From the NCBI GenBank assembly GCA_025451895.1, contig JANWJP010000169.1, forward strand, positions 1 to 47,677: 47,677 bases of DNA, written 5' to 3'. The notes under the pieces are model-generated. The model worked only from the letters and a program-made list of their open reading frames with translations, was not told the origin of the DNA and searched no databases. Source of the DNA: Robertmurraya sp. GTDB lineage: Bacteria; Bacillota; Bacilli; Bacillales; Cytobacillaceae. A program made the translations under genes and the position numbers. This document shows, in pieces, positions 1-47,677 of the stretch (position 1 is its first letter; each line of letters starts with the position of its first letter).

Positions 1-222
1 AATAAAATTCCAGCTAATTTGATTGGATCCTAATAATTTGTATTGGAAGCCATCAAATTTCAAGGAATTTTAGGTTTAAATAAACGATGCCGTAAGGCTA
101 TGAATATTTCAGGATATATAATCTTCGTATGTTTCCCTTATAAACTTTTTATATTAACCGGTTGCAGTCCGTTGCCGGAAACCAATATAATATGGATGTG
201 ATCATGAGGAAGGAGCTGTAAA

Positions 223-429
223 ATGAAACATTTAACATGGCATAATGCAGAAGTAATAAAACGAGTAAAATGCATACATACGAACGCAAAAAAATATATA
301 GTCAACAATACATTAACACCCGGTAAAGTATACGATGTCAAAAATGAGACGGAGGAGTTTTATTTCATTATCGACAACTCCGGCCGGGTAGGGGGCTTTT
401 ATAAAGAATATTTTGAGGAAGTTCAATAA
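223..429 (+). CDS. Small conserved protein, DUF6501-like
   Basis: A 68-residue protein starting at an ATG behind a clear AAGGAG site (AAGGAGCTGTAAA then ATG). It is soluble, with no signal peptide or membrane segment. The block TPGKVYDVKNETEEFYFIID followed by a glycine-rich turn and a C-terminal acidic FYKEYFEE resembles the small Bacillus proteins I remember as DUF6501; that assignment is from memory. It stands alone and is closed by a strong terminator, so it is probably a monocistronic gene. Function is unknown. Confidence 0.7.
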   Translation: MKHLTWHNAEVIKRVKCIHTNAKKYIVNNTLTPGKVYDVKNETEEFYFIIDNSGRVGGFYKEYFEEVQ

Positions 430-470
430 GAAAGTTTTTTCCTATATGGGTGCTTTTATGGGAAAGAAGA

Positions 471-500
471 GCCTGTTGCCGGTGTTGCAACAGGCTTTAT
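471..500 (+). terminator. Intrinsic terminator
   Basis: Perfect 9-bp stem GCCTGTTGC / GCAACAGGC around a 7-nt loop, followed by TTTATTT. It closes the gene at 223-429. Confidence 0.85.
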
Positions 501-589
501 TTCATGTGAAAACTGTTTTGTGAGCAGGTTCATATTTAGCGAAAATTATAATTTCAAACCTTGAAAACTGTGTCTGCTTATTCCATGCT

Positions 590-626
590 AAAAACATAAG
601 CTGTAAAGCGCCAAAGCTCTTGTACA
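590..626 (-). terminator. Probable terminator of yidC2
   Basis: On the reverse strand CTGTA pairs with TACAG, with an inner AAG/CTT and GC/GC helix that has single-base interruptions. A short T-rich stretch (ATGTTTTT) follows. It lies just beyond the yidC2 stop codon. Confidence 0.5.
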
Positions 627-654
627 GTTTATGAGCAAACTCCTTATATTCAGG

Positions 655-1449
655 TTATGCTTTGTCAGGTTTTGCTTCCGCAGAAGAGAGCGGGGACCCT
701 GTGTACAGTTTTTTCCCAATCCACGTTTGAATAATCAGGAATATTCCTCCGATCGTCCAATATAACGGCAGTGCCGCAGGAGCATTCAAGGAAATAAAGA
801 CAATCATAACCGGTGAAAGCAGCCCCATAAATTTCATTTGCTGCCGGCTGGCTTCCGGCATATTCCACATGGACACCCTGAATTGAAGATAATAGACAAG
901 ACCCGCTATCGCTGTAAGGAGCAGGTCCGGCTGTCCCAGGCTGAACCAAAGGAAGGAATGGGAAGCAATTTCCTTTGAACGGATGATCGCATAATAGAAA
1001 CCCATCAATATAGGCATTTGAATAAGAATCGGCAGACAGCCCATGGATAAAGGGTTCACATTATATTTTTTATATAATCCAATCATTTCCTGCTGTAATC
1101 GCTGCTGCTCGGCCTGGTTTTTTGTTTCCTTTAATTTTTTTTGAATGGCATCCATCTCAGGCTTCATTAAATCCATTTTTTCTTTCATGCTTTGCTGGTT
1201 TTTATATTGCCGCAGCATCAATGGCATAAGGAGCAAACGGATCAAGAGAGTAATGATAATAATCGATAATCCGTAGTTTCCATTAAATAAGTCTGCAATT
1301 GCATATATGAGATTTGTAAAAGGATCAATCAAATAAGTCTGAAAAAAGCCGCCATTTCCCTCAGATTGCGCATTGACCGCGCAACCGGAGAGAAAAACGG
1401 GAATCAATCCGGCCAGAAAAACGGTGAAAATTTTTTTTAATGTTTTCAT
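655..1449 (-). CDS. yidC2: Membrane protein insertase YidC2 (YqjG/SpoIIIJ type)
   Basis: Membrane insertase of the YidC/Oxa1 family, which helps Sec-dependent and Sec-independent proteins enter the cytoplasmic membrane. The start chosen is the ATG at 1449, behind GGAGG and a 7-nt spacer, giving 264 residues, the usual length of Gram-positive YidC. A lipoprotein signal ends at Cys23 (FLSGC). The hydrophobic YGLSIIIITLLIRLLLMP segment, a charged hairpin loop (about residues 80-120), PILIQMPIL and three further membrane segments follow in family order. The ribosome site lies inside the 3' end of an upstream leader ORF that resembles MifM; in B. subtilis this arrangement controls the second YidC by nascent-chain arrest. 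Hence it is called YidC2 rather than the housekeeping SpoIIIJ, by context. Confidence 0.93.
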   Translation of the reverse strand: MKTLKKIFTVFLAGLIPVFLSGCAVNAQSEGNGGFFQTYLIDPFTNLIYAIADLFNGNYGLSIIIITLLIRLLLMPLMLRQYKNQQSMKEKMDLMKPEMDAIQKKLKETKNQAEQQRLQQEMIGLYKKYNVNPLSMGCLPILIQMPILMGFYYAIIRSKEIASHSFLWFSLGQPDLLLTAIAGLVYYLQFRVSMWNMPEASRQQMKFMGLLSPVMIVFISLNAPAALPLYWTIGGIFLIIQTWIGKKLYTGSPLSSAEAKPDKA

Positions 1450-1450
1450 C

Positions 1451-1550
1451 TTTATTCCTCCGTGCATGAAAATTTTTTTGAATAAATGAAAGCTTCCAGA
1501 AGATTATTGCTTATGTGCCAAAAATTTGCAGGCATACCATCAATAATCTT
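1451..1550 (-). promoter_or_regulatory. RNA hairpins ahead of yidC2
   Basis: Two inverted repeats lie in the leader-ORF 3' end. AAGATTATTG and CAATAATCTT (1541-1550 and 1500-1509) form a perfect 10-bp stem, with an imperfect inner helix (GGTATGCC / GGCACATA). Closer to yidC2, TTTATTC (1480-1486) pairs with GAATAAA (1451-1457), the bases between the ribosome site and the start codon. This is the geometry expected of a ribosome-controlled translational switch. The function is inferred. Confidence 0.45.
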
Positions 1551-1835
1551 TCGCTGCGCCGGAAGAATAACAGATACGTCGTCCTCCTCATCCCGGGAAT
1601 TTTCTTTCCTTTTTAAACATCTTGTTATCCAAAAAATGATAAAATGTTGTTGGGCGTAGTTATTGGGTTTTTCCACTTCTGAGAAACGAATGCGTGTTTC
1701 TGCATGAGTGCGATTCAAAGGAACAGGGGAGTGGTTTATTTTCCAATTCCACAACAGTTTAAAGATCAGTCCAAGAATCATTCCAAGATACAGTGTGTTC
1801 AATGGCAGATTATATATTTCAGAAATAAGCTCCAA
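1452..1835 (-). CDS. Putative MifM-like arrest peptide upstream of yidC2
   Basis: A 127-codon ORF starting at TTG 1835 behind AGAGGTGA with 9-nt spacing; its stop codon lies 3 nt before the yidC2 start. Residues about 11-30 form one hydrophobic membrane segment. Residues 64-86 combine FIIFWI (W69, I70), a basic stretch (TRCLKRK) and the acidic DEEDD (82-86). B. subtilis MifM, as I remember it, is about 95 residues, has an N-terminal membrane segment, and stalls ribosomes through a region with W-I, basic residues and a DEED run 13 residues after the Trp; the Trp-to-acidic spacing here is the same. The other remembered key residues are not conserved, and the 41-residue tail after the acidic run is longer. 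Inferred role: sensor of membrane insertion capacity that raises yidC2 translation. It could also be an unrelated short membrane protein. Confidence 0.6.
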   Translation of the reverse strand: MELISEIYNLPLNTLYLGMILGLIFKLLWNWKINHSPVPLNRTHAETRIRFSEVEKPNNYAQQHFIIFWITRCLKRKENSRDEEDDVSVILPAQRKIIDGMPANFWHISNNLLEAFIYSKKFSCTEE

Positions 1836-2129
1836 CGCTTACATTCACCTCTATAAAATAAGCAGTTTTCGGGTATACAAAAAGCAAGATGGAGGAAGTG
1901 TTTTTTATGAATTATACAAAAGTCTTCCTAAAACTTGCAAAAAACACCGTTTGTTTATGTTATGCGTCAGTACGGGGGAACTTGGCATATTTTTCATTAT
2001 AAACAAGTGAATGTCCGATGTAAAATTTTCCATACCGCTTTTTATCAGTTTGGGAAATATGCTATGTTTTTGAAAATAAGGTAAAATAATGAATTGGGAC
2101 ATCATATGTAAAAATTGGAGGTTAAAACA

Positions 2130-2669
2130 ATGAAAGCTCTGATAAATATTGATTACACCGTTGATTTTATTACGGGTGCGCTGCCTTGCGGGGAACCCGG
2201 AATGAAAATAGAAGAGGAGATTACCAGGATAACGGAAGAATTTATCGCACGGGGAGATTATGTTGTTTTTGCAATCGATATACATAAGGAAAATGACCCT
2301 TACCATCCGGAAACGGTTTTGTATCCGCCCCATAATATTGCCGGCACAGAGGGCAGGAATTTATACGGGAAACTTCAGGAAACTTATGATAAGAATAAAC
2401 ATCTTGATCATGTTTATTGGATGGACAAAACAAGGTACAGTGCTTTTGCCGGTACGGATCTTGAGATCAGGTTAAGAGAACGGGGAATCACTGAAGTGCA
2501 TCTTGTCGGGGTGTGCACAGATATTTGTGTTCTTCACACAGCGATTGACTGCTATAATAAAGGCTTTAAAATCGTAATTCATAAAGATGCAGTGGCCAGT
2601 TTTAATCCAGGCGGGCATGAGTGGGCTCTTGAACATTTTAAAGGATGCCTGAATGCAACAATTGTATAA
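2130..2669 (+). CDS. pncA: Nicotinamidase
   Basis: Hydrolyses nicotinamide to nicotinate, the first step of NAD salvage. The start is the ATG at 2130 behind TTGGAGGTT, giving 179 residues, near the usual Bacillus length. It belongs to the isochorismatase-like hydrolases: catalytic triad Asp8 (INIDYTVDF), Lys100 (MDKTRY) and Cys133 (GVCTDICV), with metal ligands Asp50 and His52 in AIDIHKENDPYH. It is the first gene of pncA-pncB-nadE, which together convert nicotinamide to NAD. A nicotinate-responsive operator would be expected upstream, but I cannot pick one out. Confidence 0.95.
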   Translation: MKALINIDYTVDFITGALPCGEPGMKIEEEITRITEEFIARGDYVVFAIDIHKENDPYHPETVLYPPHNIAGTEGRNLYGKLQETYDKNKHLDHVYWMDKTRYSAFAGTDLEIRLRERGITEVHLVGVCTDICVLHTAIDCYNKGFKIVIHKDAVASFNPGGHEWALEHFKGCLNATIV

Positions 2670-2736
2670 ATCACGATATGTATAAGGAAGAAAAACAACC
2701 TTAAGTTTAAACGCCTTTTTAAGGAGATGTAATATA

Positions 2737-4194
2737 ATGACAAAACGCTATGTGGATGACAGTTTGGTTCTGCACACGGATTTGTACGAAATTAATATGG
2801 CGGAAACCTATTGGGAAGACGGTATTCATAACCGGAAAGCGGTTTTTGAAGTTTATTTCCGCAATCTTCCCTTCGGAAACGGCTATGCAGTTTTTGCCGG
2901 ACTGGAAAGAATCATAGAATATATTCAGGAATTCAGGCTCACGGACAGCGATCTTGCCTATTTGAGAAATGAACTCGGTTATGCCGAAGATTTTCTCGAG
3001 TATTTAAAAAACCTCCGTTTTACCGGTTCCATTCGTTCAATGGTTGAGGGGGAAATCTGTTTTGCCAAAGAACCTTTGCTGGTGGTGGAAGCTCCCATTG
3101 CAGAAGCACAACTTTTAGAAACGGCCATCTTAAACATCATAAATTATCAAACATTAATTGCAACAAAAGCTTCACGCATTAAACATGTGGTCGGCGACGG
3201 GATTTTATCGGAATTTGGTTCAAGGAGGGCACATGAGCTTGATGCAGCCCTGTGGGGGACAAGGGCAGCGTTTATTGGAGGTTTCGATTCAACTTCAAAT
3301 GTCCGCGCCGGAAAAAAATTCGGCATTCCTGTTTCCGGAACGCACGCCCATTCTTTGATTCAGGCTTATCGTGATGAATACACGGCTTTTCATAAATATG
3401 CCCGCCGCCACAAAGATTGTATTTTCTTAGTGGATACGTATGACACATTACGCTCAGGTGTCCCAAACGCCATTCGTGTTGCCAGGGAACTTGGCGATAA
3501 AATAAATTTTGTCGGTATCCGTCTTGACAGCGGAGATTTGGCCTATTTATCGAAAAAGGCACGCAAAATGCTGGATGAAGCAGGTTTTACCGATACAAAG
3601 ATCATAGCTTCCAATGATTTGGATGAATATACAATCATGAACTTAAAGGCACAGGGGGCAAAAATAGATATATGGGGCGTTGGAACAAAGCTGATTACTG
3701 CTTTCGATCAGCCGGCACTCGGAGCCGTTTATAAACTGGTTGCGATAGAAGATGAAAACGGTCAAATGGTCGATACGATAAAAATCAGCGCCAACCCGGA
3801 AAAGGTGTCAACTCCCGGCCGGAAAAAGGTATACCGTATTATTAACACGATTAATCATAAATCAGAAGGGGACTACATTACCCTTGAAGACGAGGATCCG
3901 GAAAGTGAAGTGCCTTTAAAGATGTTCCATCCAGTGCACACATATGTCAGCAAGTTTGTGACAAATTTCACAGCAAAAGAACTCCATAAAGATATTTTTG
4001 TTGATGGAAAACTTGTTTATGAAAGTCCGTCCCTTCAGGAAATGCAAAATTATGCAAAGGAAAATCTTGAACTTCTCTGGGAAGAGTATAAGCGTTCATT
4101 AAACCCTGCAGAGTATCCGGTTGATTTAAGTCAAAAATGCTGGGATAATCGGATGAGGAATATAGAAGAAATTAAGAAAAAAATAAAGGAATAA
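2737..4194 (+). CDS. pncB: Nicotinate phosphoribosyltransferase
   Basis: Joins nicotinate to PRPP to make nicotinate mononucleotide, with ATP hydrolysis. It has 485 residues, the length of the longer Gram-positive PncB type. An N-terminal LHTDLYEINMAETYW, GSRRAHELDAALWGTRAAFI around 161-180 and GTHAHSLIQAY from 201 are recognisable; a histidine in this last block is the one phosphorylated in the family. FVGIRLDSGDLAYLS is the phosphoribosyl-binding region. The ATG follows AAGGAGATGTAATA. It sits 67 nt after pncA and 27 nt before nadE, in one operon. Confidence 0.96.
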   Translation: MTKRYVDDSLVLHTDLYEINMAETYWEDGIHNRKAVFEVYFRNLPFGNGYAVFAGLERIIEYIQEFRLTDSDLAYLRNELGYAEDFLEYLKNLRFTGSIRSMVEGEICFAKEPLLVVEAPIAEAQLLETAILNIINYQTLIATKASRIKHVVGDGILSEFGSRRAHELDAALWGTRAAFIGGFDSTSNVRAGKKFGIPVSGTHAHSLIQAYRDEYTAFHKYARRHKDCIFLVDTYDTLRSGVPNAIRVARELGDKINFVGIRLDSGDLAYLSKKARKMLDEAGFTDTKIIASNDLDEYTIMNLKAQGAKIDIWGVGTKLITAFDQPALGAVYKLVAIEDENGQMVDTIKISANPEKVSTPGRKKVYRIINTINHKSEGDYITLEDEDPESEVPLKMFHPVHTYVSKFVTNFTAKELHKDIFVDGKLVYESPSLQEMQNYAKENLELLWEEYKRSLNPAEYPVDLSQKCWDNRMRNIEEIKKKIKE

Positions 4195-4221
4195 AGAAGT
4201 TTTGCAGGGGAGGGAATTTTT

Positions 4222-5046
4222 TTGACAGATTTGCAGGCGGAAATTATTCACAGGCTTCATGTTAAACCGGTCATTGATCCCCAAGAAGAGATCAAAAAAC
4301 GGGTCCAATTTTTAAAGGAATACTTAAGAAAAACTGGCGCAAACGGGTTTGTTCTCGGAATCAGCGGGGGACAGGATTCAACATTGGCCGGAAAACTGGC
4401 GCAAAGGGCTGTCGAGGAACTCAGGGAAGAAGGAACTGAGGCAAAATTTGTTGCCGTCCGGCTTCCGTACGGAATCCAGCAGGATGAGGAGGATGCCATT
4501 AAAGCCATCCATTTTATTAAACCTGATGAAGAATATGTGTTTAATATAAAAGAATCGGTAGATGCCGTAAAAAGAGAATATGAAAAAGTTTCCGGAGGAA
4601 AAATTCTTAAGGATTATCATAAAGGCAATGTGAAGGCAAGAATGAGAATGATTGTTCAGTATGTCTTCGGGGGGCAGGAAAATCTGCTGGTGATCGGCAC
4701 GGATCATGCAGCAGAGGCATTGACCGGCTTTTATACAAAATACGGCGACGGAGGGGCTGACCTTCTTCCGTTAACAGGTTTAACGAAAAGACAGGGTGCG
4801 GCCCTGCTTAAAGAATTACAAGCTGATGAATCACTCTATTTAAAAGTCCCGACGGCTGATTTGCTTGATGAACGTCCGGGGCAGGCGGATGAAGCAGAAT
4901 TGGGCGTATCCTATGACGTCATTGATGATTACCTGGAGGGAAAGGATGTGCCTGAGCAGGCTGCCCGCCTCATAGAGAAGAGGTTTCTTTCTTCTGAACA
5001 TAAACGGCAGACTCCCGCCACTATGTTTGATAACTGGTGGAAGTAG
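4222..5046 (+). CDS. nadE: Ammonia-dependent NAD synthetase
   Basis: Amidates deamido-NAD with ammonia and ATP, the last step of NAD synthesis. It starts at TTG 4222 behind AGGGGAGGG and has 274 residues, typical of the NH3-only form without a glutaminase domain. The PP-loop ATP pyrophosphatase motif SGGQDS is at 48-53. The C-terminal block [11 protein letters not shown] is family-typical. It ends the NAD salvage operon; a bidirectional terminator follows between it and pflA. Confidence 0.96.
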
Positions 5047-5123
5047 GGGACATTCACCCTGTTTCTTACCCGGATGTCATGTTCCTGCAGCATTTAGAAG
5101 AAAAAATTGAATTCTATCATAAG

Positions 5124-5176
5124 AAAAAAGAGGCTGTCCCCGAAATCAGACGAGGAGGACAGCCTCTTTTTCTTTT
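5124..5176. terminator. Bidirectional terminator between nadE and pflA
   Basis: A 15-bp stem (AAAAAGAGGCTGTCC with its complement) around a loop of about 17 nt, with T-runs on both strands. It can end nadE and pflA transcripts. The right arm and part of the loop are also the last codons of pflA. Confidence 0.9.
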
Positions 5177-5922
5177 TGTTGTTTGTTTTCTTTTAAAGAA
5201 GAAGTTAAAAGTTCTTTTGCCTTTTCGACGCTTTCATCACTTGGGGGTTCGATGTGTTTCAGGGGGTATTGCATTCCGAGTGCTTCCCATTTGTAAACAC
5301 CGAGCTTGTGATAAGGAAGGACTTCGACTTTCTCCACATTGTTCAGGGTTCCTATAAAATCGCCAAGCTTTGTCAGGTCTTCTTCATTATCAGTGATAGT
5401 TGGCACAAGAACATGGCGAATCCAGACAGGAACATTTTGGTCTGACAGGAAACGGGCGAATTCCAAAATGTGTTTATTTGACATTCCGGTCAGTTGTTTA
5501 TGTTTTTTATGATCAATTTGCTTTAAATCCAGCAAAATCAAATCTGTGTAATTTAGTAATTCTTGCAGATTTTCCTGAAAGGATTGAGCGGTGGAATAGC
5601 ATCCTCCTGAAGTATCGATGCAAGTATGGACACCGATTTTTTTACATTCTTTAAATAATTCTATTAAAAAAGGAATTTGCAGCAGTGGTTCCCCGCCGCT
5701 GACTGTAATGCCGCCATTTGATGCTTCAATAAAAGGGAGATATGATTTCAGTTCATTTATGATTTCGGAAACAGACATTTCTTTGCCCGTCCCTATCTCC
5801 CAAGTATCTGCATTATGGCAAAACTGACAGCGCAGCAGACATCCCTGTGTAAAAACCACATATCTGATTCCGGGGCCGTCAACCGTTCCAAAGCTTTCCG
5901 TTGAATGTATGTTTCCGTTCAT
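5146..5922 (-). CDS. pflA: Pyruvate formate-lyase-activating enzyme
   Basis: Radical SAM enzyme that installs the glycyl radical in PflB under anoxic conditions. The start is the ATG at 5922 behind GGGAGGGAG (258 residues); longer upstream reading lacks a ribosome site. The [4Fe-4S] cluster motif C-x3-C-x2-C is Cys28, Cys32 and Cys35 ([11 protein letters not shown]). The N-terminal [14 protein letters not shown] and GGEPLLQ (SAM contact) are typical. It lies 100 nt after pflB. The last residues (EKEAVLLV) are encoded by one arm of the terminator, so the very C-terminus is probably not conserved. Confidence 0.96.
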
Positions 5923-6022
5923 AAATTCTCCCTCCCATTGTATTACGGGGACAAATGTCTCCGGTGCAAGTTTGACGGGAAGGGCAATGACTGCCGCTTC
6001 CCGTTTCTTTATGCTGTTTTTA

Positions 6023-8248
6023 TTACATTGACTCGTGGAATGTGCGGTTAATAACGTCAAGTTGTTGTTCTCTTGTTAATTTGATGAAGTTAACCGCATA
6101 ACCGGATACACGAATCGTTAATTGCGGGTAATTTTCAGGATGTTCCATTGCATCAAGCAATGTTTCCCTGTTCAAGACGTTAACATTCAAATGATGTGCG
6201 TCTTTTGCTGTATAACCGTCTAAGATGCTTGCAAGGTTCGCTACACGGCTGTTTTCATCTTTTCCTAAAGCATTAGGAACGATGGAGAAGGTATTGGAAA
6301 TTCCATCTAACGAGTAATCGTAAGGAATTTTTGCGACAGAAGAAAGGGAAGCTAATGCACCTTTCGTGTCGCGGCCGTGCATCGGGTTGGCACCCGGAGC
6401 AAGCGGTTCGCCATGACGGCGTCCGTCAGGTGTGTTTCCTGTTTTCTTTCCGTAAACGACGTTAGAAGTAATAGTCAGGATAGACAGTGTATGAACAGAA
6501 TCGCGGTAAGTTTTATGCTTTTTCAGTTTTGTCATAAATCTTTTCACAACGTCTACTGCAATGCTGTCTACACGGTCATCGTTGTTTCCGTATTTAGGGA
6601 AGTCTCCTTCAACTTCAAAGTCAACTGCAATGCCGTTTTCGTCGCGGATTGGTTTCACTTTTGCATATTTAATGGCACTTAAAGAGTCGGCAACTACACT
6701 CAGGCCGGCAATGCCTGTAGCCATCGTACGCAGAATTTTAGTATCGTGGAGCGCCATTTCAATGCTTTCGTAAGAGTATTTATCATGCATATAGTGAATG
6801 ACATTCAGTGTGTTAATATAAAGGCCGGCCAGCCAGTCCATTGTGCGATCGAATTTTTCCATTACTTCATCGTAGTCTAACACGTCAGAAGTAATTGGAG
6901 CATAAGCAGGTCCAACTTGCACTTTCTTAATTTCATCAACGTTTCCGTTAATTGCATATAGAAGAGCTTTTGCCAGGTTTGCGCGGGCGCCGAAGAATTG
7001 CATTTGCTTTCCGATTTCCATTGCGGATACGCAGCAGGCAATTCCGTAGTCATCACCGTAAATCGGACGCATAATATCATCATTTTCATATTGCACAGAG
7101 CTGGTTTCAATAGAAACTTTTGCGCAGTATTTCTTAAAGTTGTCCGGAAGTCTTGTAGACCAAAGAACAGTCAAGTTTGGTTCCGGAGCAGGGCCTAAGT
7201 TTGTCAAAGTATGCAAGAAGCGGAAAGAGTTTTTCGTTACAAGGCTGCGGCCGTCATTTGCCATACCGCCGATGGACTCTGTTACCCACGTCGGATCTCC
7301 GCTGAACAGTTCGTTATATTCAGGAGTACGGGCAAATTTTACTAAACGAAGCTTCATAACAAAATGGTCAACAAGTTCCTGAGCTTCTTTTTCAGTTAAA
7401 ACGCCGTTTTCCAAGTCTCTTTCAATATAGATGTCAAGGAAAGTAGATACTCTTCCCAAGCTCATTGCGGCACCGTTTTGTTGTTTAATGGCAGCAAGGT
7501 AAGCAAAGTACAGCCATTGGAATGCCTCGTGAGCATTGGCAGCCGGACGGGAAATATCATATCCGTAAGCTTTTGCCATGTCTTTTAATTCAACCAGTGC
7601 ACGGATTTGCTCTGAAAGTTCTTCTCTCAGTCTGATCACATCTTCTGTCATAACAGTTGATGTATTAGCTAAATCCTTCTTCTTTTCTTCAATTAAAAAG
7701 TCAATTCCGTAAAGAGCAGCGCGGCGATAGTCGCCGATAATCCGGCCGCGTCCGTAGGCATCGGGGAGTCCTGTGATAATTCCGACAGAACGGGCAGTTC
7801 TCATTTCATCGGTATATGCGTCAAATACGCCTTGGTTATGGGTTTTGCGGTATTCGGTAAATACTTTTTCGACGTCTTTATCAAGTTCATAACCGTATGC
7901 TTGTAAAGATTGTTTCGCCATCCGGATTCCGCCAAACGGCTGCAGTGAACGTTTGAACGGTTTATCCGTCTGGAAGCCGACAACTTTTTCTAAATTTTTG
8001 TCAAGGTAACCGGGACCATGGGAAGTAATGGTGGATACAACTTTAGTATCCATATCAAGAACGCCGCCTTTTTCGCGTTCTTGTTTAGAGAGTTCTAAAA
8101 CTTGATCCCATAGTTTAGTTGTTGCTTCTGTAGGTCCTTCTAAAAATGAATCATCGCCTGTATATTCTTTGTAGTTTCTTAGTATGAAGTCACTGACATT
8201 TACTTCAGTCTGCCAGGCTCCGCTTTTAAATCCCTTCCATTGTTCCAT
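6023..8248 (-). CDS. pflB: Pyruvate formate-lyase
   Basis: Converts pyruvate and CoA to acetyl-CoA and formate in fermentation. It has 741 residues, the usual length. The catalytic cysteine pair is Cys405-Cys406 (GIACCVSAM), and the glycyl radical site is Gly716 in RVSGYAVNF near the C-terminus. Both are intact, so this is a true PFL and not a glycerol dehydratase relative. It starts at an ATG preceded by AGAGGTGTAATACA. A perfect TGTGA-N6-TCACA box about 80 bp upstream suggests control by a Crp/Fnr protein. The formate it makes could feed the formate dehydrogenase at 14.9 kb. Confidence 0.98.
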
Positions 8249-8324
8249 TGTATTACACCTCTTGTATTTTTATTTGATGTAACAGTTAGTACAAAACTCT
8301 ACAATTTGATTATAACAGATTTCA

Positions 8325-8340
8325 TGTGAATGTCATCACA
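8325..8340. promoter_or_regulatory. Crp/Fnr-type box upstream of pflB
   Basis: TGTGA ATGTCA TCACA is a perfect copy of the TGTGA-N6-TCACA site used by Bacillus Fnr. It overlaps a second palindrome, TCACATATATGTGA (8336-8349), and another TGTGA half-site follows. The 8249-8579 stretch holds no gene; it is AT-rich promoter DNA for pflB (reverse) and for the DHH gene (forward). Confidence 0.7.
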
Positions 8341-8579
8341 TATATGTGAAAAATATGTGAACTTATTGTGTATCAAAGTATTTACGGTAGAAAAAAATAA
8401 AGATACAAAGTATTAGAAATATTTTTTAAAAAACTGTACTATAACTGTTATATCTGATGAAAGCTGTTATACAGTTTCTTGAAATAAATATTAAGAGGCA
8501 GCGCGATTGCTGCGGACCGGTTATATGTTCATGGAAATGGAAAAAACTAAAATTGTTTCCATTTATATCACCTTTCTGA

Positions 8580-9825
8580 TTGGAACTCAGTTATAAAAAT
8601 AAATTTTTGCGGGTGATAAAAATATATCGTTTATTTTCACATAATGGTCTGGATGGAGTCGGTTGCGGTATTATTGCCAGACTGGCATTTGGGGACGACC
8701 TTCATGTCCGCTATATGCCGGTCAATGCTCTTGATTACCGGGTGTCATTATACCTTGATCAAGAAACATTAAATAAAAAGCAGGGAGAAACCTTATTAAT
8801 AACCGATTTATCAGTAAATAAGGAAAATGAACGAAAGATTGAGGAATTTGTCCGGCAAGGAGGGAATGTTGTTTTAATTGATCATCACAAGTCAGCTGTT
8901 CATTTGAATCAATACAGCTGGGCTCAAGTGACCGTTCAATATGAAAACGGAAAACTAACTTGCGCTACATCTCTTTTGTATGATTATCTCGTTCAACAAA
9001 ACAAGCTTGTGCAAACAGATGCGGTTGAAGAATTCGTGGAGCTGATTCGTCAATACGACACATGGGAATGGGATGTGAATCAAAATTTTAAAGCCAAACA
9101 ATTAAATGACTTGTTTTTTTTTGACATCCATCGATGAGTTTGAGGAGCGAATGATTCATCGACTCCGTAACAGTTCTCATTTCAAGTTTAGTGATTTTGA
9201 AGAAAAACTGTTGATGATAGAAGAAGATAAGATTGAGCGTTATATCAGAAGGAAAAACCGTGAAATTGTACAGGCTTTTATTAAACCATATTATGCAGGA
9301 ATTGTTCATGCTGAATCATATCACTCTGAACTCGGAAACGCCCTTGGGAAGGAGCATGAATATTTGGATTATATTGCGATTTTAAACTTGGGGACGAAAA
9401 AGATCAGTTTTCGAACGATTCATGATCATATCGACGTGTCAGAAATTGCCGGGCTGTGGGGAGGAGGAGGGCATGCAAAGGCTTCAGGTTGTTCTATTAA
9501 TGAAGAAACATTTCAAGTATTTGTGAAACCGGCTTTTGAAAACGAACCGATTCGCCAGGATGCCTGCCGAAATCAATTCAATATTAAAAACACGCCGCAT
9601 GGCTGTTTATATGAGAACAGTCATGAAGACCTGTTTTTTATTTTTGAAAAAGAACAAGGGGTATGGGCAGTTGAAGTGAATGGCATTCCGTGGAAAAATA
9701 GTTTTGCAGACTTTGCTGAAGCGGAGAAGCATATAAAACGGCATTATTCCGCCTGGTTATCAAAAGATGAACAATATGTGGAGTTTTTGCGAAATAATTA
9801 TTTACAAATAAAAAAGAAGGGATAA
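8580..9825 (+). pseudogene. nrnB: NrnB-type DHH phosphoesterase, frameshifted
   Basis: Resembles the B. subtilis oligoribonuclease NrnB (YngD), which degrades very short RNA. The DHH domain shows ITDLSVN and LIDHHKSA; the DHHA1 domain shows GGGGHAKASGCS near the end. The reading frame breaks at a run of nine T (9114-9122): frame 1 reads LNDLFFFDIHR then stop, while the continuation LTSIDEFEERM is in another frame. Eight T would give one uninterrupted protein of the right length. Motif I reads SHNGLDG where the family has SHNDLDG, so a metal-binding Asp appears to be Gly. There is no good start: the TTG at 8580 lacks a ribosome site, and homology begins near an ATA at 8622 behind GGGTGAT. Real decay, slippage or sequencing error are all possible; the missing Asp favours decay. 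Confidence 0.75.
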
Positions 9826-10011
9826 GTGAATTAGTAATATTAAGCAGAAATTTTCCCTTTTTTCGGCGATATAACAATATTTACAACAGGAAAATCCCTG
9901 AAATTGGTTTGATTTTATCATTTTATTAACAAAAGTATTCCCTGTGTCTCATCACCCTTAATTTCTGCTAAAATTTTTATATGATTGAAAACAGAAATAA
10001 GGTGTGCAACG

Positions 10012-11160
10012 ATGAGAAAATTACTTTTATTTTTACTAATCTTTCTTTTGTTTCGACCGGGGCAGGCATTTGCAGCAGAAACAGAAGTAACCGATTTTAT
10101 AAGTTTAGCCAGTGAAGCAGCTATTTTAGTTGACTCCGACTCAGGTGCCGTTCTTTATGAGAAAAACAGCACACAGAGAATGTATCCGGCAAGTTTAACA
10201 AAAATTGCCACAGCTATCTATGCAATTGAAAAGGGCAATCTTGATGAAGCAGTGACCGTATCATGGAATGCTGTGATTGAAGAAGGTTCAAGTGTTTACT
10301 TGAGGGAAGGGGAAGTAATGCCCTTAATCACCCTTATCCAAGGAATGTTCGTTAACTCCGGAAATGATGCTTCAACGGCGATTGCAGAACATCTGCACGG
10401 AAGTGTGGAAAAATTTTCAGAGGAATTAAACAAATACTTAAAGGAAGAAATCGGGGTTCAAAATACCCATTTTGTCAACGCCCACGGTCTATTTGCAGAA
10501 GATCATTATACAACAGCCGCCGATTTGGCTGCTATTACGAATTATGCACTAAAAAATCCTGTGTTCAGGGAAATTTTCGGCACAAAACGATTGCCTTGGG
10601 ATGGACAAGCCTGGACAACCACGCTCATAACTCATCATTTATTGCTGAAAGGTGAGATCCCCTGTGAATGGACAATTACGGGGGGAAAAACCGGATTTGT
10701 CAATCAATCCAGGCATACTCTCGCTACAACAGCCGAATCGGATGATATCCGTTTAACGGCTATTGTATTAAAAGCAAATGTGAAAAATCAAATGTATGAT
10801 GATACCAAAAAACTTTTGGATTATGGCTTCAAAAACTACCGGACAAACGTTATTCCTAAAAATAAGGAATTTAGAGATGGAGAACAGGTATTCACCCCCG
10901 GAAATGACCTTTATGTTACTGAGGATATTCGCGGATTCTCTATGGAACTCGTGAAAAATGGAAAATTGGAAATAAAAAACAGCCAGGATAAGACCATTCA
11001 AACGGCTCAATTAAAACCTGTCGAGAAAAAAGATCCGTCGCTTGAAGGGAATGACCAATTGGGCATTTTAAGCATGAATACTGTTTTTCTGCTGCTTGCT
11101 GTAGCACTTGTAACTGTCTATTTAACTGTGAAAAGAAAAGTAAGAAGAAGCCGGTTCTAG
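10012..11160 (+). CDS. D-alanyl-D-alanine carboxypeptidase (S11, PBP5-type)
   Basis: Trims the terminal D-Ala of peptidoglycan pentapeptides outside the membrane. The start is the ATG at 10012 behind AAGGTG, giving a 382-residue protein with a signal peptide ending near AFA/AE (residue 22). Active-site motifs are S61-L-T-K64, S116-G-N and K226-T-G, all intact. A C-terminal membrane segment plus a basic tail (KRKVRRSRF) anchors it, instead of the amphipathic helix of E. coli PBP5. It resembles DacF-like sporulation enzymes, but the neighbours do not settle the role. Confidence 0.93.
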   Translation: MRKLLLFLLIFLLFRPGQAFAAETEVTDFISLASEAAILVDSDSGAVLYEKNSTQRMYPASLTKIATAIYAIEKGNLDEAVTVSWNAVIEEGSSVYLREGEVMPLITLIQGMFVNSGNDASTAIAEHLHGSVEKFSEELNKYLKEEIGVQNTHFVNAHGLFAEDHYTTAADLAAITNYALKNPVFREIFGTKRLPWDGQAWTTTLITHHLLLKGEIPCEWTITGGKTGFVNQSRHTLATTAESDDIRLTAIVLKANVKNQMYDDTKKLLDYGFKNYRTNVIPKNKEFRDGEQVFTPGNDLYVTEDIRGFSMELVKNGKLEIKNSQDKTIQTAQLKPVEKKDPSLEGNDQLGILSMNTVFLLLAVALVTVYLTVKRKVRRSRF

Positions 11161-11185
11161 AACCTTCTTGTTTTAAAGTTTGCAA

Positions 11186-11212
11186 GGGGCTGTAATAACA
11201 GCCTCTTTTTTG
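11186..11212 (+). terminator. Intrinsic terminator
   Basis: GGGGCTGT and ACAGCCTC pair across an AATA loop, followed by six T. It closes the carboxypeptidase gene. Confidence 0.85.
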
Positions 11213-11407
11213 TATTATAAATGAACATTTTTAGCTGTGATATTTCATAAATATTTTGTACAGAAAAAATTTACACGTTAATATATCTCTCTTTCTGAGC
11301 ATTTAATAAAGGGATGAATTTCTTCTGCATAAAAAACATTTCCCAATCTTATACAATCATAAGGACACCATGATTACGGAAAATATGATTGGGAGGTGTA
11401 ATGCCAG

Positions 11408-11557
11408 TTGAAAAAGCTAAAAAAGGATCCATCAACAATTGGTTTGTCTTCCCCCCGGGTTGAGGGACAAGGGACAACAACACGCGAAATTGATGGTGTG
11501 AGCGTTTCTTCTGCTAGAAGAAAAACAAAGGTGAAAAATTCACTTGAATCAAAATGA
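11408..11557 (+). CDS. Small basic protein, possibly YuzL-like
   Basis: A 49-residue, lysine-rich, soluble protein starting at TTG 11408, nine bases after GGAGGTG. The ATG at 11401 is only two bases from that site and out of frame. It reads KKLKKDPSTIGLSSPRVEGQ, then GTTTREIDG and a basic tail. The DPS-x-G-x-S pattern recalls the YuzL family of Bacillus; that is a tentative memory match. A GC-rich hairpin (GGCGCTTG / CAAGCGCC, 11574-11599) follows, without a T-run. Confidence 0.6.
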   Translation: MKKLKKDPSTIGLSSPRVEGQGTTTREIDGVSVSSARRKTKVKNSLESK

Positions 11558-11769
11558 AATTTAACCGGTCCAGGGCGCTTGTTGTCTTCCGCAAGCGCCT
11601 TACAAGCTCGAAAAACTTTCTCAATTTAATTTTAAAAAAAGAAGGGAATTTGCTCTCTTATCAAGAATTAATAATGTGAAAAGGAAGATAAGGACACCTC
11701 GTGTAACACCCGTTTCAATTTTTTTTGATGAAGAAATGTATTATATAGGTTTATAAGAGGGGTTTTTTA

Positions 11770-11904
11770 ATGGCAAAGCAACAGCTAATCGAACTTGTTA
11801 ACCGTTTAAGAGCGTCCGGAATTAAGGTAAGCTTCACCAAACCAAAATCACATTATCTGATTCTGCTCGAGAGAGAACAAAAGTTGTCCTCAACCGCAAA
11901 CTGA
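11770..11904 (+). CDS. Small hypothetical protein
   Basis: A 44-codon ORF starting at ATG 11770 behind AGAGGGG with a 7-nt spacer. It encodes MAKQQLIELVNRLRASGIKV followed by a basic segment and a short tail. The N-terminal part would form an amphipathic helix. I do not recognise the family. The good ribosome site and a terminator-like hairpin downstream support translation, but an accidental ORF cannot be excluded. Confidence 0.45.
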   Translation: MAKQQLIELVNRLRASGIKVSFTKPKSHYLILLEREQKLSSTAN

Positions 11905-11964
11905 AGACTCATAGTATGAAGCCTCACCGTTTTTTTCGGTTTGTCATGTTTCCACCCGAAAAAA

Positions 11965-12019
11965 AGCTGAATTCTCCTAATGTTATTTCTGATCCCCGGA
12001 ATAATATCAGCTGTTTTTT
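11965..12019 (+). terminator. Probable terminator
   Basis: AGCTGA pairs with TCAGCT, with an inner TGTTATT / AATAATA helix, followed by TGTTTTTT. It lies 60 nt after the small gene at 11770. Confidence 0.5.
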
Positions 12020-12457
12020 AATATATAAGGCAACTGGTTAGTAAGAACAGGGGAATCCTCGACAGATATGAACGCAATTTTTCACTGGAATACATTAATA
12101 TTAAGAATGATTGCATATGTGTTTGCATCCAGGCAAATGATCCGCTTTCAGGTTGTTCAGGCCTTTATTTTTTTAAGCTCTTCATGGGAAGGGACTTTTA
12201 TTTTAATAAAAGGAACTATTTTCAAGGTAACTGTCTCAAATAGATATCATTTTATGAGGCGGTTTTTCTTTTTTTAGCATAGGAATCATTAGTTTTATAT
12301 GTTGTGTGATGCTTATCGTGTTGCCGGTCCGGGAACAGCATCAATCAAATTTTTATTCCAAAAAAATTTTTAAACTTCTTTTATCTCGTTATTTCGCCCA
12401 TTCAGGACAAGCTGCCCTTTCATAAAATACCCGTAGATGTTACAGGAGGTGTTGCAA
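12020..12457. other. Intergenic stretch with a second terminator-like hairpin
   Basis: No convincing gene. ACTGTCTCA (12230-12238) pairs with TGAGGCGGT (12255-12263) with two wobble pairs, followed by a T-rich run to 12275, so some transcript may end here. The ORF that could be read over 12068-12277 ends inside that T-run, lacks a ribosome site and is probably not real. The 3' part leads into the ribosome site of the first mini-protein. Confidence 0.45.
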
Positions 12458-12565
12458 ATGGGCGGAGGAGCAGGATATGGCTACGCCGGAGGCTTTGCTC
12501 TCATCGTAGTATTGTTTATTCTTCTAATTATCGTCGGTGCCGCATACGTCGGCGGATGGTATTAA
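12458..12565 (+). CDS. YjcZ-family mini membrane protein 1
   Basis: A 35-residue protein behind a perfect AGGAGGTG site. A glycine/tyrosine-rich start ([12 protein letters not shown]) is followed by one hydrophobic helix ([17 protein letters not shown]) and a short aromatic end. This is the YjcZ family of sporulation-associated mini-proteins in Bacillus; their exact role is not known to me. A paralogue follows 38 nt later with a nearly identical membrane helix. Confidence 0.85.
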
Positions 12566-12603
12566 TTCAAAATGCATGATCATTAAGGAAAGGAGTGGAA
12601 AAG

Positions 12604-12732
12604 ATGGGTTTTGGATATGGATCATATTGCGGATACGGTTATCAAGGAGGATACGGCTACGGTGCGGGAGGCTTCGTGCTAATTGTCGTCCTGTTCATTT
12701 TGTTAATCATTGTTGGAGCAGCCTGGCTATAA
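12604..12732 (+). CDS. YjcZ-family mini membrane protein 2
   Basis: A 42-residue paralogue of the previous gene, behind AAAGGAGTGG. The Gly/Tyr-rich N-terminus is longer and carries one cysteine ([11 protein letters not shown]). The membrane helix [19 protein letters not shown] matches the neighbour almost residue for residue. The two look like a tandem duplication transcribed together and ended by the terminator that follows. Confidence 0.85.
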
Positions 12733-12754
12733 GAAATAAATATACTTCACTCTT

Positions 12755-12790
12755 AAAACCTGCTGTTTTTTGCAGGTTTTTTCCTTTTTT
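12755..12790 (+). terminator. Intrinsic terminator
   Basis: AAAACCTGC and GCAGGTTTTTT form the stem, with a T-rich tail. It closes the YjcZ pair. Confidence 0.85.
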
Positions 12791-12905
12791 GTTCATTATA
12801 AAGGACAAGGGCAAATTGAAGGAAAGACAGTTTTTTCTTTGAATGAAAACCCCTTTTTAGTAAAAGATAAGATTGTATCCGACAAATTGCGAAGGGAGCT
12901 TACAT

Positions 12906-13082
12906 ATGGTTAAAAAGCAACTGTATGACAGCACAAAAGTTGCAAATGCCCATTTTCGCCCTGAAGACCGGAATAAGAATGATGATTTATCATCAGCACT
13001 GGCCATAACCCATGAACAAGTCACTGATGCTTATGCGGAAGGGGGAATCGGAGGAGTCATCAATGACCCGGCAAGACAGTGA
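12906..13082 (+). CDS. Small hydrophilic protein, YozQ-like (DUF4025)
   Basis: A 58-residue protein; the start is the ATG at 12906 behind GAAGGGAGC. The centre DDLSSALAITHEQVTDAYAEG followed by a Gly-rich end matches my memory of Bacillus YozQ (DUF4025). It is charged and soluble, with no cysteine. Function unknown. It lies among other tiny genes of spore formers. Confidence 0.7.
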   Translation: MVKKQLYDSTKVANAHFRPEDRNKNDDLSSALAITHEQVTDAYAEGGIGGVINDPARQ

Positions 13083-13135
13083 ACCAGGTAAATTCAACTG
13101 AAAACATAATATGACATAAATCTTAAGAGGAGGGG

Positions 13136-13327
13136 ATGACAATCTTTTTTAAAAGATCACAGGAAGACAAGCCGGAAGAGATTCTTATGGATACAGTTGT
13201 TTATGCTTGTTCCGCTGATGATTGCAATGGCTGGATGAGGGAAGAATTTGCAACGGCCGATTTGAAATGTCCGCTTTGCGGAAATGAAACCATCCAGGAA
13301 ATACGCGAGCTTCCGCAAATTTCATAA
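13136..13327 (+). CDS. YdjO-like small zinc-ribbon protein
   Basis: A 63-residue protein resembling B. subtilis YdjO, described as cold-inducible. Two cysteine pairs (YACSADDCNGWMRE and KCPLCGNE) probably hold zinc. The ATG at 13136 is only a couple of bases from AGGAGGGG, unusually tight, so initiation may use the upstream AAGAGG portion. It is followed by its own terminator. Confidence 0.8.
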   Translation: MTIFFKRSQEDKPEEILMDTVVYACSADDCNGWMREEFATADLKCPLCGNETIQEIRELPQIS

Positions 13328-13335
13328 AAATCTGT

Positions 13336-13372
13336 AAGCTGTATCTTGATAAATGGAGGATACAGCTTTTTG
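13336..13372 (+). terminator. Intrinsic terminator
   Basis: AAGCTGTATC and GATACAGCTT pair over a 13-nt loop, followed by TTTTTG. It closes the YdjO-like gene. Confidence 0.85.
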
Positions 13373-13572
13373 TATTGGCAGTCCGGCTCATCGGTTTACC
13401 GGTGATCCTGTACAGGAAATGTTGTAAAAACCGGTAATTAGTTGCAGTAATTAAACGCTGCTTCAATAAAAATACTTGTATACCCCATGTTAGTTGAAAT
13501 TTTTCATTACATACACTATTGCGAAATGTTCATATTTTCTTCACATTTAAGGAGAACGAAAGGGGTAAAAAG

Positions 13573-13581
13573 TGCTATAAT
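13573..13581 (+). promoter_or_regulatory. Extended -10 promoter of the large ncRNA
   Basis: TGCTATAAT is a perfect extended -10 element (TG-N-TATAAT). No good -35 is present at the usual distance (AGAACG). Transcription should start near 13588, just before the closing helix of the RNA. Confidence 0.6.
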
Positions 13582-13587
13582 AAAAGT

Positions 13588-14232
13588 GAGCCAAGGAAGG
13601 GTCGACATTTCAGGAGACTCAACCATTAAGTGCTCGTTCCGTAAAGTGCGAGATTAATGATTTGGGTTCGCTTAATTGTTGAATTGTGCAAGCGGTTTCA
13701 AAGGGGAGAAAAATTGAAAACAACGGCAAGCCATCTCCAAATTGTAAGAGTAAATTCTTCAATTGGGGCTTTCGAAAGAAAGTGCTTGTAAAACTGAGTT
13801 CAGATAATGAATTCAGCTTTCCACCCGGCTAAGAAAAGAGTCTCTGTCTACGTTAATGTACACAGAGAGGAAGTTCTTAACCAAAAGTTTTTCGTCATGC
13901 AAATGGGAAAAATGGGAACATATCCGGTTGTCAAAATCAGATATGAACAAGTAATTGGTTGCTGGCAGGTTTCAAATACTCCTCATAATTAAATGGAAAA
14001 GCTGCCAATTCGTTAGAAACAATTAAGTGATTGAAAATTGAATATGGTTTTTAAAAACCGTGGATTACTTTCTGAAAGAAAAGTAAATCCGATTACGGAA
14101 CAACACACATCAGGTAAATTCCATTATTATAAAAAATTATAATAATGGACAAAGAGGAAACCTGATGAAAATGGTTGGGTCCCCTGGGATGTCGACATCG
14201 AAAACTCTCCGGTCAAACCGGAGAGTTTTTTT
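13588..14232 (+). ncRNA. Large structured non-coding RNA candidate (about 645 nt)
   Basis: The two ends pair over a long distance: 13601-13624 with 14173-14196, 24 positions with one A/C mismatch and three G-U pairs, extendable by three more pairs. Inside are many local helices: 13794-13802/13808-13816; 13827-13835/13874-13882 enclosing 13841-13847/13862-13868; 14046-14059; 14062-14071/14080-14090 with an outer CCGT/ACGG; and CATCAGGT/ACCTGATG (14108-14115/14160-14167) enclosing a perfect 12-bp stem (14121-14132/14137-14148). An extended -10 precedes it and a strong terminator follows. The only ORF (13807-13992, 61 codons) has no ribosome site and is covered by these helices. It is not RNase P RNA, tmRNA, 6S or SRP RNA by the motifs I know. 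It is in the size class of OLE, ROOL or GOLLD RNAs, but I cannot match it to any. Alternative: a small element with terminal inverted repeats. Confidence 0.7.
14201..14232 (+). terminator. Intrinsic terminator of the large ncRNA
   Basis: AAAACTCTCCGG and CCGGAGAGTTTT pair over a TCAAA loop, followed by seven T. It is one of the strongest terminators in the window and begins 4 nt after the ncRNA closing helix. 14233-14470 holds no gene. Confidence 0.92.
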
Positions 14233-14470
14233 ATGAAAACAAGAAAATAATTCTTTTGTTTGCATAGCAGTTCTTTGCTGCCAATGCCTTCGTTTATCCT
14301 GTTTTTCATGTACGTTTTCTTTTGATAAATGTCTTTATACAAAAAAACAAAACGGTTATAAAATAAAAACTTATGCTTACCTGATGCACCGGCCGCAAAG
14401 ACGTTATGTTCGTTATATAAAATGCATGTGTGTTTCCTTAAATGAAATGAGCCGGTTGCGATAAAGTTGT

Positions 14471-14608
14471 TTAATCAGCAACTTTTTTCGCCAGACAACG
14501 ATCACATTCCATTAAATATGATTCGGCTTGTTCAATGATGACTTGGCCGCATTCCGGACAAATTTTTTCCGGAAGGTTCCGAAAAAACTCCACAGGATTT
14601 TCCATCAT
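14471..14608 (-). CDS. yhfH: YhfH-family small zinc-ribbon protein
   Basis: A 45-residue protein on the reverse strand, starting at ATG 14608 behind GGGAG. It reads VEFFRNLPEKICPECGQVI and later MECDRCLAKK, so two C-x2-C pairs probably bind one zinc. The VEFFRNLP-x-K-x-C-x2-CG pattern is that of YhfH. Function unknown. It is divergent from fdhF; 14609-14864 carries both promoters. Confidence 0.8.
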   Translation of the reverse strand: MMENPVEFFRNLPEKICPECGQVIIEQAESYLMECDRCLAKKVAD

Positions 14609-14864
14609 AATCACTCCCTCTTATTTTTATAATACAGATAACTTATCTCCTTTTCTGTTATAGTACAGTATATACATTTGGACATAAAAAGTGAACCTCA
14701 TTTTGTCTCTTTTTTTAGAATTTTTTATAAAATTAGTTTTTGCGTTTAAGAATAACAAACATCGCTCATTTTCATGTAAAATAAAGGGGATGGTTTGCTG
14801 TGAATAAAAAGGGATTTTATATTTTCCCGTTTTTTACATCAATAAATATGGAGGGCAAATAAGG

Positions 14865-16928
14865 ATGGAAGATATAAAACAAGTGAAAACTGTGTGCGGC
14901 TATTGCGGAACCGGCTGCGGCTTAATTTTGGATGTAAAGGATAATCAAATTGTGAAAGTAAGAGGAGATAAAGATGCTCCCGTTAATAAGGGGCAAACTT
15001 GCATTAAAGGGGCATTTGCATATAAATACGTTCATGCTCCGGATCGTTTGACACAGCCGATGCTGAGAAAAAACGGAACTCTTACGAAAGTATCATGGGA
15101 AGAAGCGTTAACTTTTATTGCTGAAAAACTGTCCTATTTCAAGGAGAAATGGGGCCCTGATTCAATTTCCATGTTTGCTTGCGCCAGGACCACCAATGAA
15201 TCCAATTATATTACTCAGAAATTCATGCGGGCGGCAATCGGAAGCAACAATATTGACGGCTGTAACCGAACCTGACATGCTCCGAGTGTTGCCGGTCTGG
15301 CAACTGTATTAGGAAGCGGTTTTCCAACTAACACACTGGAAGAATTCGAACATACAGATGTTTTATTATTAATGGGTTCAAATACGACCGAGGCTCACCC
15401 TATTATTGCCAATCGGATGAAAAAAGCTGTCCGCTCCGGCCTGAAAATCATTGTCGTTGATCCGCGGAAAATTGACATGGTAAAATCCGCCCATCAGCAT
15501 CTGCAAATAGAAGTCGGATCTGATATTGCCCTTATGAACGCCATGATGAATGTCATTATCATGGAAGGGCTTTATGATGAGGAATGGGTTCGGAAAAATA
15601 CCGTTGATTTTGAACGGCTTAAAGAAAAAACAGCCGTTTATACACCTGAATATGCAGCAAAAATTACCGGACTTGCCCCGGAAGAAATTATTGCCTGCGC
15701 CCGTGAATATGCAACGGCAGAAAATGCGATGATTGCTTATACATTGGGAATTACGGAACATCATTGCGGGGTAAATAATGTCTTTGATATTGCAAACCTG
15801 GCTTTGCTGACGGGTCATATAGGCAAAAAAGGAAATGGCATCATGCCGCTGCGCGGGCAAAATAATGTCCAAGGTGCAGGAGACATGGGCTGTTTACCGA
15901 ATCAATTGCCAGGTGCGCTTTCAATTACGGACGAGAATAACAGAAAGAGGTTTGAGGAACATTGGGGGGTAAAGCTTAACCCTCATGTGGGCGATACGCA
16001 AACAAGAACTTTTGAACGGATGGAAAAAGGAGAAGTAAAAGCTTTATACATTATTGGTGAAAATCCGTTAATGGCGGATGTTCATATGAATCATACAAAA
16101 AAACTTCTTGAAAAACTTGAATTGCTTATTGTTCAGGATATTTTTCTGACAGAAACGGCCCAACTGGCAGATGTCGTTTTGCCTGCGAAATCATGGGGAG
16201 AGGTTGAAGGAACATACACAAATACAGATCGGAGAATTCAACGGGTAAGGGAAGCCGTGAAAGCTCATCCGGGAGTGAAAGAAGACTGGGAAATTTTATG
16301 TGAGCTTTCTGCGCTGATGGGATATGAGATGAGTTACAGCTGCAGTGAGGAAATTTGGAATGAAGTACGTCTTCTTGCCCGTGAAATGTACGGCGGTATG
16401 TCGTATGAAAGATTGGATAAGGAATATTCATTGCATTATCCTTGTCCGGATTTGAACCATCCGGGAACCTTTATCCTTCATGAACGGTTCCACCGGCCTG
16501 AGGGAGCAGGTGAACAGGCATCAGGCTTTGTTCCGGTTGGTTATACGCCTCCTGTGGAAGAACCTGATGATGACTATCCGTTTGTACTGACTACAGGACG
16601 AAGATATGAAGCATATAATACACACACACAGACCCGCTATTATCAAGAAGGGGTCAAAATAAGACAAACCCGGGAAACAGTTGATATCCATCCGGATGAT
16701 GCAAAACGTCTCTTCATTGAAGACGGTGAAACCGTGAAGGTGTCATCGCGGCGGGGGTCGGTTCATGTTCCGGCAAAAATTACCGAACAGGTAAAACCGG
16801 GTCTCGTTTTTATGAGTTTTCACTGGAGTGACGTCCCAACAAATGTCCTCACGATAAATGAATATGACCCAATTTCCGGAACAGCTGAATTCAAGGCCTG
16901 TGCTGTAAAAATTGAAAAAATATCTTGA
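14865..16928 (+). CDS. fdhF: Formate dehydrogenase alpha subunit, selenocysteine type (TGA read through)
   Basis: Molybdenum/tungsten bis-MGD enzyme oxidising formate to CO2. Read through the TGA at 15273-15275 it is a 687-residue protein, close to E. coli FdhF (715, Sec140). The [4Fe-4S] ligands are Cys11, Cys14, Cys18 and Cys46. Residue 137 is TGA within NIDGCNRT-U-HAPSVAGL, exactly where the family has Sec or Cys next to the catalytic His (138 here). The frame is continuous on both sides, and a SECIS-like hairpin follows. Both halves are well conserved (MGSNTTEAHP, GITEHHCGVNN, MPLRGQNNVQGAGDMG, GENPLMADVH). It lacks the N-terminal ferredoxin domains of longer Bacillus FDHs, so it needs a separate electron acceptor, not seen here. 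The start follows GGAGGG. The Sec machinery (selA, B, C, D) is not in the window. Alternative: a nonsense mutation of a Cys codon. Confidence 0.92.
15276..15307 (+). promoter_or_regulatory. SECIS-like hairpin in fdhF
   Basis: Directly after the TGA, GTTGCC (15288-15293) pairs perfectly with GGCAAC (15299-15304), presenting the loop GGTCT. The loop starts 18 nt after the TGA. Both the loop sequence and this distance are those I remember for the E. coli fdhF SECIS recognised by SelB. The bulged U of the E. coli element is not evident. Confidence 0.8.
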
Positions 16929-16935
16929 TTTTCAT

Positions 16936-16972
16936 GTCCCCCGGCGATAATCAATCGCCGGGGGGATTTTAT
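16936..16972 (+). terminator. Intrinsic terminator
   Basis: CCCCCGGCGAT and ATCGCCGGGGG form an 11-bp stem followed by GATTTTATT. It closes fdhF. Confidence 0.8.
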
Positions 16973-17174
16973 TATAGCCCGTTTCCCTATTTTTGCATAA
17001 CAGTTTCACGACCGGAAAAAATATGAAAAGAAATACTGTTTTATGAATAATTTTAAAAGATGAACAGAAAACGTCATAAAAAAAGTCGGCGCTCTGCTGT
17101 ATTGGCAGGTATTGCAAGGATTATCCGCCGAACTGTGGATTCCAGGGAAAACTCAGATGGAAAGAGGGAGTAAA

Positions 17175-17366
17175 ATGGGGGCAATCGAGCGAAATGGCTA
17201 CCGGTTTGAACCGGAGTACAGCGTCATAAACAAAAAAGGCGTCATTCATGTGTATTATCAGGGAAATTTTGTCGACGAAATAAAATTCTATTTTGACGAA
17301 GAGCATCCGGAACATGATAAGATAGAAAAATTGGTTGATGAATACTGTCAAAAGCGCCAAATTTAA
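17175..17366 (+). CDS. Small protein, YbxH-like (DUF5370)
   Basis: A 63-residue protein; the start is the ATG at 17175 behind AGAGGGAG. It begins MGAIERNGYRFEPEYSV and continues with a short beta-rich part (VIHVYYQGNFVDEIKF) and an acidic C-terminal helix. This matches my memory of B. subtilis YbxH (DUF5370). Soluble, function unknown. Confidence 0.75.
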   Translation: MGAIERNGYRFEPEYSVINKKGVIHVYYQGNFVDEIKFYFDEEHPEHDKIEKLVDEYCQKRQI

Positions 17367-17475
17367 GATCAACATGAAAGACCTCTCAACTTTTTCGGTT
17401 ATTACCATCTATCTTTTTTAAAAAAACATGAAAACTAAGAAGGCAGACCTCAATAACCGAAAGGAGAGTGTCACA

Positions 17476-18339
17476 ATGATAAGAAAGTCTGTAGTTTCTT
17501 TAGTTATAGGATTGTCTTTGATCATGCTTGGAGCATGTAATCAAAATACGGACGAACAGGCAGGGGACAGATTTTCCCGGGATGTAGTTGACAAATCCAT
17601 GGATCTCGGCGGTGCTGCCGACACGAATCCGCAACAAATGAGCACCGGTAACAGAAGTTTTGGACAAGGCCATTTAAAGACGGGACGGACAGAAAAAATA
17701 ACCGTTCCCACTGATGGCATACAAAATGTCGGCAACGGTTATTTGACCATTGAGCATAATTCTTACATGACAACGATTCCGAGCAAAAAATTTCCGCACA
17801 GCAAGTATATAAAAAGAGGACAATACTCTTTCTATAAAGAATCACGTCCCGGACAACAAAAAACACCGCAAAAGGCCGTTCCAGGACAGCAGTTTCAACC
17901 TCAGCCCAAACAGGCGGAGCCTTCCGGAAATGAACAAAAACAAACAACTCAAACACAGGGAATCAGCAGTATTGAATCTAGAGTGATTGAACTGACAAAT
18001 GAACAAAGAAGAAAACATGGCCTGAATGAACTGCAGGCAGACGCGGCTTTAAGTAATGTGGCAAAAACGAAATCCAATGATATGAGAGATAAGAAATATT
18101 TCTCGCACACAAGCCCGACCTATGGTTCACCTTTCGATATGATAAGGGACTTTGGAATTTCCTATAAATCAGCCGGCGAGAATATTGCGATGGGGCAAAC
18201 AACGGCTGAACAGGTTGTAAATTCTTGGATGAACAGTGAGGGTCACCGGAAGAATATTTTAAATCCCAATTTTACACATATTGGTGTCGGTCATTCCGGA
18301 AGCGGAAACTACTGGACACAAATGTTTATTCAAAAATGA
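17476..18339 (+). CDS. CAP/SCP-domain lipoprotein, YkwD-like
   Basis: A 287-residue exported protein. The start is the ATG at 17476 behind AAGGAGAG; a lipobox ends at Cys21 (IMLGAC). Residues about 22-165 are low-complexity and rich in Gln and Pro (PGQQKTPQK, QFQPQPKQ), a likely wall-spanning linker. The C-terminal 120 residues are a CAP domain: IELTNEQRRKHGLNELQADA, YFSHTSPTYGSPFDMI, AGENIAMG, VVNSWMNSEGHRKNILNPNF. Such proteins are linked to spore coats and cell walls in Bacillus (YkwD family), with no proven activity. Another CAP protein is at 43.3 kb. Confidence 0.9.
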   Translation: MIRKSVVSLVIGLSLIMLGACNQNTDEQAGDRFSRDVVDKSMDLGGAADTNPQQMSTGNRSFGQGHLKTGRTEKITVPTDGIQNVGNGYLTIEHNSYMTTIPSKKFPHSKYIKRGQYSFYKESRPGQQKTPQKAVPGQQFQPQPKQAEPSGNEQKQTTQTQGISSIESRVIELTNEQRRKHGLNELQADAALSNVAKTKSNDMRDKKYFSHTSPTYGSPFDMIRDFGISYKSAGENIAMGQTTAEQVVNSWMNSEGHRKNILNPNFTHIGVGHSGSGNYWTQMFIQK

Positions 18340-18355
18340 TACAGATTTTTTCAGT

Positions 18356-18386
18356 AAAAGGCTGTCTAATGATGACAGCCTTTTTA
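18356..18386 (+). terminator. Intrinsic terminator
   Basis: AAAAGGCTGTC and GACAGCCTTTTT pair over a 7-nt loop. It closes the CAP lipoprotein gene and separates it from the sigma-54 regulon. Confidence 0.9.
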
Positions 18387-18484
18387 AAATTTTCTGTGAA
18401 AAAGAGGAAAAGGGAAGCTTCGTATCGAAATAACAAGAAAAGTGTTAATTGCCAAAAATTGTTTTTGGGTGAGGTGTGTTTCCG

Positions 18485-20164
18485 TTGATAATCGAGAAAA
18501 TAGAGCAGCTTCCCTTGAACAGCTTTATTACAAAACCGGATGGTACAATTATTTCCGCAAACAGGCAACTTCCGGAAGCAATCATTTCAAAATTGGATTA
18601 TAAAAGAAAAGTTACGGAATTATTTGATAGATGGGAAGAACCATATCCGTCCATCGTTCTTGCGGCAAAGCACGGAAAATGGTATGTCCTTTACTTGCAT
18701 GAACTCGAAAACAACCACTTTTTGTATATTGTCACAGACGGCACCTGGCTGTATGAATTGAGAAACAGAGTGCGGGAACTGGATAAATCCAACAGAGAAC
18801 TTGATGCCATTATTGAAAGTTCTTATGATGGGATCTATATTACAGATCAACATGGAAATACCCTTAAAACCAATTCGGCAATTGAACGGATTACTGGAAT
18901 TCCCAAGCATTATTATATCGGAAAAAATGTTTCCGATTTAATTAAAAGGGGAATTCTTCATGAATCGGTTACCAGCAAGGTCATTGATAAGAAAAAAACG
19001 GTAACGGTTGTACAAAAAAATCTGAACGGAAAGGAAACATTAATGACCGGGAGTCCGGTTTTTAATGAACGGGGAGAAGTTGAAAAAGTCGTCACAAATA
19101 TTCGTGATTTGTCTGAACTTAATCAACTGATGGAAAAATTGAAAAAGGCCCGCCAACTTAATGAAAAATACAAAGAAGAGTTGATGCGGTTAAAGGATAC
19201 AAGCGTGACAAGCAGCGATATTGTAATCAAAAGCGAAAAAATGCTTGAAATATACAACATGGCCGGCCGGGTTGCCAATTTTGACACAACAATTTTGATT
19301 TTGGGCGAAACAGGGGTCGGAAAAGATGTACTCGTTCGAAATATTTTTAAGAAAAGCAGCCGTTCCAAAAAAGGGCAGTTAATCAAGGTAAACTGCGGGG
19401 CAATTCCAAAGGATTTGCTTGAATCGGAGCTTTTTGGCTATGAAGGAGGCGCATTCTCCGGGGCAAATCGGGCCGGAAAAGCGGGAATGTTTGAACTGGC
19501 TGATAAAGGTGTTCTCTTTTTAGATGAAGTCAGTGAACTTCCCCTTAATCTTCAGGTTAAACTGTTGCGTGCCATCCAGGAACGGGAAATCATGCGTGTC
19601 GGCGGCACGAAGTTGAAAAAGGTCGATATACAATTTATAGCCGCGTCCAATAAAGACCTGGCGGAAATGGTTAAAAAGGGAGAGTTCCGGGAAGATCTCT
19701 ATTATCGTTTAAACGTGGTTCCTCTCCATATTCCGCCGCTTCGGGAGCGAAAGGACGATATTTTGCCGCTGGTTCGCCATTATTTGGAGAAATATAATGA
19801 GAAATACAAAACGGAAAAAGATTTTGACAGGGAATTAAAAAATTTTTTCTACTATTATGAATGGCCGGGAAACGTCAGGGAACTATCCAATTTGATTGAA
19901 CGTCTGATTCTTACTGTGCCTCATCAATTATTGACGATCGAGGATTTGCCTGATGAATATAAAAAGCACCGGGAACAAGATCCCGTTGAAAATCATCAGG
20001 AAATGTCCCTGAAGGAAGCAGTGGAGCGTGCGGAAAAAAGGCTTCTCCAACAAGCAATAAAAAAATACCGGACAACATATGAAATTGCTGAAAAATTAAA
20101 AACAAGCCAACCGACAATCGTCAGAAAACTTCAAAAGTACAATTTAACTGTTGAAGGAAAATGA
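18485..20164 (+). CDS. Sigma-54-dependent transcriptional activator (PAS-AAA+-Fis)
   Basis: A bacterial enhancer-binding protein of 559 residues if started at TTG 18485, eight bases after GAGGTG (GTG 18476 is possible but overlaps the site). Order: a PAS-like N-terminus (about 10-90), a PAS domain (about 105-210, SSYDGIYITDQHGNTLKTNS), a coiled coil (210-238), AAA+ (245-475) with Walker A GETGVGKD (274-281), GAFSGA (322-327, Ser replacing the usual Thr of GAFTGA) and Walker B VLFLDEV, then a Fis-type helix-turn-helix at the C-terminus (YEIAEKLKTSQPTIVRKLQKYN). The ligand is sensed presumably by a PAS domain. Two sigma-54 promoters downstream share a palindrome, so it very likely controls the ligase/transporter and beta-oxidation operons. 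The exact family member is not recognised. Confidence 0.93.
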   Translation: MIIEKIEQLPLNSFITKPDGTIISANRQLPEAIISKLDYKRKVTELFDRWEEPYPSIVLAAKHGKWYVLYLHELENNHFLYIVTDGTWLYELRNRVRELDKSNRELDAIIESSYDGIYITDQHGNTLKTNSAIERITGIPKHYYIGKNVSDLIKRGILHESVTSKVIDKKKTVTVVQKNLNGKETLMTGSPVFNERGEVEKVVTNIRDLSELNQLMEKLKKARQLNEKYKEELMRLKDTSVTSSDIVIKSEKMLEIYNMAGRVANFDTTILILGETGVGKDVLVRNIFKKSSRSKKGQLIKVNCGAIPKDLLESELFGYEGGAFSGANRAGKAGMFELADKGVLFLDEVSELPLNLQVKLLRAIQEREIMRVGGTKLKKVDIQFIAASNKDLAEMVKKGEFREDLYYRLNVVPLHIPPLRERKDDILPLVRHYLEKYNEKYKTEKDFDRELKNFFYYYEWPGNVRELSNLIERLILTVPHQLLTIEDLPDEYKKHREQDPVENHQEMSLKEAVERAEKRLLQQAIKKYRTTYEIAEKLKTSQPTIVRKLQKYNLTVEGK

Positions 20165-20169
20165 GCACA

Positions 20170-20183
20170 ATTCATCGTTGAAT
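20170..20183. promoter_or_regulatory. Putative activator site (UAS 1)
   Basis: ATTCA TCGT TGAAT, a perfect ATTCA-N4-TGAAT palindrome, 6 bp after the activator gene and about 130 bp upstream of the sigma-54 promoter at 20308. The same palindrome occurs twice before the second sigma-54 promoter. Confidence 0.65.
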
Positions 20184-20307
20184 GATTGATACTAAAATAA
20201 ATCTGTACAAAACCTTAATAATCAAGCGAAGGGAAAATTACAATCCAAAATTGAATCGGTGCCAATGACGGAACATCATCTGTTCCAGCCATTGGCGCCA
20301 ATTTTTT

Positions 20308-20324
20308 TTGGCACAATTATTGCA
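20308..20324 (+). promoter_or_regulatory. Sigma-54 promoter 1
   Basis: TTGGCAC AATTA TTGCA, with GG (20310-20311) and GC (20322-20323) separated by exactly 10 bp, matches the -24/-12 consensus. It drives the acyl-CoA ligase and transporter genes; the ligase start codon is about 40 bp further on. Confidence 0.9.
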
Positions 20325-20361
20325 TTACAAAACTGAAAAGAATTTCAAGGAGGGATGTATT

Positions 20362-21948
20362 ATGCAAAAAGTCTGGCAAAGGCATATTGCAGAAGGAAAT
20401 CCGGCTGAGATTGACATCCCGGAGATTTCATTGCCTGAATTATTTTCCCAATCCGTCCGGATTTATCAGGATCGCCCTGCGGTGACCTTCTTTGACAAAA
20501 CGTATACATACGGTAAACTGTACGAAATGGTCAGAAGGGCGGCCGGTGCACTTGTACAGCTTGGTATTCAAAAAGGCGACAGAGTGGCAATTATGCTTCC
20601 CAATTGTCCCCAATATCCTGTCAGCTATTATGCCGTCCTGTTTTGCGGTGCCACTGTTGTTCAAGTGAATCCTATGTATAAAGAAAATGAATTACTCCAT
20701 GTACTGAAAGATTCCCGGGCAAAAGCTTTATTTATTTTAGACCAATTACTTCCAGAAGCAAAAAACGCGATTAATAAAACAAATATATCCATTGTTATTC
20801 CTGTTTCCCTTCTTGATGTTCCCCATATGGGCAATGTGCTTCGTGATACCGGTAATAAAATTCCGGATGTTGATATAAATCCGCGGGAAGATGTTGCGGT
20901 GCTTCAATATACCGGCGGAACTACCGGCAGAAGTAAAGGAGCGATGCTGACCCATTATAATCTTGTTGCCAATGCACTCCAAAGCGCGGCAACTTCCAGG
21001 AACATGACAGTGCCCGGAGAGGAAAAAGTATTGACAGTCTCCCCGCTGTTTCACGTCTATGGAATGACAAGCGCAATGAATACGACATTTTATAACGGCG
21101 GCAACATGATCTTATTGCCGAAATATTCGCCGGAACTGATTGTGCAGGCCATTGAAAAATATCGGCCGACCGCATTCCCCGGAGTGCCGACGATGTATAT
21201 CGGTCTTGTCAATTATTTAAAAGACAAAAAAGTTGATCTCAGCTGCCTGAAAACATGTTCCAGCGGCTCGGCTCCATTGCCGGTTGAGATCTTGCAAGAT
21301 TTCAATGAAATTAGCGGCACAACTATTTCTGAAGGCTACGGATTGTCAGAAGCATCGCCGGTTACGCACCGTAATCCGATCGGAGGTTTTCAAAAGCCCG
21401 GCAGCATCGGGATTCCCATCCCGAATACAGATTGCAGAATTGTTGATCTCGCAACAGGGGAAAAGACTCTCCCGGTTGGCGAGGTGGGAGAACTTATCAT
21501 AAAGGGTCCGCAGGTAATGAAAGGATATTGGAATATGCCGGAGGAAACGGAAAACACGATCCGCAACGGCTGGCTTTATACAGGCGACCTGGCCAAAATG
21601 GACGAAGACGGCTTTTTTTACATCGTTGGAAGAAAAAAGGACCTCATCATCGCAAGCGGCTATAATGTGTACCCGATTGAAGTTGAGGAAGTATTATACA
21701 GCCATCCGAAAATTCTTGAAGCGGCTGTGTTCGGAGTACCGGATCCATATCGGGGCGAAACGGTCAAAGCGGTTGTGGTTCTAAAGGAAAAGGAAGTGAT
21801 GACGGAAGAAGAAATCATTAATTTCTGCCGGGAGCGACTGGCTGCATATAAGGTTCCGCGGCGGGTCACCTTCATTGATGAACTGCCGAAAACGGCGGTC
21901 GGGAAAATTTTGAAAAGAAAATTAAAGGAACAGTACTTATCCTGTTGA
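20362..21948 (+). CDS. Acyl-CoA ligase (AMP-forming, long-chain FadD-like)
   Basis: Activates a carboxylic acid to its CoA thioester through an acyl-adenylate. The start is the ATG at 20362 behind AAGGAGGG, giving 528 residues; upstream in-frame reading would run through the sigma-54 promoter. AMP-binding motifs: TGGTTGRSKGAMLTHYN (P-loop), EGYGLSEASPV, YTGDLAKMDEDGFFYIVGRKKD and the catalytic Lys in PKTAVGKILKRKL. The substrate cannot be read from sequence; the family covers medium and long fatty acids as well as aromatic or branched acids. It is the first gene after sigma-54 promoter 1 and is followed by a LIV-type importer, so it probably acts on the imported acid. Confidence 0.92.
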   Translation: MQKVWQRHIAEGNPAEIDIPEISLPELFSQSVRIYQDRPAVTFFDKTYTYGKLYEMVRRAAGALVQLGIQKGDRVAIMLPNCPQYPVSYYAVLFCGATVVQVNPMYKENELLHVLKDSRAKALFILDQLLPEAKNAINKTNISIVIPVSLLDVPHMGNVLRDTGNKIPDVDINPREDVAVLQYTGGTTGRSKGAMLTHYNLVANALQSAATSRNMTVPGEEKVLTVSPLFHVYGMTSAMNTTFYNGGNMILLPKYSPELIVQAIEKYRPTAFPGVPTMYIGLVNYLKDKKVDLSCLKTCSSGSAPLPVEILQDFNEISGTTISEGYGLSEASPVTHRNPIGGFQKPGSIGIPIPNTDCRIVDLATGEKTLPVGEVGELIIKGPQVMKGYWNMPEETENTIRNGWLYTGDLAKMDEDGFFYIVGRKKDLIIASGYNVYPIEVEEVLYSHPKILEAAVFGVPDPYRGETVKAVVVLKEKEVMTEEEIINFCRERLAAYKVPRRVTFIDELPKTAVGKILKRKLKEQYLSC

Positions 21949-22039
21949 CACAACCAGAACACGATATTTCTGATATCGGGGAATGTTGTCACCCGGACCC
22001 GGGACGGATAAGACAGAGGAGAAGAGAAGGGGGCTCGAC

Positions 22040-22903
22040 ATGGACACGTTTATTCAACAAATTTTTAACGGATTAACGGTTGGAAGCGTTTACAGTTTGT
22101 TTGCATTGGGACTTACTCTCGTGTATGGGATTTTGCATATTCCGAACTTTGCCCACGGTGCGTTATATATGGTTGGCGGTTACATCACATTGATGATGAT
22201 GACACATGCGGGTCTCCATTATGTATTAGCCATTTTTATTTCTGTCATCGTTGTCGGGCTTTTGGCTGTTTTAATGGAACGGGTTGTTTTTTATCCTCTC
22301 CGCAATACACCGCCTTTGCAGGATAAAATTGCGGCGATAGGGATCATGCTGTTTCTGGAAGCCCTCATTCAGTTTATTTGGGGGGCAGAATACCGGAGTA
22401 TGCCGACTCCTTTTGGCAGGGTCGTTGAATTTCTTGGTATCACCGTCACAACCCAAAGAATTTTAATTATTGCTGCCGCCGTCATCATCATGCTGCTGTT
22501 ATACTTGTTCCTGAAAAAAACGATGACCGGGGCCGCAATTATCGCGATGTCCCAAAACAGGGAAGGTGCTTTTTTATCAGGCATAAATGCAAACAAAACA
22601 GCCATGTTGACTTTTTTCATATCCGGAGCTTTGGCTGCAGTTGCATCATCTATTTCAGCACCGATTAATCTTGTTTTTCCGGGCATGGGTCATCTTGTTA
22701 TATTAAAGGCATTTGTGATTATTATTATCGGAGGCATGGGCAGCATCCCGGGGGCGATTATCGGCGGCTATATTCTCGGATTTTCGGAAAGCCTGGGAGC
22801 GGCCTTTATTTCGAACGATTATAAGGATTTGATTGCTTTTATTCTGCTTATCATGATCCTTACACTCAGGCCAAAAGGTCTCTTTGCCAGGGAGGTGCAA
22901 TAA
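22040..22903 (+). CDS. LIV-type ABC transporter permease (LivH-like)
   Basis: Integral membrane subunit of a branched-chain amino acid type (HAAT) ABC importer, 287 residues. The start is the ATG at 22040 behind AAGGGGGC. The N-terminus FIQQIFNGLTVGSVYSLFALGLTLVYGILHIPNFAHGAL is the LivH signature, and IIIGGMGSIPGAIIGGYILG is the loop contacting the ATPase. About eight hydrophobic segments. Its neighbours supply LivM, LivG, LivF and LivK counterparts. In such clusters the substrate is often not an amino acid; next to a CoA ligase an organic acid is more likely. Confidence 0.93.
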   Translation: MDTFIQQIFNGLTVGSVYSLFALGLTLVYGILHIPNFAHGALYMVGGYITLMMMTHAGLHYVLAIFISVIVVGLLAVLMERVVFYPLRNTPPLQDKIAAIGIMLFLEALIQFIWGAEYRSMPTPFGRVVEFLGITVTTQRILIIAAAVIIMLLLYLFLKKTMTGAAIIAMSQNREGAFLSGINANKTAMLTFFISGALAAVASSISAPINLVFPGMGHLVILKAFVIIIIGGMGSIPGAIIGGYILGFSESLGAAFISNDYKDLIAFILLIMILTLRPKGLFAREVQ

Positions 22904-23904
22904 TGTCCGTACTTTTCGACAGCCGGTTCCTTTCATCCGCTTTGTTGATTTTTTCAGTGTTATTCCCGTTTCTTACGGATAATCAATATTTTCTCCATGT
23001 TTTATCACTGGCTTTTATTTGGGCGATTGCTGTTTACGGTTTAAATTTAATCGGAGGATATACGGGGCAGCTGTCATTGGCCCATGCCGGATTTTTCGGT
23101 GTTGGGGCATATTCCGCGGGACTGTTGATGGTAAAGGGAGGAATGAATTTTTGGCCGGCTCTTGCTGCCGCTGTTCTGATTACTACAGTACTCGGTTTTT
23201 TCGTTGGTCTTATTGCGTTAAGAACAAAGGAACATTTCTTTGCCATCTATACATTATGTGTCGGCTATATTATCTATTTAATCATTTACAAATGGGAAGG
23301 TCTTACAGAGGGGGTACGGGGCCTAATCGGTATACCTTCTCCCGCACCGATTGGTCCGATTACATTTGACACCCCCCAATCTCAATATTATTTGCTGCTC
23401 TTTTTCCTTGTTTTTGTCATTTTTATAATGAAAAGAATCGTTCATTCCCTGATTGGCCGGACTTATATGGCTATCAGGAACAGCGAAGAATTAGCTGAAA
23501 CAATCGGAATTAATGCGATGAAGCATAAAATGATTTCCTTTGTTTTGTCGACCTCCTTTGCCGGATTGGCCGGAGCTCTCTATGCATCATTCGTCCGTTT
23601 TATCGGGCCGGATATTGCCTATGTAAACATTATTTTTGATATGCTGACTTACCTGATTGTCGGCGGCATCGGTACTTTATCCGGCCCTTTAATCGGCACG
23701 ATTTTTATTGTTTCAGTTTCCCAATCCCTGCAGTTTCTTGAAGAGCTTCGGATGCTCATTTTCGGACCCCTTCTTATTGCTTTGATTATTTTTTATCCCC
23801 GTGGAATTGCAGGGGGAATCCAAAGCTTGCTGCATAAAAGGAAAAAGACTCTGCAAATCCGGAAAGGCTTAAGACAATCCGCCGCTGTTGAGGAGGGAAA
23901 GTAG
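22903..23904 (+). CDS. LIV-type ABC transporter permease (LivM-like)
   Basis: Second membrane subunit, 333 residues; its ATG overlaps the previous TAA by one base (TAATG), so the two are translationally coupled. GLNLIGGYTGQLSLAHAGFFGVGAYSAG is the LivM signature, and YLIVGGIGTLSGPLIGTIF is the ATPase-contact loop. The C-terminal tail is basic (LLHKRKKTLQIRKGLRQ). Confidence 0.93.
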   Translation: MSVLFDSRFLSSALLIFSVLFPFLTDNQYFLHVLSLAFIWAIAVYGLNLIGGYTGQLSLAHAGFFGVGAYSAGLLMVKGGMNFWPALAAAVLITTVLGFFVGLIALRTKEHFFAIYTLCVGYIIYLIIYKWEGLTEGVRGLIGIPSPAPIGPITFDTPQSQYYLLLFFLVFVIFIMKRIVHSLIGRTYMAIRNSEELAETIGINAMKHKMISFVLSTSFAGLAGALYASFVRFIGPDIAYVNIIFDMLTYLIVGGIGTLSGPLIGTIFIVSVSQSLQFLEELRMLIFGPLLIALIIFYPRGIAGGIQSLLHKRKKTLQIRKGLRQSAAVEEGK

Positions 23905-23906
23905 TA

Positions 23907-24668
23907 ATGTTAAGAACTATTGGATTAACAAAAAAATTCGGCGGTCTTACTGCCGTTGATAATGTGGATTTTACCATTGAAAAGGGAATGATTACAGCGA
24001 TAATCGGTCCGAATGGAGCGGGAAAATCAACATTTTTTAACCTGATTAGCGGGCTTCATCCTCCTTCAGGCGGAAAAATCTTTTTTAATAACAGAGACAT
24101 TACATCTTTGAAACCTTATCAAACTGCACGTCTAGGGATTGCGCGCACTTTTCAAACCACTCATCTTTTTGAGCAGGCAACGGTTTTGGAAAATGTGATG
24201 ATCGGCCATCGCCTCCGGACAAAATCAGGAATATGGGATGCTGTTTTTAAAACAAAAAGACTGAAAAGGGAAGAGAAGGCAGCCCGTGAAAAGGCTTATG
24301 AGGCTCTGGAATTTACCGGACTGGTTGGAACAGCGGATCGGTTGGTCTCTGATCTTTCCCAGGAAGAAAAGAAACGGACAGCGATTGCTCTGGCACTGGC
24401 CACTGAACCGCAAATCATCTTTCTTGATGAACCCGCGGCTGGAATTAATCCCGAAGAAACAGAAAAACTGGGGCAATTAATGAAACAGATGGTTTCAAAA
24501 GGAATTACCGTCTGCCTGATTGAACATAAAATGCAGCTGGTGATGAGCCTTGCTGACCGGATTATGGTTTTAAATCACGGGAAAAAGATCGCCGAAGGGA
24601 CTCCTGATGAAATTAAGAATGATGACGCGGTCATCAGGGCCTATTTGGGAGGTGGAAAAAGTGCTTGA
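23907..24668 (+). CDS. LIV-type ABC transporter ATPase (LivG-like)
   Basis: First ATPase subunit, 253 residues. Walker A GPNGAGKST, Q-loop region, Walker B IIFLDEPAAGINP and the family-typical C-terminus KIAEGTPDEIKNDDAVIRAYLG. The ABC signature reads LSQEEKKRTAIA rather than LSGGQ-; LSxGxQ is altered (Gln-Glu at the Gly positions), which is unusual, although LivG proteins do vary here. It starts 3 nt after livM and overlaps livF by 8 nt. Confidence 0.92.
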   Translation: MLRTIGLTKKFGGLTAVDNVDFTIEKGMITAIIGPNGAGKSTFFNLISGLHPPSGGKIFFNNRDITSLKPYQTARLGIARTFQTTHLFEQATVLENVMIGHRLRTKSGIWDAVFKTKRLKREEKAAREKAYEALEFTGLVGTADRLVSDLSQEEKKRTAIALALATEPQIIFLDEPAAGINPEETEKLGQLMKQMVSKGITVCLIEHKMQLVMSLADRIMVLNHGKKIAEGTPDEIKNDDAVIRAYLGGGKSA

Positions 24669-25368
24669 ACTTAGCGGACTGTCTGTTCATTACGGCACCT
24701 TTAAAGCCCTGGATAGGATTCATTTACATGTAGAAGAAGGGGAACTGGTTGTGCTGCTTGGTGCAAACGGTGCAGGAAAAAGCACAATCTTCCGCACCAT
24801 CAGCGGTTTAAATAAACCTTCTGAAGGAGAAATTACCTTTTTCGGAAAAAGCATCGGCGGATTGGCACCGGACAGGCTTGTCAGGGCAGGAATTGTTCAA
24901 TGCCCGGAAGGAAGATTATTATTTCCGCAAATGACGGTTGCCGAAAATTTGCAAATGGGAGGATATATTTACCGCGGGCAAAAACGCCTCATCAAAAAAG
25001 GAATGGAGGAAGTATTTGAACTTTTTCCTGTTTTGAAAGAAAAAAAGGACTGCCCTGCCGGTTCCTTAAGCGGTGGACAACAGCAGATGGCTGCTATCGG
25101 CCGGGCGCTCATGTCAAAGCCGAAATTGCTGCTTTTGGACGAACCTTCTATCGGTCTCGCTCCGCTTGTGGTTGAGCAAATGTTTGCTGTCATTCAAACC
25201 ATTCATCATTCAGGAACAACCATCCTTTTGGCTGAACAAAATGCAAGCGCCGCTTTACGGATTGCCGACAGAGGTTACGTAATCGAAAACGGGAAAATTG
25301 TTTTGGAAGGCAAAAGAGAAGAACTGTTTGAAAATGACGAAATCCGCAGGGCTTATATCGGAGCATAG
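24661..25368 (+). CDS. LIV-type ABC transporter ATPase (LivF-like)
   Basis: Second ATPase subunit. The GTG at 24661 follows GGAGGTGG and gives 235 residues, the usual LivF length; an upstream start would overlap livG by 60 bases without a ribosome site. Walker A GANGAGKST, signature LSGGQQQM, Walker B LLLLDEPSIGLAP, switch His region AEQNASAAL. It overlaps the end of livG, so the two ATPases are coupled. Confidence 0.93.
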   Translation: MLELSGLSVHYGTFKALDRIHLHVEEGELVVLLGANGAGKSTIFRTISGLNKPSEGEITFFGKSIGGLAPDRLVRAGIVQCPEGRLLFPQMTVAENLQMGGYIYRGQKRLIKKGMEEVFELFPVLKEKKDCPAGSLSGGQQQMAAIGRALMSKPKLLLLDEPSIGLAPLVVEQMFAVIQTIHHSGTTILLAEQNASAALRIADRGYVIENGKIVLEGKREELFENDEIRRAYIGA

Positions 25369-25402
25369 CTGCAGAACAAACAAATATGCAGGTTACGGGG
25401 GA

Positions 25403-26608
25403 ATGAAGTTGAAAAAAGGATTATTATTTCTTTTATTGATCAGCTTGTTGCTGTTAACTGCCTGCAGCAATTCAAGTTCTTCGAATCCGGCAAACGGAAA
25501 CGGGAAAGGAAAAAAGTATGAAGGCACTCCGGTGAATATCGGCTTTAGCGGGCCCCTCAGCGGACCTGCCGCCTATTACGGAGAAAATATATTAAACGGT
25601 ATGACCTTGGCTATAGAAGAAATCAATGAAAACGGGGGTTTTGAAGTAAATGGAGAAAAATATCATTTAAATCTGGTCAGCCTTGACGATAAATATTTGC
25701 CGAATGAAACGGGTTCAAATGCAAAAAGGCTTGTCCAGGAATACAACACCCCGATTGTATACGTGCCTCACAGCGGCGGTATTTTTGCCACGCAGGTTTT
25801 TAACGAACAATTAAACTTTATTGTTGCCGCTTATTCAAGCGAACCGGATATCACGAAGCAAGGCAATGATTTAACAATAAGAATCCCGCCTAAATATGAA
25901 ATCTATTTAAAACCTTTTTCTGAATATGTAATGAAACGGTTTGGCAAAAAAATAGCATTTTTGCCTACTGCCACACAATACGGAAAAGACTGGGCGGAAA
26001 AACTTGAACCGGTTTGGAAAGAACTCGGAGGGGAAGTGGTTTACAAGAGTTCCATTGATTTTACAAAAGATACAGATTTCTTTACCATTGTAACCAATGC
26101 TTTGAAAAAAAATCCCGATGTCCTGTTTATCGGAGGACCGTCAGAACCGACGGCGTTGGTGGCCAAGCAAGCGAGAGAGCTTGGTTTTAAAGGGGGTTTT
26201 CTTGTCATGGACCAGGCCAAGCTTGATGAAATGCAGGCGATTCTCGGCGATTGGGGGATGCTGGAAGGAGCAGTCAGTGTTCTGCCGCTGCCTTATTCCC
26301 GAAATGAAGGCAACAAAAATTTCATTGATGATTATAAGAAGAAATATGGAAAAAATCCCACTTCAGAAGCCGGCTATCATTATTATTCAGTCTATCTATT
26401 TGTCGAAGCGATGAAAGCGGCCGGTTCCACTGATGATCCGGCGGCAATAAGGAAACATATCCAAAAGGCCATTGACAGAATGCCGTCTGATAAGCGGATT
26501 TATGATATTAGAAAAGTGGAAAAGGACGGGGGACTCGTTACTCCATTCCGTATGGGGGTTGTAGAAAAAGGAAAGATAGTTAATATGTCTGAGAAGTACA
26601 AAAATTAA
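25403..26608 (+). CDS. LIV-type substrate-binding lipoprotein (LivK-like)
   Basis: Extracellular solute-binding protein of the Peripla_BP_6 type, 401 residues. The signal peptide MKLKKGLLFLLLISLLLLTAC ends in a lipobox Cys followed by a Ser-rich tether. The start is given as ATG 25403, but TTG 25409 has better spacing from GGGGGA. The body VNIGFSGPLSGPAAYYGENILNGMTLAIEEINENGGF is typical. It selects the ligand of the importer and is the last gene of the first sigma-54 operon. Confidence 0.93.
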   Translation: MKLKKGLLFLLLISLLLLTACSNSSSSNPANGNGKGKKYEGTPVNIGFSGPLSGPAAYYGENILNGMTLAIEEINENGGFEVNGEKYHLNLVSLDDKYLPNETGSNAKRLVQEYNTPIVYVPHSGGIFATQVFNEQLNFIVAAYSSEPDITKQGNDLTIRIPPKYEIYLKPFSEYVMKRFGKKIAFLPTATQYGKDWAEKLEPVWKELGGEVVYKSSIDFTKDTDFFTIVTNALKKNPDVLFIGGPSEPTALVAKQARELGFKGGFLVMDQAKLDEMQAILGDWGMLEGAVSVLPLPYSRNEGNKNFIDDYKKKYGKNPTSEAGYHYYSVYLFVEAMKAAGSTDDPAAIRKHIQKAIDRMPSDKRIYDIRKVEKDGGLVTPFRMGVVEKGKIVNMSEKYKN

Positions 26609-26625
26609 CGCAAAATCATTGAATA

Positions 26626-26678
26626 ACGAAGCAAAGACAGCCTGAAGAAATCTTTCCGCTGTTTGCTTCGTTTTTTTG
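26626..26678 (+). terminator. Intrinsic terminator
   Basis: ACGAAGCAAA(GA)CAGC pairs with GCTGTTTGCTTCGT, with a 2-nt bulge, followed by seven T. It ends the ligase/transporter operon. Confidence 0.85.
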
Positions 26679-26682
26679 TGTC

Positions 26683-26696
26683 ATTCAAAAATGAAT
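26683..26696. promoter_or_regulatory. Putative activator site (UAS 2)
   Basis: ATTCA AAAA TGAAT, the same ATTCA-N4-TGAAT palindrome as at 20170. It lies about 120 bp upstream of sigma-54 promoter 2. Confidence 0.65.
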
Positions 26697-26743
26697 CAAA
26701 AAACAAAAATGAATCATTGATTTTAAGCCCTTTTTCCAATTTA

Positions 26744-26757
26744 ATTCATATTTGAAT
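26744..26757. promoter_or_regulatory. Putative activator site (UAS 3)
   Basis: ATTCA TATT TGAAT, a third copy of the palindrome, 61 bp downstream of UAS 2 (about six helical turns) and about 55 bp upstream of the promoter. Confidence 0.65.
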
Positions 26758-26810
26758 GAAAAGTACAACGGAAGGGAGATTGAAAGCCTTTCCGTATAGT
26801 TTACTGAAAA

Positions 26811-26828
26811 TTGGCACATTTTTTGCAT
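26811..26828 (+). promoter_or_regulatory. Sigma-54 promoter 2
   Basis: TTGGCAC ATTTTT TGCAT, with GG (26813-26814) and GC (26825-26826) again 10 bp apart. It drives the beta-oxidation operon. Confidence 0.9.
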
Positions 26829-26879
26829 TTTTATCCGTATAACTGCAACACCACAAAATACATAAGGAGAGGGTATGAA

Positions 26880-28064
26880 ATGAAAGATGAAATTGTTATT
26901 GTAAGTGCCGTCCGCACACCTATTGGCCGCTTCGGAGGATCCTTAAAAACGGTCAGTTCCGGACATTTGGCCACACTGGTTATTAAAGAAGCGATTAACC
27001 GGGCAGGCATTTCACGTGAGCAGGTCAGCGAGGTCATCATGGGTGAGGTTCGTCAGACGACAGAGTCTTCTAACGTGGCGCGCGTAGCGGCCCTGCGTGC
27101 AGGTGTGCCGGAAACAGCCCCGGCTTTCACAGTTAACAGACTGTGTGCTTCAGGTATGCAGGCGGTCACATCCGGAGTTCAGCAAATTCTTTCTGAACAA
27201 GCTGATATTGTTGTTGCCGGGGGCACAGAGAATATGAGCAGAGCCCCGTTCTATTTAAGAAATTCCCGATTTGGAGAAGGAACTCCTTATATTGTTGATT
27301 CAAACACAGAAAACGGACAGCAGCCGGTGGAAATATTCGGTCCTGACCTTGGAATGGGAATGACAGCGGAAAATGTGGCCGAAAGGTTTCAGATTTCCAG
27401 GGAGGATCAGGATCAATTTGCCCTTGAAAGTCAACGGAAAGCAGCTGCTGCAATTGAAGCAGGAAAATTTTCCGATGAAATCGTTCCTGTTGAAGTGAAA
27501 GAGAAGAAAAGAACATTTCTTTTTGAAACAGATGAGTTTCCCCGCCCGGATACAACCATTGAAAAATTGGCAAAACTCCGGCCGGCTTTTAAGGAAGGCG
27601 GTACAGTCACGGCAGGAAATGCCTGCGGAAGAAACGACGGAGCTTCTGCCTTAGTGTTGATGAAGGCTGAAAAAGCCCGGGAATTAGGATTGAAGCCGCT
27701 GGCAAAAATCGTCGACTGGGCAACGGCCGGGGTCAATCCGGAAATTATGGGAATCGGACCGGTTCCGGCAATAGATAAACTCTTAAAAAGGACAAATCGG
27801 ATCATTCAGGAAATCGGCCTGATTGAGCTGAACGAAGCATTTGCAGCCCAGGCACTTGCCGTCATCCGGGAAGCAAAATTGGATCCTTCTAAAATCAATG
27901 TTAACGGCGGGGGCATCGCATTAGGTCATCCGCTCGGAGCAACAGGGGCAAGAATTATGACTACTCTCATATATGAAATGAGAAGACGCAATGAAGAACT
28001 GGGAATTGCAACTCTTTGCATCGGCGGCGGACAAGGTATGGCAATCATGCTCGAATTGGTGTAA
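26880..28064 (+). CDS. Acetyl-CoA acetyltransferase / 3-ketoacyl-CoA thiolase
   Basis: Cleaves 3-ketoacyl-CoA with CoA (or condenses acetyl-CoA). The start is the ATG at 26880 behind AAGGAGAGGG, giving 394 residues. The nucleophile is Cys89 in [11 protein letters not shown]; the second catalytic region is [16 protein letters not shown] (His) and [10 protein letters not shown] (Cys). First gene after sigma-54 promoter 2. In this context the degradative direction, the last step of beta-oxidation, is more likely. Confidence 0.95.
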
Positions 28065-28240
28065 TGCTTTTTCGCAAGTAACCGTGCAAAGAATCTGTTT
28101 TATTTCCTGCATCTGCCAACAAGACCGTATTTTTCCGCAAGTATCTGAGCTGAAATTGTCGTCCGTATTGTAAATATGCACTGTTTTTTTATTACAAAGT
28201 ATTCTATAGCCTGTCTTATATATATTTTGGAGGTGTTGCT

Positions 28241-29416
28241 ATGTATTTGCGGTTAACCGAAGAACAAAAAATGGTTCAGGAGACAATCCGGAAATTTGTT
28301 GAAAAAGAATTGATGCCTTTGGAAAATGATGTACTCCGCAATGAAAGACAGGGGAAGCCGGGACTTCCTCCGGAAAAACTGAAAGAGTTGCAATTAAAAG
28401 CAAAAGAAGCCGGCTTTTGGGGCATTAATACACCAAAAGAGTATGGCGGGGCAGATCTCGGGCAACTGATGATGGCCATTGTGCTTATGGAGGTTTCCAA
28501 AACGTTCGTTCCGTTCTCCTTCGGCGGTTCAGCGGATAATATTCTTTATTATTGCAATGAAGAACAAAAACAAAAATATTTGCTTCCGACCATCAATGGG
28601 GAGAAAAAATCATGCTTTGCCATGACTGAACCGAGCGCCGGTTCGGATACAAGAAATATTAAAATGACCGCTGTGAAGGACGGAAACGAATGGGTGTTAA
28701 ACGGTGAAAAGATTTTTATCACCGGAGGCAACGAAGCAGATTTTGTGATGGTTATTGCGATCACTGATAAAGAAAGACACGCGGCAAACGGACGGGACGG
28801 TGTGACTTGTTTTATCGTAGACAGGGAGATGGGCTGGAGATCAGAATACATTGCTACGATGGGAGAATGGGGACCCGCTTCCCTTATTTTTGATAATGTC
28901 CGTGTTCCGGAGGAAAATATTTTGGGAGAATTGCACCGAGGCTATCAACTTGGCCTCGAATGGATCGGCTATGCCCGCTGGGTTGTCGGGGCAAGGGCGG
29001 TCGGTGCAGCAGAAAGACTTTTGCAGATGGCAATTGACTATGCAAAGGAAAGAGTTACATTTGGAAAACCGATTGCCGAGAGACAGGCAATTCAATGGCA
29101 GATTGCCGACTCAGCTGTTGAAATAGAAGCGGCGAAGTGGCTTGTGTTAAATGCGGCCTTTACCTTGGATCAAGGGGAAGATAATCGTCATTTGGCCTCA
29201 ATGGCCAAGCTGTTTGGCGCTAAAATGGGCAACAGAGTCGTAGACAGAGTGTTGCAAATTCACGGCGGGATGGGTTATACGAGGGAACTCCCAATTGAAC
29301 GCTGGTACCGTGAAGCGAGATTGTGGCGCATATATGACGGCACAGATGAAATTCAAAGAATGATTATTGCCAGAAACCTGCTTAAAGGATATGTCAAAAT
29401 AGGACAATTTATCTAA
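28241..29416 (+). CDS. Acyl-CoA dehydrogenase
   Basis: FAD enzyme introducing the alpha-beta double bond in acyl-CoA, 391 residues, starting at ATG behind TTGGAGGTGTT. FAD/acyl motifs: CFAMTEPSAGSDTRNIKMTA and FITGGNEADFVMVIA. The C-terminal QIHGGMGYTRELPIERWYREARLWRIYDGTDEIQ carries Asp where most family members have the catalytic Glu (YEGT); DG-type motifs are known in ACAD10/11-like enzymes, so the protein is probably active with an Asp base. It follows the thiolase after 176 bp. Confidence 0.94.
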   Translation: MYLRLTEEQKMVQETIRKFVEKELMPLENDVLRNERQGKPGLPPEKLKELQLKAKEAGFWGINTPKEYGGADLGQLMMAIVLMEVSKTFVPFSFGGSADNILYYCNEEQKQKYLLPTINGEKKSCFAMTEPSAGSDTRNIKMTAVKDGNEWVLNGEKIFITGGNEADFVMVIAITDKERHAANGRDGVTCFIVDREMGWRSEYIATMGEWGPASLIFDNVRVPEENILGELHRGYQLGLEWIGYARWVVGARAVGAAERLLQMAIDYAKERVTFGKPIAERQAIQWQIADSAVEIEAAKWLVLNAAFTLDQGEDNRHLASMAKLFGAKMGNRVVDRVLQIHGGMGYTRELPIERWYREARLWRIYDGTDEIQRMIIARNLLKGYVKIGQFI

Positions 29417-29487
29417 AATCTTGTATAATATTTTTTGTCAGAAAAGTTTAAAAATTTATTTGTTTTTTCCACAGAGGAGGAGTCAAA

Positions 29488-30252
29488 ATGGCCGGAAGAT
29501 TTGAAGGCAGAGTGGCATTTGTAACAGGAGGAAGCCGCGGCATCGGCAGGGCAATTGTGGAACTTTTTGCCCGGGAAGGTGCGAAGGTGGCAATTATAGA
29601 TGTCAATGAAGAAGCGTTAACTCAGACTACACAGGAATTGAGAGATAAAGGATATGAAGTTTATTCAAAAGTTGCAAGCGTAACGGAAAAAGACCAGGTC
29701 GAGACCGCAATGGAAGAAGTGTACGAGCAGTTCGGTTCTGTCGATATTCTTGTCAATAACGCCGGCGTGATTCGTGACAATCTTTTATTTAAAATGACAG
29801 ATTCTGATTGGGACACGGTAATGGATATTCATTTAAAAGGTTCTTTCCTGGCTTCCCGGGCAGCGCAAAAATATATGGTGCAGCAAAAATACGGGCGAAT
29901 CATTAATATTTCCTCTACATCCGCGCTCGGAAACCGCGGTCAGGCAAATTATTCTACTGCAAAAGCCGGCCTGCAGGGCTTTACGAAAACGTTGGCGATT
30001 GAACTTGGAAAATACGGAATTACCGCCAATGCAGTCGCTCCCGGTTTTATTGAAACAGAAATGACAAAGGCAACCGCCGAAAGAGTCGGTGTTCCTTTTG
30101 ATGAATTTGTTAAAGCAAGAATTGAACAAATTCCGGTGAGAAGAAGCGGGAAACCGGAAGATATAGCTAACGCAGTGGCATTTTTCGCCGATGAAAAATC
30201 CTCTTTTGTAAACGGTCAGGTTATTTATGTGGCCGGTGGCCCAAAGGCCTGA
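29488..30252 (+). CDS. SDR-family 3-hydroxyacyl-CoA dehydrogenase / FabG-like reductase
   Basis: Short-chain dehydrogenase of 254 residues with the NAD(P)-binding TGGSRGIG at 13-20, NNAG, and the catalytic Ser (ISSTSALG) and Y-S-T-A-K. An acidic residue after the second strand (AIIDVNEEA) suggests NAD preference. FabG-like enzymes handle (R)-3-hydroxyacyl thioesters, which fits the MaoC-type hydratase genes next door. It probably oxidises (R)-3-hydroxyacyl-CoA to the ketoacyl-CoA used by the thiolase. Confidence 0.93.
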   Translation: MAGRFEGRVAFVTGGSRGIGRAIVELFAREGAKVAIIDVNEEALTQTTQELRDKGYEVYSKVASVTEKDQVETAMEEVYEQFGSVDILVNNAGVIRDNLLFKMTDSDWDTVMDIHLKGSFLASRAAQKYMVQQKYGRIINISSTSALGNRGQANYSTAKAGLQGFTKTLAIELGKYGITANAVAPGFIETEMTKATAERVGVPFDEFVKARIEQIPVRRSGKPEDIANAVAFFADEKSSFVNGQVIYVAGGPKA

Positions 30253-30325
30253 TGTGTATTAAGGACTTTCTTGCAATCATGAGTATTTAAACAGGCATTT
30301 AATGTATAAAAAGAGGTGACAGCGC

Positions 30326-30775
30326 TTGTTATCGCAATTTATCGGACATGCATCCGGCAAAGTAAGAAACACTGTTGAAAGAGGGGCGGTAAAGAAATTT
30401 GCCGAAGCTATCGGAGATCCTCATCCGTTATTTATCGATGAGGAAGCAGGGAAAAAATCGCGCTACGGGCAAAATATCGCTCCGCCCACTTTCCCGCGGG
30501 TTTTTGACTACGGAACCATCCCGGGGCTTAAACTTCCGCCAAAGGGTTTAATTCACGGAGAGCAGTCTTATCATTATGAAAGACCTCTTCTTATCGGAGA
30601 AGAAATTGAATGTTATGCACAAGTTAAAGATTATTATGAAAAACAGGGAAGCCAAGGGAAAATGTCCTTTCTTGTGATCAACCGGTTTGGCAATGATTTG
30701 GACGGCAAATTGATTTTTAAGGTGGAGCAAGTGATTATCATTACTGAGGCCGTCAGAAGGGAGATGACCGTATGA
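30326..30775 (+). CDS. MaoC-like hydratase, non-catalytic type subunit
   Basis: 149 residues, starting at TTG behind AGAGGTGAC. Hot-dog fold of the FAS1-like/MaoC N-terminal type: VKKFAEAIGDPHPLFIDEEAG, then PPTFPRVFDYG and IHGEQSYHYERPLLIGEEI. The position of the usual catalytic His (D-x-N-P-x-H) is Phe here (DPHPLF), as in structural subunits of two-part hydratases such as HadA. The next gene, overlapping by 4 nt, has the full motif, so the two probably form a heterodimer. Confidence 0.85.
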   Translation: MLSQFIGHASGKVRNTVERGAVKKFAEAIGDPHPLFIDEEAGKKSRYGQNIAPPTFPRVFDYGTIPGLKLPPKGLIHGEQSYHYERPLLIGEEIECYAQVKDYYEKQGSQGKMSFLVINRFGNDLDGKLIFKVEQVIIITEAVRREMTV

Positions 30776-31179
30776 ATCGTACATTGGCACAAATTGAAAC
30801 GGGAGAATCCCTGCCTGAGATCACTTTGGAACCTGTAACAAGGCTTGATTTAATAAAATATGCCGGAGCTTCCGGAGATTATAATCCGATTCATACGATA
30901 GATGAAGAAGCAAAAAAAGCAGGTTTGCCCGGGATTATTGCCCATGGGATGTGGACAATGGGGAACCTGGCTAAATTATTCACTCCTTATTATGAAGACG
31001 GCTTTATTGAGGATTATTCCGTCCGGTTTAAAGGAATGGTGTTCCTCGGCGATACGATTACTCTTAAAGCTGTATTGCTGGAAAAGTCGGAAAATAAACT
31101 TTATTTTCAAGTTTTGGCAGTCAATCAACATGAACAAGAAGTTGTCAAAGGAAAAGTGGTGTTTTCTTTATATCACTAA
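30772..31179 (+). CDS. MaoC-like (R)-specific enoyl-CoA hydratase subunit
   Basis: 135 residues; the ATG overlaps the preceding TGA (ATGA), so translation is coupled. The hydratase motif YAGASGDYNPIHTIDEEAKKAGLPGIIAHG carries the Asp and His dyad. It hydrates trans-2-enoyl-CoA, by family knowledge to the (R)-3-hydroxy product, which links the dehydrogenase and the SDR. It ends the second sigma-54 operon. Confidence 0.9.
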   Translation: MNRTLAQIETGESLPEITLEPVTRLDLIKYAGASGDYNPIHTIDEEAKKAGLPGIIAHGMWTMGNLAKLFTPYYEDGFIEDYSVRFKGMVFLGDTITLKAVLLEKSENKLYFQVLAVNQHEQEVVKGKVVFSLYH

Positions 31180-31189
31180 AAATATCCCC

Positions 31190-31217
31190 GAGCTTCCCGC
31201 CATTTGGCGGGGAGCTC
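31190..31217 (+). terminator. Probable terminator
   Basis: GAGCTTCCCGCC and GGCGGGGAGCTC form a 12-position stem around ATTT. The downstream T-run is weak (TGTTTACG). It lies just after the hydratase gene. Confidence 0.6.
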
Positions 31218-31350
31218 TGTTTACGTCCATACTTTTGGGAATAGCTTTGCCGGGGTTGGAAACTATAAAAGAAAGAGATAGTGTAAGCGGGAAAAATCAA
31301 GACATATTCCGTGCATTCAGTGATTCCAATAATCATACGGGGTGTAAAGA

Positions 31351-33030
31351 TTGCATGAATTAGAGCAGAGGAAAAAACTCTTTTTTTATCTGGCCTTTGT
31401 CATTATCGGCATTTATTTATCGCCTCTCTTCATTTTGGGAGAGAACGCCCATATTCGTGTTCATGACAATCTTGATTCGAATATTGCCTGGTATAAAGTA
31501 TTAAGCAGAAGCGGGGAGATGTTCGGAGCAATTGATGCCGTAATCCCCCAGGTGATTAATGGACTGCCGAGAAACGCATTGGGGACTGAATGGAGCGGAA
31601 TTGTCTGGCTCCATCATTTATTTCCGACAATGATTGCCTATGCTCTGAGCCAAACGATTACCAGAATCGTTGCTTTCATCGGAATGTACTTGCTTTTAAA
31701 GAAACATTTCCTGCAGGAAGAAAAATATCATCTGATTGCAATTGGGGTATCCCTTGCTTTTGCATTGACTCCCTTTTGGCCGTCCGGCATGCTGAGCACT
31801 TTGGGAATGCCTGTGGCGTTATGGGCTTTTCTCAATATCCGCAAAGGGGAAAAAGGGTGGAAAAATTGGGCTGTACTCACATTGCTTCCTTTTTATGCAA
31901 GCTTTGTACTTGGATTTTTCTTTTTCCTTTTTGCGATGGGGATTTTTTGGATTACTGATGCAGTCAGAGGAAAAGGCTGGAATTGGCCGTTTTTCCTGTC
32001 GATTATTTTTATGACAGTGATGTTTCTTCTCGTTGAATACAGGCTTGTATTTTCTTTTTTATTAGATACAGAGCCGAACAGCAGGGATGAATACTTTCAT
32101 GCCCGACTCACTTTTTGGCATTGCGTCCGGTTGACCTTTAAGAACTTTGTTCTCGGTCATACCCATGTAATGACCGTACACGGCCTTATCATCCTGCCGG
32201 CAATGTTATTAGCATTTTATCTTATTATTTTGAAGAAAACCTGGCGAGAAGAAAAGTTGTTCATATTGTTGCAGATGTTAAATTTTACACTTTCTGCCTG
32301 GTATGCATTCTGGTTTTACAAAGGATGGCTGCCGCTGACAGAGAAATTTCATTTTCTTGATACATTTAATTTTGCCCGTTTTCATTTCTTGAGGCCGATG
32401 ATCATTTATACCGGTTTTGCCTTAAGTTTAAAGATCATTGCGGAACATATGCATGGCTGGAAACCGTTTGTTTATTTTTTCCTCATCTCTCAACTGCTCG
32501 TTCTATTTTCATTTAATGATGAAATCATTCATCATAAAAAACCTTCTGTAAAAGAATTTTATTCTGAGGAGCTCTTTTCGGAAATTAAAGATTATATAGG
32601 CTTGCCGGTGGAACAATACAGGGTTGCCAGTATCGGGCTTCATCCGGCAATCGCCCAATATAACGGTTTTTATACTCTTGACACATATAACAACTTTTAT
32701 CCGTTAAAGTACAAGCATCAATTTCGAAAAATTATCGCCGGGGAATTGGAGAAAAACGAAACGATTCGTGTGTATTTTGATGAGTGGGGCGGAAGGTGCT
32801 ATTTGTTCACCGCGGAACTTGGAAAACGGTATATGTTTAAAAAGAATTCCAAAAAACGGATAAAAAATCTTCAGTTGAATATAAAAACCTTTCAGGAAAT
32901 GGGAGGAAAATATATTTTTTCAGCTGTACCTATTGATAATGCTGAAGAAAATGGATTGAGGCTCGAGAAAAAATTTACGGCAAAAAATTCTCCGTGGCGA
33001 ATTTATCTTTATAAAGCAGAGCCGTTATAG
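31351..33030 (+). CDS. Polytopic membrane protein, YkoS-like (DUF6044)
   Basis: 559 residues starting at TTG 31351 behind GGGGTG. About ten or more hydrophobic segments across the first 400 residues, then a soluble C-terminal domain (about 400-559). An early loop has the acidic motif VHDNLDSNIAWYK, typical of membrane glycosyltransferase-like proteins of the YfhO/GT-C kind. It resembles B. subtilis YkoS, which lies next to the glycosyltransferase YkoT as here. Likely role: transfer of a lipid-linked sugar on the outer membrane face; inferred from context. Confidence 0.75.
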   Translation: MHELEQRKKLFFYLAFVIIGIYLSPLFILGENAHIRVHDNLDSNIAWYKVLSRSGEMFGAIDAVIPQVINGLPRNALGTEWSGIVWLHHLFPTMIAYALSQTITRIVAFIGMYLLLKKHFLQEEKYHLIAIGVSLAFALTPFWPSGMLSTLGMPVALWAFLNIRKGEKGWKNWAVLTLLPFYASFVLGFFFFLFAMGIFWITDAVRGKGWNWPFFLSIIFMTVMFLLVEYRLVFSFLLDTEPNSRDEYFHARLTFWHCVRLTFKNFVLGHTHVMTVHGLIILPAMLLAFYLIILKKTWREEKLFILLQMLNFTLSAWYAFWFYKGWLPLTEKFHFLDTFNFARFHFLRPMIIYTGFALSLKIIAEHMHGWKPFVYFFLISQLLVLFSFNDEIIHHKKPSVKEFYSEELFSEIKDYIGLPVEQYRVASIGLHPAIAQYNGFYTLDTYNNFYPLKYKHQFRKIIAGELEKNETIRVYFDEWGGRCYLFTAELGKRYMFKKNSKKRIKNLQLNIKTFQEMGGKYIFSAVPIDNAEENGLRLEKKFTAKNSPWRIYLYKAEPL

Positions 33031-33057
33031 TTCCACTATGCAACTTGGAGGGACAAA

Positions 33058-34092
33058 ATGAACCAGCAACCAATATTGACTATAGTTGTACCCTGTTATA
33101 ACGAAGAAGATATCTTGTCATACACCTTTACAGAATTAAAACGGCTGATGGAAAACCTTGTGCAAGAGCAGGCTGTTTCTAATAAGAGTAAGATTTTGTT
33201 CGTTGATGACGGCAGCAGTGACAATACCTGGCAGATGATTTACAAGGAAACGCTGAAAAATGAGTATATCCGGGGTTTAAAGCTGTCTAGGAATGTGGGC
33301 CACCAGAATGCCCTTTTGGCAGGTCTTTTTACGGCAAAAGAATATTCTGATTGTCTGATTACCATTGATGCCGACTTACAGGACGATATTTCAGTCATCA
33401 AAGAATTTATCAATAAATTTAAAGAAGGCTGCGAAATTGTTTACGGGGTGAGAAGGAGGAGAGAAAAGGATACCTTTTTTAAAAGGACTACCGCCATTTG
33501 GTTTTATAAAATTATGAAAAAAATAGGCGTTGATCTTGTTTATAATCATGCAGATTTCCGGTTAATGAGCAAACGGGCCGTTAATGCGCTTAAAGATTTT
33601 GGAGAAATCAACCTGTTCTTGCGGGGAATCATCCCCCTGATCGGTTTTCGTTCCGCTCAGGTGTTTTATGACCGTAAAGAGAGGCTTGCCGGTGAAACGA
33701 AATACCCGTTAAGAAAAATGATTTCCTTTGCCTTAAACGGAATTACCTCATTCTCCGTAGCACCGATACGTTTTGTTTTATTTATTGGTTTTTCGTCTTT
33801 TTGTATCAGTCTACTTTTTGCCATATATTTTCTGTTCCTAAAATTTTTCAGAACGACAGAGCTGGGCTGGACTTCGTTAATCCTCTCTGTCTGGCTACTG
33901 GGCGGACTTCAGCTCATCGGCGTCGGTCTTGTCGGGGAATATATCGGGAAGATTTACAGTGAAGTGAAACGGCGGCCGAAATACATTATTGATATTGATG
34001 CTTTTAATATGCCGCTTCCATTGCAAAACAGTGGAGGAGAGAATTATGACTCAATTTACATGGAGCGGGGTAAACTTTCTGAAACGAACTAA
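33058..34092 (+). CDS. Family 2 glycosyltransferase (YkoT/DPM1-like)
   Basis: 344 residues behind TTGGAGGGAC. GT-A fold: TIVVPCYNEED, FVDDGSSDNTW and IDADLQDD (DxD-type metal site), then VYGVRRRREKDTFFKR. Two C-terminal membrane helices (about 235-260 and 270-295). Such enzymes make polyprenyl-phosphate sugars (bactoprenol glucosyltransferase type). Together with the YkoS-like protein and the GtrA-like flippase downstream it forms a three-part module for decorating an extracytoplasmic polymer; the target is unknown. Confidence 0.9.
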   Translation: MNQQPILTIVVPCYNEEDILSYTFTELKRLMENLVQEQAVSNKSKILFVDDGSSDNTWQMIYKETLKNEYIRGLKLSRNVGHQNALLAGLFTAKEYSDCLITIDADLQDDISVIKEFINKFKEGCEIVYGVRRRREKDTFFKRTTAIWFYKIMKKIGVDLVYNHADFRLMSKRAVNALKDFGEINLFLRGIIPLIGFRSAQVFYDRKERLAGETKYPLRKMISFALNGITSFSVAPIRFVLFIGFSSFCISLLFAIYFLFLKFFRTTELGWTSLILSVWLLGGLQLIGVGLVGEYIGKIYSEVKRRPKYIIDIDAFNMPLPLQNSGGENYDSIYMERGKLSETN

Positions 34093-34486
34093 TCCGTTTG
34101 GAAAGTTTCTCTTCGTTGGCATTATTAACACTCTCATCGGTTGTACAGTTATATTTCTGATAATGGATGTTTTGAATCAGGGCTATTGGCTTTCCACTTT
34201 TCTCGGCAACGGAACCGGCATGCTTTGCAGCTTTTTTCTAAACCGGAAATTTACATTTAACAGCCGGATTCCCGTTTGCAAGGGCGGTGTAATGTTTCTC
34301 TTCGCAGCGTGTCTGTGCTACTTTCCTTCCTATTTTGCAAGTGAAAAAATTGTTGGTATTATAAATGAAATTTTCTTGAAAAACAGTCTTGGTTATGAGA
34401 AAGAATTGTCCGTGCTTCTCGGAATGTTTTTTTATACGAACACCAATTATTTTGCACAAAAACACGTGGTTTTTTCAAAAAAATAG
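34046..34486 (+). CDS. GtrA-family membrane protein
   Basis: 146 residues; the start ATG at 34046 follows GGAGAGAATT and overlaps the end of the glycosyltransferase gene by 47 bases. Four hydrophobic segments, with the GtrA signature FGKFLFVGIINTLIGCTVIFL and a central FFLNRKFTF. GtrA proteins are thought to flip polyprenyl-phosphate sugars. It completes the three-gene glycosylation set. Confidence 0.88.
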   Translation: MTQFTWSGVNFLKRTNPFGKFLFVGIINTLIGCTVIFLIMDVLNQGYWLSTFLGNGTGMLCSFFLNRKFTFNSRIPVCKGGVMFLFAACLCYFPSYFASEKIVGIINEIFLKNSLGYEKELSVLLGMFFYTNTNYFAQKHVVFSKK

Positions 34487-34563
34487 TATTTTTCAGGACT
34501 TTTTCCGTGTCTATCTGTGTGATAGCAGGAGAAAATGGCGCGATATATTAAGTCATCATACTG

Positions 34564-34611
34564 CTAGCAAATTTCTATCAATATGCTATCATATTGATAG
34601 GGGGGTGCTAG
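34564..34611. promoter_or_regulatory. Nested inverted repeat before the RHH gene
   Basis: CTATCAATATG (34575-34585) and CATATTGATAG (34590-34600) form perfect 11-bp arms around CTAT. An outer pair CTAGCA (34564-34569) / TGCTAG (34606-34611) encloses them. The ribosome site GGGGGGTG lies between inner and outer right arms. It could be an autoregulatory operator or an RNA hairpin controlling translation. Confidence 0.65.
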
Positions 34612-34612
34612 T

Positions 34613-34810
34613 ATGCCGGGAAAACGAAAAGTTCAGCTCAATGTCAGACTCGCGCCGGAGACTGTGATGAAACTGGATGAGATTGTAGAGTTTTATCAGG
34701 AAAATACAAAAGTAGGCAGAGTATATAAAGCGGATGTGTTAACGGATATTATTGAAAAATCATACGAAGTCATGCAGAAGCAAAAAATGGCAAGAAAATA
34801 TACCCGCTGA
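34613..34810 (+). CDS. Small ribbon-helix-helix-like protein
   Basis: 65 residues, basic, soluble. VQLNVRLAPETVMKLDEIVEFYQ followed by a second helix (YKADVLTDIIEKSYEVMQ) fits the ribbon-helix-helix fold of CopG/Arc-type DNA-binding proteins. The strong nested palindrome directly upstream would be a natural operator, suggesting autoregulation. No toxin gene is adjacent, so an antitoxin role is not supported. Exact family not recognised. Confidence 0.7.
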   Translation: MPGKRKVQLNVRLAPETVMKLDEIVEFYQENTKVGRVYKADVLTDIIEKSYEVMQKQKMARKYTR

Positions 34811-34864
34811 GTGGTATTGCCGAAAAGGATTAAATCTTTCCGGTCTTTTGAAAAACAATAAAAA

Positions 34865-34925
34865 GAGGTGTCTCCTTGATGGTCCGGCCGCAGATTACTT
34901 AAGGAAACACCTCATTATATTTTTA
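34865..34925 (+). terminator. Probable terminator
   Basis: GAGGTGTCTCCTT pairs with AAGGAAACACCTC with one mismatch, followed by ATTATATTTTT. It lies between the RHH gene and racA and may serve both strands. Confidence 0.6.
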
Positions 34926-34983
34926 GAGCGGATTTCCGGACAGTTCCTCAATAAAACAGATGATGGAGATGAGTTTTTATAAA

Positions 34984-35484
34984 TCACAGGTTGAATATGG
35001 CCCTGAAAAATGTTTTTTTGCGCCTTTTTTCTTGCTCATTCCGGTAGTCTTCAACTGCAGCCGCTATTTCGTCGTATTTATCCTGAAGTTCCTCTAATTG
35101 CTCTGAAAGCATGGAAATTTTTTGTTCCAATTCTTCGATTTCACCGCGATGCTGCATTAATTGATACGCCACAACCGAATCAGCTTTATTATTCAGCCGG
35201 CTTTCCAGTTCCCTGATTTTTTCCATCCATTTTTCTTCTTTTGGAGGAGCCTGTTTTTGAACGACAACTGAACCTTTCCGGGTTTTTTTCTTAATTGCAA
35301 TACTCTGGATGGGAACCCCTTTTTGCAGTTCTTTTTGAAACTCCCTGAGACATTCAACATCTTCCTCCGAATAGATATAATGCCCGTATTCATTGCGCTT
35401 CATTTCCAGACCTAAATGCTTTACCCAGCGTTGCACGGTGCTGGAGGACACCCCTAATAACTGTGAGACTGCAGTGGTATTCAC
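34984..35484 (-). CDS. racA: Chromosome-anchoring protein RacA
   Basis: Sporulation protein that binds the origin region and tethers it to the cell pole through DivIVA during axial filament formation. The start is taken as GTG 35484 behind GGGAG (166 residues); homology to RacA begins there (VNTTAVSQLLGVSSSTVQRW). N-terminal MerR-like helix-turn-helix with GHYIYSEEDV, a basic linker (about 60-85) and a long coiled coil (about 85-150, EIEELEQKISMLSEQLEELQ), ending in a basic C-terminus (RRKKTFFRAIFNL). Layout and length match. It indicates an endospore former. Confidence 0.9.
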   Translation of the reverse strand: MNTTAVSQLLGVSSSTVQRWVKHLGLEMKRNEYGHYIYSEEDVECLREFQKELQKGVPIQSIAIKKKTRKGSVVVQKQAPPKEEKWMEKIRELESRLNNKADSVVAYQLMQHRGEIEELEQKISMLSEQLEELQDKYDEIAAAVEDYRNEQEKRRKKTFFRAIFNL

Positions 35485-35732
35485 CTGTATCACACTCCCG
35501 TTTTCTTTATGTATGCTTTCTACCTTTATTTGTAAAATCCTGTATGATTGACAAAACAAGTTGTCATTCGGCAAAGGAAGTGATTTTGTTCAATTATTCT
35601 GAGGGGAATGTCGAAAATATTTTTTTCTTAATATGCGGGAAAATATAATTACCGCCCTATATTATAACTGTGACAAATAATCGTAAAGAACTTCTTCATT
35701 TATTGAATTCTGTTGGTATTTGCTGCATAATA

Positions 35733-35746
35733 AGAACGTATGTTTC
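35733..35746. promoter_or_regulatory. LexA (SOS) box-like site
   Basis: AGAACGTATGTTTC matches the Bacillus LexA consensus CGAACRNRYGTTYC at all positions but the first. It lies about 80 bp upstream of the helicase remnant. The rest of 35485-35826 holds no gene. Confidence 0.55.
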
Positions 35747-35826
35747 TGTGCGAATTTTTATCTGTCTTGGTTCGTACATTCCCCGGGAGTCTAAAATCGC
35801 ATACCACATAAAAAGGAGATCCTTTT

Positions 35827-38295
35827 ATGAGCAGACTGAACCATATTTTTCCCAAAGCTGTCAGAAAAACAAAAAACAGGATTCTGAAGGATATCAGACA
35901 ATTCATGACAAAAAAGAAACACTCCCTTTGCTCACACAATATTTAGAGGACAGAAATACCTGGCTGGAACATATTTGGATTCATACATGGCGGGACTATG
36001 CATCAAAAAGTATTTCAAAAGATGAAAAGCTTCTCTTTCTGAAGGGCCGTGGATATATTGTTGAAGGTGTAAATAGAAAAATTATTAACCGTTTATTTTC
36101 TGACGAAGTGGCTTCATTTAAGTCTTTTGATGTTAAATCCTGGCTGTTGGATGAATTTTCCGGAGGAGAAAAATGAACAGTTCTTTATCAGGAGACGAGA
36201 CAAAATTATTTTCTTAAACTTGAGGCAGAACGGCTTGTACAAAAGAAAATCCATTTGCTTGATAAAATTGAACAGACAAGCCGAAAGATCATCGAAAAAG
36301 AAAAATTATTTTATTATTTATACAGCAGATTTTTAACAGCCCGGCATCTTAATGAACATCTTGGCAGGAAGCAAAAAAGAGAAATTCTTTCCGCTGATGA
36401 AGAGTTTGTACTGGGTGATTTCCTCATTTGCGTCGAACCATATAGCGATAAAATGCACAATGCTCTTTTTTCCTGCCGCGAAATGGTTTTTGATCATTTA
36501 GTTGACAGGATTGCGACTGCTGCGAGTGATGGACTCCCTGCTGTTCTTCATCGGGAATATGAGGAATTGTTTTATGAAGCACTTACTCCTTCCCGTATTA
36601 CAAGCATTATCGAAGATGCTATGGATTCTTTCATTAGCGAAGTATTTGAAGAACTTGAAAATGAACGAATCGTTGATCTTCTGAGGCTGGCGGAAATTCC
36701 CTTTGAGTTTTACCTTCATAAAACCATATATGACAAGGACTGCGGAGAACGGAAGAGAAAACAAGAGGAAGCAATCCTGGAATTAAGGCAAAAAAAAGAA
36801 GAAGCGAGAATGCTTGCTGATATTTTTGATACAGAATACCGTTCAAAACCCAATGATCATATCCGTTACGTTTTGCATATCGGTGAGACAAATACAGGAA
36901 AAACATATCATGCTTCTCCAAGCAGTTTCAAAAGCATTTTTTTCACATTAAAACTCCCGATAATATGAACCTCGTTTGCATTCGCTCCGGTAATTGCTAT
37001 ATACCAGGAAAACCGCGGTCTCTGTCGGCAATCATTTGCGCTTCATCAATCACAACCAGTTCATAAAAGTCTTTTTCCGTAAACATCTCCACAGTACTCT
37101 CCATATGCCTTGCTCCGGGTGTGTTTTTCTCTTCTTCCCCTGTTTTTAAAGTGCAGGGAACCCCGTCATGATTTAATTTTTCATAGACTTCAAGGGCCAG
37201 CAGTCTTAACGGAGCAAGGTATAACCCGCTGTTTGCTTCCATCAGTCTTTTTAACGAATACACCCGTGAAATTCCCCTTCAAGTTGAAAATAAACTTTTT
37301 AAACTGAAGGACACAAAAAAGGGGGATGCTCTTGTTTGCTTTTCCAGAAAGAAGGTTTTGGAAACTGCTTCAAGACTGGAGAACAACGGGTTTTCTGTCA
37401 GCATGATTTATGGAAGTATGCCCCCCGAGACGAGAAAAAAACAAATGGAACGTTTCATTCATGGAGAATCTGAGGTCGTTTCCACCGATGCAAGTGGTAT
37501 GGGCCTGAATCTTCCCATTCGCCGGATTGTCTTTCTGGAAACAGAAAAATTTGACGGGATGAGAAGAAGGAGACTCACTTCGCAGGAAGTGAAACAAATT
37601 GCCGGCAGAGCGGGCAGAAAGGGAATTTTTGATGTCGGTACAGTGGCTTTTGCCAGTGATGCCAAGGAATGAAAAAGTTGCTTTTTCAGGAGGACCGGCC
37701 GATTCAGACATTTGCCATTGCTCCGACGAATGAACATCTGAAAAAGTTTCAAAAATATTCGCGTGATTTGGGAAGATTCTTTGAGCTTTGGAAAAAATTC
37801 GAAAGCCCGAAAGGAACAAAAAAGGCTTCCCTCGCAGAGGAAAAAGAATTATATGATTTAATTAAAGGAACGCAAATTGAGGCGCGCTTATCGCTCATGG
37901 AACTTTACGGATTTTTGCATTTGCCTTTTTCAGCAAAGGAACAGGGACTTGCCTGGCAATGGTTGGAGACGATGCAGGCAATAGTCAATGATCATGATTT
38001 GCCTGAACCGGTTATTAAAAAAGGGACACTTGAGGCACTCGAGTATTCTTATAAAGCGCTGGGCCTGCATTTCCTTTTTCTCTACCGGTTAAATAAAAGA
38101 ACGGAAGCTGCCTACTGGGAAAAGGTGAGAGAAGAACTGAGCGATGAAATTCATAAATTTCTTAAAACAGAAGTGAAAAATATTCGGAAGAAATGCCGAA
38201 ATTGCGGAAGTACACTTTCCTGGGATTATCCGCACGGACTTTGCAACCCATGCTATACCGCCCGTTTTATTGAATACGAATGGGATTGGGATTAA
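35827..38295 (+). pseudogene. SUV3-type DExH helicase, disrupted by frameshifts, a stop and an inversion
   Basis: Remains of an RNA/DNA helicase of about 820 residues. The start ATG at 35827 has a good AAGGAG site (MSRLNHIFPKAVRKTKNRIL). Lesions: a missing A in the run 35910-35915 shifts the frame into LPLLTQYLEDRNTWLEH; TGA at 36174 (SGGEK-stop-TVLYQETRQNYF) interrupts the same frame; from 36913 to 37256 the coding strand is reversed, so motif Ia (SGLYLAPLRLLALEVYEKL) and the DEAQ box (VVIDEAQMIADRDRGF) are on the other strand, with one T also missing; a last frameshift lies near 37670 (FASDAKE / MKKLLFQED). Motif I GETNTGKTYHA, motif VI QIAGRAGRKG and a C-terminal zinc ribbon (CRNCG...CNPCY) remain. 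It cannot make one protein. Confidence 0.88.
36913..37256 (-). other. Inverted internal segment of the helicase gene
   Basis: A 344-bp block in reverse orientation relative to the rest of the gene. Turning it back joins CAT-G to CG-TTA and GAA-G to AA-TAC, giving KTYHALKRLMEANSG at one junction and LLGEEYTREIPLQ at the other. One T restored at 37009-37012 (SWY in place of PGI-stop) makes 345 nt, so the frame is kept exactly. No inverted repeat is visible at the two junctions. Confidence 0.85.
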
Positions 38296-38324
38296 CCGCT
38301 GCAAAAATATTGCAGCGGTTTTGG
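38294..38324 (+). terminator. Intrinsic terminator
   Basis: AACCGCTGCAA and TTGCAGCGGTTTT pair over a 5-nt loop. It closes the helicase remnant. Confidence 0.85.
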
Positions 38325-38409
38325 AATTTATAGATAAAGCAGATATGATTGCCGGACAGATGGGTATAATCATGGCTAAGGAGTTTTTACGACAATTGAG
38401 GTGACTGCA

Positions 38410-39897
38410 ATGAAGAAAAAGTTAATAATCTGCTTCCTTTTTTATGTTGCGCTCATATTAACGCTTCTTATTCCACAGCAAAACTTATCACCAAAGGCTG
38501 AACTCAAAAATGACGAATTAACATCTTATCAAAAGTTAACGGCACTCTTAAAAAACGAAAGAATTTTGTCCGGCGCTGCAGCCGGTGTCAGCATTCGTTC
38601 GGCAGAAACAGGAGAACTTCTTTATGACTATAATGGAGGGGCCCGTCTCCGGCCTGCGTCTAATATGAAATTGTTAACCGCAGCGGCGGCGCTGTCAAAG
38701 CTCGGTGAAAACTATCGTTTTACAACAGAAATATGGCTGGACGGAAAGAAAGAAGGAAAAACTCTCAAAGGGAATTTATATCTGAAAGGAAAAGGAGATC
38801 CGACTCTGCTAATAAAGGATTTACAGGAATTTTCCAAAAAAATAAAAATGCAGGGGATCGAAAGAATAGAGGGAAATGTGATTGGCGATGATTCCTGGTA
38901 TGATAACGTCCGCTATTCCCAAGATATGATTTGGAGCGATGAGGAGGCGTACTACGGATCTCAAATTTCTGCATTGACAATATCGCCAAACAAAGATTTT
39001 GATGCAGGAACAGTCATTCTCGAAATTGAACCGGGTGCAAAAATCGGTGATTCCGCAAAAATTAGTTTATCCCCGGGCGATGCCGGATATATATCCATAG
39101 AAAACAAACTGACAACCATCTCCCCGGACAGCACCGGAGAGATTAAAACAAAGAGAGAACACGGGGAAAATAAAATTATCGTTGAAGGTGCTGTTCCCTT
39201 GTATTCAAAACCCCATCGGGAATGGGTCTCTGTTTGGGAGCCCGGTGAATGGACAGTGAGACTTTTTAAACAAGCACTGCTTAAGGAAGGAGTGGCAGTG
39301 AATGGATCCGTGTCAATGGGAACTGTTCCCAAAGATGCAAGAAGAATCATCTCCCGGTCTTCCATACCATTGTCAGAACTTTTAAAACCGTTTTTGATGT
39401 TGAGTAACAATGGTCACGCAGATATATTAGTCAAAGAAATGGGGAAGATTTTTGGCGGAGAGGGAAGCTTTGAGGCGGGACTTGAAGTATTGAAAACAGA
39501 GCTTTTACGGTATGGATTCGTGTCTGATGACTTTATGATCCGCGACGGTTCCGGAATCTCCCATTTGACACTGATTACGGCTAATCAACTCTCAAGTTTT
39601 TTATATCAAATTCAAAAGGAAAACTGGTTTCCTGTTTTTCTTAAAGCATTGCCTGAGGCGGGAAACAAAGAGCGTTTTATGGGCGGAACGCTGAGAAACC
39701 GTTTCAATGGATCACCTGTTGCCGGTCAAGTCAGAGCCAAAACAGGAACTTTAACTTCTGTCACTTCCATTTCCGGCTATATGACGACAAAAACCGGGAA
39801 AAAATTAATTTTCTCCATTTTTTTAAATAATTTGATCAACGAAGATGAAGGAAAAAAATTAGAAGACAAAATGATTGAAATCTTATGGAATCAATAA
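38410..39897 (+). CDS. D-Ala-D-Ala carboxypeptidase/endopeptidase (S13, PBP4-type)
   Basis: Exported penicillin-binding protein of 495 residues; the start is the ATG at 38410 behind GAGGTG. A hydrophobic N-terminus (residues 4-21) serves as signal or anchor. Active-site motifs: S84-N-M-K87 (RPASNMKLLT), SNN (MLSNNGHADIL) and KTG (VRAKTGTLTS). A large insert between the first two motifs is typical of S13 enzymes such as B. subtilis DacC. It probably trims cross-links or pentapeptides in peptidoglycan, possibly in stationary phase or sporulation. Confidence 0.93.
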   Translation: MKKKLIICFLFYVALILTLLIPQQNLSPKAELKNDELTSYQKLTALLKNERILSGAAAGVSIRSAETGELLYDYNGGARLRPASNMKLLTAAAALSKLGENYRFTTEIWLDGKKEGKTLKGNLYLKGKGDPTLLIKDLQEFSKKIKMQGIERIEGNVIGDDSWYDNVRYSQDMIWSDEEAYYGSQISALTISPNKDFDAGTVILEIEPGAKIGDSAKISLSPGDAGYISIENKLTTISPDSTGEIKTKREHGENKIIVEGAVPLYSKPHREWVSVWEPGEWTVRLFKQALLKEGVAVNGSVSMGTVPKDARRIISRSSIPLSELLKPFLMLSNNGHADILVKEMGKIFGGEGSFEAGLEVLKTELLRYGFVSDDFMIRDGSGISHLTLITANQLSSFLYQIQKENWFPVFLKALPEAGNKERFMGGTLRNRFNGSPVAGQVRAKTGTLTSVTSISGYMTTKTGKKLIFSIFLNNLINEDEGKKLEDKMIEILWNQ

Positions 39898-39943
39898 TTG
39901 GATGCCGCAAATCATTTTGAACCGGAGTAAATTACATTTTTAC

Positions 39944-39971
39944 AAAAAAGACTGTTTTCAGTCTTTTTTCT
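39944..39971 (+). terminator. Intrinsic terminator
   Basis: AAAAAAGACTG and CAGTCTTTTTT pair over TTTT. It closes the PBP4-type gene. Confidence 0.9.
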
Positions 39972-40095
39972 TTTCGTTGCAGGCAAAAGATTGAATTTGT
40001 AGAATTTTTAGTATTAAATATATTAAGATGGAAACTCAAGACAGGGCCTAATCTGAATGCCCTTATTGTGACAGTATCATTAGAAGGAGGTTTGT

Positions 40096-40890
40096 ATGGT
40101 TAATTTCGCTGTTAATTTAACGACGATTTTTACGGAAGTTCCTTTTGCAGACCGGTTTAAAAAAGCCAAGGAGGCCGGTTTTTCTTATGTGGAATGCCAG
40201 TTCCCTTATGAAGAACCGATTCAGCGCCTTCTTCGCCTTTTACATAATAATAATCTTTCAATGGTCCTTATAAATATGCCTGCCGGAAATTGGGCACAAG
40301 GGGAGAGGGGACTGGCCATTTACCCGGAACGCAGAGAAGAGTTTAAGGAAGCCCTTAATATGAGCATACAATATGCTTTTGCGTTAAAATCTCCAAACAT
40401 CCATTGTATGGCGGGAATTCTATCCCCGGAACAAAGCAGGGAAGAAGCAAGAAAAGTTTTTATCGAAAATTTAAAATATGCAGGAAGGAAATTTGCGGCG
40501 CTGGGACTTACTCTATTGATTGAACCCATTAATCCATACGATATGCCGGGTTATTTTTTAACGGATATTCATGATGCAGTAAAAATAATTAAGGAAGTTA
40601 ATCTGCCCAATGTAAGGCTTCAATTTGATTTTTATCATATCGAACGGATACACGGCAACTCTCTTGAACTTTTTAAGAAATATTTCCGGTTAATCAGTCA
40701 TGTGCAAATCGCGGATCATCCCGGCCGCCATGAGCCCGGCACCGGTTCTATCAATTATAAGGAAATTTTTGCGGAAATGGATCGTCTCGGATATAAAAGG
40801 CCGTTAGGGTTAGAATATACACCGGCCGGAAAAAGTGAAGACAGCTTTCACTGGCTGTTAAAAGAGGGAGGCGGAAGCAGGATATTATGA
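40096..40890 (+). CDS. hyi: Hydroxypyruvate isomerase-like protein
   Basis: TIM-barrel isomerase of 264 residues behind AGAAGGAGG. N-terminus NLTTIFTEVPFADRFKKAKEAGFSYVECQFPYE, then GNWAQGERGLAIYPERREEF, close to the GDWA-GERG block of E. coli Hyi. Metal ligands lie in LLIEPINPYDMPGYFL, FDFYHIER and HVQIADHPGRHEPGTGSINY. It interconverts hydroxypyruvate and tartronate semialdehyde. The next gene, overlapping by 4 nt, reduces tartronate semialdehyde. No glyoxylate carboligase gene is adjacent. Confidence 0.9.
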   Translation: MVNFAVNLTTIFTEVPFADRFKKAKEAGFSYVECQFPYEEPIQRLLRLLHNNNLSMVLINMPAGNWAQGERGLAIYPERREEFKEALNMSIQYAFALKSPNIHCMAGILSPEQSREEARKVFIENLKYAGRKFAALGLTLLIEPINPYDMPGYFLTDIHDAVKIIKEVNLPNVRLQFDFYHIERIHGNSLELFKKYFRLISHVQIADHPGRHEPGTGSINYKEIFAEMDRLGYKRPLGLEYTPAGKSEDSFHWLLKEGGGSRIL

Positions 40891-41774
40891 AGGTAGGATT
40901 TATTGGCACCGGCGTGATGGGCTCAAGAATGGTGAAGCGCTTTCTTCAGGCCGGACATCAGGTGACTGTATTTAACAGAACTCCGGAAAAATTATCTCCG
41001 CTGCTGGAGCTCGGTGCAGTCAAGGCGGAAAATTTTCAGGAGATTGCCGAAAAATCAGAGATTATTTGTACATGCCTTTCAATGCCAAAGGATTCCTTGA
41101 GTGTCTATTTAGGTGAGGAAGGAATCCTGCAATATGCAAAAAAGGGAACCATTCTCATCGATTTTTCCACCGTTGACGCAGACACAAGCAAAACGATTTT
41201 TGCGGAAGCAGTAAAAAAGGAAGTGCACTTTTTTGACGCACCTGTCAGCGGCGGTCCGGAGGGCGTGGAAAAAGGCAACCTGACTATTATGGTCGGGGGC
41301 CGAAAAAGCATTTTTGAGCATATAAAACCTCTTTTGAAATCAATCGGAACCACTATTGAATATTTAGGGCCTTCCGGATCAGGCAGTATAGCCAAGCTTA
41401 TTAATCAATATCTGGTTGCGGTTCATTCTGTAGCCGCTTCCGAAGCAATGGTGTGCGGGGCAGCCCATGGTCTTGATCCTGTTCAGCTTTATAAAATTCT
41501 TAAAGTAAGCTACGGATACAGCCGGATGCTGGAAAGACATATGGAGCAGTATGTTTTCGACCGGAATTTTGAACCGGGCGGCGCCGTGAAGTATGTTCAT
41601 AAAGATGTATCGTTGGGAAATAAAATATTTGACCGGGCAGGGCTGACCAAAACACTTGGCGTTTTTGCCGAAGAGTCTTTCGCAGATGCGATGGAAAAAG
41701 GATATTCCGAACTTGATATGTCTGCCGTTATTAAGCCGCTTGAAGAAAAATGCGGGGTAACGGTAAAAAAATAA
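40887..41774 (+). CDS. glxR: Tartronate semialdehyde reductase-like beta-hydroxyacid dehydrogenase
   Basis: 295 residues; the ATG overlaps the hyi stop. Rossmann motif GFIGTGVMGSRM at the start, DAPVSGGPEGVEKGNLTIMVGG (substrate-binding signature), and the catalytic Lys in GSGSIAKLINQYL. Family members reduce 2-hydroxy-3-oxopropionate to D-glycerate; 3-hydroxyisobutyrate dehydrogenases are close relatives, so the substrate rests on the hyi neighbour. Together they would channel hydroxypyruvate or tartronate semialdehyde into glycerate. Confidence 0.88.
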   Translation: MKVGFIGTGVMGSRMVKRFLQAGHQVTVFNRTPEKLSPLLELGAVKAENFQEIAEKSEIICTCLSMPKDSLSVYLGEEGILQYAKKGTILIDFSTVDADTSKTIFAEAVKKEVHFFDAPVSGGPEGVEKGNLTIMVGGRKSIFEHIKPLLKSIGTTIEYLGPSGSGSIAKLINQYLVAVHSVAASEAMVCGAAHGLDPVQLYKILKVSYGYSRMLERHMEQYVFDRNFEPGGAVKYVHKDVSLGNKIFDRAGLTKTLGVFAEESFADAMEKGYSELDMSAVIKPLEEKCGVTVKK

Positions 41775-41834
41775 ATATTGTTACAGAAAACAGCCCTGAT
41801 TCAGGAGAGATAATAAATGTGCCTCTGTTTGCAA

Positions 41835-41866
41835 GTGCCAATCCCCAAGATTGGCACAGTTTTTTT
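41835..41866 (+). terminator. Intrinsic terminator
   Basis: GTGCCAATC and GATTGGCAC form a perfect 9-bp stem over CCCAA, followed by seven T. It closes hyi-glxR. Confidence 0.92.
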
Positions 41867-42028
41867 ATTGAAACAAGGTGTGTACGTATTATAGTCATGA
41901 TTGGATTAATCTATTGTTAGCTGGATTTTCTCTATTATACGGTTGAAAACAGAATAACTGATTCATTAAGCTTCAAGATTTTGCCGGTGTAATTTTGACG
42001 GAAATTTTACAAAATGGTGAAAACTCGG

Positions 42029-42057
42029 TTGACAGTATACCTGCGCGGGTATAAAAT
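42029..42057 (+). promoter_or_regulatory. Promoter and CstR-type operator 1
   Basis: TTGACA (42029-42034) and TAAAAT (42052-42057) are 17 bp apart. Between them lies ATACC TGCGCG GGTAT (42037-42052), an ATACC-N6-GGTAT palindrome typical of CsoR/CstR operators. A repressor bound there would block RNA polymerase. Confidence 0.8.
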
Positions 42058-42107
42058 ATCAATGATGCAAGTCTCATAATGCAGAAGCGGGAAGGGAGAT
42101 GGCCGTT

Positions 42108-42371
42108 TTGAAGTATGATAATTCTGTTAAAAACAGATTAAAGCGGATTGAGGGCCAGATTAGAGGGGTATTGAAAATGATGGAAAGTCAGCAGGAGTGT
42201 AAGGATATCGTGACACAGTTGACTGCTGTTCGTTCTGCGGTTGACAGAACAATTGGCGTTATCGTCAGCTCTAATTTGGTAGATTGTGTCATTGAAGCGA
42301 ACCAGAATAACGGGAAAGGTATGGATCAATCTGTTGAGGAAGCCATACAATTATTAATCAAAAGCAGATAA
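42108..42371 (+). CDS. cstR: CstR-type persulfide-sensing repressor (CsoR family)
   Basis: An all-helical repressor of 87 residues if started at TTG 42108, nine bases after GGGAG; the ATG at 42099 touches the ribosome site. NRLKRIEGQIRGVLKMM is the family signature. Two cysteines, in QQECKDIV and NLVDCVIEAN, match the CstR pair. Where CsoR copper sensors have His before the second Cys region, this has Asn (NLVDC), which argues against copper. Two ATACC-N6-GGTA palindromes and two rhodanese genes downstream support a sulfide/persulfide response. Confidence 0.85.
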   Translation: MKYDNSVKNRLKRIEGQIRGVLKMMESQQECKDIVTQLTAVRSAVDRTIGVIVSSNLVDCVIEANQNNGKGMDQSVEEAIQLLIKSR

Positions 42372-42394
42372 TAGCAGAAAACTCTCCAAAATTT

Positions 42395-42410
42395 ATACCC
42401 GGTCGGGTAA
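42395..42410. promoter_or_regulatory. CstR-type operator 2
   Basis: ATACC CGGTCG GGTAA repeats the ATACC-N6-GGTA pattern of operator 1, about 140 bp upstream of the rhodanese start. A TATAAT follows at 42422-42427, so the rhodanese genes may have their own repressed promoter. Confidence 0.7.
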
Positions 42411-42551
42411 TTTTTTGCCCGTATAATGATAACGCATTCAGAAACCATGCCATTCAATCTATCTTTTTTACGTTTTTTGGATCTTTTTTGATAGGCAGAT
42501 TGTGAAAAACGAAACAAATCAAAAATCTTGAAGGAACAGGGGGGAAATATC

Positions 42552-42911
42552 TTGGATTTTGTATTATACGGGCTTCTTGCCCTTCTACTAGTTATTGTTA
42601 TCAGAACTTTCTTGCCGGTAAAAGGAATTAGAAATATTTCCGTTCACCAATTAAAGGATGAATTAAAGGACAAGGATAAACAATTTATAGATGTGCGCAC
42701 GGCAGCTGAATACAAGGGGTATCATATCAGAGGTTTTAAGAATATCCCGCTCCATCAGCTTGAGCAAAAAGCAGCATCACTGGCAAAGGATAAAGAAGTG
42801 GTTCTCATTTGCCAAAGCGGAGCAAGGAGTCTAAGAGCAGCCAGAATCCTTAAAAAATCAGGTTTCTCAAAAATTACAAATGTCAAAGGCGGAGTAAGCG
42901 CCTGGAGATAA
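42552..42911 (+). CDS. Membrane-anchored rhodanese
   Basis: 119 residues from TTG 42552 behind GGGGGG with 7-nt spacing. The N-terminus (FVLYGLLALLLVIVIRTFL) is a membrane segment; the rest is one rhodanese domain with QFIDVRTAAEYKGYHIRGFKNIPL and the active-site Cys in VLICQSGARS. It handles persulfide sulfur at the membrane, under probable CstR control. Confidence 0.9.
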   Translation: MDFVLYGLLALLLVIVIRTFLPVKGIRNISVHQLKDELKDKDKQFIDVRTAAEYKGYHIRGFKNIPLHQLEQKAASLAKDKEVVLICQSGARSLRAARILKKSGFSKITNVKGGVSAWR

Positions 42912-42943
42912 AAACATACATAAAAAACAGGGGGATATATAAG

Positions 42944-43243
42944 ATGAATCAAATTACAGCCATGGAAGTAGAAAAAATGTTATCAGAAGGAAAAGACGTA
43001 ACAATTCTTGATGTTCGTGAAACATATGAAGTTGCTCAGGGAAAAATTCCCGGCGCTATTAATATACCTCTTGGATCGCTAAATGCCCGCATCAATGAAT
43101 TGGACAAGAACAAGGAATACATTTGCGTTTGTCTGTCAGGTTCGAGGAGCAGTTATGCGACAATGCTCCTTGCAAGCATGGGTTTCAAAGTAACAAATAT
43201 GCTTGGCGGCATGATGTCCTGGCGCGGGGAAATCGCCATATAA
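42944..43243 (+). CDS. Soluble single-domain rhodanese
   Basis: 99 residues, no membrane segment. ILDVRETYEVAQGKIPGAINIPLG and the active-site loop CVCLSGSRSSYA; the nucleophile should be the second Cys (C-L-S-G-S-R). It lies 32 nt after the membrane rhodanese behind GGGGGATATA, in one operon. Confidence 0.92.
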   Translation: MNQITAMEVEKMLSEGKDVTILDVRETYEVAQGKIPGAINIPLGSLNARINELDKNKEYICVCLSGSRSSYATMLLASMGFKVTNMLGGMMSWRGEIAI

Positions 43244-43268
43244 TCAATAAATGAAGAGATTTAAAAAA

Positions 43269-43299
43269 GGGGCTGTTATCATTGCAGCCCCTATTTTTT
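43269..43299. terminator. Terminator between the rhodanese operon and the CAP gene
   Basis: GGGGCTG and CAGCCCC pair over a 9-nt loop, with TATTTTTTAT on the right and AAAAAA on the left, so it can act on both strands. Confidence 0.8.
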
Positions 43300-44349
43300 A
43301 TAAAATTTTTCCGTAAAGAAAGGTTGTGACTGGCTGTTAAAAGCAACACCAATGCCAATATATTCAAACTTTGATTGCAGAATATTTTCCCTGTGACCCA
43401 TTGAATTCATGAGTCCTTCATGAGCGAAAATACTGTTAAATTGTCCATAGGCCAAATTTTCTCCGGCAAAGGTAAAATAGATTTTATCTTCTCGCATACG
43501 GTCAAATGGTGACTTTCCTTGTAAATTTGTATGATTAAAATAATTGTTTTCTGCCATATCAATACTGTGCATGCGGGCGGTGTCCCGGACTCTTTCATCC
43601 CATTTTAGCGGGGGAAGATTAAAACGGACCCTTGTTGCATTGGTTAAATCAAATAATTGATATTCAAACCCGTTCCTTAACTCCCGGCTCGCATCCGCGT
43701 ACAAATTTTTTTTGCGGTCTTCCATATCTTTGCTGACAATGAGAATGGAAGTCAATGCGTTATTATTGTGCTTATCATAAAAAATCGTGACATAGCAATG
43801 ATCAATAAAAAAGATTTGATAATCTTCATCTTCCCGCAATTGATAGTAATACATCCCTTTTTGAATTCTTGTCAGCGGAGGACCCAGAATATTTTCCACC
43901 TCTTCTTTTGTAACTCCCAACCTTATCCCGTTCCTTGATGTAATCAGATCCTGGTTTGTAAACAGCCCTGCCACCTTTTTTTGTTCATCGAACATGATTT
44001 TCAGGAAATTTCGATAGTGGTCATGATATGTGTGCCAGTTTGTACCGTACTCGTTAACAGAAATCCGTTCCGGTTGCCCAAGTTCTTCTTCCACTTCATG
44101 AAAGGGTGTGCCGATTTCTATATTTAAAACAGAAAAAGTATGCAAAACCGGTTCTTCCAATAACGGCTTTTCAATTTCCTTTTCATTGGGGGATAGTTCC
44201 TGTTCCGCCCAATCTTCTATTGTCTCAATCATCGTTTGTATCTCTTCGTAAATAGTGTTCCATGCTTCATGCATGGCATCACGAAGCAGATGCATAGGAA
44301 CAAAAAATATAAGGAATAATAAGGCACCGATTAATAATAAACGTTTCAT
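43291..44349 (-). CDS. CAP-domain protein with CAP-associated N-terminal domain (YlbC-like)
   Basis: 352 residues; the start is the ATG at 44349 behind GGAAGGAG. One N-terminal membrane segment (MKRLLLIGALLFLIFFVPM), then a CAP-associated region in two similar halves (IEIGTPFHEVEEELGQPERIS and IRLGVTKEEVENILGPPLTRI), then a C-terminal CAP domain (FDLTNATRVRFNLPPLKWD, YFNHTNLQGKSPFDRM, AGENLAYG, MNSMGHRENILQSKFEYIGIG). This is the B. subtilis YlbC architecture. Extracellular, function unknown. Confidence 0.88.
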   Translation of the reverse strand: MKRLLLIGALLFLIFFVPMHLLRDAMHEAWNTIYEEIQTMIETIEDWAEQELSPNEKEIEKPLLEEPVLHTFSVLNIEIGTPFHEVEEELGQPERISVNEYGTNWHTYHDHYRNFLKIMFDEQKKVAGLFTNQDLITSRNGIRLGVTKEEVENILGPPLTRIQKGMYYYQLREDEDYQIFFIDHCYVTIFYDKHNNNALTSILIVSKDMEDRKKNLYADASRELRNGFEYQLFDLTNATRVRFNLPPLKWDERVRDTARMHSIDMAENNYFNHTNLQGKSPFDRMREDKIYFTFAGENLAYGQFNSIFAHEGLMNSMGHRENILQSKFEYIGIGVAFNSQSQPFFTEKFYKK

Positions 44350-44475
44350 GTCCGCTCCTTCCTTTTCCGGGGCCGGCCGTTCCTTCGGGCTCATTCAGGC
44401 CGGGCCGGTATCAGGATGGTTTATTTTTCGATAATTTCATTATAATCGATTTAACTATCAATTTAATGGAATTTC

Positions 44476-44489
44476 TTGATCAAAATCAT
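44476..44489. promoter_or_regulatory. FNR-box-like site before the Crp/Fnr gene
   Basis: TTGAT CAAA ATCAT matches TTGAT-N4-ATCAA at nine of ten defined positions, about 160 bp upstream of the regulator start. Possible autoregulation. Confidence 0.5.
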
Positions 44490-44646
44490 TGTTTTGCAAG
44501 GGCTAAAACGATATTCTAAGATAATAACCGGAATGGAAATTTTTAAACTGTTTCATCGGAGGGGAATTTGAATAATACAGAAAAGAATTTTAATATTTGT
44601 TTGATATAACAATATTTATAAATACTATTCATTAGGAGTGACAGTC

Positions 44647-45345
44647 ATGGTTGAACATTGTCCTCATCATGACGTTTCTTGTGTCCATAAACATTCTTGT
44701 GTTTCGCTTGTGCCTATTTTTAATCATTTGGAAGAAGATCAAATGGAAGAAATCATGCGGGCAGTAAAACCGCTGTCTTTTAATAAAGGAGAATTGATTT
44801 ATAAAGCGGGCGATAAATCGGATTCCCTTTATATTGTCAACAGAGGAAGGGTGCGGATCTACCGTTTATCGGAGTCCGGAAAGGAGCAGCTGGTCCGTTT
44901 CTTAAATCCCGGGGATTTTACCGGAGAACTGGCATTATTTAATACCGGTCTTCACGAATCATTCGCTGAGGCTGTCATGGATACGGAAATTTGTATGATC
45001 AAACAAAGTGATTTGCAGGAGTTGTTAATGAAATTTCCGACAATTTCATTGAAAATTCTGGAGGAATTCTCCAACCGCCTGGAACAATCGGAAAAACAGA
45101 CAGCCAGGATCGCCACTGAGAAAGCAGAAACCAGACTGGCTCTTTTCCTTGCCGAATGGGCCGATCAGCAACAATCAAATGAATTTGAACTGCCGATGAC
45201 CAAAAAGGATCTTGCCTCTTATCTTGGGATTACTCCGGAAACGGTCAGCCGGAAATTAACCGATTTTGAAAAAATGAAGCTAATTGAGCAAAAAGACCAT
45301 AAAAGGATAAAAATTTTAGATTTGGACGGCCTGCTGCTTATTTAA
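44647..45345 (+). CDS. Crp/Fnr-family regulator with FNR-like cysteines
   Basis: 232 residues; the start is the ATG at 44647 behind TAGGAGTGA. An N-terminal Cys5, Cys12 and Cys18 (EHCPHHDVSCVHKHSC) plus Cys116 in the beta-roll parallel the four [4Fe-4S] ligands of E. coli FNR, with different spacing. cNMP-binding-like fold with FTGELALF, dimer helix and a C-terminal winged helix whose recognition helix GITPETVSRKL has the E-x2-S-R pattern of FNR. It is probably an oxygen or NO sensor and a candidate regulator of pflB and fdhF in this genome; the targets are inferred. Confidence 0.88.
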   Translation: MVEHCPHHDVSCVHKHSCVSLVPIFNHLEEDQMEEIMRAVKPLSFNKGELIYKAGDKSDSLYIVNRGRVRIYRLSESGKEQLVRFLNPGDFTGELALFNTGLHESFAEAVMDTEICMIKQSDLQELLMKFPTISLKILEEFSNRLEQSEKQTARIATEKAETRLALFLAEWADQQQSNEFELPMTKKDLASYLGITPETVSRKLTDFEKMKLIEQKDHKRIKILDLDGLLLI

Positions 45346-45725
45346 TTGTCCTTGATGTTTCTGACGATGCCAATCAACATGAGCAACTCCTCATTGTATA
45401 TGGAGGACGGGGAATTTCCTGATGAGGCTGCCGCTTTATTGAAGTACTCTTAAAAGAGCAAGGATTGGCGGAAAGAAATCTGCCATTTTTTGCTGCGGCG
45501 ATTCATTTTCCAGAAATTTCATCCAATTCGAAGACCTTTTGAAAAATTGTTTCCGGAAAAAGGTTGTCTTCTTTCCGTTCAAGTCAAAAAACCAGAATGA
45601 AGATGATGCTCCGGAAAAGTGCCGCAAATTTACCGTGGAATTTATTACAAAGCAGCTGTTATGTGAAAATCTTTTCCTTTCGTAGTATAGTAGAATCATA
45701 GTTTTTCAGCGGGGGGGAAAGACAG
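45346..45725 (+). other. Gene-free stretch, possible decayed gene
   Basis: One frame (from about 45343) reads IVLDVSDDANQHEQLLIVYG, then TGATGA, then GCRFIEVLLKEQ and FFAAAIHFPEISSNSKTF to a stop. These pieces look protein-like but I recognise no family, and no intact ORF or ribosome site is present. The 3' end holds the exoA ribosome site. Confidence 0.3.
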
Positions 45726-46481
45726 ATGAAGCTGGTTTCATGGAATGTAAACGGCCTTAGAGCCTGTGTGAAAAAAGGATTTATCGACTATTTTAATAAA
45801 GTGGATGCAGATATTTTTTGCATCCAGGAGACCAAACTGCAAGAAGGACAAATCACGCTGGAATTGGAAGGCTATCATCAATTCTGGAATTATGCGCTGC
45901 GCAAAGGATATTCCGGCACCGCCGTTTTTACAAAAAAGAAGCCTCTATCCGTAAAATACGGTGTAGGTGAGAATAAAACAGAGGAAGAGGGCAGAATTAT
46001 TACCCTCGAATTTCCGGAATTTCATCTCGTTAATGTATACACACCGAACTCTAAAAGGGATTTATCGCGTTTGGCGGAACGATTGGAATGGGAAGATGAG
46101 ATCAGGCAGTATTTGCTGACATTAGATAAAACTAAGCCTGTCGTTTATTGTGGTGATCTAAATGTCGCCCATCAGGAAATTGATTTAAAAAATGCAAAAT
46201 CCAATATGGGCAACTCCGGATTTACAGATGAAGAGCGGGAGAAAATGACTCTCCTGCTGAACTCGGGATTTATTGATTCATTCCGCTACTTGTATCCTGA
46301 TAAAACCGATGCATACACCTGGTGGAGTTACATGAACAAAGTACGTGAGCGAAATATCGGATGGCGGATTGATTATTTTGTTGTGTCAGAAAAATTGAAG
46401 GATACCATCACTGAAGCACAAATTCACCATGAAGTGATGGGAAGCGACCATTGTCCGGTTTATCTGGAATTAAATTTATAA
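45726..46481 (+). CDS. exoA: Exodeoxyribonuclease III / AP endonuclease
   Basis: Base-excision repair enzyme cutting at abasic sites and removing 3' blocks. 251 residues, the usual length, with an ATG shortly after GGGGGGGAA. Motifs: SWNVNGLRAC at the start, IFCIQETKLQ (metal-binding Glu), YCGDLNVAHQEIDL (catalytic Asp/Asn) and MGSDHCPVYLEL (Asp-His). All key residues are present. Confidence 0.96.
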   Translation: MKLVSWNVNGLRACVKKGFIDYFNKVDADIFCIQETKLQEGQITLELEGYHQFWNYALRKGYSGTAVFTKKKPLSVKYGVGENKTEEEGRIITLEFPEFHLVNVYTPNSKRDLSRLAERLEWEDEIRQYLLTLDKTKPVVYCGDLNVAHQEIDLKNAKSNMGNSGFTDEEREKMTLLLNSGFIDSFRYLYPDKTDAYTWWSYMNKVRERNIGWRIDYFVVSEKLKDTITEAQIHHEVMGSDHCPVYLELNL

Positions 46482-46491
46482 TTTACAGAAC

Positions 46492-46533
46492 AAGGCTTCT
46501 TGAAAATCCTAACTGATTTGCAAGAAGCCTTTT
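46492..46533 (+). terminator. Intrinsic terminator
   Basis: AAGGCTTCTTG and CAAGAAGCCTTTT form an 11-bp stem. It closes exoA. Confidence 0.85.
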
Positions 46534-46667
46534 GATTTTGCAGAAATTAAATATCTCTGCCGAATCTCCCGGATTTTTCCTGAGACAGCACAACTGAATA
46601 ACGATTTTGTTATACTCTCAAAAATCATATAAAATAATACAGAAAAAGTATTAAAGGAGTTTGAAGT

Positions 46668-47288
46668 GTGATGTTAAAAGAGGTAGTAGCACAATACATA
46701 AAAAGAGAACTGGCTTCGGCACATAATAACGAAGTCGTGTTATATCATGAAGAATTGAATTATGCCCAAACCCGCGGCCTTTTAACCGGCGAACTGTCCG
46801 ATTCCTTTATACTGAAGGAAAAAACGCCCATAACCCGTTTTAACTCAGCTTATATCGAACGGTGCGACAAGGAAACGGAAAATGTCATTGAAAAGGTTGA
46901 AAACCAATTTTTGAATGAACAAATTCATTTTCTTGCAAAACATAAAAATGAATTTGTGTATCTTGAATCAGAATGGTTTGAAAAACTTGGAGTTGATGGG
47001 GTAGCACTTGAGCTGGACGATGTGTTCGGAACATATGATGTCATGTTTGGCATCTCTCTGGATAAAAAAGAAGGCCCAAAAATAAAAGAATATCTGGAAA
47101 CTCACTTGCACGGGGATGAGGTTAAATTTGATTTAATGTACAGCGGCCAGGAACGGTTGTGGAATGTGAATTTTACTTTAAATTATCTTAAAGACTTTCA
47201 TGGAGATATGTCTATTGGTGATGCCTATGTTTATATATACCGTCTGTTATTCAATCTTGTTGCAGCTTTGGAGGAAAATATACAATAA
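46668..47288 (+). CDS. Conserved-looking hypothetical protein
   Basis: 206 residues from GTG 46668 (or ATG 46671) behind AAAGGAG. Soluble, acidic in the middle (ESEWFEKLGVDGVALELDDVFG), with no signal peptide, membrane segment or cysteine pair; a single Cys is near residue 66. LKEYLETHLHGDEVKFDLMYSGQ-like and YVYIYRLLFNLVAALEE parts suggest an alpha/beta fold. I do not recognise the family. Codon use resembles the neighbours and the ribosome site is good, so it is a real gene. Confidence 0.8.
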   Translation: MMLKEVVAQYIKRELASAHNNEVVLYHEELNYAQTRGLLTGELSDSFILKEKTPITRFNSAYIERCDKETENVIEKVENQFLNEQIHFLAKHKNEFVYLESEWFEKLGVDGVALELDDVFGTYDVMFGISLDKKEGPKIKEYLETHLHGDEVKFDLMYSGQERLWNVNFTLNYLKDFHGDMSIGDAYVYIYRLLFNLVAALEENIQ

Positions 47289-47677
47289 CAGGTTAGGTTT
47301 CAAGTGAAGTTTTCCAGAAAGAAAAGAAAAGATGCTGTCTCATTTTGTTGTATGAGGGTAACTGAATTGGCAGACTGAGAAATTTCCGCATCAGGCGGCT
47401 TGATGGTTATGGGAGAGGAATCGGACTGTCATACAGTTTGTGAGGGCGGACAAATTACTGTTATCTCTGCTGTTATACGTTTGCGCAGACAAAAAGACAT
47501 GGATGCAGCCAAACTCTTATAAGGAGCCGTGAAAGGGAAATGAAAACGAAAATCAGATGAAAAATTAATAGACGTTTCTCTTTCTCCCGGAAAAAACTTA
47601 AATAAATTCCATTGAAATGCTTTTTCATTAAATTTTCCCTGCCCTATGCACTGTGATAAATGTTAATATAGTATAGT
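47289..47677. other. Gene-free right edge
   Basis: No gene supported. A 39-codon ORF at about 47403-47522 lacks a convincing ribosome site. No partial gene runs off the edge in either direction. Confidence 0.5.

Follow-up and report, generated by a model that had tools for sequence, protein, structure and literature searches.

A gene for a large structured RNA, which judging by its sequence represents a so far undescribed class in Bacilli, lies on the forward strand of a 47,677-nt contig of Robertmurraya sp. (Cytobacillaceae; GCA_025451895.1, contig JANWJP010000169.1), the whole of which is called below the window; large structured RNAs as a kind are already known. Its copies in related genomes share three predicted helices, P1, P2 and P3, and the P1-P2-P3 core is the part with demonstrated conservation, P2 and P3 being placed inside P1 as a predicted three-way junction which encloses an interior of very variable length. 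On balance we consider it probable that this is a stand-alone gene of a new class of large structured RNAs, subjected to regulation and producing a scaffold of a ribonucleoprotein (RNP) particle for energy metabolism.

Extent and helical core of the RNA

The following elements of the locus are considered in this section.

13588-14232, forward strand: large structured non-coding RNA gene as a whole, assigned from fold energy, homologues and the lack of an Rfam match at gathering score
13573-13581, forward strand: extended -10 promoter element TGCTATAAT, read from sequence
13601-13626, forward strand: 5′ arm of the closing helix P1, with 25 of 26 positions pairing with 14171-14196
14171-14196, forward strand: 3′ arm of P1, assigned from pairing counts, partner swaps and covariation
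13630-13644, forward strand: 5′ strand of the long-range helix P2, GTGCTCGTTCCGTAA, with 9 of 9 Watson-Crick pairs between 13636-13644 and 14093-14101
14093-14106, forward strand: 3′ strand of P2, TTACGGAACAACAC, whose CGGAAC hardly or never varies among 45 near copies
14108-14115, forward strand: 5′ arm of the hairpin P3, CATCAGGT, with 8 of 8 Watson-Crick pairs with 14160-14167
14160-14167, forward strand: 3′ arm of P3, ACCTGATG, with 8 of 8 Watson-Crick pairs with 14108-14115
13649-13652, forward strand: 3′ arm (CGAG) of a local hairpin alternative to P2, with no more than 4 pairs in the window copy
14201-14232, forward strand: intrinsic terminator (hairpin and T run), read from sequence

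The original prediction proceeded from the complementarity of 13601-13624 to 14173-14196 at 23 of 24 positions with three G-U pairs, accompanied by an extended -10 upstream and a terminator downstream; on recounting, this stretch comprises 20 Watson-Crick pairs, 3 G-U pairs and 1 mismatch, and both flanking elements are present in the sequence. Judging from the position of the -10 element, the RNA would start at approximately 13588. P1 was extended to 26 positions, with 22 Watson-Crick pairs, 3 G-U pairs and 1 A.C mismatch. The best 24-position pairing over a distance of at least 300 nt in 25 Markov shuffles amounted to 22 once, to 21 once and to 20 or fewer in 23 cases, so that the helix of the window taken alone is unusual yet not impossible, and its conservation elsewhere is what decides. 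Terminator-like hairpins 3′ of P1 were seen by eye, as an uncounted impression, in many homologues. The folding energy of the 645-nt segment is −228 kcal/mol versus −143 ± 5 in shuffles (z −16.3, n = 20 shuffles), and the minimum-free-energy fold contains P1, the 9-bp P2 (13636-13644/14093-14101) and P3 (14108-14115/14160-14167). A second, cruder folding script, based on 12 Markov shuffles per RNA and on a slightly shorter window segment, gave z −5.6 for the window RNA, with 37 homologues ranging from −1.7 to −6.6; how large the folding excess appears is therefore a matter of method.

Coordinated change of the helix arms was assessed by partner swaps. Over 84 copies the outer arm of P1 pairs at 10.1 of 11 positions with its own partner versus 8.9 with swapped ones (0 of 2000 permutations as good), and in the 25 distant copies the respective values are 10.04 and 8.10. 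For the inner arm the distant copies gave 14.36 of 15 with own versus 13.68 with swapped partners, while in near copies the own-partner advantage is absent (14.49 vs 14.50). P3 reached z 8.8 and P2 z 4.5 in the same test (84 copies, 0 of 2000 in both cases); near copies alone showed no effect for P2 (685 of 2000), and the anchor of P2 was set wrongly in part of the copies, that of the window among them, an error expected to reduce the power of this test.

In the covariation analysis, a check proposed along with the original prediction, the best pair of P1 became significant once distant copies were added, while near homologues alone provided no significant pair over all column pairs. In the 77-row alignment including distant copies, the top 8 among 2485 column pairs all belong to P1, and under a tree-based null the best of them has E 0.025 and the next E 0.55, the best one alone being individually significant; P2 arms were left ungapped in this alignment, and copies with a one-base deletion stand there out of register, resulting in low P2 scores. 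Near homologues alone gave no significant covariation over all column pairs (best E 1.5, outside the P1 register), because P1 and P2 hardly vary there. Significance was attained in this set for 4 of 43 helix pairs, only with tests restricted to helix pairs, and the simulated null of one near-homologue covariation test did not keep column conservation. The near-copy alignment derives from 94 retained copies, reduced to 59 unique ones; four rows devoid of the exact P2 string (three loci of one genome and L056) had been dropped beforehand.

Compensatory exchange is exemplified by AGGAG/CTCCT versus AGGTG/CACCT in P1 and by GTGTTCGTTCC/GGAACAAACAC versus GAGTTCGTTTCC/GGAAACGAATTC in P2; P3 occurs in the variants CATCGATTG/CAATCGATG and TCACTTTTC/GAAAAGTGA. 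Base-paired structure is retained through compensatory change, as is expected of a large structured trans-acting non-coding RNA. Many positions of P1 are at the same time invariant on both strands, and a U.G wobble in it is retained in 79 of 84 copies; both properties exceed the needs of pairing and suggest a bound protein or tertiary contact. We also rejected AGGAG/CUCCU as a mimic of Shine-Dalgarno or anti-Shine-Dalgarno sequence, given that distant copies have AGGTG, AGGCG, AAGTG or AGTTG with pairing retained. At the pairs 13615/14182 and 13617/14180, positions 13617 (purine) and 14182 (pyrimidine) mostly covary (G/T in 31 and A/C in 21 of 59 near copies), and by this joint change one weak P1 pair is always present in near copies; in some distant copies (10 of 84) 13615/14182 is a U-A pair.

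The 5′ strand of P2 (13630-13644) serves also as the 5′ strand of the alternative local hairpin, which raises the prospect of a conformational switch, where GUGUUCGUUCC would pair with the local GAACGA at an early stage of transcription and later with the distant 3′ strand of P2. Partner swaps argue for this hairpin over 84 copies (z 3.6, 0 of 2000) and in near copies (26 of 2000), as do L155 and L157, where both sides are exchanged and TTGGTT/AACCAA takes the place of TCGTTC/GAACGA; tested by themselves, however, the 25 distant copies are not significant (736 of 2000), and the window copy can form 4 pairs only. Such a switch, which is compatible with the RNP scaffold, seems to us possible though doubtful.

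Distribution and relation to known RNAs

A DNA search of 61 genomes returned, outside the source genome, short end matches only; at nine loci (L009-L017) these corresponded to the 5′ end, and in two genomes to the 3′ end as well. As an exact pattern the 5′-end motif was detected in 75 of 193 genomes of the source family (Cytobacillaceae), at 77 places, versus 0 of 193 for the reversed control. The same pattern retrieved 60 stretches from a genome contig collection (84,980 species by its own description), titled Neobacillus, Mesobacillus, Robertmurraya, Cytobacillus, Bacillus and, once, Pseudomonas. The latter, L111 (JAGGRA010000028.1, Pseudomonas sp. ISL-84), has a copy that on visual comparison closely resembles the one in Cytobacillus oceanisediminis (L093) and probably belongs to a mislabelled assembly. 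Carriers include complete genomes titled Neobacillus, and among those open to cultivation are Neobacillus drentensis, N. niacini and Robertmurraya korlensis; the viral contigs searched did not contain the 5′ motif, and phage and plasmid records gave no blastn match to the RNA gene. The partner motif (GGTTGGGTCYCCTAAG or near) follows the 5′ motif at a distance of 184-796 nt in 54 of 62 copies, the window included, and in the remaining 8 the sequence ends before the 3′ end could appear. In the shortest copy (L083:1549-1775) 184 nt separate the end motifs with P1, P2 and P3 retained, which makes it a natural minimal version.

More remote relatives were sought with R1, a covariance model covering the 3′ core; the pairs of P1 and P2 extend beyond the modelled stretch and were therefore omitted from it. 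R1 matches 51 of 397 genomes of the order (Bacillales) in 23 of 136 genera, the counts coming from related genomes rather than from independent events. Forty of the matched genomes are outside the source family; 19 of these were read, and all 25 copies in them have a 5′ partner with at most 4 mismatches, while weak matches among the other 21 may be false. Some second R1 matches represent the 5′ arm of P1 read on the opposite strand. The model matched 11 of 16 sampled genomes of the source family, 5 of 398 genomes of the class Bacilli (three of the source family and two of another family) and 2 of 398 genomes of the phylum Bacillota, both of the source family. L167 and L168, which belong to another family of the class, possess P1, P2, P3, the -10 element and the terminator. 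Patchy spread within the source family, by exact motif (75/193) as well as by the model (11/16), implies that the RNA is not essential.

The source genome (assembly 94.9% complete) contains 1 copy, and multiple genomic copies, which if flanked by target duplications would according to the original prediction have favoured a gene or mobile element, were not found there. Tandem copies occur elsewhere, two in L071 and three each in L161 and L162, three being the most seen per genome; in L161:2500-4900 and L162:2500-4950, from two genomes of one genus, every one of the three tandem RNA genes is equipped with a -10 and a terminator-like end of its own. A mobile element or MITE with P1 arms as terminal inverted repeats would account for the imperfect 26-bp inverted repeat at the ends, for the variable interior and for two or three copies in some genomes. 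We nevertheless consider it highly improbable, since instead of many dispersed copies there are a single one in the source genome and 77 exact-motif places in 75 genomes, a conserved promoter borders one repeat on its outer side and a terminator follows the other, and the changes in P1 are compensatory.

Comparison with Rfam 15, suggested as a check in the original prediction, revealed no family at gathering score in the window. At 28 related loci (9 + 19) the RNA likewise had no match at gathering score; in 19 of them (one of the source family and 18 of other families) the matches were confined to nearby genes, namely 5S rRNA, 23S rRNA and a BsrG RNA, and five loci, including the most distant, gave no match to the RNA up to E 0.1. 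Rfam includes families for group I and group II introns, tmRNA, raiA, ROOL and GOLLD, and neither these nor any other Rfam 15 family exceeded the gathering threshold for the RNA at the loci scanned. The best sub-threshold match, to the PyrR leader, had 29.6 bits versus 54 needed and covered, across long insertions, a pair of hairpins that includes the terminator; this candidate was rejected.

The relation to OLE deserves separate consideration. The gathering threshold of RF01071 was reached neither in the window nor at the scanned homologous loci, and the source genome has no OLE. In the order as a whole OLE was detected in 224 of 397 genomes; it is found in 0 of 16 sampled genomes of the source family (the new RNA being present in 11 of these) and, among carriers of the new RNA in other families, in 37 of 40 (kinship of genomes being uncorrected), while the OLE model did not match at 18 other-family loci of the new RNA. 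OLE and the new RNA are different families, often in the same genomes, and the original view of the RNA as distinct from OLE is thereby upheld. Assignment to a known RNA in divergent form, such as OLE, RNase P or 6S, could appeal to an OLE-like size and Bacillota distribution, and yet is barely credible in view of the lack of Rfam matches, of the coexistence with OLE, and of genuine counterparts elsewhere in the source genome: RNase P RNA type B (RF00011) is encoded on another contig (G000:C75) and has no match here, and 6S RNA (RF00013), for which a match here is absent too, is encoded by two genes on other contigs (C138, C78).

The ends of 6S RNA are closed by a helix, as are those of the new RNA, which is, however, more than three times as long as the 187 positions of the 6S model (RF00013). 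The gene adjoining OLE is that for OapA. With OLE the new RNA shares size, structured character and occurrence in Bacillota, but differs in plan, having a conserved core formed by its ends and, between them, an interior whose length varies greatly. OLE (RF01071) is described as a structured RNA of about 600 nt from Bacillota forming a membrane-associated RNP, with its biochemical function open, and according to a paper title growth on alternative carbon sources is impaired when it is disrupted (PMC9723947, PMC10898510). The raiA motif (ModT), ROOL and GOLLD are likewise presented as large structured bacterial RNAs (PMC11706538, PMC12286853); the new RNA resembles them in being large and structured and is unlike them in having no Rfam match at gathering score and no matches in viral contigs, phages or plasmids. 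The smtA motif "Soda Lake RNA" is reported to be an RNA that exceeds 350 nt, is supported by covariation, has unknown function and is confined exclusively to Thioalkalivibrio upstream of smtA (PMC11109978); it is similar as a large covariation-supported RNA and is set apart from the new RNA by this description, that is by host and by position upstream of smtA. A description of the new RNA was not found in the open-licence literature searched.

Reading frames and neighbouring genes

13807-13992, forward strand: 61-codon open reading frame within the RNA, judged not to be a gene (best match in 85 other copies E 0.12)
13136-13327 and 12906-13082, forward strand: YdjO and DUF4025 genes, the immediate upstream neighbours of the RNA

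Since the frame of 61 codons is open, the locus might be taken for a small-protein gene with a structured mRNA. This is extremely unlikely, because none of the 85 other copies contains a counterpart of the 61-aa frame and the longest sense frames are no longer than in shuffles (median 40 versus 41 aa). Conservation of this frame had been indicated in the original prediction as grounds for preferring a gene, and it is absent from homologues; the RNA gene has no conserved protein frame. The initial suggestion of a large structured non-coding RNA outside known classes agrees with the whole of these data, namely no Rfam family, a coevolving closing helix, no conserved frame and 1 copy in the source genome.

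Genomic surroundings of the RNA are inconstant. The nearest downstream frame of at least 80 aa has the same orientation in 37 and the opposite in 12 near copies, the respective numbers for distant copies being 11 and 14 (analysis of 79 copies). Neighbours are common within related groups only, one downstream family being present in 24 near copies, and among the 12 largest neighbour clusters listed one joins near copies with a distant copy. Own promoter and terminator sequences together with the lack of a fixed downstream gene are, at the level of sequence, what is expected of a stand-alone non-coding RNA; given these sequences, and since apart from single cases near and distant relatives have no neighbour in common, the RNA should act in trans.

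Several particular arrangements were observed on the way. A molybdopterin oxidoreductase gene is located downstream of the RNA in the window, and a YdjO-like protein was noticed by eye near the RNA also in L010 and L011. One protein family adjoins the RNA in L148, L150, L154 and L158, distant loci of two families. In L140:1-895 a copy is situated just 3′ of a 23S-5S rRNA stretch, and a BsrG RNA (RF01412; L146:2652-2899) lies about 1 kb from a distant copy.

Promoter elements and proposed role

13528-13546, forward strand: direct repeat GTTCAT-n-TTCACAT upstream of the RNA gene, presumed activator site with an 11-bp period (weak match, 3 mismatches)
8344-8362, reverse strand: same direct repeat before pflB (6023-8248, reverse strand; PFL-like and Gly_radical by Pfam), 29 nt before an extended -10
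13687-13700, forward strand: cre-like site TGCAAGCGGTTTCA about 100 bp into the RNA gene, a presumed target of CcpA (consensus match)

The strictest form of the repeat is TTCAC-n6-GTCACAA with an 11-bp period. With no more than 1 mismatch allowed, 67 of 86 homologous promoters contain its looser form versus 7.2 expected in shuffles, and it is missing at this level from 19 of 86, including both copies of the other family in the class. The spacer between the repeat and the -10, counted in 76 promoters with the repeat at no more than 2 mismatches, is 29 nt in 61, 30 nt in 9, 20 nt in 4, and 31 and 34 nt once each; the TGn extension of the -10 is present in 70 of 86 homologues. Such fixed spacing is what a regulator touching RNA polymerase would need. 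Within the window, matches of the repeat with 3 mismatches number 15 versus 10.5 expected and are singly not above chance, so that the pair of repeats before the RNA and pflB acquires its weight from their standing in promoters with identical 29-nt spacing.

Genome-wide occurrence of the exact motif with a downstream TATA was followed in 12 genomes of Neobacillus (genus g24), where it precedes the RNA gene in 4 cases and stands at 6 other places, four of them before a cytochrome oxidase operon (L180, L182, L185, L189) and two before an atp operon (L178, L190). In 50 further genomes the exact motif precedes the RNA gene in 2 cases and is found at 10 other places: oxidase in two (L198, L203), atp in two (L196, L204), pflB in one (L194), the YozE region in three (L193, L195, L199), a 338-aa protein in L191 and a short frame in L192. 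All 6 Neobacillus places other than the RNA gene thus belong to oxidase and atp operons, as do 4 of the 10 in the further set; the reversed control of the pattern gave 1 and 2 matches, respectively. Pfam families over cut-off at motif-bearing loci were COX1, ATP-synt_A, ATP-synt_I, ATPase_gene1, PFL-like and YozE, with COX2 just below it (20.9 vs 22); the oxidase is presumably of the ba3 type. In L193 and L195 the repeat stands before a small frame, membrane-bound-looking by eye, upstream of the YozE gene. Co-regulation is deduced here from motif sharing in related genomes, which amounts to few independent cases (oxidase, atp, pflB and the YozE region), and the RNA gene probably belongs to an energy-metabolism regulon.

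Cre-like sites (TGNAANCGNWNNCW, the consensus we assumed for scoring) are enriched in the 150 nt upstream (16 of 86 versus 0.3 expected) and in the first 175 nt of the RNA (7 of 86 versus 0.3), the rest of the RNA giving 0 of 86 versus 0.3; they are located upstream in some members and inside the RNA gene in others. As candidate binder of the promoter repeat we take ResD, an OmpR-family response regulator, for which a binding consensus was not found in the literature searched.

The main rival to the RNP scaffold is antisense action by the interior: a long regulatory RNA would base-pair with energy-metabolism mRNAs, P1-P3 protecting its ends and the lineage-specific interior carrying target-pairing stretches. 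The interior is indeed variable, its sequence being similar only within lineages and not across them, and words such as GTGGAGCGAT (23 of 57 near copies) and ATTGCCAAGA (22 of 57) are conserved within one lineage; own promoter and terminator sequences and a promoter motif common to respiratory operons are consistent with such a regulator as well. Conservation across families concerns, however, the double-stranded core and not an unpaired seed, and we regard this mode of action as unlikely.

The preferred reading, an RNP scaffold, may be outlined as follows. The stand-alone RNA gene would be transcribed from its own promoter to its own terminator, giving an RNA with ends closed by P1, and its level would be tuned to oxygen and carbon supply by an OmpR-family response regulator, with ResD as the candidate, and by CcpA. 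The near-invariant core of P1 may serve as a protein binding site, which is the most likely mechanism, and the RNA may be the scaffold of an RNP particle helping the cell to change its energy metabolism, in parallel to OLE, which is thought to help other bacilli to adapt. A fully specified version, in which a respiratory regulator and catabolite control trigger the RNA, the RNA, bound to a protein at the P1 core, itself adjusts respiration or fermentation so as to fill the role of OLE in a family without OLE, and two states arise by exchange of the 5′ strand, is speculative and, in its entirety, quite unlikely.

Families of large structured bacterial RNAs are few, and some of them are RNA-protein machines; the RNA considered here would add one more, with a well-supported core in dozens of bacilli. 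Its promoter elements point to energy metabolism, and the protein that may recognize the P1 core, as well as the part which the RNA may take in the change between respiration and fermentation, have now become testable.
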